The position numbers and the translations under genes are program-made. A DNA stretch of 55,452 nucleotides from Lentimicrobiaceae bacterium (GTDB lineage: Bacteria; Bacteroidota; Bacteroidia; Bacteroidales; F082), in contig SUWU01000015.1 of assembly GCA_015061295.1 (NCBI GenBank), positions 1-55,452 of the forward strand, given 5' to 3'. The notes below the pieces were generated by a model, which ran no database searches, was not told where the DNA came from, and was given only the letters and a program-made list of their open reading frames with translations. How positions within the stretch are numbered: position 1 is the stretch's first letter; each line of letters starts with the position of its first letter. Of this stretch, positions 1 to 55,452 are shown in pieces.

Positions 1-86
1 ATTATTTAATATAAAAAGTCTTCGATGAAGAATATTTTTTTTTGAAAAATTTCCCGAAATCGAAAGCAGAAAATATTTTTTAGTTG

Positions 87-94
87 TATATTTG
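87..94 (+). promoter_or_regulatory. Bacteroidota -7 promoter element (TATATTTG)
   Basis: TATATTTG matches the TAnnTTTG consensus of the Bacteroidota housekeeping sigma factor. It lies 28 bases before the ATG at 123, a normal spacing for the antitoxin gene. Confidence 0.7.
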
Positions 95-122
95 CAAATA
101 TAAAAACTGAAATTTTAGGATT

Positions 123-326
123 ATGGCAACAATCACATTAAGTTATGATGAAGAAAACGCTGGAGCAAGAGGAATATTAGATGTTGTCTTGTCAACAGGA
201 TTCTTCAAACAAGAATATGAACCTAACGAAGAAACCCTTGAAGCTATAAGAGAACTTCGTGAAGGTAATTGTAAATCATACGGTAGTTTTGATGAAATGA
301 TAAACGATATATTAAATGAAGCGTGA
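123..326 (+). CDS. RelB/DinJ-like antitoxin (orphaned)
   Basis: This 67-residue acidic protein starts with a short beta-like segment (ATITLSYDEENA) followed by helices, the layout of small Bacteroidota antitoxins paired with YafQ/RelE-type mRNA interferases. The N-terminus would form the DNA-binding strand and the C-terminal half would cap the toxin; that split is family knowledge, not something seen here. It has its own TAnnTTTG promoter and an A-rich leader. The stop codon is followed directly, in the same frame, by the C-terminal end of a YafQ-like toxin, so the toxin body has been lost. The antitoxin itself looks intact. Family assignment is by pattern only. Confidence 0.6.
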   Translation: MATITLSYDEENAGARGILDVVLSTGFFKQEYEPNEETLEAIRELREGNCKSYGSFDEMINDILNEA

Positions 327-434
327 GTCTGTCACGTTCATCCTGATTGGGTACTTGTCTATGGCAAGACCGACACCAACGAACTGAAAATATTGGAACT
401 CGTCAGATTAGGATCTCATTCTAATTTATTTTGA
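327..434 (+). pseudogene. C-terminal stub of a YafQ/RelE-type toxin
   Basis: Right after the antitoxin TGA, and in the same frame, the bases encode a C-terminus reading CHVHPDWVLVY...LVRLGSHSNLF and then TGA. The HPDWVLVY and LVRxGSHSxLF blocks are the last two conserved strands of YafQ-like ribosome-dependent mRNA interferases. About 60 N-terminal residues and any start codon are missing, consistent with a deletion joining the antitoxin end to the toxin end. It should be inactive. Confidence 0.7.
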
Positions 435-611
435 TAAATAATCAATCGGGTTTAGGTAAAACATCTTCTGCCATCCAAGCGGAGCATTGTCAATTCTCCA
501 AGGATAAGGAATTGGCGTAGCAATTGCATAATGCAGATGCGCTGGGGTGTTGGCAGAATTATCGACAAAACCACAATTATAATTCTTTTAATCCATTTCA
601 GCATAAATCAA
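426..611 (-). pseudogene. Remnant of an M23-type peptidase
   Basis: On the minus strand the bases read NYNCGFVDNSANTPAHLHYA, then a stretch ending GWQKMFYLNP and IDYLSK before TAA. The HLHY block is the last metal-binding motif (HxH) of M23/LytM endopeptidases. An in-frame TAA at 588-590 interrupts the frame upstream, and no start or N-terminal domain is present. Its tail overlaps the toxin stub by 9 bases, so two decayed genes lie end to end. From 612 to 730 I see nothing further. Confidence 0.6.
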
Positions 612-730
612 ACAAGTTTGAAGTTATCAATTACAAGCGTATAATAAAATTGCAGATTCATAAACATTCGATGGAATGTGTTTTTAAAGATAACTATTGA
701 AGCTTGATTATATTGTTTGGAGATAAAATA

Positions 731-766
731 AAAAGCCAACTTACTGTGGATAGGAAGTTGGCTTTT
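731..766. terminator. Bidirectional hairpin terminator
   Basis: AAAAGCCAACTT (731-742) and AAGTTGGCTTTT (755-766) form a perfect 12-bp stem with a 12-base loop and A/T flanks. It would end the minus-strand unit that finishes at 799. Confidence 0.75.
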
Positions 767-798
767 GAATGATAATAGGAGGATTACATATAACCATG

Positions 799-1218
799 CT
801 AAAATTTAATCGTAAATAACTGCCATCTTCCATTTCCATAATTTAATTGTATTACGGCTTTCCCGCTTATGATATTTCCGTAATAATCTACATTCCACCT
901 TATTCCACCACCAGTCCATGTATATCCGCTATTATTCCATCCGTTATGAACATATCCTCCATTACCAAAATATATATGTGTAATATTGTCATTTTTTATA
1001 CGAACTTCAAGTGTGTATATTTCGTAATTTGTTGAATTACTTTGATATTCTACTGTGAGTTCGTATAAACCATCATCAAGAATTACTTGTCCTAAATTTC
1101 TTTGAGTAACGCTATGCACAGGTGTGTGCGAAACGAATGGAAGATCGTACGACTGCGCTTTAACTGAAAATGTTGACAAACATAATGCAATTACAAGGAT
1201 AATCAAACTATTTTTCAT
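799..1218 (-). CDS. Small secreted protein, unknown function
   Basis: This 139-residue protein has a clear signal peptide (hydrophobic run at about residues 5-17, cleavage likely after KAQ at 20-22). The rest is rich in Tyr, Asn and Gly with alternating beta-strand patterns and no recognised catalytic motif. It is the last gene of a minus-strand group and sits 17 bases after the membrane protein gene at 1236-1874. I do not recognise a family. It has no T9SS sorting domain, so it is probably periplasmic or simply exported. Confidence 0.6.
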   Translation of the reverse strand: MKNSLIILVIALCLSTFSVKAQSYDLPFVSHTPVHSVTQRNLGQVILDDGLYELTVEYQSNSTNYEIYTLEVRIKNDNITHIYFGNGGYVHNGWNNSGYTWTGGGIRWNVDYYGNIISGKAVIQLNYGNGRWQLFTIKF

Positions 1219-1235
1219 ATCATCTTTTTATTAAG

Positions 1236-1874
1236 TTATTGTTTAATATCTTTTATCAATTCATAAATTTCAAATATACTTTCTCCTATTTCTCTTTGAT
1301 TGTTAGGATAAGTATCTATAATTTCAGGTGGCAGACCTTTTATGTGCGGATTTATTGATTGCGTTAGAAATTCAGATTTTACTATGAATGTTAGATTTTC
1401 CAATTCTTTATAAGATAAATAAGAATGTAAATCCAACAATCTTTCAACAATATTATTAATCTGATCTCTATACGATTCTAAATATGATTTTCTTGTATTT
1501 GAAATAAACTTTTCTATCTTCTCTTCAAGATCTACGCTATAAAAATCATCAGCAAAATCTTCCTTATCTTTATATGTTTTAGGATTAAAACTGAAAGGAC
1601 TAATAATCCCATTTACACATTGGTTGATATGTCCATATAACTTAGAAAATTGCATATCAATAAAAGTGCGCATAATTTTCTTTTTCCTTACTAAAGGTAT
1701 ATAGTCGATGATTACATAAAATATGGCTGCTGCAATTATACTATAAGAGACGTTTTTAATAATTGTACAATAACATTCTGTTGTACAATAAAACACGTAA
1801 AATAAAGACAAGATAGTGATAAACGCAAGAATTATAAATATAGTATTGCTTTTAATATAATTCATTAATTTCAT
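1236..1874 (-). CDS. Two-helix membrane protein, unknown function
   Basis: The 212-residue product has two transmembrane segments in its first 60 residues (about 11-30 and 41-62) and then a mostly helical, charged cytoplasmic part. A short loop with two Cys (CTTECYC) joins the helices. I do not recognise the family. The start ATG lies only 15 bases after the hairpin at 1890-1920, so the gene is either read through from upstream or has a promoter within that short region. Confidence 0.6.
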   Translation of the reverse strand: MKLMNYIKSNTIFIILAFITILSLFYVFYCTTECYCTIIKNVSYSIIAAAIFYVIIDYIPLVRKKKIMRTFIDMQFSKLYGHINQCVNGIISPFSFNPKTYKDKEDFADDFYSVDLEEKIEKFISNTRKSYLESYRDQINNIVERLLDLHSYLSYKELENLTFIVKSEFLTQSINPHIKGLPPEIIDTYPNNQREIGESIFEIYELIKDIKQ

Positions 1875-1889
1875 GATAAATAATATTAA

Positions 1890-1920
1890 AAGTGCCGAAA
1901 GGAATAATCTTTCGGCACTT
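1890..1920 (-). terminator. Hairpin with short T-run
   Basis: AAGTGCCGAAAG and CTTTCGGCACTT (1909-1920 and 1890-1901) form a perfect 12-bp stem. On the minus strand it is followed by only four T, so it may be a weak terminator that attenuates the next gene rather than closing the LRR transcript. Confidence 0.6.
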
Positions 1921-1927
1921 GTGATTT

Positions 1928-3565
1928 TTAAAGTTTTATCTTCATTGCTTTATCTCCAACACTGACAATATAAACTCCTTTCTCGAGAGTAATCTCTTCG
2001 CCAGCATATTTATCTATTTTCTTCACAAGCACGCCGTTGATACTATAGATAGCAACGGTGCTGTTGTTGGCGTTTGAGAAGGAAATGTTATTTGATGTTA
2101 TTGAGAAGTTTGGAATCTCAGCTTCGCCATCTTTTGAAGATGTAGGTTCGTATTCTTGAATATTCCAAAATTCTTTCCAAACATCAGCTGTCTGATAAAA
2201 ACCAAGAGTTCCATTTGGTACATAAAGTGTTGTGAGATAATAATTAGTGTTTGAGAAAGTATCATCACCAGCAGAAGGTGGAACACTTGTCATGTAAATA
2301 CTCTCGATACCGCTACAATTATAAAATGTTTTTCCATATATTTCTGTAACATCACTGCCTATTGTTAATGTTTTTAATGTTCTTATGTTATAGAACGGCG
2401 AAGGGCTAGAAAAAGAAATGGTACGCCCCATATAAATTGTTTCCAACGAACAATCAGAGAACGTGTTACTCTCTAATTTAAGAATTGTTTCTCCATCTTC
2501 TATACTTAGGTGCTTTAATGACGTGCAGCCATTGAAAACATCATCTTCAATATTAGTAATACCGCTTGGTATTTCTATACTTGTTAAACTGCTACAACCA
2601 TTAAATGCTCCACTTCCAATAGAAGTAACAGAATTAGGTATTTCAATATTTGTCAAACTTGAACAATTATAAAAAACGTTATTTCCAATAGAAGTTAGCT
2701 GAGAGTCCTTGCCGAACGTCACATTTGTTAGACTTGAACAACCAGAGAAAGTAGATTCTACAATAATAGTTAGCTGAGAGTTCTCTTCGAATGTCACATT
2801 TGTTAGACTCGAACAATTTTCAAAAGCACCACGATGGTGATAATTATTGAAATATAACCAAGTAACACTGTTTGGTATTTCTATACTTGTTAAACTGCTA
2901 CAACCATTAAATGCTCCACTTCCAATAGAAGTAACAGAATTAGGTATTTCAATATTTGTCAAACTTGAACAATTATAAAAAACGTTATTTCCAATAGAAG
3001 TTAGCTGAGAGTTATCACCGAATGTTACTGTTTTTAAATTAGAGCATCCCTCAAAAGCACCATTGGAAATGGCGGATATAACTCCAATAGTTTTGACAGA
3101 ATTAGGTATTTCTATGCTTGTTAAACTTGAACAATTATAAAAAACTTCATTTCCAATAGAAGTTAGCTGAGAGTTCTCACCGAATGTTACTGTTTTTAAA
3201 TTAGAGCATCCCTCAAAAGCGCCAATCCCAAAAGGAGTACCATCTCCTATAGATTCAATTGAAGTAACGCTGCATGGTATTACAATACTTGTTAAACTAT
3301 CACAATTATAAAAAGATCCTCCTCCAATAGTTGTGACACTATATACGTTTTCAGAATAAGTTACATCAGATGGAATAATAACATCACCTGAATATTCATG
3401 AGAATATTCATCACAAGATACACCTCTGTAAGTTACTTCAACTGTCAAACTATCTGTTGATAGAATATTGTAATAAATCCCATCAACCTCAAAATCGTGG
3501 GCTTGTAATGTTGTGCTGCACAATAGCACTGCTATCGTTATCAGCAATTGTTTAATTGTTTTCAT
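1928..3565 (-). CDS. BspA-like leucine-rich repeat surface protein with T9SS-type C-terminus
   Basis: This 545-residue exported protein has a signal peptide (residues 1-22, ending LQAHD). About a dozen LRR_5/BspA repeats follow, of the form LTSIEIPNSVTSIGxxAFxxC. The last 75 or so residues form a beta-rich module (STVAIYSINGVLVKKI...KGVYIVSVGDKAMKIKL) typical of T9SS type A sorting domains. BspA-like proteins sit on the cell surface and bind host or microbial ligands; that role is family knowledge. The repeats include a perfect 141-bp DNA duplication spaced 306 bp apart, which keeps the frame. The gene follows a GIY-YIG-like gene with a 9-base gap, so the two are probably cotranscribed. Confidence 0.85.
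   Translation of the reverse strand: MKTIKQLLITIAVLLCSTTLQAHDFEVDGIYYNILSTDSLTVEVTYRGVSCDEYSHEYSGDVIIPSDVTYSENVYSVTTIGGGSFYNCDSLTSIVIPCSVTSIESIGDGTPFGIGAFEGCSNLKTVTFGENSQLTSIGNEVFYNCSSLTSIEIPNSVKTIGVISAISNGAFEGCSNLKTVTFGDNSQLTSIGNNVFYNCSSLTNIEIPNSVTSIGSGAFNGCSSLTSIEIPNSVTWLYFNNYHHRGAFENCSSLTNVTFEENSQLTIIVESTFSGCSSLTNVTFGKDSQLTSIGNNVFYNCSSLTNIEIPNSVTSIGSGAFNGCSSLTSIEIPSGITNIEDDVFNGCTSLKHLSIEDGETILKLESNTFSDCSLETIYMGRTISFSSPSPFYNIRTLKTLTIGSDVTEIYGKTFYNCSGIESIYMTSVPPSAGDDTFSNTNYYLTTLYVPNGTLGFYQTADVWKEFWNIQEYEPTSSKDGEAEIPNFSITSNNISFSNANNSTVAIYSINGVLVKKIDKYAGEEITLEKGVYIVSVGDKAMKIKL
2566..2706 (-). repeat. 141-bp perfect direct repeat, copy A
   Basis: This segment inside the LRR gene is identical base for base to 2872-3012. 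The offset is 306 bp, exactly 102 codons. Confidence 0.9.
2872..3012 (-). repeat. 141-bp perfect direct repeat, copy B
   Basis: Second identical copy of 2566-2706. Recombination between them would delete or add 102 residues without shifting frame. A weaker repeat of about 45 bp pairs roughly 3013-3055 with 3176-3218. Confidence 0.9.
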
Positions 3566-3574
3566 AATTTAAAT

Positions 3575-3913
3575 TTATTTTGATGCTAAATAAATGTAAT
3601 AGATTGGACCATCAGCGATTTTGCCACCGCCACCATCTCGATCGTTTTCAAGATTTTCCCCATAAAATAACCTTGATAACTTAATCAAGATATTTTCTAA
3701 TTCATTTAAATCATCTATTGAGGAAGTTTCTGCAATAGGCATTAAGTATCTATACCCTTTTGATTGATGGTCATTTTCCCTTCGTTCCAAATTGTCTGTT
3801 TTCCCGATATAAAATTTGGAATTGGGATTCTCACTTGCAAATTTATTAATTTCATTAATGGCTTTCATAGCCTCAAAAACAATTTGTTTTGGCATATAGC
3901 AAACATTTTTCAA
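3575..3913 (-). CDS. GIY-YIG-like small protein
   Basis: The 112-residue product contains FYIGKTDNLERRENDH at about residues 34-49. This resembles the YIG strand and the following Arg-rich helix of GIY-YIG nucleases (YIGxTxNxxxRxxxH). Helices and a Gly-rich loop (DGGGG, about 93-97) follow. The first GIY half is not obvious and no clear catalytic Glu stands out, so it may be a degenerate or non-nuclease relative. It lies 9 bases upstream of the LRR gene in the same direction. Assignment rests on one motif. Confidence 0.45.
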   Translation of the reverse strand: MKNVCYMPKQIVFEAMKAINEINKFASENPNSKFYIGKTDNLERRENDHQSKGYRYLMPIAETSSIDDLNELENILIKLSRLFYGENLENDRDGGGGKIADGPIYYIYLASK

Positions 3914-3976
3914 TGCTCCCTAATTCCCAGAAGAAAGCGGATTATAAAAAAAAGAAAGGTGTGGGAACTTATTGTT

Positions 3977-4174
3977 CTACCCTATTGATGAGGCTTCTCG
4001 CATTGCCCTTGCTGTCAGATAAAACAATAACCCACACCAGAGGATATGTAGGAAGCCACTACGGGCTGTACATACCAATGATGTGGTGCCATCGTCACCA
4101 TCTTCACAGCTTAGAAATTTTGCGAGAATTTCATCAAAGAAGATAATTTCAATAACACCTTTTTCCTCCACCAT
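3977..4174 (-). CDS. Possible 65-residue membrane-associated protein
   Basis: An ATG at 4172-4174 opens 65 codons. The acidic stretch LSCEDGDDG is followed by a hydrophobic segment (FLHILWCGLLFYLTARA, about 41-57). A TAnnTTTG element (4187-4194 on the minus strand) lies just upstream, leaving a leader of only a few bases. The start codon sits in a CCTCCA/TGGAGG hairpin (4165-4179). I do not recognise the product. Its reality depends mainly on the promoter. Otherwise the 404 bases between 3913 and 4318 hold no recognisable gene. Confidence 0.3.
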   Translation of the reverse strand: MVEEKGVIEIIFFDEILAKFLSCEDGDDGTTSLVCTARSGFLHILWCGLLFYLTARAMREASSIG

Positions 4175-4186
4175 GGAGGTACGGTG

Positions 4187-4194
4187 CAAATGTA
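4187..4194 (-). promoter_or_regulatory. -7 promoter element (TACATTTG), minus strand
   Basis: CAAATGTA on the plus strand reads TACATTTG on the minus strand, matching TAnnTTTG. It would drive the small open frame ending at 3977. Confidence 0.45.
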
Positions 4195-4285
4195 GAAAAA
4201 GTTTTCTATATAATGAAAAGTGTTGAGAAAAATATTTTTTATGAAAATTGTAGAAAAAAAACTTGCAGGTTATAAAATTATATCC

Positions 4286-4293
4286 TACATTTG
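4286..4293 (+). promoter_or_regulatory. -7 promoter element (TACATTTG)
   Basis: TACATTTG, with an upstream TTG at 4263-4265 and a 20-base spacer, matches the Bacteroidota promoter. It is 24 bases before the ATG at 4318. Confidence 0.7.
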
Positions 4294-4317
4294 CATCGTA
4301 ATTAAAAATCAAAGTTT

Positions 4318-4560
4318 ATGCCTGAAATATTTAGAATATTTGGGATGAGGTTTTTCTTCTATTCCCATGAACATGAGCCTATGCACGTTCATGTTGAAAA
4401 TGCCGATGGTGAGGCAAAGTTTGAAATTAGTTCAACATATGTATTGTTGATAGAGAATTATGGAATCAAGCCAAAAGATCTGAAACTTGCGGAGAAAATT
4501 CTTGAAGAAAACAAAGATTTGGCAATTTATGAATGGAATAAATATTTCAAGAATAGATGA
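4318..4560 (+). CDS. DUF4160 domain protein (candidate toxin-like partner)
   Basis: This 80-residue protein is a complete DUF4160 domain. It has the typical start (PEIFRIFGMRFFFYSHEHEP), the MHVHVE strand and a C-terminal helix ending in WNKYFKN. DUF4160 proteins are usually paired with DUF2442 proteins in toxin-antitoxin-like modules; the biochemical activity is not established as far as I know. The gene has its own TAnnTTTG promoter and is followed after 40 bases by a DUF2442 gene, so both halves of the pair are present. Conserved His residues at 17, 19, 23 and 25 could bind metal; that is inference. Confidence 0.75.
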   Translation: MPEIFRIFGMRFFFYSHEHEPMHVHVENADGEAKFEISSTYVLLIENYGIKPKDLKLAEKILEENKDLAIYEWNKYFKNR

Positions 4561-4600
4561 ATTAAAGTTTTGTTTGAATAATAAGTAAATTTAAACTACA

Positions 4601-5008
4601 ATGATAATCACAAAGATTTGGTTTGAAGACAACCGCATTTATGGTTTGACAGATGATGGTCGTACTTTATGGCAGTCGCTGCTATACTACAAGCGGCTGA
4701 TGTATGCCACACCCGAAGAAAGAGAAAAATATCGTATGGGATTTTGTGGTATCCATTGGGAAGAACTTGATGAAGACGTGTCTTTTGAGAGTTTTGAATA
4801 TGATGATCCTGAACCTGTTGGAATATCAAAATTTTTCCTTTCTCATCCGGAGATAAACGCTTCTGCCATAGCTCGCAGATTAGGAATACAGCAGAGTCTC
4901 ATCGCTGCGTATATAAGTGGGAATAAAAAACCGAGCAAAGAGCGTGAAGATTTAATAATGAACGAAATCAGGAAGTTGGGAGAAGAGCTGATGAATGTGG
5001 AGTGGTAA
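4601..5008 (+). CDS. DUF2442 domain protein with helix-turn-helix
   Basis: The 135-residue product starts with a DUF2442 domain (about 1-65: IITKIWFEDNRIYGLTDDGR, then WxxLLYYxRLxxATPEEREKY, GIHWEELDEDVS). It ends in a helix-turn-helix segment (about 78-115: HPEINASAIARRLGIQQSLI). The order DUF4160 then DUF2442-HTH is that of an autoregulated two-gene module in which the HTH protein would neutralise the partner and repress the operon. That role is inferred from context. The HTH is intact with no truncation. Confidence 0.75.
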   Translation: MIITKIWFEDNRIYGLTDDGRTLWQSLLYYKRLMYATPEEREKYRMGFCGIHWEELDEDVSFESFEYDDPEPVGISKFFLSHPEINASAIARRLGIQQSLIAAYISGNKKPSKEREDLIMNEIRKLGEELMNVEW

Positions 5009-5023
5009 TTTACAATTGATTCG

Positions 5024-5098
5024 TGGGACGTACTGGACTCGAACCAGTGACCTCTGCCGTGTGAAGGCAGCGCTCTAAACCAACTGGGCTAACGTCCC
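5024..5098 (-). tRNA. tRNA-Val (anticodon CAC)
   Basis: The minus strand folds into a cloverleaf with acceptor GGGACGT/ACGTCCC, a CTGCC/GGCAG anticodon stem and a TTCACAC loop, giving anticodon CAC. CCA is not encoded. It is the second of two tRNA-Val genes in this direction. Confidence 0.9.
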
Positions 5099-5107
5099 AT
5101 TTTCAAT

Positions 5108-5130
5108 AAAAAAACGCCTCATCGGGCGTT
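5108..5130 (-). terminator. Terminator between the two tRNA-Val genes
   Basis: On the minus strand AACGCC and GGCGTT form a 6-bp stem around CGATGA, followed by a run of T. It lies just after the upstream tRNA-Val and may limit readthrough into the second one. Confidence 0.65.
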
Positions 5131-5135
5131 ATGTG

Positions 5136-5210
5136 TGGGGCGAACAAGGATCGAACTTGTGACCTCATGCCTGTCAAGCATGCGCTCTAAACCAACTGAG
5201 CTACCGTCCC
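5136..5210 (-). tRNA. tRNA-Val (anticodon GAC)
   Basis: Cloverleaf with anticodon stem CATGC/GCATG and loop TTGACAG, giving anticodon GAC. The acceptor GGGACGG/TCGCCCC has an A4-C69 mismatch, also present in the tRNA-Thr at 9639. CCA is not encoded. Confidence 0.9.
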
Positions 5211-5221
5211 ATTAGCGAGTG

Positions 5222-5229
5222 CAAAAATA
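5222..5229 (-). promoter_or_regulatory. -7 promoter element (TATTTTTG) for the tRNA-Val genes
   Basis: TATTTTTG on the minus strand ends 11 bases before the mature 5' end of the tRNA at 5210, as expected for a tRNA promoter. Confidence 0.7.
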
Positions 5230-5276
5230 CAACTTTTTTTTATTCTACCAAATATTTTTTATTCAATTTTTTATTT

Positions 5277-5284
5277 TATTTTTG
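5277..5284 (+). promoter_or_regulatory. -7 promoter element (TATTTTTG)
   Basis: It matches TAnnTTTG and lies 20 bases before the dipeptidyl peptidase start at 5305. It is back to back with the tRNA promoter. Confidence 0.65.
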
Positions 5285-5304
5285 AGTTTTCTAAATACAT
5301 TATT

Positions 5305-7530
5305 ATGAATAAAATTAAGTCCTTATTAATCATTATGTTTCTGCTTAATGGCATCTTTGCTATTAATGCTCAGGAAAAGAAAAATCTTGAATTAGCCGAC
5401 ATTTATGAGCGCCCAACATTCGCAACTAAACGCGTTGTCGGCATGAATCCTATGAAAGATGGCAACACTTACGCTACTCTCGAAAAAGGAAAACTCAATA
5501 TCTATAACTATAAAACAGGTAAGAAAGTCAATACCTTATTCGATATGAGAGAGCTGATACTTCCTGGCGATTCTGTCGCAACTCCTTTATACTCAACCTA
5601 TACTTTGAGTGATGACGAATCAAAGGTCTTGTTTATGAACAATTACAATCCAATCTATCGTCATTCATATACTGCCGATTTTTATGTTTATGACATTAAT
5701 AATAAGGTGTTGTTGCCTCTTTCAGAAAACGGTTCACAACGTCTCGCTACTTTCTCTCCAGATGCTACAAAAGTAGCTTTCATGCGTGACAATAATCTTT
5801 TTATAAAAGATCTTAAAACAAATGAGGAGTTGCAATTTACTCATGACGGAAAATGGAATCATATCATAAATGGTGCTCCAGACTGGGTTTATGAAGAGGA
5901 ATTTGGCTTCGCTCAAGGTTTCTACTGGTCGCCAGATAGTAAAAAAATAGCTTTCTATCGCTTCGATGAATCTGATGTCAAAGAATATAATATGCAGATA
6001 TTCAACGGTCTTTATCCTGAAGATTATAAATTTAAATATCCAAAGGCAGGCGAGGACAATTCTATAGTTGAAATTTTTGTGTATGATCTCGAGACAGGTA
6101 ATACTACAAAAATGAATACTGGCGAAGAAACAGACATATATTTCCCAAGAATTAAATGGACTGAAGATGCTAATGTGTTGGCAATCCAAAGATTAAACCG
6201 TCATCAAAATCATTTGGAAATCTTGGCAGCTGATGCTACTACAGGCCAAACTACTGTTTTCTACGATGAGACAAATCCTTACTACATTGATGTTACAGAT
6301 AACTGGACTTTCCTCGAAGATGGAAAAAGATTCTTGATGACAAGTGAGAAAGACGGTTATAATCACATTTATTTGTATATGATGGATGGAACTCCTGTCA
6401 AACAGCTTACTTCAGGTGATTGGGAAGTGACACAAGTTTATGGCTTCGACGGAAAGGAAGTTTATTTCCAAGCTGCTAAGAATTCTTCTGTCGAGAGACA
6501 AATTTACGCTGTTAATTTAAAAGGCGAGATGCGTACATTAATTAATAAGGTAGGTGTAAATAATGCGAGATTTAGTTCAAACTTTAAATATTTGATAAAC
6601 ATTAATTCAACAGTTGATCAGCCATATCAATATGTTTTGTTTGATAATAAAGGTAAGCAAGTCAGAGTTTTAGAAGATAACCAAGAATTTGCAGAAAGAA
6701 TGAAGGAATATAATCTTGCTAAAAAAGAATTGGTTACCATAACAGATCCAGCCTTTGTTTTGCCTGACGGAACGCAATTGGAAATGGAGACATGGCGTAT
6801 CTTACCTCCAGACTTCGATCCTAATAAAAAATATCCTGTCTTGATTTATGTGTATGGAGGCCCTGGACATCAGACTGTTATGAACTCATGGAATCACAGC
6901 GATTATGACTGGATGCAGATTTTAGCTCAAAATGGAATTATTTGTGTTTCAATAAATAACAGAGGCGGTGGAGCAAGAGGTCAGGAATTTAAGAAAATGA
7001 CATACCAACAACTTGGTAAATATGAAACAGAGGATATGATTACTCTTGCTAAATATATGGCAAGCCAGCCTTATGTAAATCCTGAAAAGATAGCTATTTA
7101 TGGTTGGAGCTACGGTGGCTTCATGGCGACATCGGGTATAACAAAAGGTGCGGATTATATCAGCACTGCCGTTGCTGTAGCACCTGTGACAAACTGGCGT
7201 TATTACGACAATATTTATACAGAGAGATTTATGCGCACTCCGCAAGAAAATCCTTCAGGTTATGATGATAACTCGCCGATAAATTTCGTAGAAAACTTAA
7301 AGGGAAATTATTTGTTGTGTCATGGCAGCGGCGATGATAATGTTCATTATCAAAATGCAATGGAACTCATAAAAGCATTGGTTTCTGAAGGTAAACAATT
7401 TGATTTGATGGTTTATCCAAATAAAAATCATAGCATTTATGGACAATACGAACAAGATGGACTTGATGTAAGAATGCATTTATTTGAAAAGATAAATAAT
7501 TTCTTATTTGAAAATCTTTTAGAAAAATAA
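5305..7530 (+). CDS. Dipeptidyl peptidase IV (S9B)
   Basis: This 741-residue exported serine peptidase removes N-terminal Xaa-Pro or Xaa-Ala dipeptides from peptides in the periplasm. The signal peptide ends after INAQ (about residue 23). An eight-bladed propeller (about 90-460) carries the DWVYEEE motif at 193-199, whose Glu pair holds the substrate N-terminus. The C-terminal alpha/beta hydrolase domain has the nucleophile in GWSYGG (Ser602), Asp677 in GSGDDNVH and His709 in NKNHSIYG. Length and motifs match Bacteroidales DPP IV. It is monocistronic with its own promoter. Peptidases of this kind fit an amino-acid or peptide fermenting lifestyle, which is inference. Confidence 0.95.
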   Translation: MNKIKSLLIIMFLLNGIFAINAQEKKNLELADIYERPTFATKRVVGMNPMKDGNTYATLEKGKLNIYNYKTGKKVNTLFDMRELILPGDSVATPLYSTYTLSDDESKVLFMNNYNPIYRHSYTADFYVYDINNKVLLPLSENGSQRLATFSPDATKVAFMRDNNLFIKDLKTNEELQFTHDGKWNHIINGAPDWVYEEEFGFAQGFYWSPDSKKIAFYRFDESDVKEYNMQIFNGLYPEDYKFKYPKAGEDNSIVEIFVYDLETGNTTKMNTGEETDIYFPRIKWTEDANVLAIQRLNRHQNHLEILAADATTGQTTVFYDETNPYYIDVTDNWTFLEDGKRFLMTSEKDGYNHIYLYMMDGTPVKQLTSGDWEVTQVYGFDGKEVYFQAAKNSSVERQIYAVNLKGEMRTLINKVGVNNARFSSNFKYLININSTVDQPYQYVLFDNKGKQVRVLEDNQEFAERMKEYNLAKKELVTITDPAFVLPDGTQLEMETWRILPPDFDPNKKYPVLIYVYGGPGHQTVMNSWNHSDYDWMQILAQNGIICVSINNRGGGARGQEFKKMTYQQLGKYETEDMITLAKYMASQPYVNPEKIAIYGWSYGGFMATSGITKGADYISTAVAVAPVTNWRYYDNIYTERFMRTPQENPSGYDDNSPINFVENLKGNYLLCHGSGDDNVHYQNAMELIKALVSEGKQFDLMVYPNKNHSIYGQYEQDGLDVRMHLFEKINNFLFENLLEK

Positions 7531-7554
7531 TGTGGTGTATTAGAAAAAAATAAC

Positions 7555-7562
7555 TATCTTTG
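7555..7562 (+). promoter_or_regulatory. -7 promoter element (TATCTTTG) for rpsU
   Basis: TATCTTTG lies about 60 bases before the rpsU start, leaving a leader that contains purine-rich AAGAAAGAGAGAG just before the ATG. Confidence 0.7.
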
Positions 7563-7622
7563 CACCCGCTTAAGAAAAAACGAAATTTAGTTTAACAATT
7601 TAAAGAAAGAGAGAGTATTAAC

Positions 7623-7820
7623 ATGATTATTGTTCCTGTAAAAGAAGGCGAAAGCATTGATCGCGCTCTTAAACGTTACAAGAGAAAGTATGAAAAAACT
7701 GGCGTTGTAAAAGAATTACGTAACCGTCAAAAATTCACAAAACCTTCAATCATTAAACGTGAACAACGTATGAAGGCTATTTACGTTCAACAGCTTCGTC
7801 AAGCAGAAGAAAACAATTGA
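7623..7820 (+). CDS. rpsU: 30S ribosomal protein bS21
   Basis: The 65-residue basic protein begins MIIVPVKEGESIDRALKRYK and ends in a Lys/Arg-rich helix, as in Bacteroidota bS21. It sits beside the 3' tail of 16S rRNA on the small-subunit platform. In Bacteroidia bS21 helps hide the anti-Shine-Dalgarno sequence, which explains why most genes here lack such sites (established knowledge). The leader has only a partial purine-rich match, AAAGAGAGAG, so autoregulation through a strong site is not obvious here. It has its own promoter and terminator. Confidence 0.97.
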   Translation: MIIVPVKEGESIDRALKRYKRKYEKTGVVKELRNRQKFTKPSIIKREQRMKAIYVQQLRQAEENN

Positions 7821-7860
7821 TTTCTTTTTTGCACATTTTGCAAGAATAATCTCGAAAAAA

Positions 7861-7890
7861 ACATTGTCTTATTAAGGCAATGTTTTTTTT
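7861..7890 (+). terminator. Rho-independent terminator after rpsU
   Basis: ACATTGTCTT and AAGGCAATGT form a 10-bp stem with a 3-base loop, followed by eight T. Confidence 0.85.
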
Positions 7891-7940
7891 ATTTTATTTT
7901 ATTTCCCTTTCAAAGTATTGTTTTATTCAAAAAATATTTT

Positions 7941-7948
7941 TATCTTTG
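7941..7948 (+). promoter_or_regulatory. -7 promoter element (TATCTTTG) for the recombinase
   Basis: TATCTTTG ends 18 bases before the ATG at 7967. It lies inside the longer open frame that could start near 7880, which argues for the downstream ATG. Confidence 0.7.
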
Positions 7949-7966
7949 ACGCATAAAGAATGCGTG

Positions 7967-8848
7967 ATGGTAGATAGATTTATTCGGCACATACAGACGG
8001 AGAAGAGGTATTCGGAGCATACGCTTGTGGCATATAAACGAGATTTGAAACAATTCTCTGATTTCTTGAAAGATAAGTATGGATGCGATGATCTCCTATC
8101 TGTGGATTCTGGAATTATTCGTTCTTATATTATTGTATTAAAAGAGGAAGGCTTTAAAAACAGAAGCGTAAATAGAAAAATATCGACTCTTAGAACATTT
8201 TATTTATACTGCTTGAGAGAGAAAGTGATTGCTGTGACTCCATTAGTGGGAGTGAAATCATTAAGACAGCCTAAAGAATTGGCGAAATTCGTTCCGGAGC
8301 ATGATATGCAAAAATTATGTTTTGAACAAAATGACGATTTTTCGGTAAGAAGAGATGAGCTGGTGTTTGAAATTCTATATCAGACGGGGATGCGTCAAGC
8401 AGAATTGAGGTCATTGAAGGATTGTGATATAAACGAAGGAAACATGACAATAAAGGTTCATGGAAAAAGAGCCAAAGATAGATTAGTGCCGATAGGGGAG
8501 GATTTGTTGAATATGGTGAAAGCTTATAAGAATTTAAGAGATGATAGGTTTCCATGTCGAAATAATCTTGCACTAATCACTGATGACAAGGGAAATGTTA
8601 CGACACCTAAGTTTATATATAATGTTATACATAATATATTAGGAGAAATAACAAGCATAGAGCAGAAGAGTCCTCATGTATTGCGTCATACTTTTGCCAC
8701 TCATCTGTTAAATAGAGGAGCTGACATCAGGGCGATACAAAAAATGTTAGGGCATAGTAGTTTAAACTCTACGCAGATATATACACATAATACGATAGAC
8801 AAACTTAAGGATGTATATAAGAAAGCGCATCCTTACGGAGATAAATAA
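7967..8848 (+). CDS. Tyrosine recombinase XerC/XerD
   Basis: The 293-residue protein has the N-terminal SAM-like core-binding domain (about 1-85) and the C-terminal catalytic domain. Catalytic residues are present: Arg143 in TGMRQAEL, His237 and Arg240 in [10 protein letters not shown], His263 in LGHSS and Tyr272 in QIYTH. Length matches the chromosomal dimer resolution recombinases. The start at 7967 is chosen because the promoter element is at 7941-7948 and the ORF6-like extension upstream is low-complexity. There is no phage or integron context, so a housekeeping dif recombinase is more likely than an integrase. hpf follows after 53 bases. Confidence 0.9.
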
Positions 8849-8890
8849 AAACATGGTTAAAACCAATATTATTAATAACTAATTTAAAAC

Positions 8891-8897
8891 AGGAGGT
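8891..8897 (+). promoter_or_regulatory. Strong Shine-Dalgarno site before hpf
   Basis: AGGAGGT, fully complementary to the anti-SD core, ends 4 bases before the hpf ATG. Such sites are rare in this phylum and in this window. Confidence 0.7.
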
Positions 8898-8901
8898 TAA
8901 T

Positions 8902-9198
8902 ATGAAAATTAACATCAATTCAGTTCACTTTAAAGCAGATTCTAAATTAGAAGATTTTATTACACAAAAATTAGAAAAGGTATGTGCTAAGTATTCTGAT
9001 GTAATAGGATCTGAAGTTACATTGAAATTAGACAATACCGACACACCTGAAAATAAGATTGTAGATATCAGAATTATGTTAAAAGGAAATGATTTGTTTG
9101 CAAGTAAGGTTAGCAAATCGTTCGAGGAGTCAACAGATGAGGCAATTGATGCTTTGAAAAAGCAGTTAGAAAAGTATAAAGGTAAGTTGGATAAGTAA
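8902..9198 (+). CDS. hpf: Ribosome hibernation promoting factor, short form
   Basis: The 98-residue protein is a single HPF/RaiA domain, with MKININSVHFKADSKLEDFI at the N-terminus and a Lys-rich C-terminal helix (EAIDALKKQLEKYKGK). It binds the 30S decoding region and holds ribosomes inactive in stationary phase. The long-form C-terminal dimerisation domain is absent. It is downstream of the recombinase gene and just before the rpoBC supercluster, and it is the only ribosome-linked gene here with a near-ideal Shine-Dalgarno site. Confidence 0.92.
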   Translation: MKININSVHFKADSKLEDFITQKLEKVCAKYSDVIGSEVTLKLDNTDTPENKIVDIRIMLKGNDLFASKVSKSFEESTDEAIDALKKQLEKYKGKLDK

Positions 9199-9266
9199 TT
9201 GACAGTGTTGAGAATCAATAAATTGTATTTTTGATAAAAAAAAGTTTATTTTTTTTGATAAAAACG

Positions 9267-9297
9267 TTTGTAGATTCAAGAAATATGATTATTTTTG
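9267..9297 (+). promoter_or_regulatory. Complete TTTG-N19-TAnnTTTG promoter of the tuf-rpoBC supercluster
   Basis: TTTG at 9267-9270, a 19-base spacer and TATTTTTG at 9290-9297 match the Bacteroidota consensus exactly. It precedes the tRNA-Thr gene by about 70 bases. Confidence 0.85.
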
Positions 9298-9333
9298 CAG
9301 ACCATTTCAGAGGATTTCAATGAAATGGTCTGC
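9297..9333. promoter_or_regulatory. 13-bp palindrome across the expected start site
   Basis: GCAGACCATTTCA (9297-9309) and TGAAATGGTCTGC (9321-9333) are perfect inverted repeats around an 11-base loop. The left arm begins at the last base of the -7 element, so the start site falls inside it. It could be a protein operator or, if the start is early enough, a leader hairpin. No T-run follows. Confidence 0.7.
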
Positions 9334-9366
9334 TTCATAAAAAAGGTTCTTTTAATTATCTTAACA

Positions 9367-9438
9367 GCCGGCGTAGCTCAGCGGTAGAGCACGTGATTTG
9401 TAATCTCGGGGTCGGGGGTCCAAATCCCTCCGCCGGCT
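9367..9438 (+). tRNA. tRNA-Thr (anticodon TGT)
   Basis: Acceptor GCCGGCG/CGCCGGC, D-arm GCTCAGCGGTAGAGC and loop TTTGTAA give anticodon TGT. The anticodon stem CGTGA/TCTCG carries one T-T mismatch. First gene of the supercluster. Confidence 0.92.
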
Positions 9439-9467
9439 CGGTCAAATTCTTGAGAAAGATATTTGAT

Positions 9468-9549
9468 GGGGGAGTCGCATAGTGGCAATTGCAACAGACT
9501 GTAAATCTGTCCTCGGATGAGTTCGGTGGTTCGAGTCCACCCTCCCCCA
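9468..9549 (+). tRNA. tRNA-Tyr (anticodon GTA)
   Basis: An 82-base tRNA with a long variable arm (class II), acceptor GGGGGAG/CTCCCCC and anticodon stem-loop CAGACTGTAAATCTG, giving anticodon GTA. Confidence 0.95.
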
Positions 9550-9554
9550 CACAA

Positions 9555-9627
9555 GCGGAAGTAGCTCATTTGGCAGAGCGAAAGCCTTCCAAGCTTTAGG
9601 TAGCGGGTTCGAGCCCCGTCTTCCGCT
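9555..9627 (+). tRNA. tRNA-Gly (anticodon TCC)
   Basis: Acceptor GCGGAAG/CTTCCGC and anticodon stem AAAGC/GCTTT around CTTCCAA give anticodon TCC. Confidence 0.95.
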
Positions 9628-9638
9628 CAATAAAGAAA

Positions 9639-9710
9639 GCCAGCGTAGCTCAGGGGTAGAGCACTTCCTTGGTAAGGAAGGGGTCACGAGTTCAAATCTC
9701 GTCGCCGGCT
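9639..9710 (+). tRNA. tRNA-Thr (anticodon GGT)
   Basis: Anticodon stem CTTCC/GGAAG around TTGGTAA gives anticodon GGT. The acceptor GCCAGCG/CGCCGGC has an A4-C69 mismatch, whereas the sister tRNA-Thr at 9367 has G there. Confidence 0.94.
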
Positions 9711-9759
9711 CTTCAGAGAAGAAGTAAATTAAATATTAACCTTAAGTAAAATAATAGCT

Positions 9760-10950
9760 ATGGCAAAAGAAAAATTTGAAAGGACAAAACCACACGTCAA
9801 TATTGGTACAATTGGCCACGTTGACCACGGTAAAACAACCTTAACAGCAGCTATCACATTACACCTTTCTAAAAAAGGTTTATCAGAAGTTAAATCATTC
9901 GATTCAATCGACGCTGCTCCAGAAGAAAAAGAAAGAGGTATTACAATTAATACAGCTCACGTAGAGTATCAAACAGAAAACCGTCACTACGCACACGTTG
10001 ACTGTCCTGGTCACGCTGACTACGTTAAGAACATGGTTACTGGTGCTGCTCAGATGGACGGTGCTATCATCGTTGTTGCTGCAACAGATGGTCCAATGCC
10101 TCAAACACGTGAACACATCCTCCTCGCTCGTCAAGTTGGTGTTCCAAGATTAGTTGTTTTCTTGAACAAATGTGACTTGGTTGACGACCCAGAATTGTTA
10201 GAACTCGTTGAAATGGAAGTTAGAGATTTGTTATCAACATACGAATTTGACGGTGACAATACTCCTATCATCCGTGGTTCAGCTCTCGGTGGCTTGAATG
10301 ACGATCCAACATGGGCTCCAAAACTCGACGAATTAATGGAAGCTTGCGACACATGGATTCCAGAACCAGAAAGATTAGTTGACAAACCATTCTTGATGCC
10401 AATCGAAGACGTTTTCTCAATTACTGGTCGTGGTACAGTTGCAACAGGTCGTATCGAAACAGGTGTCATTAAAGTTGGTGATCCAGTTGATATCATCGGT
10501 ATGGGCGCTGAAAAACTTAAATCAGTTGTTACAGGTGTTGAAATGTTCCGTAAACTTTTGGACGAAGGTGAAGCTGGTGATAACGCAGGTCTCTTACTCC
10601 GTGGTATAGACAAAGACGAAATCCGTCGTGGTATGGTTATCGCAAAACCAGGTTCAATCAAACCTCACAACCACTTCAAAGGTGAAGTTTACGTTCTTTC
10701 AAAAGAAGAAGGTGGTCGTCACACTCCATTTAGAAACAAATATCGTCCTCAATTCTACTTCAGAACAACAGACGTTACAGGCGAAATCTTATTACCAGAA
10801 GGTATGGAAATGGTTATGCCAGGTGACCACGTTACAATCGAAGTAAACTTGATTTCAGAAATCGCTATGGACAAAGGTCTCCGTTTCGCTATCCGTGAAG
10901 GTGGTAGAACAGTTGGTTCAGGTCAGGTTATCGAAATCATCGAAGATTGA
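9760..10950 (+). CDS. tuf: Elongation factor Tu
   Basis: This 396-residue GTPase delivers aminoacyl-tRNA to the ribosome. The P-loop GHVDHGKTT (about 19-27), the switch II DCPGH motif, the NKCD base-recognition motif and domains 2 and 3 are all present. Length is normal. The C-terminal ends [14 protein letters not shown]. It lies between a tRNA-Thr and a tRNA-Trp, the same order (thr-tyr-gly-thr-tuf) as the tufB operon of many bacteria. Codon choice is clearly GC-richer and more biased than that of the surrounding accessory genes, as expected for high expression. Confidence 0.98.
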
Positions 10951-10964
10951 TAATATTAATATAT

Positions 10965-10982
10965 GGGTGCTAATTAGCACCC
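10965..10982 (+). other. Hairpin between tuf and tRNA-Trp
   Basis: GGGTGCT and AGCACCC form a 7-bp stem with an AATT loop and no T-run. It ends 5 bases before the tRNA and could mark an RNA processing site. Confidence 0.6.
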
Positions 10983-10987
10983 AATAC

Positions 10988-11060
10988 ACAGGCATAGCTC
11001 AATTGGTAGAGTAGTGGTCTCCAAAACCATTGGTTGAGGGTTCGAGTCCTTCTGCCTGTG
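10988..11060 (+). tRNA. tRNA-Trp (anticodon CCA)
   Basis: Acceptor ACAGGCA/TGCCTGT and loop CTCCAAA give anticodon CCA, with discriminator G. It is embedded between tuf and secE. Confidence 0.95.
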
Positions 11061-11091
11061 CAAGTAAAATAAATAAAATAGTTCAAACAAA

Positions 11092-11283
11092 ATGAAAAGA
11101 TTTATAAACTACGTTAAAGAATGTTACACTGAGTTGGTGGAGAAGACTTCTTGGCCAACTTGGAAAGAACTACAAAGTAGTGCAATCGTCGTATCCATTG
11201 CTTCCCTAATAATCGCCTTGGTGGTTTATCTGATGGATAAGTCTTTTGAGACTTTGTTAGAAGCGTTTTATCGTATTTTCTAA
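11092..11283 (+). CDS. secE: Preprotein translocase subunit SecE
   Basis: A 63-residue single-helix SecE. An amphipathic N-terminal segment with the conserved EELxKxxWPTWKEL pattern (here TELVEKTSWPTWKEL) is followed by one transmembrane helix (about 31-48). It clamps SecY in the inner membrane. It lies between tRNA-Trp and nusG, the standard order. Confidence 0.95.
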   Translation: MKRFINYVKECYTELVEKTSWPTWKELQSSAIVVSIASLIIALVVYLMDKSFETLLEAFYRIF

Positions 11284-11335
11284 CAAAATGTGTTTGATCT
11301 AAATCAACATTCTAATACTTTTAATTACTAATAAG

Positions 11336-11884
11336 ATGAGTGAACAGAACGAAAAGAAATGGTATGTTATTCGCGCTATTGGTGGTAAAGAGAAGAAAGT
11401 TAAAGAGTATCTTGAAGCAGAAATAGCGAGACGTGCTGATTTACAAGCTCTGATTTCACAAGTACTTATCCCAACGGAGAAAGTATATTCAGTCAGAAAT
11501 GGAAAGAAAATCAGTAAGGAAAGAAATTATCTTCCTGGTTATGTTTTGATTGAAGCTGTTTTGTCTGGTGAGGTATCTCATATAATCAAGGATACTCCTA
11601 ATGTTTTAGGATTTCTTGGAACGAAAGGTGAAGCAGATCCTTTGCGTCCTTCAGAAGTTAGTCGAATCTTAGGAAAAGTAGATGAACTTACTGAGTTGGG
11701 TGAGGGTAGTGAACTTTCGTTCATAGTTGGTGAGACTGTTGTGGTTAACGACGGACCTTTCAGTAGTTTCAGTGGCGTTATCGAAGAGGTTAACGATGAA
11801 AAGAAAAAACTTAAAGTCATGGTTAAGATATTCGGACGCAAGACACCACTAGAGTTGAGTTATTTTCAAGTAAAGAGAGAGTAG
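11336..11884 (+). CDS. nusG: Transcription termination/antitermination factor NusG
   Basis: The 182-residue protein has the NGN domain (KKWYVIRAIGGKEKKVKEYL at the N-terminus, NYLPGYVLIEA) and a C-terminal KOW domain (GPFSSFSGVIEEVN...). It binds the RNA polymerase clamp and couples transcription with translation or Rho. Position after secE and before rplK is conserved. Confidence 0.97.
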   Translation: MSEQNEKKWYVIRAIGGKEKKVKEYLEAEIARRADLQALISQVLIPTEKVYSVRNGKKISKERNYLPGYVLIEAVLSGEVSHIIKDTPNVLGFLGTKGEADPLRPSEVSRILGKVDELTELGEGSELSFIVGETVVVNDGPFSSFSGVIEEVNDEKKKLKVMVKIFGRKTPLELSYFQVKRE

Positions 11885-11931
11885 TAGAATTTTGAAATTT
11901 TATTTTCATTTAACTTTTATACAAAATTAAA

Positions 11932-12369
11932 ATGAAAGAAGTAAGCGGATTAATTAAACTGCAAATCAAAGGAGGAGCCGCTAATCCTTCACCACCGGTT
12001 GGACCAGCATTAGGTCAAAAGGGTGTTAACATTATGGAATTTTGCAAGCAATTTAATGCTCGTACACAAGATCAAGCAGGAAAAGTTCTTCCTGTTATTA
12101 TCACAGTGTATAAGGATAAATCGTTTGATTTCATTGTTAAGGCTTCACCGGTTGCTGCTTCAGTATTGGAAGCTGCTAAAATAGCTAAGGGTTCAAAAGA
12201 ACCTAATCGTTCAAAAGTTGGTTCAATGAGCTGGGATACAGTTCGTAGTATTGCTGAGAACAAAATGAAAGACTTGAATTGCTTTACAATTGAGTCAGCT
12301 ATGAGCATGGTAGCAGGTACAGCACGCAGTATGGGTGTTAAGATTACAGGCGAATCACCTTTAAAGTAA
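11932..12369 (+). CDS. rplK: 50S ribosomal protein uL11
   Basis: The 145-residue protein has the [25 protein letters not shown] N-terminus (here [18 protein letters not shown]) and the C-terminal rRNA-binding domain ending in SMGVKITGE. It forms the GTPase-associated centre with 23S rRNA. It is followed 45 bases later by rplA. Confidence 0.97.
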
Positions 12370-12414
12370 AGACTAAGTCTTAAGCATTTGTAGAACAAAA
12401 AAAAGAATTATCAA

Positions 12415-13110
12415 ATGGCAAAAGTATCTAAGAAAAGAAAAGAAGCTTTAGCTAAGTTCGACAAAAGCAAGGTTTACTCCTTGACAGAAGCGGTTGATGT
12501 CGTGAAGCAGATCACTTACACCAAGTTTGATGCCTCTGTTGACTTAAATGTTCGTTTAGGTGTTGACCCACGTAAAGCTAATCAAATGGTACGTGGTAGT
12601 GTTACACTTCCTCACGGAACAGGTAAAGTTGTTCGCGTTTTGGTACTTTGTACACCAGACAAAGAACAAGAGGCAAAGAATGCTGGCGCAGATTTCGTCG
12701 GTTTAGAGGATTACATCCAAAAGATTAAAGATGGATGGACCGATGTTGATGTGATTATCACTATGCCTACTGTTATGCCTAAGATAGGTGCATTGGGACG
12801 TATTCTCGGACCAAGAGGCTTGATGCCAAATCCTAAGACAGGAACAGTAACGATGGACATCGCTAAAGCTGTACAAGAAGTAAAAGCTGGTAAGATTGAT
12901 TTCAAGGTTGACAAATATGGAATCGTCGATGCTGGTATTGCTAAAGTAAGTTTCACTTCTGATAAGATTTATGATAATGCTAAGGAAGTTATCCAACAGA
13001 TTATCAAGTTGAAACCATCGGCAGCTAAAGGTACTTACATCAAGAGCATCTATATCTCTAGCACTATGAGTCCTGGAGTACAGGTGGACCCAAAATCAAT
13101 AACCCTCTAA
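12415..13110 (+). CDS. rplA: 50S ribosomal protein uL1
   Basis: The 231-residue protein has the two-domain L1 fold with the signature [18 protein letters not shown] and C-terminal [11 protein letters not shown]. It forms the L1 stalk near the E site. In other bacteria L1 represses its own operon by binding the leader mRNA; I did not identify the site here. Confidence 0.97.
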
Positions 13111-13129
13111 TCCTAAAAAAGTTATTGAC

Positions 13130-13651
13130 ATGAGAAAAGAAGATAAACAAGTTATTATCAACACAATAACAGAGCAGTTAAATGCATGTCCAAATTTCTA
13201 TTTGACAGACATTGCTGACCTTAACGCAGAAAAAACAAGCGATTTAAGAAGACAATGCTTCAATAGCGATGTTAAGCTTGTTATGGTTAAGAATGCCTTG
13301 TTAAAGAAAGCTATGGAAAACACCGGAAAAGAGTATGGTGATCTCTATAGTGTGATGAAAGGCACAACAGCATTGATGTTGTCAGAGAATGGCAATGCAC
13401 CTGCTAAGTTGATAAAGAAATTCCGTAAAACGGCTGATCGTCCAATATTGAAAGGCGCATACATTGAAGAATGTGTTTATGTTGGCGATAACATGCTCGA
13501 TACATTAGTAAGTATCAAGTCAAAGAACGAATTGATAGCAGACGTAGTAGCATTGTTACAATCACCTGCAAAGAACGTTCTTGGCGCATTACAATCTGGT
13601 GGTCATATTCTTAGTGGTGTTGTTAAAACATTATCAGAGAGACCAGAATAA
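13130..13651 (+). CDS. rplJ: 50S ribosomal protein uL10
   Basis: The 173-residue protein has the L10 N-terminal domain (VKNALLKKAMENTG, MKGTTALML) and the C-terminal helix that binds L7/L12 dimers. It starts 19 bases after rplA. The rplJ-rplL gap is 55 bases. Confidence 0.96.
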   Translation: MRKEDKQVIINTITEQLNACPNFYLTDIADLNAEKTSDLRRQCFNSDVKLVMVKNALLKKAMENTGKEYGDLYSVMKGTTALMLSENGNAPAKLIKKFRKTADRPILKGAYIEECVYVGDNMLDTLVSIKSKNELIADVVALLQSPAKNVLGALQSGGHILSGVVKTLSERPE

Positions 13652-13706
13652 AAAATAAAGAATTAGAATAATAATAAATTTGTATAACAATTAAAAACTT
13701 AAAGAA

Positions 13707-14084
13707 ATGGCAGATTTAAAAGCTTTTGCTGAACAATTAGTAAACCTTACAGTTAAAGAGGTTAATGAACTTGCCGCTATATTGAAAGAAGAATACGGTA
13801 TCGAACCAGCAGCAGCTGCAGCAGTAGTAGCAGCTCCAGCAGCAGGTGATGCAGCTCCAGCAGCAGAAGAGAAAACTTCTTTTGACGTAATCCTCAAATC
13901 AGCCGGTGCACAAAAATTACAAGTTGTAAAACTCGTTAAAGAATTAACAAGTCTCGGTTTGAAGGAAGCTAAGGAATTAGTTGACGCTGCTCCTAAAGCT
14001 ATTAAAGAAGGCGTTAGCAAAGAAGAAGCTAATGCACTCAAAGCTAGCCTTGAAGAGGCAGGTGCAGAAGTTGAAGTTAAATAA
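13707..14084 (+). CDS. rplL: 50S ribosomal protein bL7/bL12
   Basis: The 125-residue protein has the N-terminal dimerisation helices, an Ala-rich hinge (about 34-54) and the C-terminal factor-binding domain ([34 protein letters not shown]). It recruits translation GTPases to the stalk. Confidence 0.98.
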
Positions 14085-14115
14085 GGATTTAATTTCCTAA
14101 GACACTAGGGCTCAA

Positions 14116-14139
14116 CCTCGACTCCATTAGGAGTTGAGG
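14116..14139 (+). other. Hairpin between rplL and rpoB
   Basis: CCTCGACTCC and GGAGTTGAGG form a 10-bp stem (one G-T pair) with an ATTA loop. A run of four T interrupted by G follows. By analogy with the rplL-rpoB junction of other bacteria it may be a partial terminator or RNase site. Confidence 0.65.
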
Positions 14140-14216
14140 TTTGTGCCTATGATTAATTGTCTTGATTAAACCCATATATATATATTTTAACTTATAACTA
14201 TAAAAACATAAACACT

Positions 14217-17200
14217 TTGGCAGATAAAACATTAGATAGAATAAGTTTTGCGTCGATTAAACGTCCTTTCGATTATCCAGATTTCTTGGATATTCAGTTG
14301 AAATCTTTCCATGATTTTTTCCAATTAGATACAAATCCTGACAATCGCAAGAACGAAGGACTCTTCAAAGTTTTTCAAGAAAATTTCCCTATCACAGACG
14401 CAAGAAATAACTTTGTACTCGAATTCCTCGATTATTATATTGATGCTCCTCAATATACCATCGCAGAGTGCATCGAACGTGGTCTTAGCTATTGCGTAAG
14501 ACTAAAAGCAAAACTCAAACTCCAATGTCTTGACGACGAACATGAAGATTTTGAACCTACAATTCAAGATGTGTATCTTGGGCTTATCCCTTATATGACG
14601 CCTCAAGGTACTTTCGTTATTAATGGAGCTGAACGTGTTGTAGTTTCTCAATTACATCGCTCTCCAGGCGTTTTCTTCGGTTCAAGTTTGCATGCAAATG
14701 GTACGACACTTTATTCTGCCCGTATCATTCCTTTTAAAGGCTCTTGGATGGAATTTTCAACCGATATCAGCAATGTCATGTATGCTTATATCGACCGTAA
14801 AAAGAAATTACCAATTACAACATTGCTTCGAGCAATAGGTTTCGAATCAGATAAAGACATCTTAGACATCTTTAACTTATCGGAAGAAATTAAAGTGTCA
14901 AAGGCAGCTTTGAAAAAAGTACTTGGACGTAAATTGTCAGCAAGAGTGCTTCGTTCATGGTTCGAGGACTTTGTGAATGAAGAGACAGGAGAATGTGTCT
15001 CTATAGAACGTCACGAGTCGATATTAGACCGTGGAACAGTGTTGGAAACAGAACATATAGATGTCATAGTGAACTCAGGAGTTAAAACAATACTTCTTGA
15101 CCGCGAAGACATTAATATCTCAGACTATACAATAGTATTTAATACATTACAGAAAGACCCTTCTAATTCAGAGAAGGAAGCTGTAGAATATATATACAGA
15201 CAACTACGTAATGCTGAACCACCAGATGAAGAAACAGCACGTGGTATCATTGAAAAGTTATTTTTCTCTGATAAACGTTATGATCTCGGTGATGTGGGAC
15301 GTTATCGTATAAATCGTAAATTAGGTCTTGATATACCTTCTGATGTTAAAGTTTTAACGAAAGAAGATATTATTGCTATTATTAAATACCTTATTAATTT
15401 ATCGAATAGCAAGGCAGAAGTTGACGATATCGACCACTTGAGTAATCGTCGTATTAGAACGGTAGGCGAACAACTATCGGCACAATTTGGTGTAGGTTTA
15501 GCACGTATGGCGCGCACAATACGTGAGCGTATGAATGTTCGTGACAATGAAGTTTTTACTCCAACAGAACTTATCAATGCTAAGACATTGTCTTCAGTGA
15601 TAAATTCGTTCTTTGGAACAAACCAATTGTCTCAATTTATGGATCAGACAAACCCATTGTCGGAAGTTACTCATAAACGTCGTATCTCAGCATTAGGACC
15701 TGGTGGTTTGTCTCGTGATCGTGCTGGTTTTGAGGTGCGTGACGTTCACTATACACACTACGGACGTCTTTGTACAATAGAAACACCAGAAGGCCCTAAC
15801 ATTGGTCTTATCTCATCACTTTGCGTGTTTGCAAAAATTAATAACTTAGGTTTCATCGAAACTCCTTATCGTAAAGTTGTTGACGGCGTTGTTGATTTCC
15901 AAAATCAACCTGTGTATTTGACAGCCGAAGAGGAAGAGGAAAAGATCATAGCTCAAGCTTGTACTGCTATGGACGATGAAGGTCGTATCACTGAGGAAAT
16001 GGTTAAAGTACGTCAAGTAGCTGACTATCCTATAGTAACTCCTCAAGAGATTGACTATATTGATGTCGCTCCTAACCAGATCTCATCAATAGCAGCTTCG
16101 TTGATTCCATTCCTTGAACATGATGATGCTAACCGTGCGTTGATGGGTTCTAACATGATGCGTCAAGCAGTGCCATTGATGAATCCTGAAGCACCAATCG
16201 TTGGTACAGGTATTGAACGTTATGTTGCTAGAGACTCACGTACTATAGTTGAAGCAGAAGGTGATGGTGAAGTCGTATTTGTCGATTCAACGAAGATTAT
16301 CATAAGATACGATAGAACAGATAAAGAGAAACTTGTAAGTTTTGATGGTGATGAAAAAACATACAATTTAATTAAGTATGCAAGAACCAATCAAAGTACA
16401 AGTATCAACCAAAAACCTATAGTAAGAAAAGGTCAGAAGGTAACAAAAGGTCAGATTCTTACAGAAGGTTATGCAACACAAGGAGGTGATTTAGCATTAG
16501 GACGTAATCTCATGGTTGCTTTTATGCCATGGAAAGGTTATAACTACGAGGATGCTATAGTTATTTCAGAACGTATCGTAAAAGAAGATTTATTTACATC
16601 AATTCATATAGAAGAATTTACTCTTGAAGTTCGTGATACAAAACGTGGACTTGAAGAGTTGACAAATGATATTCCTAATGTTAGTGCAGAAGCAACAAAA
16701 GATTTGGACGAGAATGGTCTTATCAGAGTTGGTGCTGAAGTAACAGAGGGTGATATATTAATAGGTAAAATTACTCCAAAGGGAGAGACTGATCCAACTC
16801 CAGAAGAGAAATTACTTCGTGCAATATTTGGTGACAAAGCAGGAGATGTTAAGAATGCATCACTTAAAGCAGGTCCATCAATGAAAGGTGTTGTCATCGG
16901 AAAACGTCTGTTCTCACGTATGGTTAAAGATCGTAAGTCGAAAGCAAGAGATAAAGATATTATTGCAGAGATTGATCTCGAATGCCAACGCGAAATAGAT
17001 GCACTTAAAGAGGTGCTCGTTGATAAATTGATGAGTCTTCTTTCAGGAAGAACATCTTTAGGTGTACAAAATAATTTTAAAGACATAGTAATACCTAAGA
17101 AGATAAAATTCTCTCATAAGTCGTTGATGAATATTGATTATATGACTGTTAATCCTCATAGATGGACAACAGATGCAGAAATCAATGAGTTGATTGTTAA

Positions 17201-18023
17201 GACTATCAATAACTTTAATGTGAGATGTAAAGAAATTCTCGGTGTTTACGCTCGTAGAAAAAATGTTGCGAGTGTTGGCGACGAATTGCCTAACGGTATA
17301 GTACAGATGGCTAAGGTTTATGTTGCTCAAAAACGTAAATTAAACATCGGTGATAAGATGTCAGGACGACATGGTAACAAAGGTATTGTTTCAAGGATAG
17401 TTCGTGAAGAAGATATGCCATTCTTGGCAGATGGAACCCCTGTTGATATAGTACTGAACCCTCTTGGCGTGCCATCACGTATGAACTTAGGTCAGATATA
17501 CGAGACTGTTTTAGGATGGGCTGGTAAGAAACTTGGTGTTAAGTTTGCGACTCCAATCTTTGATGGTGCTACATTAGATCAGATTAACGATTACATGAAA
17601 GAAGCAGGTCTTCCTGAAAATGGTAGCGTCCAGTTATATGATGGAGGTACAGGTAATCCATTTGATCAAAAAGCAACAGTAGGTTATATCTATATGTTGA
17701 AGTTGCATCATATGGTTGATGATAAGATGCACGCTCGTTCTATAGGACCATATTCATTGATTACGCAACAGCCATTAGGTGGTAAGGCTAACTTCGGTGG
17801 TCAACGTTTCGGAGAAATGGAGGTCTGGGCTCTTGAAGCTTTCGGAGCAAGTAACATACTACAAGAAATCTTGACCGTTAAGTCTGACGATGTGAACGGA
17901 AGAGCAAAGGCATACGAGGCAATAGTTAAAGGCGATAGCATGCCAACTCCTGGAATACCAGAATCATTCAATGTTTTAATCCATGAATTACGTGGACTTG
18001 GACTTGAAATTACGTTTGAATAA
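14217..18023 (+). CDS. rpoB: RNA polymerase beta subunit (TTG start)
   Basis: The 1268-residue protein carries all beta landmarks, including the rifampicin region ([32 protein letters not shown]), the [10 protein letters not shown] block and the C-terminal [13 protein letters not shown]. It forms half of the active-site cleft. No in-frame ATG lies between the upstream stop and the conserved N-terminus ([18 protein letters not shown]). The TTG at 14217 is the only well placed start. The leader is A-rich with no Shine-Dalgarno site. rpoC follows after 27 bases. Confidence 0.97.
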
Positions 18024-18050
18024 TAAAGTTCTAAATATTTTGACCTATAT

Positions 18051-21000
18051 ATGGCTTTAAGTAAGAACACAATAAATAGCAATTTTTCCAAGATTACAGT
18101 TAGTCTTGCTTCTCCGGAATCAATAGAGAAACGTTCTTTCGGTGAAGTTCTTAAACCTGAGACAATAAACTATCGTACATACAAACCTGAACGAGATGGA
18201 TTGTTCTGTGAGAGAATCTTCGGACCGGTGAAAGACTGGGAATGTCATTGTGGAAAATATAAACGTATCCGTTATAAAAATATCGTTTGTGATCGCTGCG
18301 GTGTTGAAATAACAGAAAAGAAAGTTAGACGTGAACGTACAGGTCACATAAAATTGGTTGTCCCGGTAGCTCATATCTGGTATTTCCGTTCATTGCCAAA
18401 TAAAATTGGTGCACTCCTTGACCTTAAGACAAAACAATTGGATAGCATCATTTATTATGAACGTTATGTTGTTATTCAGCCAGGTATCAAAGAACAAGAC
18501 GGTATAAAGTATAAAGATTTCTTGACAGAAGAAGAATATCTTAATATAATGGAAACACTTCCGATTGATAACCAATATTTACCGGAAGATGATCCTAATA
18601 AGTTTATAGCTAAGATGGGAGCTGAAGCAGTTTATGATATGTTGGCTCGTCTCGACTTAGACGCTTTGTCATATGAACTTCGCGATAAAGCAAGTAAAGA
18701 GACAGCACAGCAACGTAAACAAGATGCTTTGAAACGTCTCCAAGTTTTTGAATCATTCCGTGATGCTCAGAAACGTATAGAAAATAGACCAGAATGGATG
18801 ATATTGAAAGTCATCCCTGTTATTCCACCTGAGCTACGTCCACTTGTTCCACTCGATGGTGGCCGTTTTGCAACATCAGACTTGAACGATCTATATCGTC
18901 GTGTAATTATACGTAACAATCGTCTTAAACGACTCATAGAGATCAAGGCTCCTGATGTCATTATGCGTAATGAGAAACGTATGCTTCAAGAGGCAGTTGA
19001 TTCATTATTAGATAACTCACGTAAATCAAGTGCTGTTAAGACAGAATCGAACAGACCTCTTAAGTCATTAAGCGATAGCTTGAAAGGTAAACAAGGTCGT
19101 TTCCGTCAGAACTTGCTCGGTAAACGTGTTGACTACTCAGGTCGTTCTGTTATCGTGGTCGGTCCTGAACTTGATATGCACGAATGCGGTCTTCCTAAAG
19201 ATATGGCAGCAGAACTCTATAAACCATTCATCATTCGTAAGATGATCGAACGTGGTATAGTTAAGACTGTTAAATCAGCAAAGAAAATCGTTGATCGTAA
19301 GGATCCTGTTGTATGGGACATCCTTGAGAACGTCTTGAAAGGTCATCCAATCTTATTGAACCGTGCTCCTACCTTGCACCGTCTTGGTATTCAGGCCTTC
19401 CAGCCTAAACTCGTTGAAGGTAAGGCTATCCGTCTTCACCCACTCGTATGTACAGCTTTCAATGCTGACTTCGATGGTGACCAGATGGCTGTACACTTAC
19501 CACTCGGTAATGCAGCAGTTCTTGAAGCTCAGATATTAATGCTGGCTTCGCACAATATCTTAAATCCTGCTAATGGTGCTCCTATCACTGTGCCTTCTCA
19601 AGACATGGTTTTGGGTCTCTATTATATAACAAAACCTCGTAAGAGTACACCTGAACATCCAGTCAAGGGCGAAGGTAAATCGTTCTATTCTCCAGAGGAA
19701 GTTATTATAGCTTATAATGAGAAGAAAGTCGATATGCACGCTATTATTTATGTACGTGCTAACGTTCGCAAGGATGATGGAACTATAGTAAATGAAAAGA
19801 TAGAGACAACAGTTGGTAGAGTTCTTTTTAATGAAGTGGTTCCAGCAGAGTTTGGTTACATTAACAAATTGTTAAACAAGAAAGCTTTGCGCGATATCAT
19901 CGGTACAATGGTGAAACTTCTCGGTACTGCTACGACAACCAAATTCTTAGATGCTATTAAGAATATGGGTTATGAAATGGCTTTCAGAGGTGGTTTGTCA
20001 TTCAATTTAGGTAATGTTTTAGTACCTTCTGTTAAAGAAGAATTGATACAAGAGGCTAACGATGAAGTCGCTGCAATACGCGAAGAATATAACATGGGTT
20101 TCATTACCTCGAATGAACGATATAACAAAATTATCGATATTTGGGGTCACGTTGTTACTAAGTTGACAGAAGAGGTTATGACACTTCTTCCAAAAGACGA
20201 TCAAGGATTCAACCCTGTATATATGATGCTCGACTCTGGAGCTCGTGGTTCTAAGGAACAGATACGTCAGCTTTGTGGTATGAGAGGTCTTATGGCAAAA
20301 CCTCAGAAATCATCGTCAGCAGGTGGTGCTGAGATTATCGAAAACCCTATTTTGTCGAACTTTAAAGAAGGTCTTTCGGTTCTTGAATACTTCATCTCAA
20401 CACACGGTGCTCGTAAAGGTCTTGCTGATACCGCTTTGAAGACTGCTGATGCTGGTTACTTGACACGTCGTCTTGTTGACGTAGCTCATGATGTTATCAT
20501 CACAGAAAAAGATTGCGGTACATTGCGTGGTTTGACAATAAGCGCATTACGAAGAGGAGATGAAATCATAGAATCTCTCTATGATAGAATCTTAGGACGT
20601 GTCGCTCTCCACGATATATTCCATCCTCAAACAGGTGAGTTAATAATTAATGGAGGTGAAGAGATTACTGAAGATATAGCTAAGAGAATAACAGATTCTC
20701 CAATTGAAAGTGTAGAGATTCGTTCAGTATTGACTTGTGAATCGAAACGCGGCGTTTGTGCTAACTGCTACGGACGTAACCTCTCATCAGGTAAACTTGT
20801 TCAAAGAGGTGAAGCTGTCGGCGTTATCGCTGCTCAATCTATCGGTGAACCTGGTACACAGTTGACATTGCGTACGTTCCACCAGGGAGGTACTGCTTCA
20901 ACAACATCAGACGATTCTTCAATCAAAGCTAAATACAATGGTATTCTTGAAATTGACGAACTTCGTGTTGTTGACTATGTTGAAGATTCAGTAGATCCAA

Positions 21001-22373
21001 TCACTGGTGAACATAAGAAATATCAAGTCGTTGTCGGTCGTTCTGCAGAAATGAAGATCGTTGACAAGAAGACGGGAGTGGCTCTGACAACAGCTAATAT
21101 CAGATATGGTTCAAAACTTTATGTTAAACCAAATTCGGAAGTTCATCCAGGTGATCTTATTTGTGAATGGGATCCTTACAACGCATTGATTCTTTCAGAA
21201 TATCAAGGTGTTGTTAAATATGAAAATATCGTTGAAGGTGTTACATATCGTAATGAATCTGACGAACAAACAGGATATAACGAGCGTGTTATTATCGAAG
21301 GACGTAAATACTCTAAGAACCCATCTATTTCAATTCTTGACTCAGAAGGTGAAGTTGTTAAGTCTTACGACTTACCTGTGGGAGCTCATATCATGGTTGA
21401 AGATGGAGCTGCAATAAAAGCAGGTGATATGCTTGTTAAGATTCCTCGTGCCGTTGGTAAATTGGGTGACATCACTGGTGGTCTTCCTCGTGTTACAGAG
21501 TTGTTTGAAGCACGTAACTCGTCAGAACCTGCAGTGGTATCTGAAATCGACGGTGTTGTTTCATTTGAAAAGAAACTTGTTCGTGGAAATCGTAAAGTTA
21601 CTATTACATCAAAGACAGGTCAACAGAAGAGTTATCTCATTCCTACATCAAAACAAATTCTTGCACAAGAAAACGACTTCATGAAAGCAGGTCAGCCGTT
21701 GTCAGACGGAGCAATCACACCAGCTAATATACTTGCAATTGAAGGTCCAATGAAAGTTCAAGAATATATCGTTAATGAAATTCAAGAAGTTTATCGTTCA
21801 CAAGGTGTGACTATTAACGGAAAACATTTTGAGGTTATTGTTCGTCAGATGATGCGTAAGGTAGAAATCGATAATCCTGGTGATACAAGATTCCTTGAAG
21901 GAGAACTCGTTAATAAACTTACATTCCAAGAATATAATGACGAGATATTTGGAAAAGTTATCGTTACAGACAGAGGTGATTCGGAAAACCTTGCAGAAGG
22001 CCAGATGATTTCTGTAAGAAAACTTCGTGATGAAAACTCGGTATTGAAACGTAAGGATAAGAAACTCGTTGAAGCACGCGATGCTGTACCAGCTACAGCA
22101 CACCAAGTGTTGCAAGGTATCACAAGAGCTGCTCTCCAAACAGACAGCTTTATATCAGCAGCATCATTCCAAGAAACAACTAAAGTTTTAACATTGGCAG
22201 CTATCAACGCTAAGTCAGATACTTTAGAAGGTATGAAGGAAAATGTTATTGTTGGTCATAAGATTCCTGCAGGAACAGGTTTACGCGAATACAATGATTT
22301 GATTGTCGGTTCACGTGACGACTATGAACCTATCACAAATGTGGAGATAGAGGAAGTAGTAGAACAAGACTGA
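18051..22373 (+). CDS. rpoC: RNA polymerase beta' subunit
   Basis: The 1440-residue protein contains the N-terminal zinc ribbon (Cys65, 67, 80, 83), the catalytic Mg loop [10 protein letters not shown] (Asp473, 475, 477), the second zinc site ([13 protein letters not shown]), the trigger-loop region [13 protein letters not shown] and the C-terminal assembly region. It completes the polymerase active site with RpoB. A strong terminator follows directly, closing the supercluster. Confidence 0.98.
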
Positions 22374-22390
22374 TAACAAAAAATATCGTA

Positions 22391-22424
22391 AAAATAAGTC
22401 GGTTTTAGCCGACTTATTTTTTTA
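22391..22424 (+). terminator. Terminator of the rpoBC supercluster
   Basis: AAAATAAGTCGG and CCGACTTATTTT form a 12-bp stem around TTTTAG, followed by T-rich sequence. Confidence 0.9.
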
Positions 22425-22438
22425 TAAGAAAATTAAAT

Positions 22439-22446
22439 TATCTTTG
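22439..22446 (+). promoter_or_regulatory. -7 promoter element (TATCTTTG)
   Basis: It matches TAnnTTTG, 22 bases before the DUF3467 start. Confidence 0.7.
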
Positions 22447-22468
22447 TGGAAAATTTAAATCTTAGGTC

Positions 22469-22780
22469 ATGGAAAATAAGGAAAATAAGAATCAATTGAA
22501 CATTGAATTAACAGATGAGATTGCAGAAGGCATATACTCTAATCTTGCAGTGATAGCACATTCTCCAACAGAATTTATCGTTGACTTTATTAAAATAATG
22601 CCAGCTACACCAAAAGCTAAGGTTAAGTCAAGAATAATATTGACACCGCAAAATGCTAAGCGATTGTATAAGGCTTTGGCGGAGAATATAAGCAATTACG
22701 AGTCGAAACACGGTACTATTAAGGATGTGAACGAAAAAATGCCTCCTTTTACTATGGGAGGACCTACGGCTCAAGCGTAA
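22469..22780 (+). CDS. DUF3467 family protein
   Basis: The 103-residue protein is a full DUF3467 domain: YSNLAVIAHSPTEFIVDF, then RIILTPQNAKRLYKAL and a C-terminal helix. Function is unknown. The gene commonly sits just downstream of rpoC in Bacteroidota, as it does here, but it has its own promoter after the rpoC terminator. Confidence 0.9.
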   Translation: MENKENKNQLNIELTDEIAEGIYSNLAVIAHSPTEFIVDFIKIMPATPKAKVKSRIILTPQNAKRLYKALAENISNYESKHGTIKDVNEKMPPFTMGGPTAQA

Positions 22781-22792
22781 ATTGTTATAGAA

Positions 22793-22826
22793 AAAAAAGG
22801 TGCGCTCAACAGAGCGCGCCTTTTTT
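22793..22826. terminator. Bidirectional terminator between convergent genes
   Basis: AAAAAAGGTGCGCTC and GAGCGCGCCTTTTTT flank an AACA loop. It would end DUF3467 on the plus strand and pyrI on the minus strand. Confidence 0.9.
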
Positions 22827-22830
22827 GTTT

Positions 22831-23295
22831 TTATATAAACTCGATGTTATTTCCGGTTGTATATTTCTCGCAGTAATGGCATTTAAGATTTACCTTGCCA
22901 TTGTCATCTCTCAAGACATCAAATTTTGTTGATACGTTTTCTTTGTTGGTAACGCAGTTTGGATTGAAACATTTTACGATGCTATCAATGTGGTCTGGGA
23001 TTTCGATGCTATGTTTGTTAATAACCTCGTAATCTTTGATTTCAATGAGTGATGCAGAAGGAGCAACCAAAGCGATTTTATTGATGTCTTCTGGATCGAA
23101 ATATTTATCGCTTATTTTAATGATACCTTTACGACCGTATTTTTTACTTTCTAAATTTGTTCCGAAATAAACGGAGTTCTTTGAATGTTCGAGATCTAAT
23201 ATTTTGATGACTTCGAATACTTTATCTGCTGGTATATGGTCGATGACAGTTCCGTTTTCAATAGCTGATACTATAAGTTCTTTTCTTTTATCCAT
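22831..23295 (-). CDS. pyrI: Aspartate carbamoyltransferase regulatory subunit
   Basis: The 154-residue PyrI binds ATP or CTP at its N-terminal allosteric domain and contacts PyrB through a C-terminal zinc domain. The four zinc ligands are present at Cys109, 114, 139 and 142. It lies 69 bases downstream of pyrB, so the enzyme is probably the E. coli-like allosteric dodecamer. Confidence 0.95.
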   Translation of the reverse strand: MDKRKELIVSAIENGTVIDHIPADKVFEVIKILDLEHSKNSVYFGTNLESKKYGRKGIIKISDKYFDPEDINKIALVAPSASLIEIKDYEVINKHSIEIPDHIDSIVKCFNPNCVTNKENVSTKFDVLRDDNGKVNLKCHYCEKYTTGNNIEFI

Positions 23296-23364
23296 GATTA
23301 CAAAAATCTAAAATGTTATAAATTACTTTTACTTGTTGACTTGTAGTCTTGCTGATTTATAGAC

Positions 23365-24285
23365 TTACTTAAGACCAAGTATTGCTGCTATCAAGGCTTG
23401 GCGTACATACAATCCGTTTTGGGCTTGTTGGAAGTAATAAGCTTTTGGATTAGCATCTACATCGGTGTGAATTTCATTAACACGAGGTAGTGGGTGAAGG
23501 ATACGACAGTTAGGTTTTGAGTTCTCAAGCATGTCGTTTCGTAAGATATATGAGTTTTTAACTTTCTCGTATTCTAATGGATCAGGGAAACGTTCGCGTT
23601 GAACACGAGTCATGTAAATAATGTCAGAATGAGGTATTACTTCTTCGAGGCTTGTATATTCGTGATATTCAAGACCAGCATTCTTGATGTATTGTATTAC
23701 TGTTGAAGGCATCTTTAGTTCCACTGGAGAAACAAAGTTGAATTTAGCCTTAAAATTGCACATAGCTTGAACAAGACTGTGAACTGTACGTCCGTATTTT
23801 AAGTCTCCAACCATAGTGATTTCAAGATTTTCGAGGGTACCTTGGGTTTTTCTAATAGAATAGAGGTCGAGTAAACATTGAGTTGGATGTTGATTAGATC
23901 CGTCACCAGCATTGATGATAGGTACTTTGGATACTTCTGATGCGTAACGAGCAGAGCCATCTATAGGATTACGCATTACGATAAGGTCGGCATAACTTGC
24001 TACCATCATGATGGTATCTTTTAAAGATTCGCCTTTTTGGACACTTGTTCCTGCTGTACTACTGAAACCAATGACATTACCTCCTAAAAGCTGAATGGCA
24101 GTTTCAAAACTGAGACGTGTTCTCGTTGATGGTTCAAAGAATAATGATGCAATTACTCTGCCGTTCAATAAGTTCTGAAGACGGTTGTTTTCAAAATCTT
24201 CGGCGATGTCAAGAATATGACAAATCTCTTCTGGAGTGTAGTCGTAAATGGAAATAAGGCTACGATTTTTTAGTGAAATAGACAT
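23365..24285 (-). CDS. pyrB: Aspartate carbamoyltransferase catalytic subunit
   Basis: The 306-residue enzyme joins carbamoyl phosphate and aspartate in the first committed step of pyrimidine synthesis. The carbamoyl-phosphate loop STRTR is at residues 53-57, followed by [10 protein letters not shown] and the aspartate loop [10 protein letters not shown]. Transcription starts about 170 bases upstream, and the leader contains an intrinsic terminator (24336-24362) and a leader open frame. Attenuation by UTP, as in the E. coli pyrBI operon, is therefore likely. Confidence 0.96.
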
Positions 24286-24451
24286 TGCTTATTATGTTTT
24301 TAGTTAAATAATATATTTTGCTATAAAAAGGACACAAAAAAAGACGATTTTTGAAATCGTCTCTATAATGAAAAAATAAATTAAAGTCTGAGAATCTGTT
24401 ATTTAAATTCTCAGTTTTGAATAAATTTGATAATGTTATTATCTGTGTCAT
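24260..24451 (-). CDS. Candidate leader peptide of the pyrBI attenuator
   Basis: An ATG at 24449-24451, just after the predicted start site, opens a 63-codon frame ([13 protein letters not shown]...). It runs through the U-rich tract and the terminator and stops at 24260, overlapping the pyrB start by 26 bases. E. coli pyrL (44 codons) has the same geometry. The very short 5' leader means initiation would be nearly leaderless. No protein homology is expected. Confidence 0.45.
24336..24362 (-). terminator. Intrinsic terminator in the pyrB leader (attenuator)
   Basis: On the minus strand AGACGATTT, loop CAA and AAATCGTCT form a perfect 9-bp stem followed by seven T. It lies 51 bases before the pyrB ATG and after the promoter, so it must be bypassed for pyrB expression. 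Confidence 0.8.
24388..24414 (-). promoter_or_regulatory. Upstream (pause) hairpin of the pyrB leader
   Basis: CTGAGAAT and ATTCTCAG pair over an 11-base loop. The stretch between it and the terminator is U-rich (24363-24387), the layout of the E. coli UTP-sensitive pause region. Confidence 0.65.
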
Positions 24452-24458
24452 CAAAGCA

Positions 24459-24466
24459 CAAAGATA
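24459..24466 (-). promoter_or_regulatory. -7 promoter element (TATCTTTG) for pyrBI
   Basis: TATCTTTG on the minus strand; a TTG about 20 bases upstream fits the -33 element. The start site should fall near 24452-24455. Confidence 0.7.
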
Positions 24467-24558
24467 CAACGATTTTAAATAATGTCAATAAAAAATATCA
24501 TTTTTTTTCTTAATTTTTTTTATGAAAAAAATACTTGACAAAGGGGTATTTTTTGTAT

Positions 24559-24566
24559 TATATTTG
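24559..24566 (+). promoter_or_regulatory. -7 promoter element (TATATTTG) of the RHS cassette
   Basis: TATATTTG, with TTGACA upstream at 24535 and a 21-base spacer. It is the only clear promoter before the five-gene cassette that ends at 35165. Confidence 0.75.
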
Positions 24567-24597
24567 AAGCGTCAATAAAAACATTATTTAGTGGGAG

Positions 24598-24626
24598 AGG
24601 AGGTGTTGTGTATGATTGTGTTATGA
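24598..24626 (+). promoter_or_regulatory. Strong Shine-Dalgarno site and 4-codon open frame
   Basis: AGGAGGTG (24598-24605) lies 6 bases before ATG ATT GTG TTA TGA (24612-24626). The site is near ideal, but the frame closes after four codons, 49 bases before the lipoprotein start. It could be a regulatory upstream frame. Confidence 0.45.
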
Positions 24627-24675
24627 CATTAAGAACCAAATAAACAAATTAAAAATTACCAAAAACTTAATTATT

Positions 24676-25764
24676 ATGAGACGTTATTTATCAAAAAAGA
24701 GGATTTTAATCATTTTTTCATTTTTAGTAGCACTTGCATCGTTTGTTGCGTGTAAGAAAGACAAATTAACAGAGCCGAGTTCAAATGAGAGATCTGTATT
24801 GGAGGAAGTGTGTAATACTTCTGATAAGATAGTAGAAAGAATTAGGAATTTTGATTACAGACTGAAGCAGATGAAACAAGGTATCTGTAGAGATGACTAT
24901 GGTGTTAATATAGACAGTGCATTGTGGGATATAGAGTCATTATTTAATGCGTCGTTTGCATTTCCCGATCGTGTGTATATAGAGAAAAAGAAACAGGAGT
25001 TGTCATTTAAGTTGAAGGTGTCAGATTCTAGGAATGTTATGATGAAGGATGTGAGCGAACTATATGACGACATCATTGTATCAGTTAGAAATGCTTATAG
25101 AAATGATGGTATTGTTATAGATAAATCGTTAATGTCTATTGTGTTAAATAAGGGTAAGATTATTTCTGGGGAATTGGAGGTTAAATTACTTTTGTTCACA
25201 GGCAGAGTTTTACAGAATAATGTAGGCATGAAGTCAGAATCGTCAGGGCCATTTCAGGAAGGAGACTGCTGGTATTTTGGTGAGTATGGAGGTTCTTGTG
25301 ATGATCCAGATATTGTATATGATGCAGCTAAGGCTCTGGAAGATATGATAAATTTTAATTATGGAAGCGATGCGTATAGAGATGCAGGGAACAACAGATG
25401 TATTTATGTAGGTATGAAAAATATATCATTAGCAGGAAATGAGTATTGGAATGCAGAATTAGATGATTATTACATATACTACAAAGTTAATTGTCCTGAT
25501 TCTTTGTTGTATATCGATTATAAGGAGTTGAATAAGTACTACTATAATATGGTGGATGTTATATTTGATATAGTGCCTAATGACTCCAAGTATTCGTCTG
25601 TAATGTCGCAGAATCCTAATTTTGTGGAGGTTAGTATCGATGGTATGTTTTCTATGGATGGTAAGAATACTATACATAATCATAACACAGATATTATATA
25701 TGGCTCCAAACATGTGATAAAGAAATCACAATTATCATTACACGTTGATTTGTTGGAATATTGA
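24676..25764 (+). CDS. Lipoprotein opening the RHS cassette, unknown function
   Basis: The 362-residue product has a lipoprotein signal with lipobox cysteine at residue 26 (ASFVAC), followed by KKDK. The ATG at 24676 is chosen because it places the charged N-terminus and hydrophobic core correctly; an upstream TTG frame adds 20 unlikely residues. The body is acidic and Tyr-rich with no motif I recognise. It should be anchored in the outer membrane or surface-exposed. The next gene begins 12 bases later. Its place first in the operon suggests an anchoring or assembly role for the other exported proteins, which is inference. Confidence 0.7.
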   Translation: MRRYLSKKRILIIFSFLVALASFVACKKDKLTEPSSNERSVLEEVCNTSDKIVERIRNFDYRLKQMKQGICRDDYGVNIDSALWDIESLFNASFAFPDRVYIEKKKQELSFKLKVSDSRNVMMKDVSELYDDIIVSVRNAYRNDGIVIDKSLMSIVLNKGKIISGELEVKLLLFTGRVLQNNVGMKSESSGPFQEGDCWYFGEYGGSCDDPDIVYDAAKALEDMINFNYGSDAYRDAGNNRCIYVGMKNISLAGNEYWNAELDDYYIYYKVNCPDSLLYIDYKELNKYYYNMVDVIFDIVPNDSKYSSVMSQNPNFVEVSIDGMFSMDGKNTIHNHNTDIIYGSKHVIKKSQLSLHVDLLEY

Positions 25765-25776
25765 TAATTTAATATT

Positions 25777-27267
25777 ATGAGACAGACTATTTTATTATTG
25801 ATGATATTGTTTGTTGTGAGGTATGCCGATGCACAACAGTGGTTGATAGAATATCCATATCATGATAACGAGGATGTTGTTTTTACCATAGGAGATATGT
25901 CTGGTAAGTACAATTATTCGTTTGGCTATCGATATGATAAAGTAGAAGATATTATGTATCCTCACGCGTTATGCGTTGATCAAGAAGGTAACTACATAAA
26001 TAAAGATATAGAATATGAAGGCGTTAAAGGAGCGTTTAATTCTGCAGTGGGTATGAGTGATAATAATGTTTTTGTTACAGCCTACTGTACAGATTATGAA
26101 GCTACGGATACGTATGAGAAAATGTGGGTTGCTGTTGTAGATCCAGGTTTGAATATTTTGTATGAGAGTTATGTTAGTATCGAAGATCCGTATGTGTCGT
26201 TTGGCTATACGGCATACAGTGTTGTCAATGATGATAATAAGTTTGTTGTTTTGACGAAAGTGGCTAAAAATGTAGCTGAAGAGATAATGTTAGATTGTGA
26301 TTTTGTTTTTTACGAATTTGATGAGCAATGCAATCTTCTATATAATAAGTACTTAGAGAATACATCATATAATAGTGAAATATCAGACTTTGTTTTTATT
26401 CCCTATAGAAATTGTTATGCGATATTTGGTAGGGCTATGAATGTAACTGGTGTTAATTCGGTGATTTATGTTGACGAAGAATTTACTTATTTATCATGTT
26501 TACCTATTGATGATCTTAATAATTATCCGAATTATATAAGACCGTATTTTGTTAGTGTAGGACATTGTTATGAAGATAATACTATCTTGCTGTCGATGCA
26601 GACAAGAAACACAAGTAGTCTTGCAGAGTACTGTCCGTTAGTGTTAAGAGTAGATATGGATATGAATATAGTTGATTCGATTATGTTTGAGAGAAAAGAT
26701 GTTACTGATTATGTGTCTCAATATAATAGTATTGCATATGTTAATTCTAACACTATATATGTGTCAACGTTTGAAGTTGGTGATATGTATAATCTTGAAT
26801 CCAATACATCGACGGTTTATGTTATAAACGACAATCTTGATTTGTTAGGAAGTAAGAAATTTTGTTTAGGTTACTTTATGAATATATTATATGTTCAGCC
26901 GACTCAAGATGGTGGATGTATTGTTCAAGCGTATTATGAAAAGGATTCTGATAAGGTTGCTTATATATGTAAACTCAGTGCTGACGATTTTGATGTTGCG
27001 GTTGAAGAATATAAAGGCAAAGTTGCAATTGAAAGTTATCCCAATCCTGTGTCTTCTATCCTGAATATCAATATTGGAGAAATAGAAAGCGATGATATGA
27101 TGATAAACATATATGATATATCAGGAAGAAGATGCAAGGATTACACCGTAATGACAGAAGATAAGATGATATCTATAGATTTGTCGATGTTTAAAACTGG
27201 CATGTATTATTATTCTATAACAGACGATTATGGGAATGTTGTGATAGATAAATTTGTTAAGAAATAA
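25777..27267 (+). CDS. Secreted T9SS cargo, possibly propeller-like
   Basis: The 496-residue protein has a signal peptide (ends ADAQ, about 20) and a long beta-rich region with repeats of the type DxxGNYI and VVDPGLNIL, suggestive of a propeller-like fold. A C-terminal T9SS type A domain occupies about 415-496 (YPNPVSSILNINI, IYDISGRR, MYYYSI). It should be exported through T9SS and attached to the cell surface. The next gene follows after 28 bases. I do not recognise the central fold with certainty. Confidence 0.75.
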   Translation: MRQTILLLMILFVVRYADAQQWLIEYPYHDNEDVVFTIGDMSGKYNYSFGYRYDKVEDIMYPHALCVDQEGNYINKDIEYEGVKGAFNSAVGMSDNNVFVTAYCTDYEATDTYEKMWVAVVDPGLNILYESYVSIEDPYVSFGYTAYSVVNDDNKFVVLTKVAKNVAEEIMLDCDFVFYEFDEQCNLLYNKYLENTSYNSEISDFVFIPYRNCYAIFGRAMNVTGVNSVIYVDEEFTYLSCLPIDDLNNYPNYIRPYFVSVGHCYEDNTILLSMQTRNTSSLAEYCPLVLRVDMDMNIVDSIMFERKDVTDYVSQYNSIAYVNSNTIYVSTFEVGDMYNLESNTSTVYVINDNLDLLGSKKFCLGYFMNILYVQPTQDGGCIVQAYYEKDSDKVAYICKLSADDFDVAVEEYKGKVAIESYPNPVSSILNINIGEIESDDMMINIYDISGRRCKDYTVMTEDKMISIDLSMFKTGMYYYSITDDYGNVVIDKFVKK

Positions 27268-27295
27268 GAAACTGTAATTTTAAAAACCAAATTTT

Positions 27296-28291
27296 ATGAA
27301 GACAAAAACATTATTTATTGTAGTGTTTTCGCTATTGCTATGTAAAGATTTTAATATGGTGAAAGCACAAGAAAGAGGAGGCTGTGATTTATGCGGTCCA
27401 GCTTCAGGAGTTAGTCAAAATATTGTTAAAGGTAATTATTCAGCGACTATTGGTGCTGGCTGTGAAGCAAATGGGTCGTATTCGTTGGCGGTAGGTAATG
27501 CAGCTAAATCGAATGCCTCTATGACGACGGCGATAGGAAAGTATGTAAGAGCTAATGCGACTAACTCTGTGATAATAGGTTCAGGTGTTAGTAATTCAGA
27601 TACAAGAGCTTTAATTAATAGTAAACCCAATAGTCTTATAGTAGGATTTAATAGTACGTATCCTACTTTGTTTGTAGGTCCGTCATCAGGTTACGGAACA
27701 ACAGGGAAAGTAGCTATTGGTAATGTTACAACACCAGAGTCGAAGTTGCATGTTAAATCTGATGTAAATGAAGATGCGGGTATTATATTAGAGACTTCAA
27801 CTTCAAGTAAATCATCATATCTTCAATTTACAGATACCAATCATAAGATAAGTTATGATAAAAGTACTGGTATGCAGATAATGTCGAAAAATGACAATAT
27901 CACTTTGGGAAGTAACATTATTAGTATGAATGCTAAAGTTGGAATAAATACGACTAACGATTTTACTGATAATTATGATTATGCGCTTGCTGTTTCGGGA
28001 GGAGTTCTGACGGATAAGATTCTTATAAAAGAAGTGACAGAGTGGTATGATATAGTTTTTGAAGATGATTATTCGTTAATGTCATTGAAGCAATTAGAAG
28101 ATTATATTGGTCAGAATGGACATCTTCCAGGAATGCCTTCGGCAGAGGAAGTGAAGAGTGAAGGTTACAATATGGTAGATATTGATGGTCTTCTTCTAAA
28201 AAAAATAGAAGAATTGACTCTTTATACGATAGAGTTGAATAGGTTGTTTGAAGAACAACAGAGGACCATAGAAATGTTACAATCTAAATAA
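27296..28291 (+). CDS. Exported YadA-head-like / tail-fibre-like protein
   Basis: The 331-residue product has a signal peptide (ends VKAQ). About 45-110 carries left-handed beta-roll repeats (GSYSLAVGNAAKSNASMTTAIG, ATNSVIIGSG) like the heads of trimeric autotransporter adhesins. The C-terminus matches the Bacteroidota tail-fibre-type module: DYIGQNGHLPGMPSAEEV, then a coiled coil (KKIEELTLYTIELNRLF...EML). In phages and adhesins such modules trimerise. Here it is an exported chromosomal protein inside the RHS cassette, with no outer-membrane anchor of the YadA type. Confidence 0.8.
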   Translation: MKTKTLFIVVFSLLLCKDFNMVKAQERGGCDLCGPASGVSQNIVKGNYSATIGAGCEANGSYSLAVGNAAKSNASMTTAIGKYVRANATNSVIIGSGVSNSDTRALINSKPNSLIVGFNSTYPTLFVGPSSGYGTTGKVAIGNVTTPESKLHVKSDVNEDAGIILETSTSSKSSYLQFTDTNHKISYDKSTGMQIMSKNDNITLGSNIISMNAKVGINTTNDFTDNYDYALAVSGGVLTDKILIKEVTEWYDIVFEDDYSLMSLKQLEDYIGQNGHLPGMPSAEEVKSEGYNMVDIDGLLLKKIEELTLYTIELNRLFEEQQRTIEMLQSK

Positions 28292-28301
28292 ATTGACAGA
28301 T

Positions 28302-28742
28302 ATGGAACGGCGATATGTAAAAGTATTTCTGTTGATATTGTTATATTCTCTTATCCATACAGAGATGTCTGCACAATCGTGTATTTCTATGAAGTATGAT
28401 GTAAATGGAAATAGGGTACAGATGAAAATTGGCGGATGTGATGTGGAGGAGAAAGAAATCAACAAAGAAATATCAAGGAATGATGTGCAGGAGAATAGTT
28501 TTAATGAAGATGTGTTGGTGTATCCTAATCCTAATAGTGGAATTTTTGAGGTGAGAATAGGATCTAATGAAGGAGCTACATCATCTCAATATGAGATATA
28601 TAATGTTAAAGGATTGTTGGTAGATAGTGGTGTCTTTTCAGATTATTCAATTATTAATATTGAGAACTATACATCAGGCTTATATCTGATAAAGATTATT
28701 AGTAGAGATAAAATATGCAGTAAGGTTATAGTTAAACTTTAA
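28302..28742 (+). CDS. Short T9SS-sorted protein with a YD-like strand
   Basis: The 146-residue protein (ATG 28302 preferred over the TTG at 28293) has a signal peptide ending in MSAQ. It then carries one RHS/YD-like segment (SMKYDVNGNRVQMKIGGC) and a complete T9SS type A domain (VYPNPNSGIFEVRI, YEIYNVKGLL, SGLYLIKI). It consists of almost nothing but a sorting domain. It sits 10 bases after the previous gene and 12 before the RHS gene. It could carry the RHS protein, which lacks its own sorting domain, to the surface; that is inference. Confidence 0.75.
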   Translation: MERRYVKVFLLILLYSLIHTEMSAQSCISMKYDVNGNRVQMKIGGCDVEEKEINKEISRNDVQENSFNEDVLVYPNPNSGIFEVRIGSNEGATSSQYEIYNVKGLLVDSGVFSDYSIINIENYTSGLYLIKIISRDKICSKVIVKL

Positions 28743-28754
28743 TTACGATTTATT

Positions 28755-31700
28755 ATGAAGAAGTTGATTATTTGTGTTGGAATTATCCTGCTGTCGGTAA
28801 TAAGATTGTTATCGCAAGAATATATAAGGCGGCTGGAAGTGGAGATGAATGGGGTTTTAGATGGTAATAGGACGTATCAATGTGAGGCTACCAAGGAAAT
28901 AAAATTGAAGCCTGGATTTTATTATGAACCTACAGCTAATAATGAGATGGGACTCGTTATTGACAGATATTCGGTGTATCCTCCTACAGGTGGGTATTAT
29001 GGTGTAGGCTCCTCCTCGATAGATGATTCAGGAATGGAGTCGGACTGTGTAGTCGGCTCTCTTCCGGCTACATTTAATGTTGACAATACAGGTGCGGCTG
29101 TATATTCTATTGACTTGGCATTGCCCCGAGCAGTCGGGGCAATGATGCCCCAATTGTCGATTGTTTATAATAATCAAAGTGGTAATGGCATGATGGGGTG
29201 GTCGTGGGATATAAGCGGATTGTCGGCGATATCTCGTGTGGGACAGACCGAATATCATGATGGTGAAGTGACATCTGTCGATTTTACTAATGACAGATTC
29301 GTTGTTGATGGTAAACGACTGATAGCTTTGAATAATGCAATATATGGCGCTGAGGGTACTGTGTATAAGACGGAGTTTGATAATATGGATAAGGTTGTCT
29401 CTTATGTTGATGGATATAAGGGGCCTAAACGTTTTGTCGTATGGAAAAATGATGGATTGATATGGGAATATGGAGCTTCTGAAGACTCTCGCTTAGAGTC
29501 TAATACTGCAAATAAAACTGTGCTCAAATGGTTGTTAAGTAGAATTGCAGACAGAGATGGTAACTCAATATTGTTTCATTATGACATCAATAATAAGACG
29601 GGAGAATCATATATTGATAATATTGAATACACGGTAAATGAAGATGCTGGACTTAAAGCCGCCTACAAGATAGTCTTTAAATATGATGAAAATAGATTAG
29701 ATCCATGGAGTGGCTATGTGGCGGGAATGAGTGTGTCGTGTAAAAGATTGTTGAAAAATATTCATGTTATAAAAAATGATACAGAGAGAGTTCTGTTTGA
29801 TTATTCTTTTGAATATAACGCTCCAACCTATTACGGAGATCATTATTTTTTGCATTACAGACTAAAGTCAATAGGACTCGCTGTTGGAGATAAAAAGATA
29901 AATTCAACAAAGATAAAGTGGAATGATGAGAAAAAACATTACCCTCAATCACAAGGTTTTAATATATATAAACTAGATAAGACACTTTTTACGGAAGTTC
30001 CTTTTGTTGGAGACTTTAATGGCGATGGACTGTCAGATGTTTTTACAGTACCTTATAAGATACAGGATACATACTCTTCTGATATAAAAGGTAAGGTGTA
30101 TCTTAACAATGGTAATGGAACATTCAATAATGAAGCAATGACAACGATAACATTGCCACAAAATCTTGATTGGGTTTATGTAATGGATATGAATGACGAT
30201 GGTAAAGATGATATCATTACATATGAATACAATTATGATTATGAATTGGGTGATGATGTCCTGGTTACGCTTAATATGTATCTTCAACAAAATGGAACTT
30301 TTGTCAAGAAAGAAACATATTCGTATAATGATAATATTAGCATAATACCGGGGAAATTCCTTTCTAATGATAAGCAGGGGTTGATAATTATAGTAAATGA
30401 TGTAGATGAAAGGTTGGCTTATTATATATCTTGTGTCTATGGAACTTTTACTAAAAATCCAATAGGTAATCTTACATTGCAGAATGAGTCTGATTTTGAA
30501 CATATGGCTTTAGATATGACGGGTGATGGTGTTACTGAGCTGTTTAGCATGGGGCAGAAAGGTTGTTATATTAATAAGCTGGTTCATGATAGTTGGGGAT
30601 ATAGGTTTGTTAATTACATCTATAGTACATCATTTAATAAAGATTCTTATACTTTTCCAAATGATTTTAATGGTGATGGTAAAACTGACATACTTTATTA
30701 TGATGGAAGAACAAATTGGAATATAGTATTTTCGAGGGGTAATGCTTTCTCATCGCCGATGTCGTGTGTTAATACAAATCTACTTAGGTTTGTTACGTTG
30801 AATACTAAAGATAGATATAGATGTTCGTTGAAAGAGATGGCGGAACCTACTGTGGCAATAAGAACTGCCGATTTTGACGGTGATGGTTTGTCTGATGTAG
30901 GCGTGTTTACAAATAAAGGAGGCAACTATTATCTTCAGATTGGTTTTATGCCGTATGTGAAGGATGATAATACATGTGACTTTAAGTATATGAAGAGGTA
31001 TCATATGCCAATTAATTATTCTCATCAGACAATTCATATTGGAAGGTTTTTGCCTCAAGAAAATGTTACCTTTATTTCTAGTTTGTCAAGAAAACCATAT
31101 ACTACAGAGAACCCATATCTCGTTGCTATATATCCTCATTCGGCTATGTATAGTGTTGAAAGAATAACAGATGGATTGGGGAATGCTCGCGGTTTTTGCT
31201 ACGATTTTCTTATACCGAAAAGTAACACAGATTTTTATACCTCTGATAATGGTTGTATAGAACATGATATGAAAAGAATATCGCTGCCTTTACAAGCATT
31301 GAAAAATGACACAATATATAATGTTAATGGTAAACCAATTATAACTAAGTATGAATATAATAATGCTGTATTTCATACGAAAGGACATGGCTTTCTCGCT
31401 TTTGAAAAGACTATAATTAGAACCTTTGTAAATGGTAATTGTGTTTCTAAACAAATACAAGAAACAGAACCTAATACAATGGGTGCTAACTGCGCATTGT
31501 TGCCGAAGTCGTTGAGATTATATTATGGTGAGGATCAACTTGTAAAAGAGGTATTGCCTAAGTATAAAAAATATTCGTGCAAAACTAATCCTAAAGTAGT
31601 AATTCCAGTGTTAATAGAAAATTGTGAGATCGAGTATGATTATAATAAGCATGGACAAGTACTTAAAAGTGTAATATCTAAGTATGATTATCAATCGGAT

Positions 31701-34700
31701 ATAAATTCAGATAATTTCTATGGCAGAGTGCTTCCGCTTGTGAAAACTACGAATGGATATAATAATGATAAATTGTGCAATGATGCGTATAGTTGTCCTT
31801 ATTGGGAGGAAGAAATATTAGGGTATAATAATAACTTTAAAGAGTGGATTGTTAACCGTGTTGCACAGAGGAAGAAGGTTTTTGGAGGTGTAAATGAAAC
31901 ATCGTTAGGTAGTGTGGAAACTTATTCATATAATGATAATAATTCGTTAAAGGTTTCTACGATTACAAAAGTTCCTAATATAAATAATGATAAATCGGAT
32001 TCTTTAACGCTTACGGTTGAATATGAATATGATAAATTTGGACATAAGGTGCAGCAGGCAATATCATCACCATCATTAAAATATAAAAAGATATTGAAGT
32101 ATGAGTATGGTGATAAATATCAGTATAGATATCAGACAAAATCAATAAATGAAATAGGAGATGTGATATCATGTGAATATGATGATGATTATGGAATGTT
32201 GACGAAAACTATAGATTATAATCAGTTTGAGACTACAAGTGTTAAAGATCCTTTGGGTATAGATGATATATTGCAATTACCTGATGGCATACAACAAGTT
32301 AAGTCGTTGAGATGGTCGCATGGTAATGAATATGCTCCTAAAAATTCATCTTATTATTGTTGGGAGAAAAGTTCTGGTAATGCGGAGAAAATGATATTTT
32401 ATCATAAAAATGGGACAGAACTAAGAAGTGTTACATTCGATATTAAGGGAGAACCTATTATCAAAGATATATCTTATGATGATTTTGGTAATATTATTAG
32501 TGAGACGTTGCCATATTATGCTGATGGTGAGAAAATATTAATGTCTATGCAATATGATAAATATAATAGAATTGTAAAGACGTTGTATCCCAATGGTCTA
32601 ACTTATGATGTTTCATATGATGGTAATAAGGTTGTTACCAATATGATAGCTAAGAATGGTGTGACAAAGACGAAAGTTGATGACTTTAATGTTAGAGGCT
32701 GGCTTGTTAATACAACAGATGTCGGCGGTAATAAAATTGAATATGAATATTATAGTGATGGGTTGATGAAATCGACACAGATAAATAGTAATGATAATAC
32801 AAGGATTACCGTTAAATATGATAACAATGGAAATCGTAGTTGTCTGATTGACCCAAATTATGGGACTATTACATATGTTAATGATGCTTTGGGAAATATC
32901 ATCAAAGTTGTATCGAGTAATGGGAATGTCGTGGAATATGAATATGATGTGTTGGGTAGAAAAATTCGTATGAATGAATTTGACAAGAGACTAAATAATA
33001 AGACTACCACGCAGTGGATTTATGAGGATCAAGATGGGAAAAGAGGAGTGCTTAAAAAAGTTTATAATGGTATTCATTCAACAGAATATTTCTATGATGA
33101 TCAATTGAGGGTTGCTAATACAGTAGAGACTGTTAATGGCAAAAAGTATAATACATCATATACCTATGATAAAGCGAGTAGGATGTCAACGATAACTTAC
33201 CCGACTGGATTAACATTGTTAAGAACATATTCAAACTCGGGATATGATTTGGCATGTCAGAATAAAGGAGATGAGACTTTATTGTGGAAGACTGTAAAGA
33301 CAAACTCGTTGGGATGTATCACGGAGTTTCAATTGGGTAATGGCATGAGGACATTATACTCATATGATCCATACACGTCAATGATTAATAATATTTATAC
33401 GTCAAAGGAAGATAATGTGGTGCAAAATGATATGTATGAATACGATGATTTTGGTAATATGATTAGTAGAAGTAAGAATGTTGGCAAGTATAGGAAGGAA
33501 ACATTTGAGTATGATGAGTATGATAGGTTGATTGGGACGTCTTTGAATGGGAAAAAGATAGGAGAGATGCAGTATGATAATAAAGGAAATATTGTATATA
33601 AAAACGCTGAGGGTGTTGACGTGTTGTATGAAACTGTATATGACAATAAGAGGCCGTACAACATTATTAAAACTGAGACAGATGCTGCAGAGATATTTCC
33701 GTATTTGAAACAGGATATAAAATATTCTGTATTCGATAATGTTGCAAGAGTGGAGTCGGATGATAAATTGTTGGATATAGGTTATGGCTGTGATCGGAAT
33801 AGGATCTTTATGAATGTTGATAAAGAGGGATGTGAGTACTCAAAAGTTTATGTTAGTAATAGTGAATTTATTGTTAAAGATGGTGTGAGTAGTATGCTGA
33901 CGTATTTGGTTGGTCCTATGGGTGTTTTTGGAGTATATTGCGTTGATGAAGATGGCGATGAATCAGTATATTATGTTCACAAGGATAATGTAGAATCGTG
34001 GAATGTTATCACAGACGAAGATGGTGAGAAGATGCAAGAATTAAGTTTTGATGCGTGGGGTAATATGAGGGATTCTGATGATTGGTATGGAGATCCAACA
34101 AATGATGAGATAATGTTTGATAGAGGTTATACGGGTCATGAACATCTCAATGATTTCGGATTGATTAACATGAATGGTAGGATGTATGATCCGATGATGT
34201 CGATGATGATAAGTCCTGATAACAATATTCAAATGCCGCATATGTCGCAGAATTTCAATAGATATAGTTATTGTCTTAATAATCCGTTGAAATATAATGA
34301 TCCGACAGGAGAGTGGGTTGAGAGTGTGGTGTTGGGGATAGCCTTTGGGGCCTCTAATGTAGTTTTTAATGCAGATAAAATAGATACATTTGCAGAGGGA
34401 ATGTTGTTGTTTGGTGTTGGATTTGTGCAAGGCTTTTTGACAGAGTACACGATGGGACAATCATGGTATGTTCAAGTTGGGGCAAATACTTTGACGGGAG
34501 CATTGAAAAGTGGTGTTAATGAATTTGTTTCTATTGGTGATGGTAGTTTTGAAATGACAGGTGATGATTGGAATGCAGTGGCAAGATCTGCGTATTATGG
34601 GCTTGGTAGTAGTTTGACTAAGAGTATTTTTAACTCATATATACATGCACCTTCATATGATGATAGGGGTTATAAGCTACAATATTTGTTCTTTGGAAAT

Positions 34701-35165
34701 GAAGAGGTTGCACATGCGGTGACATCGTTTATGGCACATGGAGTAGGGTGTTGGTTTAGCGGACAGCCGATGTTGTCTTCGATGACTTTTGGAGATGTTG
34801 GCTTAGATTTAGAGATGCTTAGCATTGTAGCTAATAGATTGTTAGCCTCTTATGTGTATAAATCAGATTTTGCAAAGAATGTTGTTGAACAGCGTTCAAA
34901 GGAGATTAAAGATAGAATGTTGAGCGATATATTGTCGGAGAATCCAGATCACGGTGATATTGAAATGTTTAGTGAGTTGTCTTATGTCGATGTGTCAGGT
35001 GGTGTCATATATATATCTGGTGATATCGTTGCAAAATTACCTGGTGAACTATTTAAAGTGTATCCTAATGCGTGGGCGAAAGCATTTCCGAAGCCATACT
35101 TAGATGAAGTTGTTTCATTTCCATTCAGCTATAGTTTATTCAAGACATTATTTTTCGGTAAATAG
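28755..35165 (+). CDS. Giant SpvB/FG-GAP/RHS-repeat protein
   Basis: The 2136-residue exported protein has a signal peptide (to about 21), then an SpvB/TcaC-like N-domain (about 95-400: VYSIDLALPRAVGAMMPQLS, GMMGWSWDISGLSAISR). FG-GAP/VCBS calcium-type repeats follow at about 417-725 (DFNGDGLSDV, DMNDDGKDDI, DFNGDGKTDI, DFDGDGLSDV). YD/RHS repeats run from about 1090 to 1800. The RHS core is GRMYDPMMSMMISPDNN at about 1807 and NPLKYNDPTGEW at about 1842. A 283-residue C-terminus follows, hydrophobic and Gly/Ala-rich at first. The RHS shell normally encapsulates a C-terminal effector. No toxin motif is visible, there is no T9SS domain, and no immunity-like gene lies downstream: argS follows with its own promoter. 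Confidence 0.9.
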   Translation: MKKLIICVGIILLSVIRLLSQEYIRRLEVEMNGVLDGNRTYQCEATKEIKLKPGFYYEPTANNEMGLVIDRYSVYPPTGGYYGVGSSSIDDSGMESDCVVGSLPATFNVDNTGAAVYSIDLALPRAVGAMMPQLSIVYNNQSGNGMMGWSWDISGLSAISRVGQTEYHDGEVTSVDFTNDRFVVDGKRLIALNNAIYGAEGTVYKTEFDNMDKVVSYVDGYKGPKRFVVWKNDGLIWEYGASEDSRLESNTANKTVLKWLLSRIADRDGNSILFHYDINNKTGESYIDNIEYTVNEDAGLKAAYKIVFKYDENRLDPWSGYVAGMSVSCKRLLKNIHVIKNDTERVLFDYSFEYNAPTYYGDHYFLHYRLKSIGLAVGDKKINSTKIKWNDEKKHYPQSQGFNIYKLDKTLFTEVPFVGDFNGDGLSDVFTVPYKIQDTYSSDIKGKVYLNNGNGTFNNEAMTTITLPQNLDWVYVMDMNDDGKDDIITYEYNYDYELGDDVLVTLNMYLQQNGTFVKKETYSYNDNISIIPGKFLSNDKQGLIIIVNDVDERLAYYISCVYGTFTKNPIGNLTLQNESDFEHMALDMTGDGVTELFSMGQKGCYINKLVHDSWGYRFVNYIYSTSFNKDSYTFPNDFNGDGKTDILYYDGRTNWNIVFSRGNAFSSPMSCVNTNLLRFVTLNTKDRYRCSLKEMAEPTVAIRTADFDGDGLSDVGVFTNKGGNYYLQIGFMPYVKDDNTCDFKYMKRYHMPINYSHQTIHIGRFLPQENVTFISSLSRKPYTTENPYLVAIYPHSAMYSVERITDGLGNARGFCYDFLIPKSNTDFYTSDNGCIEHDMKRISLPLQALKNDTIYNVNGKPIITKYEYNNAVFHTKGHGFLAFEKTIIRTFVNGNCVSKQIQETEPNTMGANCALLPKSLRLYYGEDQLVKEVLPKYKKYSCKTNPKVVIPVLIENCEIEYDYNKHGQVLKSVISKYDYQSDINSDNFYGRVLPLVKTTNGYNNDKLCNDAYSCPYWEEEILGYNNNFKEWIVNRVAQRKKVFGGVNETSLGSVETYSYNDNNSLKVSTITKVPNINNDKSDSLTLTVEYEYDKFGHKVQQAISSPSLKYKKILKYEYGDKYQYRYQTKSINEIGDVISCEYDDDYGMLTKTIDYNQFETTSVKDPLGIDDILQLPDGIQQVKSLRWSHGNEYAPKNSSYYCWEKSSGNAEKMIFYHKNGTELRSVTFDIKGEPIIKDISYDDFGNIISETLPYYADGEKILMSMQYDKYNRIVKTLYPNGLTYDVSYDGNKVVTNMIAKNGVTKTKVDDFNVRGWLVNTTDVGGNKIEYEYYSDGLMKSTQINSNDNTRITVKYDNNGNRSCLIDPNYGTITYVNDALGNIIKVVSSNGNVVEYEYDVLGRKIRMNEFDKRLNNKTTTQWIYEDQDGKRGVLKKVYNGIHSTEYFYDDQLRVANTVETVNGKKYNTSYTYDKASRMSTITYPTGLTLLRTYSNSGYDLACQNKGDETLLWKTVKTNSLGCITEFQLGNGMRTLYSYDPYTSMINNIYTSKEDNVVQNDMYEYDDFGNMISRSKNVGKYRKETFEYDEYDRLIGTSLNGKKIGEMQYDNKGNIVYKNAEGVDVLYETVYDNKRPYNIIKTETDAAEIFPYLKQDIKYSVFDNVARVESDDKLLDIGYGCDRNRIFMNVDKEGCEYSKVYVSNSEFIVKDGVSSMLTYLVGPMGVFGVYCVDEDGDESVYYVHKDNVESWNVITDEDGEKMQELSFDAWGNMRDSDDWYGDPTNDEIMFDRGYTGHEHLNDFGLINMNGRMYDPMMSMMISPDNNIQMPHMSQNFNRYSYCLNNPLKYNDPTGEWVESVVLGIAFGASNVVFNADKIDTFAEGMLLFGVGFVQGFLTEYTMGQSWYVQVGANTLTGALKSGVNEFVSIGDGSFEMTGDDWNAVARSAYYGLGSSLTKSIFNSYIHAPSYDDRGYKLQYLFFGNEEVAHAVTSFMAHGVGCWFSGQPMLSSMTFGDVGLDLEMLSIVANRLLASYVYKSDFAKNVVEQRSKEIKDRMLSDILSENPDHGDIEMFSELSYVDVSGGVIYISGDIVAKLPGELFKVYPNAWAKAFPKPYLDEVVSFPFSYSLFKTLFFGK

Positions 35166-35191
35166 TTATGAAATAATACGTGGATTTTTGT

Positions 35192-35199
35192 TATTTTTG
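35192..35199 (+). promoter_or_regulatory. -7 promoter element (TATTTTTG) for argS
   Basis: It matches TAnnTTTG and lies 25 bases before the argS ATG. Confidence 0.7.
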
Positions 35200-35224
35200 T
35201 GCCTCGTAATAAAATAGTACTAAT

Positions 35225-37036
35225 ATGTTAGAAGAAATTTTAAGACAGCTTTTTATAGATGCGTTTACAAAACTTTATGGACAAGAGCCCCCTGCTAGTC
35301 AGGTTAATTTTCAGAAGACACGTCCTGAGTTTGAAGGTGACGTTACCATAGTGGTGTTTCCTTTTGTTAAAATGTCAAAGAAATCGCCAGAAATTATGGC
35401 TGATGAGTTGGGTCGAGAGATTGTGGCGAACAGTGAGATAATATCTAAATATAATGTAGTTAAAGGATTTTTGAATCTGCTTGTTTCTGACAGTTATTGG
35501 CTTACATTCTTTGCGGAAAATCATGAAAATGAATATTTAGGAAGGAAACAAGTTACAGGGCAGCCTATAGTTGTTGAGTATTCATCACCAAATACTAATA
35601 AGCCATTGCATTTAGGTCATATTCGTAATAATCTCTTGGGATGGAGTGTGTCGGAGATTTTACGAGCCAATGGTGAGAATGTGGTACGTGTTAATCTTGT
35701 TAATGACAGAGGAATTCATATTTGTAAAAGTATGATAGCATGGCAGAAATGGGGCGAAGGATGTACTCCTGAGTCAACGGGAAAGAAAGGAGATCATCTT
35801 ATTGGAGATTTCTATGTTATGTTTGATAAACGTTTCAAGGAAGAGGTTTCACAGTTGTTGCCTTCTAATTATGAAGAATTGACAGAAGATGACAAGGAGA
35901 AAGCGAAAGCTGAGGCTGAGGAGAAGTCGTTGCTGATGCAGGAGACTCGTGAGATGTTGAGAAAATGGGAGTCTGGTGATGCAGAGGTGCGACAGCTCTG
36001 GGAAATGATGAATGGCTGGGTCTATGATGGTTTTGACATTACGTATAAACGTCTCGGAGTTTCGTTTGAGAAGATTTATTATGAGTCACAGACATATCTT
36101 TTAGGTAAAGAACTTGTGAATGAAGGCTTGAGAGAAGGTGTCTTATACAAGAGACCAGATGGTTCCGTATGGTGCGATCTTAGAGATGAGGGACTTGATG
36201 AGAAGTTGCTTCTGCGAAGAGATGGTACCTCGGTGTATATGACTCAGGATTTGGGAACAGCACAATCTCGTTATGAAGAATATCAGCCTAAGAAGTTGAT
36301 ATATGTAGTGGGTAATGAACAGAATTATCATTTCGATGTGTTGAAAAAAATCTTGGTTAGGTTAGGAAGAAACTGGGGTAATGATATAGAGCATCTCTCT
36401 TATGGCATGGTGGAACTCCCTAATGGTAAGATGAAATCTAGGGAAGGTACTGTTGTTGATGCCGATGATCTGATGGATGAAATGGTTGCAACAGCAAAAG
36501 GTGTTTCAGAAGAACTCGGTAAGGCTCATGGTTTGAGTGAAGATGAAGCTGTGAAATTATATGATATGCTTGGTATAGGAGCATTGAAATATTTTATCTT
36601 AAAGGTAGATCCTAAGAAGACAATGTTGTTTGATCCGAAAGAATCGATTGACTTTAATGGTAATACAGCATCCTTTATTCAATATACTCATGCACGTATC
36701 TGTTCTATCATTCGCAAAGCTCAAGATAATGGTATTACATTTGGAAAAGAAGTTTGTGTTACAGATCTTCATGCAAAAGAAAAAATGTTGTTGATAAATA
36801 TTTATAATTGGCAATCAGTATTGGAACAAGCAGCCATAAATAGGAGTCCAGCAATGATTGCAAATTACGTTTATGAATTAGCGAAAGATTTTAACCAGTT
36901 CTATCAAGAATGTAGTATCATGAGGGAAGATGATGTCAAAAGAAGAGAGTTTAGACTTCAGTTGGTTGATATGACAGCTAAATTGTTACGTAATGCATCT
37001 GGTTTGCTCGGTATTTCAATGCCAGAAAAAATGTAA
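35225..37036 (+). CDS. argS: Arginyl-tRNA synthetase
   Basis: The 603-residue class I synthetase charges tRNA-Arg. The N-terminal Add1 domain (about 1-100) precedes the HIGH-type motif HLGH at 129-132, the KMSKS-equivalent KMKSR at 402-406 and an all-helical anticodon-binding C-terminus. Length is normal. It starts an apparent run of co-directional genes with rsmE 9 bases later. Confidence 0.97.
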   Translation: MLEEILRQLFIDAFTKLYGQEPPASQVNFQKTRPEFEGDVTIVVFPFVKMSKKSPEIMADELGREIVANSEIISKYNVVKGFLNLLVSDSYWLTFFAENHENEYLGRKQVTGQPIVVEYSSPNTNKPLHLGHIRNNLLGWSVSEILRANGENVVRVNLVNDRGIHICKSMIAWQKWGEGCTPESTGKKGDHLIGDFYVMFDKRFKEEVSQLLPSNYEELTEDDKEKAKAEAEEKSLLMQETREMLRKWESGDAEVRQLWEMMNGWVYDGFDITYKRLGVSFEKIYYESQTYLLGKELVNEGLREGVLYKRPDGSVWCDLRDEGLDEKLLLRRDGTSVYMTQDLGTAQSRYEEYQPKKLIYVVGNEQNYHFDVLKKILVRLGRNWGNDIEHLSYGMVELPNGKMKSREGTVVDADDLMDEMVATAKGVSEELGKAHGLSEDEAVKLYDMLGIGALKYFILKVDPKKTMLFDPKESIDFNGNTASFIQYTHARICSIIRKAQDNGITFGKEVCVTDLHAKEKMLLINIYNWQSVLEQAAINRSPAMIANYVYELAKDFNQFYQECSIMREDDVKRREFRLQLVDMTAKLLRNASGLLGISMPEKM

Positions 37037-37045
37037 TGGAATAAG

Positions 37046-37753
37046 ATGAATGTTTTTTATTTGCCTGATGCACGTGAAGGTAATGTCTCCTTTCCGGAGG
37101 AAGAGTCTAAGCATATAGTGAGGGTCTTACGTATGCGGGAAGGAGATACCTTTTGCGTTACCAATGGAAAAGGCAGTCTTTTTGATGCAGAACTTATAGA
37201 TGCACACCCCAAAAGAGCAATGGCAAATCTCTTGAATAGAAGAGATGGCTATGATAATAGGGCGTTTAAATTATCAATAGCAATAGCGCCAACCAAACTG
37301 AATGAGAGAACAGAATGGTTTTTAGAAAAAGCTACTGAGATAGGAATTGATGAAATAAAATTGTTTGCGTCATATCATTCTGAACGTAGAGTGGTTAATG
37401 TTGAGAGATTCAAAAAGATAGTGGTAGCGGCAATGAAACAATCTGTGAAATCTAATATGCCGATTATAGAGGAGATGCAAACTTTTGAGAATCTGGTGAG
37501 ACAAGATTTCCATGGACAGAAATTTATTGCATGGATTGATGAAGAAGTAAAAGACCAATTATGTAATCTCTATGATAAGGGTAGCGATGTTCTTGTTTTG
37601 ATAGGTCCAGAGGGAGATTTCTCTAAGGATGAAGTTGAATTGGCAAAAGCAAATGGTTTTGTCCCAGTAAGTCTTGGTGAAGCTCGTCTAAGAACAGAGA
37701 CAGCGGCGATAGTAGCATGCCATACAATACAATTGATAAATCAGATGAAATAA
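37046..37753 (+). CDS. rsmE: 16S rRNA m3U1498 methyltransferase
   Basis: The 235-residue SPOUT enzyme methylates U1498 of 16S rRNA with S-adenosylmethionine. The N-terminal PUA-like domain has HIVRVLRMREGD. The C-terminal knot carries GPEGDFSKDEVELA and LGEARLRTETA. It is probably cotranscribed with argS. Confidence 0.95.
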   Translation: MNVFYLPDAREGNVSFPEEESKHIVRVLRMREGDTFCVTNGKGSLFDAELIDAHPKRAMANLLNRRDGYDNRAFKLSIAIAPTKLNERTEWFLEKATEIGIDEIKLFASYHSERRVVNVERFKKIVVAAMKQSVKSNMPIIEEMQTFENLVRQDFHGQKFIAWIDEEVKDQLCNLYDKGSDVLVLIGPEGDFSKDEVELAKANGFVPVSLGEARLRTETAAIVACHTIQLINQMK

Positions 37754-37781
37754 ATTTTGATAAATCTTAAACCATAAATTT

Positions 37782-38429
37782 ATGAAAAGAGTAATCGTGA
37801 TATTTTTAATGTTGATGTCGTTTTCTGCTTTTTCACAGAAAACGCAAGTTGCAGTCTTAAGATATAGAGGAGGTGGGGATTGGTATTCAAATCCGACGTC
37901 CCTACCAAATCTTGTAAAATATTGTAATCAGTCGTTAAAGACAGATATCAATATTGATGTGGCAGTTGTTGATGTGGGCAGTCCTGATATTTTTAATTAT
38001 CCTTTTATTCACATGACAGGACATGGTAATGTTGTGTTTGATGAAGAAGAAGTACGTAATCTTAGAAACTATCTACTCGCTGGTGGATTTTTGCATATTG
38101 ATGACAACTATGGTATGAAAGACTTTGTTATGGCTCAGATTCAGAAAGTGTTCCCTGAGTTGCAATGGGTTGAACTTCCATATACTCATGAGATATTCCA
38201 AACTCCATATTCATTCCCTGATGGTCTTCCCAAGATTCATGAGCATGATAATAAATCTCCTCAGGCATTGGCTATGATATATCAAGGGAGAATGGTGTGT
38301 TTGTTTACGTATGAATGTGACCTAGGTGATGGATGGGAAGATCAGCGTGTTCATCATGATTCGGAAGAGACTCGTCTTAAGGCACTTAAGATGGGAGCTA
38401 ATATAGTGCAATATGTGTTTTCTAATTAA
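37782..38429 (+). CDS. DUF4159 family exported protein
   Basis: The 215-residue protein has a signal peptide (ends FSAFSQ) and a DUF4159 domain: VAVLRYRGGGDWYSNPTSLP, FIHMTGHGNV, LAGGFLHIDDNYGM and a C-terminal FTYECDLGDGWED. The fold resembles the glutamine-amidotransferase-like superfamily; the biochemical role is not established. The conserved position after argS and rsmE suggests cotranscription only. Confidence 0.85.
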   Translation: MKRVIVIFLMLMSFSAFSQKTQVAVLRYRGGGDWYSNPTSLPNLVKYCNQSLKTDINIDVAVVDVGSPDIFNYPFIHMTGHGNVVFDEEEVRNLRNYLLAGGFLHIDDNYGMKDFVMAQIQKVFPELQWVELPYTHEIFQTPYSFPDGLPKIHEHDNKSPQALAMIYQGRMVCLFTYECDLGDGWEDQRVHHDSEETRLKALKMGANIVQYVFSN

Positions 38430-38437
38430 ATCTTGTC

Positions 38438-38797
38438 ATGAACTACAAAACACAAGATACAAAAGAATGCTTGTTTTGTGGAGCGTCGTTGTTGGGCAGG
38501 AGAGATAAAAAGTATTGTGATGATAATTGTCGTAACAATCATTATTATCATGTTAATAAAGAATCAAATGCACAAATAAAGGAGATTAATAATGTCTTAA
38601 TTCATAATAGAAGTGTGTTGAGTTTATTGTGTCGAGGTGCGAGAAAGGTAATAAATAAACAAAATTTAATAGATAAAAATTTTGATTTTAATCACATTAC
38701 GTCATTCTATAAAACTAAAAAAGGGGAATATTATAAAAAAGTTTATGATTTTGCGTATAAGATTAATAACGATATAGTGGTTATAGTTAGATGTTGA
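38438..38797 (+). CDS. Small protein with N-terminal zinc finger
   Basis: The 119-residue protein carries four cysteines as C11-x2-C14 and C27-x3-C31 (CLFCG, KYCDDNCRN), a zinc-ribbon-like site. A helical segment and a beta-hairpin (FYKTKKGEYYKKVYDFAY) follow. It is a recurrent Bacteroidota family without a known function; nucleic-acid binding is only a guess. It starts 8 bases after DUF4159. Confidence 0.7.
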   Translation: MNYKTQDTKECLFCGASLLGRRDKKYCDDNCRNNHYYHVNKESNAQIKEINNVLIHNRSVLSLLCRGARKVINKQNLIDKNFDFNHITSFYKTKKGEYYKKVYDFAYKINNDIVVIVRC

Positions 38798-38816
38798 TTG
38801 ATGAAAAAATAATAAT

Positions 38817-40265
38817 ATGAAGAAAAATAGAAAGCAACTCTTTGTAAAGTATCTGCCTATTGTTTCATTATCTTTAACTTCTTGTGTTTCAATGATGACG
38901 GACTCTGATATTGATGAGTCTAGAAATCCTAATATAATATTTATCTTGGCAGATGATTTGGGATATGCGGATATTTCATGTATGGGACAGACGAAGTTTA
39001 GTACACCCAATATAGATAGATTGGCTTCGCAGGGAATGATGTTTTCGCAGCATTATTCGGGATCTTCTGTTAGTGCACCATCAAGGAGTTGTTTGATAAC
39101 AGGACAACATACAGGACATACAATGATTAGGGGTAATAAAGAATTGCCTGTTGAAGGACAGCATCCTATGTCGTCTGATATATATACTATTTTTAAGATG
39201 TTGAAAGACAATGGTTACAAGACTTCGGTTTTCGGTAAATGGGGTTTAGGTGCTCCTGGTACAGAGGGAAGTCCTGAAAATCAAAATGTTGATGAGTTTT
39301 ATGGATATAATTGTCAACGTCTTGCTCATAACTATTATCCGTATCATCTGTGGCATAATGATAGAAAGATACTATTGGAAGGTAATAAAGAAAAAAATGA
39401 AAATGATTATGCTCCATATTTGATACACGACAATGCTATAGATTTTATTAAAGAAAATAGAGATACTACCTTTTTTATGTGGTACACATCAGTGCTTCCA
39501 CATGCTGAGTTGAAAGTTCCTGAAAGTGAATTGAAATTATTTGTCGGAGATACACTTTTTGAGAAAGAGAGAGCTTTTGCTGGATGCGATGATGGTGTTT
39601 ATTACAAAAATGGAGGATATGGGTCGCAAGAATATACTCATGCTGCTTTTGCAACTATGGTTTCGATACTTGATAGGCAAGTCGGGGAGTTGTGTTCTGT
39701 GTTGGATAGTCTTGGAATTGCGGATAATACGATAATTATTTTTACTTCCGACAATGGTCCTCATATCGAGGGTGGCGCCGATCCTGATTTCTTTGATAGT
39801 AATGGTAAATTAAGAGGATACAAAAGAGATCTCTATGAAGGAGGAATCAGAGTTCCGCTAATCATAAGGTGGGATAATGTTGTGAGACAGGGTTCTGAGT
39901 CGGATCATATATCTGCATTTTGGGATTTTATGCCAACATTAGCAGATGTTATTGGGATAGATTTGCCTGATAATATTGATGGGATATCATTTTTGCCAGA
40001 ATTGAAAGGCTGTGATAATCAAAGTGAACATGAATATTTATATTGGGAGTTTCATGAAAATAATGGGAGACAAGCTATTCGAAAAGGCGATTGGAAGGCT
40101 GTTAGATATGATGTTTACAATAAAGGAAAAATAGAACTTTACAATCTTAAAACAGATATCTCTGAGAAATATAATCTGGCGGAAGAATATCCAGATATGA
40201 TAGCGGAATTTGATTCTCTGATGAAATGTGTTAGGACAGAGTCGGAACTATTTAAATTTCAATAA
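38817..40265 (+). CDS. Serine-type sulfatase lipoprotein (S1 family)
   Basis: The 482-residue enzyme is an alkaline-phosphatase-superfamily sulfatase that hydrolyses sulfate esters. Lipobox cysteine is Cys23 (LSLTSC). The metal-binding FILADDLGYAD lies near residue 45, and the active-site motif SAPSR begins at Ser86. A serine here means the formylglycine is made by an anaerobic sulfatase-maturing enzyme, which is the next gene. IIFTSDNGPH and the C-terminal KAVRYDVY match sulfatases. Glycan or host mucin sulfate is the likely substrate, but specificity cannot be read from sequence alone. Confidence 0.94.
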   Translation: MKKNRKQLFVKYLPIVSLSLTSCVSMMTDSDIDESRNPNIIFILADDLGYADISCMGQTKFSTPNIDRLASQGMMFSQHYSGSSVSAPSRSCLITGQHTGHTMIRGNKELPVEGQHPMSSDIYTIFKMLKDNGYKTSVFGKWGLGAPGTEGSPENQNVDEFYGYNCQRLAHNYYPYHLWHNDRKILLEGNKEKNENDYAPYLIHDNAIDFIKENRDTTFFMWYTSVLPHAELKVPESELKLFVGDTLFEKERAFAGCDDGVYYKNGGYGSQEYTHAAFATMVSILDRQVGELCSVLDSLGIADNTIIIFTSDNGPHIEGGADPDFFDSNGKLRGYKRDLYEGGIRVPLIIRWDNVVRQGSESDHISAFWDFMPTLADVIGIDLPDNIDGISFLPELKGCDNQSEHEYLYWEFHENNGRQAIRKGDWKAVRYDVYNKGKIELYNLKTDISEKYNLAEEYPDMIAEFDSLMKCVRTESELFKFQ

Positions 40266-40284
40266 TCTTGTTAAATGATAAGAT

Positions 40285-41514
40285 GTGAATGATATTTTAA
40301 AAAAGACATTAACGTTATCTGATGCTATCAAGATAAGTAAGCCGCTGAAGTATAATCTGATGATAAAGACAGTTGGGTCAATGTGTAACCTTAACTGTGA
40401 TTATTGTTATTATCTCGATAAATCTGCATTGTATCATGGCGTTAGTATAATGTCATTGGATATGTTGGAAAAGATTATTAGAAACTATGTTGAGACCAAT
40501 GCAGCAGAAGAACTTGTGTTTAATTGGCATGGGGGTGAGCCTTTGTTGGCTGGATTAGGTTATTACAAAGAGATAATAAAACTACAGAATAAGTATTGCG
40601 GAAATAAGAAGATATGCAATACTTTACAGACTAATGCGGTTCTTGTAAATGAAGAGTTTGCGTCTTTCTTTAAAGACAATAATTTTCTAATAGGTGTTTC
40701 TATTGATGGTCCACAGGATATCCATGATAGGTATAGGAAGGATAAGTTGGGTAATCCAACGTTTAAGAAAGTTATCAAAGGAATAGAACTGTTACATCGT
40801 CATAATGTTGATTTTAACACTATGACGACAATTAACAAAGCAAGTGAGAGTAGAGGGCTTGAGGTGTATTTGTTTTTAAAACAGATAGGTAGCCAATATA
40901 TGCAGTTTATGCCTGTTGTTGAATATGTCAATTCTTTAGGTCGTATAGTACCTCCTAATTACAAAGAGGCGACACTTGCACCTTGGTCGGTGGAGAGTAT
41001 GGCTTTTGGTGAATTTATGTGTGATATATTTGATAGTTGGGTTAAGAATGATGTGGGTACTTATTTTGTAAATTTGTTTGATTCTACATTGGCAAATATT
41101 TGTGGAGTGGAATGCGGATGTTGCGCGTATTCAGATACATGTGGGCTTAACGCTGTGGTGGAACATAATGGAGATGTGTATCCGTGTGACCATTTTGTAT
41201 ATCCGGAATATAGATTAGGTAATATTGCAGAAAATGACATATATGATATTGTATCATCAAGTCAGATGGTCGAGTTCGGAATTAATAAAAGAAATTTGTT
41301 GCCACGAAAATGTTTTAGCTGCGATCTCTTTCATGTGTGTCATGGTGAATGTCCTAAACATAGATTCTTGAAAATAGATAAGACTGATAAAGGATTGAAT
41401 TGCTTATGTGATGGATATAGACTATTCTATGCTCATATACAACCTTTTATGGATATAATGCGAGATTTGATAATGCAGCAGAGGTCTCCTTCAGAGATTA
41501 TGAGAATGATATGA
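40285..41514 (+). CDS. Anaerobic sulfatase-maturing enzyme (radical SAM)
   Basis: The 409-residue radical-SAM enzyme has the CxxxCxxC cluster motif at Cys34, 38 and 41 (CNLNCDYC) and two C-terminal SPASM cluster regions (CGVECGCC, CFSCDLFHVCHGEC). It oxidises the active-site Ser or Cys of sulfatases to formylglycine. The GTG at 40285 is used as start because the frame has no nearby ATG before the conserved KPLKYNLMIKTVGSMC region. It lies 19 bases after its probable substrate gene. Confidence 0.93.
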   Translation: MNDILKKTLTLSDAIKISKPLKYNLMIKTVGSMCNLNCDYCYYLDKSALYHGVSIMSLDMLEKIIRNYVETNAAEELVFNWHGGEPLLAGLGYYKEIIKLQNKYCGNKKICNTLQTNAVLVNEEFASFFKDNNFLIGVSIDGPQDIHDRYRKDKLGNPTFKKVIKGIELLHRHNVDFNTMTTINKASESRGLEVYLFLKQIGSQYMQFMPVVEYVNSLGRIVPPNYKEATLAPWSVESMAFGEFMCDIFDSWVKNDVGTYFVNLFDSTLANICGVECGCCAYSDTCGLNAVVEHNGDVYPCDHFVYPEYRLGNIAENDIYDIVSSSQMVEFGINKRNLLPRKCFSCDLFHVCHGECPKHRFLKIDKTDKGLNCLCDGYRLFYAHIQPFMDIMRDLIMQQRSPSEIMRMI

Positions 41515-41635
41515 TGTGAGTAAATATGTTAATATGTATTAGTGTTTAAATGTTAAAATTGACTTTTTTATCATTTTTGTTCGTTTTTAATAAAAATACT
41601 GAGCATTGGTCTTGACAACTGATAGTAATATATAG

Positions 41636-41643
41636 TAATTTTG
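41636..41643 (+). promoter_or_regulatory. -7 promoter element (TAATTTTG)
   Basis: TAATTTTG with TTGACA at 41612 and a 21-base spacer. It precedes the small protein at 41700 by 56 bases. Confidence 0.7.
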
Positions 41644-41699
41644 CATTGAAATATTAGAGATTTATAAACCTTATTTATTAACCAAAAAATCAAAATGAA

Positions 41700-41960
41700 A
41701 TGAAAAAGAAATTTTATTTTCTTGTTTTGCTACTTTTGTGTACGCCATTGCTACAAGTAGTTGCACAGACAGATTCCTTTTTTTATGAAAACTATTCGGA
41801 TGATACGAGAGCTATGGGAGTGTTTGGGTGTTTTGGACTTACGAATATGGAGGTAGAAACTGTTCCGGTACCATTGCACGGTGGTTTATTAGTGTTGCTT
41901 TTATGTGGTTTGTTTTATGTAGTTTTAAGAAAGAAGGAGGTGTGCTATGAAAAGAATTGA
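41700..41960 (+). CDS. Small exported protein with sortase-like C-terminal signal
   Basis: The 86-residue protein has a signal peptide (ends VVAQ, about 23). It ends with a tripartite tail: VPLHGGL, a hydrophobic helix (LVLLLCGLFYVVL) and a basic RKKE cluster. This is the architecture of PEP-CTERM, PID-CTERM and similar exosortase substrates, and of Bacteroidales tails of the VPL-x-GG type. After removal of both ends only about 35 residues would remain. The stop overlaps the next gene by 14 bases. No sorting enzyme is encoded in this window. Confidence 0.6.
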   Translation: MKKKFYFLVLLLLCTPLLQVVAQTDSFFYENYSDDTRAMGVFGCFGLTNMEVETVPVPLHGGLLVLLLCGLFYVVLRKKEVCYEKN

Positions 41961-42849
41961 TGTTTTTGTTGCTCTTGCGTTGATGATGTTTTTAGTGCAG
42001 TGTAAACCAGATGATGAGTTTATAGAACAAGAAGAAGGTTGTATGGTAAAGTTGCATGGAGATGTTGAAATGCCATATTCCAGAGCGTTATTTGACTCGA
42101 CGGGTTATCTTGAGTGGTCAACTAAAGATATGCTTTACCTTTTTAACCTCAGATTTTACGAACCGCATTTTATGAAAAATTCTGCGACATCGCAGTATCC
42201 AGGACATTTGAATTTTGCATGTTATTATAATCAGAGCCCATTGGCTGATTATCTCAAGCGTAACATTTATTATGTTGGTGGTACAGCGCAAAGAAAGGAT
42301 TCCTTGATATATAGAGATTTGAGAAATCAGACTGGGAAAATGAGTAATATTGGCAATACTATAATGGGTAAAATGACAGTAATGGCAGAGAAATATCCTT
42401 CGTCATATCATTATGAAAGAACAACTCTTGGAGTGATAACATCAGTGATACGTATTGATCTTCCTGAAATGGAGTGCGAGAAATATTATCTTGACTATGA
42501 GGGATGCTATAATTACTTTGAAGCAAGATTTACAAGGAAGGTGGCTACTGTTCATCCTGATGATCCAACAAAAACGGTAGATGATATGCAGAATAAAGAG
42601 ACGTATTATCCTGGTAGGGTTGGGGTAAGTGGAACTACAAAGGATACGTATATTGTTGTGTTTCCGCAATCAGAACCTATTCCTAATACTGTTGTCAATA
42701 TTTATGCCGATGATGAAAAGATTGGATCTGTGGTTTTTCCTAATGGTATAAGAAGTAATAAGTTGTATGTGGCAGAAGGTGGTGGTTCTATACAAATTAA
42801 TGGAAGATCTAAAGTCGTGGAAGATATTTTATTTACGAATGGAGAGTGA
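41947..42849 (+). CDS. Fimbrillin-like lipoprotein
   Basis: The 300-residue protein has a lipobox cysteine at residue 19 (LMMFLVQC). A beta-rich body has signs of the Bacteroidales fimbrillin/Mfa-like fold: an internal LGVITSVIRIDLPEM strand pattern, TYIVVFPQSEP and a C-terminal VVFPNGIRSNKLYVA. Fimbrillins are exported lipoproteins cleaved by Arg-gingipain-like proteases before polymerisation. Overlap with the preceding small gene indicates translational coupling. The family call is moderate. Confidence 0.5.
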   Translation: MKRIDVFVALALMMFLVQCKPDDEFIEQEEGCMVKLHGDVEMPYSRALFDSTGYLEWSTKDMLYLFNLRFYEPHFMKNSATSQYPGHLNFACYYNQSPLADYLKRNIYYVGGTAQRKDSLIYRDLRNQTGKMSNIGNTIMGKMTVMAEKYPSSYHYERTTLGVITSVIRIDLPEMECEKYYLDYEGCYNYFEARFTRKVATVHPDDPTKTVDDMQNKETYYPGRVGVSGTTKDTYIVVFPQSEPIPNTVVNIYADDEKIGSVVFPNGIRSNKLYVAEGGGSIQINGRSKVVEDILFTNGE

Positions 42850-42867
42850 TTGTGAGCTAAAATTGGA

Positions 42868-42875
42868 TATTTTTG
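42868..42875 (+). promoter_or_regulatory. -7 promoter element (TATTTTTG)
   Basis: It matches TAnnTTTG and is 41 bases before the start at 42917. Confidence 0.6.
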
Positions 42876-42916
42876 CATGCTAAGATAGTATATGTATTAA
42901 ATCAATTAGAATTATC

Positions 42917-43306
42917 ATGAAGATAGCTGTTCCAACAAGAGATGAGCGTGTAGATGATCATTTTGGACATTGTGACCATTACACTATTTTTACTATAGAA
43001 AATAATAAAGTTGTCAATAGAGAGACGTTAGCATCACCACAAGGTTGTGGATGTAAGTCTGGTATTGCAGGTGATTTACAAAATATTGGCGTTGAATTGA
43101 TGCTTGCCGGTAATATGGGTGAAGGTGCTAAGTCTAAACTTAATGAACATAACATAAATGTTATTAGAGGCTGCTCTGGTAATATTGATGAGTTGATACA
43201 TTCTTATTTGAATGGAGAAATATTGGATTCTGGTATAGGCTGTTCGGAACATGAATGTGGTAGTCATCACAATCATGATGATATTAGATTGTTTACAGGG
43301 AATTGA
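42917..43306 (+). CDS. NifX/NifB-type Fe-Mo cofactor binding family protein
   Basis: The 129-residue protein starts MKIAVPTRDERVDDHFGHC, the signature of the dinitrogenase iron-molybdenum cofactor domain, and continues through GCGCKSGIAGDLQNIGVE and LAGNMGEGA. The C-terminus is metal-rich (CSEHECGSHHNHDD). No nitrogenase genes are nearby, so it is probably a stand-alone iron-sulfur or metal carrier; that is inference. It has its own promoter. Confidence 0.85.
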   Translation: MKIAVPTRDERVDDHFGHCDHYTIFTIENNKVVNRETLASPQGCGCKSGIAGDLQNIGVELMLAGNMGEGAKSKLNEHNINVIRGCSGNIDELIHSYLNGEILDSGIGCSEHECGSHHNHDDIRLFTGN

Positions 43307-43361
43307 ATTTTAAGGAGTGTAGAGATGTATAATCGCAGATGTAATTCGTTTATTTGTAATG

Positions 43362-43598
43362 TTATTTGATATGGATTACGTAATTCTCAAATTCAATGAT
43401 GTCGCCAGAGATGATCTTAGCGCGTTTGCGTAGTTCGATTTCTCTGTTACGACGAATTAAACCTGCGGTTACTACATCCTGTGCCATACTGCCAGACTCA
43501 GCAATGCCTACGGCTTTCAATAAAGAAATTAATGGGATAAAATTATCTCCATCTCTTAATTCGAAGTTTATCTTTTGTATATCGTTCATATTCATCAT
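43362..43598 (-). CDS. S4-domain RNA-binding protein
   Basis: The 78-residue protein matches small YbcJ-like S4 proteins (ISLLKAVGIAESGSMAQDVVTAGLI, RKRAKIISGDIIEF). Any of three Met at residues 1, 2 and 4 could be the start. It is 43 bases downstream of the MBL-fold gene and convergent with the NifX-like gene. Confidence 0.85.
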   Translation of the reverse strand: MMNMNDIQKINFELRDGDNFIPLISLLKAVGIAESGSMAQDVVTAGLIRRNREIELRKRAKIISGDIIEFENYVIHIK

Positions 43599-43641
43599 TT
43601 GTAGTTATTATTGTTCTCTGTTTGTTGGTATGGTTTGTTGT

Positions 43642-44412
43642 CTATTCAACAATGAATTCTAGACCATCGTATGCTAGCATCATGTTATTAGGAAGTGTTG
43701 GGTTGATGACAGAGGATTTTCCCATAGAATGACCAATGTGGGTGAACCAAGCTTTTTTTACTTTCAACCTTTGTGCAATATCAATAGCTTCTGGTAAAGA
43801 GAGATGTGAATAATGAGATTCGTGACGTAGTGCTTCAATGATTAGATATTCTATGCCTATTAGTTTGTTGAAAGCTTCTTCGGACAATTCGCTTAGATCT
43901 GTTACATATGCGAACTTGCCAATTCTGAATGCGTATGATGTTAATGTAAAGTGCTTTAGTTTTATAGGTTCTATTTCTAGTTCTTTGACTTTAATAGTGT
44001 TATTATCAATGTTGATTAGCTCAAATGCTGGTGCGCCAGGATATTTTGTGTTCTCATGCTCAAAGGCATATGAATATTCTCTCATGATTTCTTCCTGAGC
44101 TTTAATAGAAGCGTAAACCTTCATGGGGGCCTTTTGCAAGAATATAAAAGGACGAACATCATCTAAACCACCGATGTGATCTTTGTGTTCGTGAGTTATT
44201 AAAATGGCATCTAATTTCTTAACATTAGCTCTTAGCATTTGATAACGAAAATCTGGACCAGCATCGATACAAATAGTGGATGATTCAGTCTCTATTAGGA
44301 TAGATGATCTTAAACGGTTGTCTCTCTTGTCGTTTGAACGACAAACTTCGCAGTTACAACCTATTATCGGGATGCCTTGAGATGTGCCACTGCCTAATAT
44401 AGTTATCTTCAT
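43642..44412 (-). CDS. MBL-fold metallohydrolase, PhnP-like
   Basis: The 256-residue protein has the metallo-beta-lactamase motif THEHKDH (His74, His76, Asp78, His79). A GCNCEVC segment near residues 18-24 resembles the extra metal site of PhnP-type phosphodiesterases. Later conserved His residues lie in HLSLPEAID and THIGHS. Probably a phosphodiesterase; the substrate is unknown. It has its own promoter. Confidence 0.88.
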   Translation of the reverse strand: MKITILGSGTSQGIPIIGCNCEVCRSNDKRDNRLRSSILIETESSTICIDAGPDFRYQMLRANVKKLDAILITHEHKDHIGGLDDVRPFIFLQKAPMKVYASIKAQEEIMREYSYAFEHENTKYPGAPAFELINIDNNTIKVKELEIEPIKLKHFTLTSYAFRIGKFAYVTDLSELSEEAFNKLIGIEYLIIEALRHESHYSHLSLPEAIDIAQRLKVKKAWFTHIGHSMGKSSVINPTLPNNMMLAYDGLEFIVE

Positions 44413-44434
44413 CGTGAAGTTTGTTTAAAGAATG

Positions 44435-44442
44435 CAAAGATA
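44435..44442 (-). promoter_or_regulatory. -7 promoter element (TATCTTTG), minus strand
   Basis: Its minus-strand sequence matches TAnnTTTG, 22 bases before the MBL-fold start at 44412. Confidence 0.7.
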
Positions 44443-44518
44443 TAAAAACGATAATTACATAATGTTTGTATGTGAAAAAAATAATCCAACATGTATTGAA
44501 TATCTCGAGCTAAAAACG

Positions 44519-44526
44519 TATATTTG
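44519..44526 (+). promoter_or_regulatory. -7 promoter element (TATATTTG)
   Basis: It overlaps the first TTG of a longer frame, which supports the ATG at 44545 as the real start of the next gene. Confidence 0.7.
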
Positions 44527-44544
44527 CAAATTAAATGTCATAAA

Positions 44545-45087
44545 ATGATAAAGTCTTTGGTATTATTTCTCAGGAAGAGAACGATAAAAAAAATACTACA
44601 ATATAAGAGGGTGTTAGTAATGCCTGAATTGTATAAATTTCCAGTAGTTACAATCTTAGTAGATGAAAGCCAAAAACAATTTATCAAAGAACTAGAAATA
44701 AACCTTAAGACTTTGTTTAATCCGAAAAGGTATCGTTTTGTCATAATTAATGATGTGATTCCAGAAGATTATCTCCAAAGCGATAAAATGCTTTTTATTA
44801 CTAATGATGATTTTAATTTTTGGGGATTGTTGAAGAATGAGAAAGTGATTGCGTTGAAGTCGTTTGTTGATGATTTGTTTATAAATATGTCGGATAATCA
44901 AGATGATATGATAAACGATTATATTGTTTCTATGATTAACTCTAACTATAAAATAGGGAGTGTAAAGAATAATTCATCTTTGCATGATCTGACGTTTAAT
45001 TTTGGTATAGAAAAAAATAATGTTGAAAGACTGAAGATAATTAAGAAGTATTTATTGATGTTATCAGGAAATAAAGATGAAGAATAA
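44545..45087 (+). CDS. Conserved Bacteroidota protein, DUF6913-like
   Basis: The 180-residue protein has no signal peptide. It begins with a basic region (LFLRKRTIKKILQYKR), then alternating strands and helices (VVTILVDESQKQFI, KRYRFVIINDVI, DKMLFITNDDFNFWGLL). It overlaps dapA by 11 bases, so it is translationally coupled to it. I recall a similar gene next to dapA in other Bacteroidota, tentatively DUF6913. Function unknown. Confidence 0.6.
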   Translation: MIKSLVLFLRKRTIKKILQYKRVLVMPELYKFPVVTILVDESQKQFIKELEINLKTLFNPKRYRFVIINDVIPEDYLQSDKMLFITNDDFNFWGLLKNEKVIALKSFVDDLFINMSDNQDDMINDYIVSMINSNYKIGSVKNNSSLHDLTFNFGIEKNNVERLKIIKKYLLMLSGNKDEE

Positions 45088-45964
45088 TCCATTTATAGGT
45101 ACAGGAGTCGCACTTATAACTCCATTTAATGAAGATTACTCGGTTGATTATAAATCGCTTGAAAATATTGTAGAATATACATTGTCTAACGGAGCTGATT
45201 TTATGGTTGCTCTCGGAACTACATCGGAAGCTCCTACTTTAACAAAAGAGGAAAAAGATAAGGTCGTCAAGACTATAAAGAAAGTGGTTAATAAAAGATG
45301 CCCTATACTTCTCGGAATGGGAGGTAACAATACAACATCGTTGATAGAATCCTTGAAGTCGCAGGATTTTGATGGTATAGATGGTATATTGAGTGTGGTG
45401 CCATATTACAATAAACCAAATCAAAGGGGAATGAAAGCGCATTTTGAGGCTGTCGCAGATAACTCGCCTGTTCCAGTCGTTCTGTATAATGTACCAGGAA
45501 GGGTTGGTGTGAACCTTCAAGCATCGACATGTGTGGAATTAGCTAAACACAATAATATCGTTGCAGTAAAAGAGGCTTCTGGTAACATGCAGCAAATTAT
45601 GGAGATATTAAGAGATAAACCCGCTGATTTTGACGTTTTATCTGGCGATGATGGAATAACTCAACCATTGATGGCACTCGGAGCAAAAGGTGTTATATCA
45701 GTCGCTGCAAACGGATATCCAGAGCTGTTCTGTGAAATGGTAAAGGCGATGATGGAAGATAATGCTATGATGGCGAGAGATATCCATTACAAACTATTGA
45801 AAATGAATAATCTTATATTTGCTGATGGGAATCCTTCTGGGATAAAATGTCTTATGGCTTACAATAACTTGTGTAAGAATGTGTTGCGTCTGCCATTGGT
45901 GCCAGTTAGTGATGTTGTTAAAGCTGATATAGAAACAGAATTCAACAATATGAAGAAGATATGA
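45077..45964 (+). CDS. dapA: 4-hydroxy-tetrahydrodipicolinate synthase
   Basis: The 295-residue lyase condenses pyruvate with aspartate semialdehyde for lysine and peptidoglycan synthesis. The Schiff-base lysine is Lys165 in VAVKEASGN, with VLYNVPGRVGVN and LSGDDGITQP nearby. It overlaps the previous gene by 11 bases and its stop overlaps the next start (ATGA). Confidence 0.96.
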   Translation: MKNNPFIGTGVALITPFNEDYSVDYKSLENIVEYTLSNGADFMVALGTTSEAPTLTKEEKDKVVKTIKKVVNKRCPILLGMGGNNTTSLIESLKSQDFDGIDGILSVVPYYNKPNQRGMKAHFEAVADNSPVPVVLYNVPGRVGVNLQASTCVELAKHNNIVAVKEASGNMQQIMEILRDKPADFDVLSGDDGITQPLMALGAKGVISVAANGYPELFCEMVKAMMEDNAMMARDIHYKLLKMNNLIFADGNPSGIKCLMAYNNLCKNVLRLPLVPVSDVVKADIETEFNNMKKI

Positions 45965-47985
45965 AAAGATTTTATATACTCATTTTGTTTGCGTTTTTCG
46001 TCGTAAACCTTTTCTCTCAAGAGGATATGTGTTCCCTGATGAGAGAACGTAATGAGTATTATTTTGAGTTTGAACTCAATGATAATTATGATATAAAAGA
46101 AATATCTGCAATCGTATCTATAGATAAGATAAATGATGATAGGGTTGTGGCATATGCGAATGCTGAGCAATATGAGAGAATCATATCTTTGGGTGTGAAA
46201 ACGTCATTGTTAACACCGCCATCAATGCTTGTTGAATATGATATGTATGACAATAAGTGTCGTGAAGAATATTCATGGGATCAATACCCAACTTATGAGG
46301 CTTATGAGTCGATGATGTATGATTTTGCGGAAAGATTTCCAGAGAAATGTTCCATATCGGAATTAGGTGTCTTAGAAAGTGGACGTAAGATATTAGTTGC
46401 AAGGATAAATGATGGGGTGATAGAAAATAAGCCGAAATTTTTGTATGTGTCAACAATTCATGGAGATGAGACTACGGGTTTTATGCTGCTGCTGAGACTT
46501 ATAGATTATCTTCTGACAAATGAGGAACTTCCAGAAGTTCGCAAGGTGATGGATAATTTGGATATATTTATATGTCCCAATGTAAATCCTGATGGTACGT
46601 ATTATTCTGGTAATCATACTGTTTATGGGTCGCGGAGGTATAATGCTGATGGTGTAGATTTAAATCGTAACTATCCAGATTATAAAAATGGTTCTCATCC
46701 TGATGGTAACGAGTATGCTCCAGAGACAGAGATGTTAATGCAGTTTGCAGAAGAACACCAATTTACGATGTCTGCAACATATCATGGTGGCGCAGAATTG
46801 ATTAACTATCCTTGGGATAATGATTATAAGCGTCATGTCGATGATGAATGGTGGCAATATGTTAGTAGAGAGTATGCAGATCTCGCTCAAGAGGTTAACA
46901 ATAACTATATGACAGATATGAATGACGGTATTACCAATGGGGCTGATTGGTATGTGATAAATGGTAGCCGTCAGGATTATATGAACTATTATCAACAATG
47001 TCGAGAGGTTACAATAGAATGCTCTCTTCAGAAATGCCCGCCCGCATATGAGATGCCAGATTTTTGGTCATATAATATTAATTCTATATTTGCTTATATG
47101 AATCAGTGTATCAATGGTATTCATGGTAAAGTGATTGATTCATATACAAAAAATGCTGTTGAGGCAACAATTAAAATACTTGATCATGATGAGGATTATT
47201 CAGTGGTGAAAACACAGCTGCCTTATGGGGATTTTCATCGACCGATAAAAGCTGGAGAATATATCGTTATGATTGAGTCTAAAGGATATACAACTGTATA
47301 TGATACGGTTAGTGTTGATGATGGAGAACGGATCGATTTAAATGTTGAGATGTTGACAGAGGAGTCTTATACTATGAAAGACACTACTATAGTCACTTGT
47401 AACGCATATTTCTATGATTCTGGAGGTGATGATGATAATTATTCGGATAATGAACTTAGTGTTATTACTTTCAGACCATCAGCAAAAGGCGCTATGATAC
47501 AAATTGAATTTCTTGAGTTCTCAACTGAAGAAAATAATGATATTTTAAAGGTTTACGATGGTAAATCAGTGATAGATTCAGAATGTGTTGCTACGTTAAG
47601 TGGATCATCGTTGCCAGAAATAATAACTGCCACCAATTTAGAAGGAACTCTTACATTAAGTTTCTCATCAGATATTGCAACTAACGATAGTGGATGGAAA
47701 GCGATAGTTAGATGCACAGACCCTGTAGATGTTGACGAATATCATTGCAATGATATGGTGTCAATTTACCCTAATCCAACGAAAGATGTGATTGTAGTTG
47801 AGAGTGATACAGGAGATATAATATCTAATTGGATATTGTATAATACACAAGGACAGATTGTTATGAGATCTTATAAAGAAGATGTGCTTAGTAATATTGA
47901 AGTGACAAATCTTAAAAAAGGACTATATTTTCTCAGTATTATCATTGAAGATAAACAGATAGTAGAGAAAGTTGTTATAGAATAG
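45961..47985 (+). CDS. Secreted zinc carboxypeptidase (M14) with T9SS domain
   Basis: The 674-residue exported enzyme has a signal peptide (ends NLFSQ). An M14 catalytic domain carries the zinc ligands His167 and Glu170 (HGDE) and His275 (YHGG), with Arg236 (DLNRNYPD) for substrate binding and Glu353 (IECSLQKC) as general base. A carboxypeptidase regulatory-like domain (about 390-470), a CUB-like domain and a C-terminal T9SS type A domain (VSIYPNPTKDVIVV) follow. It would trim C-terminal residues of peptides at the cell surface. Confidence 0.93.
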   Translation: MKRFYILILFAFFVVNLFSQEDMCSLMRERNEYYFEFELNDNYDIKEISAIVSIDKINDDRVVAYANAEQYERIISLGVKTSLLTPPSMLVEYDMYDNKCREEYSWDQYPTYEAYESMMYDFAERFPEKCSISELGVLESGRKILVARINDGVIENKPKFLYVSTIHGDETTGFMLLLRLIDYLLTNEELPEVRKVMDNLDIFICPNVNPDGTYYSGNHTVYGSRRYNADGVDLNRNYPDYKNGSHPDGNEYAPETEMLMQFAEEHQFTMSATYHGGAELINYPWDNDYKRHVDDEWWQYVSREYADLAQEVNNNYMTDMNDGITNGADWYVINGSRQDYMNYYQQCREVTIECSLQKCPPAYEMPDFWSYNINSIFAYMNQCINGIHGKVIDSYTKNAVEATIKILDHDEDYSVVKTQLPYGDFHRPIKAGEYIVMIESKGYTTVYDTVSVDDGERIDLNVEMLTEESYTMKDTTIVTCNAYFYDSGGDDDNYSDNELSVITFRPSAKGAMIQIEFLEFSTEENNDILKVYDGKSVIDSECVATLSGSSLPEIITATNLEGTLTLSFSSDIATNDSGWKAIVRCTDPVDVDEYHCNDMVSIYPNPTKDVIVVESDTGDIISNWILYNTQGQIVMRSYKEDVLSNIEVTNLKKGLYFLSIIIEDKQIVEKVVIE

Positions 47986-48038
47986 TTTTTTGTGATAATA
48001 TTTTGTAATAAAAATGGTTATTGAAAAATAAAATAATG

Positions 48039-48046
48039 TATTTTTG
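48039..48046 (+). promoter_or_regulatory. -7 promoter element (TATTTTTG) for bamD
   Basis: It matches TAnnTTTG and ends only 4 bases before the ATG at 48051, so the mRNA should have almost no 5' leader. Confidence 0.65.
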
Positions 48047-48050
48047 CACT

Positions 48051-48860
48051 ATGCGAAGTAATAAGTTTTTAATATCGATATTTGTGGTCTGTTTTATAGG
48101 TTTGTTATCGTGTAACAAACATGCGCAGTTGCTTAAGAGTACAGATAATGAGCTTAAGTATCAAGCAGCTATGTCGTATTATGAAAAGAAAGACTATAAT
48201 AGAGCTTTGCAATTGTTTGATGTTTTGCAAGCAGCTTATAGAGGTAAGCCACAAGGTGAAGAAGTAGCTTTTTATACAGCAGAATGTTACTATAATATGC
48301 GTGATTACGAGATAGCAAGTCATTATTACAAACGTTTTGTTGTGAATTATCCATTTTCAAAAAGAGCGGAGTCGTCACTTTTTAGAAGTGCATGTTGCTA
48401 TTATCTTGAATCTCCAAAAGTTTCATTAGATCAGACACAGACATATACGGCTATCAGTGAGTTGCAGAATTTTTTAGACCTGTATCCGCAAAGTACGTTG
48501 ATAGATAGTGCCAATGTCATAATGGATACCTTGAATTATAAGTTGCAAGAGAAAGATTTCAATACATGTATGCTCTATTACAAAATGGATGAGTATCAGG
48601 CTGCAATAGCAAGTTTTGAGAGCTTTATAAAAGAGTATCCAACAACACCACATCGCGAGGAAGTTATCAACTACATGGTTTTGACATATTATAATTATGC
48701 TCAAAATAGTATTGAATCAAAACAAAGAGAACGTTATGAATTGGCTCTCGAGAAATATAATACTTTGACGTATATGTATCCCGATAGCAAATATGTGAAG
48801 TCTTTAGAACCAATAGTAAACAAGATAAATCAAGAATTAACAAATATTAAAACGAAATAA
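48051..48860 (+). CDS. bamD: Outer membrane assembly lipoprotein BamD
   Basis: The 269-residue lipoprotein has its lipobox cysteine at residue 21 (IGLLSC). The body is a TPR-like array (YYEKKDYNRALQLFDVL, EVAFYTAECYYNMRDYEIASHYYKRFV, YQAAIASFESFIKEYP). BamD helps insert outer-membrane proteins. The ATG at 48051 is preferred because an upstream in-frame start would lie before the promoter. rpoZ starts at the very next base. Confidence 0.93.
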   Translation: MRSNKFLISIFVVCFIGLLSCNKHAQLLKSTDNELKYQAAMSYYEKKDYNRALQLFDVLQAAYRGKPQGEEVAFYTAECYYNMRDYEIASHYYKRFVVNYPFSKRAESSLFRSACCYYLESPKVSLDQTQTYTAISELQNFLDLYPQSTLIDSANVIMDTLNYKLQEKDFNTCMLYYKMDEYQAAIASFESFIKEYPTTPHREEVINYMVLTYYNYAQNSIESKQRERYELALEKYNTLTYMYPDSKYVKSLEPIVNKINQELTNIKTK

Positions 48861-49199
48861 ATGGACATCAAGAAGAACAATTCAGAGACAACGACCTGTA
48901 TCACTCGTCAGAAAGATCAGTTTTATGTAGGAACAGGTAATATTTATGAAACAGTAGCTATCATGGCAAAGAGATCGGATCAAATTGCTGCCGAAAGGAA
49001 AGAGGAACTCTACAAAAAAATAGAAGAGTTTGCATCAAATAATGATAGCTTAGAGGAGGTCTTTGAAAATAAAGAACAGATAGATTTGGTGAAACGTTAT
49101 GAAAGAAGACCAAAGCCAACATTGGAAGCTATCGATGAGTTTTTAAACGATCGTATTTATTACCGTAATCCTAATAAGGAAAACGAAGGCGATTTTTAA
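48861..49199 (+). CDS. rpoZ: RNA polymerase omega-type subunit
   Basis: The 112-residue protein has the omega-like core GNIYETVAIMAKRSDQIA and a Bacteroidota-specific C-terminal extension. It supports beta' folding. It follows bamD without a gap and precedes coaBC, a common Bacteroidota order. Confidence 0.85.
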   Translation: MDIKKNNSETTTCITRQKDQFYVGTGNIYETVAIMAKRSDQIAAERKEELYKKIEEFASNNDSLEEVFENKEQIDLVKRYERRPKPTLEAIDEFLNDRIYYRNPNKENEGDF

Positions 49200-49213
49200 T
49201 TTAATATGTCACA

Positions 49214-50419
49214 ATGCTAACCGGGAAAAAAATCCTAATAGGAATTACAGGTAGCATTGCCGCCTATAAGATTCCTCTTTTGGTACGTCTTCTTAAAAAA
49301 GATGGTGCCGATGTAAGAGTCGTGATGACACCTTCTGCAAAAGATTTCGTTACGCCTCTTACTTTATCTACTCTCAGCGGTAATCCCGTAATATCTCATG
49401 GATTCGATGAGAAGACAGGGAAGTGGGAGAGCCATGTAGAACTAGGATTGTGGGCGGACCTCTTCGTTATTGCTCCAGCTTCAGCGAACACCATCGCAAA
49501 GATGGCTCATGGCATGGCAGATAATTATCTTCTTACTGTATGTCTGTCAGCTAAATGCCCGATTATGTTTGCTCCAGCAATGGACCTTGATATGTACAAA
49601 CATCAGGCAACGCAATGTAATATAAAGACTTTAGTGGAAAGAGGTAATGTCTTTATAGCTCCTTCGTCGGGAGAACTCGCTAGTGGTCTCTGTGGAGAGG
49701 GACGTATGGAAGAACCTAAAGAAATTTATGAGAAGATAAAAACATTCTTTCAGACAAAGCAACGCTTCAAAGGTAAGAAGATACTCGTTACAGCAGGACC
49801 AACTTATGAGGCGATAGATCCAGTGAGGTTTATTGGAAATCATAGCTCTGGACTTATGGGAGTGGAGATAGCACGCGCGTTCGCAGATCAAGGAGCAGAA
49901 GTGACTCTGATACTTGGACCTTCAAGTATAAATCCAAATAGAAAGAATATCACAGTGCTACCAATAACATCGGCAAAAGAAATGTATAACGCCACGATGA
50001 CTTTCTTCCCTAAATCAGATGTGGCTGTGCTGAGTGCAGCAGTGGCTGACTTCCGACCAGAAATAGTGGCAGATCAAAAGATAAAGAAAAATCCTGATGA
50101 GGATACTTTGACACTCAAACTCGTTAAAACAGACGATATTCTGAAGACGATAGGGAGTCAAAAGAAAGATAATCAACTCGTTGTGGGATTCGCCCTCGAA
50201 ACAGAGAATGGATTAACAAATGCAAAAAAGAAATTGCATACCAAAAATATCGATATTATCGTTCTTAATGAAATGAATGAAGCAGGAGTGGGCTTTAAGA
50301 CAAAGACAAATAAAATTACTGTCATTACTAAGAATGATGATATACATGAATTTGACCTTAAACCTAAAAATGAAGTGGCTTCAGACTTGACAAACGTGAT
50401 CTATCAATATATGAAATAA
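49214..50419 (+). CDS. coaBC: Bifunctional phosphopantothenoylcysteine decarboxylase/synthase
   Basis: The 401-residue fusion carries out two coenzyme A steps. The N-terminal CoaC flavoprotein half has GSIAAYKIP, LSANTIAKMA-like ASANTIAKMAHG and APAMDLDM. The C-terminal CoaB half has VTAGPTYEAIDPVRF, NHSSGLMG and AAVADFRP. It is probably in one operon with rpoZ, DUF4835 and recN. Confidence 0.96.
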   Translation: MLTGKKILIGITGSIAAYKIPLLVRLLKKDGADVRVVMTPSAKDFVTPLTLSTLSGNPVISHGFDEKTGKWESHVELGLWADLFVIAPASANTIAKMAHGMADNYLLTVCLSAKCPIMFAPAMDLDMYKHQATQCNIKTLVERGNVFIAPSSGELASGLCGEGRMEEPKEIYEKIKTFFQTKQRFKGKKILVTAGPTYEAIDPVRFIGNHSSGLMGVEIARAFADQGAEVTLILGPSSINPNRKNITVLPITSAKEMYNATMTFFPKSDVAVLSAAVADFRPEIVADQKIKKNPDEDTLTLKLVKTDDILKTIGSQKKDNQLVVGFALETENGLTNAKKKLHTKNIDIIVLNEMNEAGVGFKTKTNKITVITKNDDIHEFDLKPKNEVASDLTNVIYQYMK

Positions 50420-50420
50420 T

Positions 50421-51329
50421 ATGAAAAAAATAACTCTCTTATTACTTGTTACTTGCTTTCTCGTGCTAAGTAATGCTATTAAAGCTCAAGAGTTTAACTT
50501 CGATGTGACAGTATCGACAGCACAGGTGGCAGGAACAGATCAACGTGCTTTTGAATCTCTTAAAGAAGGTGTGACGAATTTCATGAATAACCGAGTATGG
50601 ACAAATGTGGAACTGAAACCCGAAGAGAAAATAGAAGGCGCTATGGTTATTAATGTGAAAAGTAAAAATGGAAACATTATCGAGGCTGAACTTAATATCG
50701 CATTACGTCGCCCTTCCTACAAAGCGTCTTATAATACTCCTTTGTTTAACTTCATAGATCAAGATTTTACCTTCGAATATATTGAGTCTCAACCAATGGA
50801 CTTTAACGAGAATATGTATATGTCAAACCTGACTTCCACACTCGCATTCTATGCCTATTATTGTCTCGGATTATATTTCGATACTTTCGGATTGTATGGA
50901 GGCGACCCGTTCTTTAAAATGGCTGACCAAATTGTGATGTCATCACAGAATGCTATGGAAGCAGGATGGAAAGCTTTCGATGATAATAAAAATAGATATT
51001 GGCTCTGCGAAAATATGACTAATGCAGCATATAAACCTTTGCGCCAATATGCTTACGAATATCATAGATTGGGAATTGATATGATGTCAACAAAACAGGA
51101 AGAGGGTAGAGCTGCAATAACAAAATCGTTGACATATATACAGAAAATGTATTCGGAAAAACCAAATCTCTTCTTTTTACAGATCCTAAACGATACAAAA
51201 CGTAATGAGTGGAAGTCTGTATATACAGCAGGAAATCAACAGGAAAAGACGAAAGCTATTAACATTCTCAGAGAAATAGATCCTGCTCATGCTTCAGAAT
51301 ATGAGGAAATATTGTCGGGAAGAAAATAA
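50421..51329 (+). CDS. DUF4835 family exported protein (possible T9SS factor PorD)
   Basis: The 302-residue protein has a signal peptide (ends IKAQ). It then carries the DUF4835 features FNFDVTVSTAQVAGTDQRAF, FMNNRVWTNVELKPEEK and LNFALRRPSY-like LNIALRRPSY. It lies between coaBC and recN, 1-2 bases from each, a conserved Bacteroidota arrangement. This family has been linked to T9SS as PorD; I am not certain of that naming. The window encodes several T9SS cargo proteins, which would fit. Confidence 0.85.
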   Translation: MKKITLLLLVTCFLVLSNAIKAQEFNFDVTVSTAQVAGTDQRAFESLKEGVTNFMNNRVWTNVELKPEEKIEGAMVINVKSKNGNIIEAELNIALRRPSYKASYNTPLFNFIDQDFTFEYIESQPMDFNENMYMSNLTSTLAFYAYYCLGLYFDTFGLYGGDPFFKMADQIVMSSQNAMEAGWKAFDDNKNRYWLCENMTNAAYKPLRQYAYEYHRLGIDMMSTKQEEGRAAITKSLTYIQKMYSEKPNLFFLQILNDTKRNEWKSVYTAGNQQEKTKAINILREIDPAHASEYEEILSGRK

Positions 51330-51331
51330 TT

Positions 51332-53008
51332 ATGTTGCAGAAATTATCAATATCAAACTATGCTTTAATAGCTTCATTATCCGTTGATTTTGATAATGGT
51401 TTCTCTGTCATTACTGGCGAAACAGGCGCGGGAAAGTCTATATTATTAGGTGCTCTTGGCTTCGTGCTCGGTAATCGTGCAGACTCTAACATCCTCTTCG
51501 ATGAGACAAAAAAATGTGTGGTGGAAGCGACGTTTTTTTTGCAAGACACTGAGTCACCGAGTCACCGAGTCGCTGAGAGACTTAAATCTTTTTTTGAAGA
51601 GAATGACATTGACTTCGATGAAGAATGTATCATACGTCGTGAGCTTACGCCTCAGAAAAAATCACGTTCTTTTATCAACGACACTCCCGTATCATTACAA
51701 ATATTAAAAGAATTAGGCGCTCAACTTGTTGATATTCATTCGCAACATGATTCGTTGCTTCTCTGTAACCCTGATTTTCAGCTTTCATTATTAGACGATG
51801 CTGCCAATAATAATGAGTTGTTGATGGAATATCAGAAGTCGTATCGTCAATATACTTCAGCTAAAAACGAATTGCTTAAACTTCGTCAGAAATCGATAAA
51901 TAATATTGATGAAAACGATTATCTTAAGTTTCAGTTAGATGAGATGCTGAAAGCTAATCTTCTTGAAAATGAATATGAAGAACTTTATCAGAAGATCGAA
52001 TTTCTTGAAAATCAGGAAGAGATAAACCGACTTCTCGCTGAATCGACAAACATACTTGAAAATGAGAATCAGTCGCTGTTAGATGGATTGAACACCTTAT
52101 TGTATAATGTGGATAAGCTGAAACGATATGTCCCTGAACTCGATTCTATGTCGGAGCGACTTAATTCCGTTAAGATTGAACTGAAGGATATTTGCTCTGA
52201 TTTAAATAATCTTCAGGAAGATTCTGCAGATATTTCGTCTCTCGAGATGCTTCAAGAACGTTTCGATATAATTCAGCGACTTATGATGAAACATCATCTT
52301 AACGATTATTCACAATTACTTCAATTGAGAGAAGATATTAAGAAAAAAGTAGATGAGTTTTCAAATATTGACGAGATACTTGAAGATAAGGATAAGGAAG
52401 TCAAGAAGTTGGAAAAGGACTTGATGTCGAAGGCTTCAGAATTGAATAAGCGACGTTTGAAAGCTAAGACTTCATTTGAGAAAGAAGTGACTTCTGTCAT
52501 ACATCAGCTTGCGATGCCATACGCTGTCTTTGAGATAAAGATTGAAAATGTTAAGGAGCTGAATGCTAACGGAACTGATGCTGTGACATTTATGTTTTCT
52601 GCTAACAAAGGATACGCTCCTGAGAACATGGCGAAAGCCGCTTCGGGCGGGGAGTTGTCTCGTTTGATGTTAGCGATTAAGAGCGTGGCAGCGAAAAACA
52701 ATTATATCCCGACTTTGATTTTCGATGAGATTGACACAGGCGTTTCTGGTGAAGTCGCATCTAAACTCGGCGACATCATGAAAGTGATGGGAGAGACGCT
52801 GCAGCTCGTAAGTATCACTCACTTGCCACAAGTCGCAAGTAAAGCCAAGAACCATTTCTTTGTCTACAAAGATATTGTTGATGAAAAGACACGTTCCAAC
52901 ATCAGAACTCTGACTCGTGAAGAACGCATCATGGAAATCGCGAAGATGCTTTCCAATGCCGAAGTCACTGCCGAAGCGATGAGAGCGGCGGAGGTTTTGA
53001 TTAATTAA
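51332..53008 (+). CDS. recN: DNA repair protein RecN
   Basis: The 558-residue SMC-like ATPase has Walker A GETGAGKS near residue 30, a long coiled coil (about 170-400), the ABC signature ASGGELSRLMLAI and Walker B TLIFDEIDTGVSGE. It acts in double-strand break repair. Four 8-base units (51547-51578) encode DTESPSHRVAERL after the first ATPase strands, probably a tolerated surface insertion. Confidence 0.96.
   Translation: MLQKLSISNYALIASLSVDFDNGFSVITGETGAGKSILLGALGFVLGNRADSNILFDETKKCVVEATFFLQDTESPSHRVAERLKSFFEENDIDFDEECIIRRELTPQKKSRSFINDTPVSLQILKELGAQLVDIHSQHDSLLLCNPDFQLSLLDDAANNNELLMEYQKSYRQYTSAKNELLKLRQKSINNIDENDYLKFQLDEMLKANLLENEYEELYQKIEFLENQEEINRLLAESTNILENENQSLLDGLNTLLYNVDKLKRYVPELDSMSERLNSVKIELKDICSDLNNLQEDSADISSLEMLQERFDIIQRLMMKHHLNDYSQLLQLREDIKKKVDEFSNIDEILEDKDKEVKKLEKDLMSKASELNKRRLKAKTSFEKEVTSVIHQLAMPYAVFEIKIENVKELNANGTDAVTFMFSANKGYAPENMAKAASGGELSRLMLAIKSVAAKNNYIPTLIFDEIDTGVSGEVASKLGDIMKVMGETLQLVSITHLPQVASKAKNHFFVYKDIVDEKTRSNIRTLTREERIMEIAKMLSNAEVTAEAMRAAEVLIN
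51547..51578 (+). repeat. Four near-identical 8-bp units inside recN
   Basis: CACTGAGT, CACCGAGT, CACCGAGT and CGCTGAGA follow one another. The unit length is not a multiple of three, so each copy is read in a new frame. Confidence 0.75.
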
Positions 53009-53063
53009 CAATTTACAGTTGACAATTAACAATTGACAATGTAGAGACGCGATTCATCGCGTC
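53007..53063. repeat. Intergenic AT repeat and palindrome
   Basis: After recN, several copies of a GACAATTAACAATT-type unit lead into GACGCGA/TCGCGTC (53046-53063), a 7-bp hairpin. This looks like the dispersed palindromic repeat families common between Bacteroidota genes. From 53064 to 53150 I see nothing else. Confidence 0.55.
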
Positions 53064-53181
53064 CTGTTTTGTTTTAATAATTCTCGCTTGTTTGTGTTCT
53101 CTAAAATATTCATTTGGTGAATTGCGATTTTATTGTACCGAATTCGGTATAATTAAACTTGGTATATTAAGAATTAATTAT

Positions 53182-53189
53182 TACTTTTG
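53182..53189 (+). promoter_or_regulatory. -7 promoter element (TACTTTTG) of the structured leader
   Basis: TACTTTTG with TTGG at 53159 and a 20-base spacer. Start site near 53195, about 100 bases before the rod-like RNA. Confidence 0.7.
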
Positions 53190-53194
53190 CTCCG

Positions 53195-53520
53195 TAATAA
53201 AAATAAAATATTAACTAAAATAAATTGCCTATGAACGATTGACGTATTTGATACGTACATTATAAATATTGGAAAAGCGTTTTAGCTTTATTCTTCTGCT
53301 CAGAAAGTTTGGCGACTAAAAAGACAGGAAAGAATAATGGTTAGAATGCCTGCGATAAATTCGCGGGCTTTTGGTTATTCTACTGTCTGGGTTACGCCAA
53401 ACACCTCTGAGCAGGGATAACAAAAAGTACCGCGTTTTTTTATGTGCGTATCTGAGATTCCAAGAGGTACTGATGGAGTAACCGAAAAGCCGTGAAGTGA
53501 GTAGGAAATGAATTATTTAA
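53195..53520 (+). ncRNA. Candidate structured RNA or long 5' leader, family not recognised
   Basis: A nested rod is formed by five stems: 53296-53304/53406-53414 (9 bp), 53307-53314/53395-53402 (8), 53322-53327/53383-53388 (6), 53331-53337/53375-53381 (7) and a terminal hairpin 53348-53355/53361-53368 (8). GGTTA in the internal loop (53390-53394) can pair with TAACC (53479-53483), a possible pseudoknot. AGTACC/GGTACT (53426-53431/53466-53471) adds another stem. A short hairpin (53242-53256) and a 3-codon frame precede the rod. It reads either as a free ncRNA or as the leader of the gene at 53532. The exact ends are not known. Confidence 0.6.
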
Positions 53521-53531
53521 ATTAAAGAAAA

Positions 53532-53900
53532 ATGAAAAAATTATTTTTAGTATTGGTATGTGCTGTTCTTTTTAGCGCAACATTCGTCTTAAGTTCATAT
53601 AAAACAAATGATAACAATGTGCCAACTGAAGAATTAACAGCAATGTCAGATGATTGTGATGAATATACATATATTGGTACATATTTAGGAAGAAGTGAAA
53701 GTGGAAGGAAAATAAATTTTGACATATTTCAAAAAGAAGGTATGTGTAACTCTTACTATTGGGCAATTGATTTTAATCCTGATGGTAATGATTATTGCAG
53801 ACATATAGAACACAATAGCACAAGAGGTGTTCTGATGAAAGATTCTGAAGGTCATTGGTATGCTGCATATAATTCACTAAAGTACTATGTCGATCTTTGA
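53532..53900 (+). CDS. Small secreted protein downstream of the structured RNA
   Basis: The 122-residue product has a signal peptide (about 1-21), then a Tyr/Asp-rich body with three cysteines (SDDCDEY, EGMCNSYY, DYCRHI). No family recognised. It is preceded by an A-rich leader typical of the phylum and by the folded RNA, and followed by a strong terminator. If the RNA is a cis regulator, this is its target. Confidence 0.6.
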   Translation: MKKLFLVLVCAVLFSATFVLSSYKTNDNNVPTEELTAMSDDCDEYTYIGTYLGRSESGRKINFDIFQKEGMCNSYYWAIDFNPDGNDYCRHIEHNSTRGVLMKDSEGHWYAAYNSLKYYVDL

Positions 53901-53925
53901 TAAGTGATAAAATATTAATCAAGTT

Positions 53926-53976
53926 TCCCTGCGACATTTTCTTTTTACCTTGAATTGTCGCAGGGATTTTTTTTTA
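53926..53976 (+). terminator. Strong rho-independent terminator
   Basis: TCCCTGCGACA and TGTCGCAGGGA form an 11-bp stem with a 19-base loop, followed by nine T. Confidence 0.9.
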
Positions 53977-54011
53977 TCACTATATTGATGTAATTATTAA
54001 TTAATGTATAT

Positions 54012-54097
54012 TTATAACCCCTTGAATGTTAATAATTTTTAACTTTATTTTCCTTGACAAGGATTGAATTGTGTTGTATATTTGCAGAACCCAAAAT
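54012..54097 (+). repeat. 86-bp direct repeat with promoter, copy 1
   Basis: This copy matches 54689-54774 at 79 of 86 bases by my alignment. It contains the working promoter of the ORF6N gene. Confidence 0.85.
54077..54084 (+). promoter_or_regulatory. -7 promoter element (TATATTTG) for the ORF6N gene
   Basis: TATATTTG with TTGACA at 54054 and a 20-base spacer, 21 bases before the ATG at 54106. In copy 2 of the repeat the element reads TATGTTTA and is probably dead. Confidence 0.75.
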
Positions 54098-54105
54098 CAA
54101 AGTTT

Positions 54106-54675
54106 ATGGAAAATAAAAAAGATTTGGCATTACAATCAGTACAATCGTTAATTGTAGAAATCAGAGGTGTTCAAGTAATTCTTGATGCTGATATAGCCTC
54201 TTTATACGGTGTGGAAACCAAAAGAATAAATGAAGCTGTCAAGAATAATCCTGACAAATTTCCCGATGATTATATGTTTGAGCTAACAGAAAAGGAATTG
54301 ATACTTTTACGGTCGAAATTTTCGACCACAAAAGTATCAAACAAAAACAGATACTTACCTAAGGCGTTTACAGAGAAATGATTGTATATGCTCGCTACAA
54401 TATTAAGAAGTAAAAAATCTATTGAGATAACTTTTGCAATAATAGAAACATTTGTGAAAGTAAGAAGTGTGAAACAAGAATTGATAGACTTGCATAAAGA
54501 GGCTGATAAAACTAAACAAAGCGAAAAGATGAATCGTTTGGGAGAACTACTTTCGGATATTGTAATGCCAGATTTAGAAACTACAGAAACGGAGTCTGTT
54601 TTAGAGTTAAACTTTGTTATAGGAAAAATAAAACATACTGTAAAAAGAATTAAGAGTAATTTGAAAGATGATTAA
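54106..54675 (+). pseudogene. ORF6N-domain gene interrupted by one in-frame TGA
   Basis: ATG 54106 opens an ORF6N domain (SLIVEIRGVQVILDADIASLYG, ETKRINEAVKNNPDKFP, YMFELTEKE). It continues to RYLPKAFTEK, and then TGA at 54379-54381 interrupts the frame. Translation resumes in the same frame as LYMLATILRSKKS...AIIETFVKVR, the usual continuation (AFTEQGVxMLATxLxS...xAFVxxR). A single Gly codon GGA changed to TGA would explain it. The C-terminal part ends in a coiled coil. ORF6N proteins are phage-like DNA-binding regulators. A full-length product of about 189 residues was the ancestral form. Confidence 0.85.
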
Positions 54676-54688
54676 TATAATTGTATTC

Positions 54689-54774
54689 TTATAACTCCTT
54701 GAATGTTAATAATTTTTAACTATATTTTGCTTGACAAGGAGTGAATTGTGTTGTATGTTTACAGAACCTAAAAT
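54689..54774 (+). repeat. 86-bp direct repeat, copy 2 (promoter decayed)
   Basis: It lies 13 bases after the ORF6N frame and repeats the upstream promoter region. The -7 element has lost its consensus. Confidence 0.85.
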
Positions 54775-54781
54775 AAGTAAC

Positions 54782-54820
54782 GCCTCCCAAGTGTGCTGTC
54801 TTGCGACTCGCATGGGAGGC
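54782..54820. other. Hairpin between ORF6N region and the membrane gene
   Basis: GCCTCCCA and TGGGAGGC pair across a 23-base loop with no T-run in either direction. It may close the minus-strand gene weakly. Confidence 0.5.
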
Positions 54821-54853
54821 TTATTACCTTTGCGACTTTATGTCTTTACACCT

Positions 54854-55452
54854 TTACTTCTTAATGCTCAATATCAATCCTAAGACTACTCCAAGGAATG
54901 CTGCGAACAACACTTGATAATTTCCTGGCAATAGGAATGTGATTGTATGAGCTGGATACCAGAACAATGGTATGGTCTTCTTGAAAACAAAGCCATACTG
55001 TAAGTCCCAGTTGATTTTATGTGCTATTGTTTCTTGTATCTTCAACTTATTGCAGAAGAATCCTTTTAATGTTCCGCCTGTCTCGGCGATGTGGATGTCT
55101 GTCACTTTATGGAATGTCATGAAGACAGGTGCGAAGATGGTGTTCATTAAAACGCTGACTAACAAGGCTACGAAGACTTTACCTCCGCTGAAGTCGCCTC
55201 TGAACCATGCGCCTGCTTCTGAGACGCCGAAGCCTTTCTCTAACAATGCTACTGTTCCGGTTTTGAATATCGTCATGGCTGATGCAATGATGATGCCGAG
55301 GAATCCCCATACCAACATTTTAGGTAAGAGACCGAAGCCTTTTTCTATGTAACAGCCTTTGCGTATTCTCAAAGCCAACATCTCACCGAATGTTCCTAAG
55401 ATGGCGAACTTGAAGAAACTCATTATCATGCCGTGCTCGGCAGTCATCGCGT
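54854..55452 (-). CDS. Multi-pass membrane protein, cut by the window edge
   Basis: At least 197 residues with about four hydrophobic segments (ILGTFGEMLAL, MLVWGFLGIIIASAMTIF, VFVALLVSVLMNTIFAPVFMTF, VLFAAFLGVVLGLILS). The frame is open to the end of the window, and the Met at 55447 is probably internal, because the protein appears to start mid-domain. It resembles a widespread Bacteroidota membrane family I cannot name. Confidence 0.65.
   Translation of the reverse strand, partial: AMTAEHGMIMSFFKFAILGTFGEMLALRIRKGCYIEKGFGLLPKMLVWGFLGIIIASAMTIFKTGTVALLEKGFGVSEAGAWFRGDFSGGKVFVALLVSVLMNTIFAPVFMTFHKVTDIHIAETGGTLKGFFCNKLKIQETIAHKINWDLQYGFVFKKTIPLFWYPAHTITFLLPGNYQVLFAAFLGVVLGLILSIKK

Follow-up and report, generated by a model that had tools for sequence, protein, structure and literature searches.

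The folded RNA in the region 53182-53900 of the window (the whole stretch of 55,452 nucleotides that was analysed) is real and belongs to a large family. In our preferred reading, to which we give a probability of roughly 45%, it is a conserved structured leader RNA and likely a transcription attenuator of the adjoining gene for a secreted-looking protein. Covariation across relatives demonstrates that the 5' and 3' halves of the RNA are linked by helices P4, P5 and P6, and that the 3' half folds back on itself as well, forming a hairpin with a U-tract at its end. By the same kind of evidence, strands at the base of this 3' hairpin also take part in helices P2, P3 and P7.

Layout of the locus and distribution of the family

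All coordinates refer to the + strand unless stated otherwise. A promoter element, a mini-ORF, a folded core of ~200 nt, a U-tract (T7), a DUF805b-like tail and an ORF for 122 aa follow each other at 53182-53900. The promoter element (TACTTTTG, 53182-53189) matches the -7 element of the Bacteroidota type (TAnnTTTG), in agreement with the phylum-type promoter proposed in the earlier note. The mini-ORF at 53231-53242 reads ATG AAC GAT TGA, that is, a start, two codons and a stop. The small secreted protein that the RNA had been said to precede is the 122-aa ORF at 53532-53900, which starts at 53532 and has a hydrophobic N-terminus; a search of a protein collection returned 21 relatives besides itself, and a Pfam search gave no match of note. 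Behind it, at 54106-54675, lies an ORF6N-domain gene broken by an in-frame TGA at 54379-54381, whose first piece matches ORF6N (6.1e-30) and whose second piece matches nothing.

That the RNA is structured, as first noticed from the letters alone, is borne out by its predicted stability: the rod at 53296-53416 folds with -58.6 kcal/mol (z -10.1) and none of 200 shuffled sequences was as good, and the segment 53195-53535 has a z of -6.4, with none of 100 shuffles as good.

The size of the family was missing from the earlier note. The own genome carries another copy (78% identical), which lies ahead of a different secreted-looking protein. The pattern GGAAAAGCGNNNTAGCTT has matches in 12 of 173 genomes of the family, with none for the reversed control among the matches listed, and a longer pattern gave 85 stretches in named genomes. 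Altogether 87 exact-pattern loci were obtained, five of which (L099, L105, L136, L141, L142) were judged by eye to be chance matches, leaving 82. The records of the relatives are labelled mostly Bacteroidales or Bacteroidia, with one MAG labelled Flavobacteriales; they come mostly from ruminants, deer and horses, but also from Symbiothrix, a termite symbiont. The viral collection contained no exact match to the pattern.

A covariance model (R2) was built from 52 sequences and used with a threshold of E <= 0.001. With it, 148 of 393 genomes of the order gave matches, as did 27 of 296 genomes drawn from the phylum, 25 of the latter lying outside the order within the same class; in searches that covered over 40 genomes few candidates were scored per genome. 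The own genome has nine matches, seven above 50 bits and two weak, and seven other genomes that were searched deeply have 1, 6, 15, 20, 24, 26 and 35, with 27 of the 35 exceeding 50 bits. Since the palindromic core also matches in antisense, with up to 36 bits, matches below about 40 bits, including the two in the own genome, are to be taken as weak. A second weak match of 37 bits lies in the window itself, at 3955-4162 of the minus strand (model positions 27-200).

Pairing within and between the halves

From the 82 exact-pattern loci an alignment of 72 sequences (A1) was built with MAFFT, leaving out near-identical loci (at least 90%), loci cut by the locus ends (L088, L096, L131) and loci without the 3' half (L083, L106). 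The permutation controls, in which strands were dealt to other loci, leave relatedness in, and their figures have to be read so.

Compensatory changes across homologous loci are indeed present. On the 72-sequence alignment P1 (53250-53260 with 53442-53452) has 84.4% of its cells paired and double changes at 7 of 10 pairs; the values are 95.1% and 8/8 for P5 (GTTTGGCG at 53307-53314 with 53395-53402), and 97.7% and 5/8 for P7, the tip hairpin at 53348-53368. For P4 (53296-53304 with 53406-53414) and P6 (53323-53327 with 53383-53387) only about 71% and 65% of the cells are paired on the MAFFT alignment, and their support comes from a duplex test over 72 loci: native P4 strands gave -9.5 kcal/mol versus -2.2 kcal/mol after permutation (z -25), native P6 strands -9.5 versus -2.4 kcal/mol (z -33). 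PX (GGGT/ACCT, 53389-53406) closes the loop that holds the 3' strand of P5; it is 98.3% paired, and its inner pair is found in 95 of 97 versus a permuted mean of 87.8 and a maximum of 91. P2 is 99.8% paired, yet nearly invariant among close relatives; its 5' strand (GGAAAAGCG, 53271-53279) has a possible partner in the CGC/U-tract region at 53431-53441, and in distant relatives it covaries, on an alignment fitted to P2. A hairpin AAAGC/GCUUU near P2 was not significant (371 versus 368 permuted).

The pseudoknot P3 (53426-53431 with 53466-53471) joins the bases just before the U-tract to a strand that usually lies 18-30 nt beyond it. Five Watson-Crick pairs form in 50 of 76 loci, versus a permuted mean of 11.4 and a maximum of 21, and the 48.6% of paired cells is from the MAFFT alignment, which aligns the 3' strand poorly. 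P3 takes the place of the pairing between loop bases of the rod and a downstream TAACC that had been suggested earlier. That pairing could not be confirmed: a downstream 5-mer complementary to the 3' half of the rod is found in 9 of 40 loci (permuted mean 6.8, maximum 14), and the TAACC stretch falls in the DUF805b-like tail.

How do the two halves pair? Whole-strand duplex tests of the half-rods gave locus-specific pairing for a-a', t-t', a-t' and a'-t (z -6 to -36), whereas the control pairings a-t and a'-t' were not locus-specific. In a second test each arm was cut into lower and upper strands. Over the 72 loci the upper strands pair mainly across the halves (P4, P6), with little or no specific pairing within them (z -3.5 and 0.0). 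The lower strands of the 3' arm pair with each other, with -17.5 kcal/mol versus -13.4 kcal/mol after permutation (z -11 in the 72 loci, -16.6 in 97 model-found loci and -5.7 in 19 loci from other orders). Of the two cross pairings of lower strands, a-t' is not seen in the 72 loci (z 0.6), and a'-t takes a middle position there, with a z of -8.0 that drops to -2.9 within one rod type. For the 5' arm (53280-53347, predicted to pair 53280-53293 with 53332-53347) the lower strands pair mostly via constant sequence, with a z of -2.5 in the 72 loci and -0.7 within one rod type; support is weak also in the wider samples (-6.3 in the 97 loci, -0.5 in the 19).

In the 97 model-found loci the main contrasts recur, but less cleanly: the split is blurred by a z of -7.8 (-1.1 kcal/mol) for upper strands pairing within the 5' arm and by one of -7.7 (-1.4 kcal/mol) for a'-t, the lower cross pairing. 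In the 19 loci from other orders only P4 (z -14.4), P6 (z -13.3) and the lower 3' arm stand out. Rod and 3' hairpin may be mutually exclusive folds, or they may coexist in one crossed fold, as the pairing of the upper strands across and of the lower 3' strands within the halves would allow.

Of the nested rod originally drawn, P4, P5, P6 and P7 hold up, while the stem between P6 and P7 (53332-53340 with GGTTATTC) has less support (z -8.0 in the 72 loci, -2.9 in one rod type and -1.1 in the 19 loci from other orders). The fold as drawn does not stand, since the 3' half forms a covarying hairpin of its own, which crosses the rod and runs up to the U-tract. A simple rod as the whole story was rejected on this locus-specific support for the 3' arm. 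Besides the 3' hairpin, the drawing also lacked P1, P2, P3, PX and the mini-ORF.

The 3' arm and its U-tract (53362-53441) look like an intrinsic terminator: 53362-53380 are predicted to pair with 53415-53434, followed directly by T7 at 53435-53441, and all of this lies upstream of a gene. The base of the arm reaches a U-tract of at least four in 77 of 78 model matches from Bacteroidales, and in 13 of the 16 loci that have such a tract among 19 examined from other orders. The 3' arm, with a loop longer than the limit of 8 in a plain terminator scan, was not picked up by it; what the scan listed was P7, the tip hairpin, together with the U-rich stretch that follows, and this could be a separate terminator.

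The strand just before the U-tract pairs with the P7 tip strand in 536 of 574 cells, versus a permuted mean of 519 and a maximum of 528 (none of 2000 permutations as good); in the window the 3' strand of P7 is pairable with 53427-53434. On the alignment fitted to P2, the same strand pairs with the 5' AAAGCG strand in 511 of 537 cells (permuted maximum 491). One strand with two partners, the second of them seen on a fitted alignment, would be the pattern expected of a terminator and its competitor.

The order of the parts, the helices and the mini-ORF are given by sequence and covariation, and from these we infer termination, a competing fold and coupling to the ribosome. By default, the 3' hairpin and the U-tract would terminate transcription. 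A competing fold, in which P7 together with P2 would provide the read-through pairing, would dismantle the 3' hairpin and let the polymerase read through. The downstream strands of P1 and P3 arise only when the polymerase reads through, and these two helices could then lock the read-through form; since they form only once the U-tract has been passed, they cannot themselves prevent termination. In Bacteroidales the mini-ORF would load a ribosome beside P1 and so tie the fold to translation.

Which state is the default is uncertain. The whole rod in the window is more stable (-68.5 kcal/mol) than both arms summed (-46.8 kcal/mol), which counts against a simple terminator default once everything is transcribed. 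Alone, the 5' arm is predicted to fold with -21.3 kcal/mol (z -1.9) and the 3' arm of the window with -25.4 kcal/mol (z only -2.8, 4 of 200 shuffles as good).

The promoter element and the terminator-like end could also belong to a stand-alone, trans-acting small RNA with a length of about 245 nt and its end at U7, the neighbouring gene being expressed by leak-through. The many copies per genome would suit such an RNA, as would the mostly unrelated downstream genes described below. We nevertheless regard it as rather unlikely: P1 and P3 covary and need sequence beyond the U-tract, the downstream genes in the order are biased towards secreted-like proteins, and a mini-ORF is odd in a trans-acting RNA.

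The mini-ORF and the genes behind the RNA

In all 82 exact-pattern loci a stop follows within five codons of the aligned ATG, versus a shuffled mean of 29 and a maximum of 42; the two other frames gave counts of 9 and 32. Counting the start, the mini-ORFs of these loci are 1 to 5 codons long (0-4 after the ATG); 34 different ones occur, and shuffles with one locus per distinct mini-ORF (34) gave 12.6, with a maximum of 22. The start of the mini-ORF in L066 was placed by hand at the aligned ATG. Among the 44 forms that begin with ATGAARCAY, codon 4 is a stop in nine, and in those codon 6 is never a stop; in the remaining 35, codon 6 is a stop in 35 of 35. Of the model-found Bacteroidales loci, 45 of 66 have an ATG followed by 0-2 codons and a stop within the 67 nt that adjoin the core upstream (shuffled 14.2, maximum 24). 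In other orders the mini-ORF is not kept (1 of 17 loci). No conserved peptide and no regulatory codons were found among the mini-ORFs of the 82 loci. Judging from these patterns, what is kept is the ORF, not the peptide.

An alternative is a translational explanation, in which ribosomes would load at the mini-ORF, stop just before P1 and re-initiate, shunt-like, at the gene past the fold. The reading frame of the mini-ORF is maintained, and 24-36 nt separate the end of its stop from GGAAAAGCG in 82 of 82 loci; its ATG is preceded by AGGAG in L081, L087, L104 and L117, and in L066 and L067 similar TAACTAAA-type stretches stand before the mini-ORF and before the gene start alike. However, members in other orders have the RNA without the mini-ORF, and the U-tract hairpin would be unneeded. 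Shunting is, to our knowledge, a matter of plant viruses and not of bacteria, which also counts against this explanation, and we judge it unlikely.

In 57 of 79 loci a TAnnTTTG element is found no more than 75 nt ahead of the mini-ORF, versus none of 79 in control windows further upstream. One truncated member (L008:1501-1560) consists of the 3' half only and lies directly behind a TACTTTTG promoter element, before an ORF.

The genes behind the RNA are mostly secreted-like. A crude hydropathy test classes the first complete downstream ORF as secreted-like in 95 of 110 loci from the order, versus 111 of 465 background ORFs, all of which have at least 150 codons; the 110 are those of 150 Bacteroidales loci (82 plus 68 found with the model) in which a downstream ORF is complete and at least 60 aa long. 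In other orders this holds for only 4 of 9 complete downstream ORFs. By eye, L244, L250, L251 and L257, from another order, have the RNA about 220-300 nt before TonB-dependent-receptor-like ORFs. Directly downstream of the distant members L194, L196, L200 (own genome) and L234 lies, in place of a secreted protein, a small one that looks, by eye, like a helix-turn-helix protein.

The downstream proteins are mostly unrelated to each other, 119 of them falling into 89 clusters. A ligand that is bound by the conserved core and chooses between the folds, as in a metabolite riboswitch, would be in line with the near-invariant stretches of the core, such as GGAAAAGCG...TAGC, and with its pseudoknotted fold. 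But the downstream genes share a predicted location and no evident pathway, so that one metabolite would hardly fit, and a riboswitch of this kind strikes us as distinctly improbable.

Of 18 locus pairs whose DNA is similar upstream, 15 have dissimilar DNA downstream; these pairs are not independent of one another, and among the 15 are two with loci that are cut short or without the 3' half. Examples are the groups L068, L070, L077 and L066, L067, L073, in which the upstream DNA is 82-100% identical and the DNA behind the RNA is dissimilar. This resembles an expression site with exchangeable genes. L076 is a mosaic: up to P2 it is like L001 (157/158), its arms are like those of the paralogue L002 (132/132), and the breakpoint lies inside the element. 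Judged by its flanks, L076 sits at the position of the window locus in another species, and its downstream gene looks shortened by an internal deletion. It could be argued that the element is a cassette boundary at the level of DNA, where recombination in the repeat swaps the genes behind one promoter and the RNA fold is secondary. Both the dissimilar pairs and the mosaic would favour this; P1, P3 and the stop of the mini-ORF are, however, conserved as features of RNA or translation, and we give such a boundary very little probability.

Returning to the attenuator, it is tempting to speculate on a device that is common to the class Bacteroidia: two adjacent hairpins, with loops zipped over about two dozen base pairs, would form a double-crossover-like fold around the terminator, the mini-ORF would couple it to the ribosome in Bacteroidales, and the whole would act as a cassette for surface or secreted genes that are swapped between strains. 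This wider picture is tentative, and we rather doubt it in full. If true, one RNA device would control many secreted or surface proteins per genome in common bacteria of the animal gut, and if the reading as an on/off switch is true, a widespread control device is missing from Rfam. R2 and the helices with known compensatory pairs are tools for work on gene control in bacteria whose regulation is poorly understood, and the element may mark a hot spot of gene exchange behind a fixed promoter.

Comparison with known RNAs

Among the Rfam families, only tRNAs, elsewhere in the window, reach the gathering score. For the core, Rfam 15 gave no family match in the window or in 40 other loci scanned, be it a riboswitch, 6S RNA or another family, and as far as Rfam goes the RNA may be called undescribed, as in the earlier note. 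In E-value mode the tail at 53473-53507 is DUF805b-like and the other Rfam matches listed are weak. RF02913, tried on a guess, is another RNA and matched nowhere. Among the matches listed from the open-licence literature none describes this RNA. A study of a flavobacterium (PMC9723704) reports, in the part available to us, 64 structured 5' regions, some of them without Rfam matches, and members of the present family may be among them.

The tail aligns over all 35 positions of the DUF805b model (RF02914), and DUF805b sites, too, lie a few dozen bases upstream of likely starts. With 26.4 bits the tail of the window stays under the cut-off of 35.6, and that of L154 is over it (39.2 bits). In this set DUF805b is common: 77 of 100 relatives match at E <= 0.001, 57 of them over the cut-off, sometimes with several copies on one contig. 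The 35-nt DUF805b model covers only 53473-53507 and does not explain the whole element; the core of the present RNA is without an Rfam match. Of 50 loci fetched for DUF805b (L013-L062), 11 also match R2 (three above 40 bits), several of them just upstream of the DUF805b site, whereas 39 show no R2 match. DUF805b and the large RNA are thus often, but not usually, together. For a pseudoknot within the DUF805b-like tail the counts are no more than suggestive (13 of 35 versus a permuted mean of 5.1 and a maximum of 13).

6S RNA, which we take to be covered by RF00013 and RF01685, is likewise rod-like and about 200 nt long. The present RNA differs in its many copies per genome and in its place before secreted-like genes, and the 6S models gave no match in gathering or E-value mode.

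We know of no described leader RNA that combines such a fold with a start-stop mini-ORF. The closest comparison is with attenuators that use an intrinsic terminator, for example those of the leader-peptide and T-box types. The present RNA shares with them the position before a gene, a short ORF, a hairpin that abuts a U-tract and one strand that seems to have two partners. It differs in that its mini-ORF has 0-4 codons after the ATG in the 82 loci, without a conserved peptide, and in that no link to a tRNA or an amino acid is seen. What further sets it apart from these attenuators is the loop of the 3' hairpin, which pairs with an upstream strand over P4, P5 and P6.
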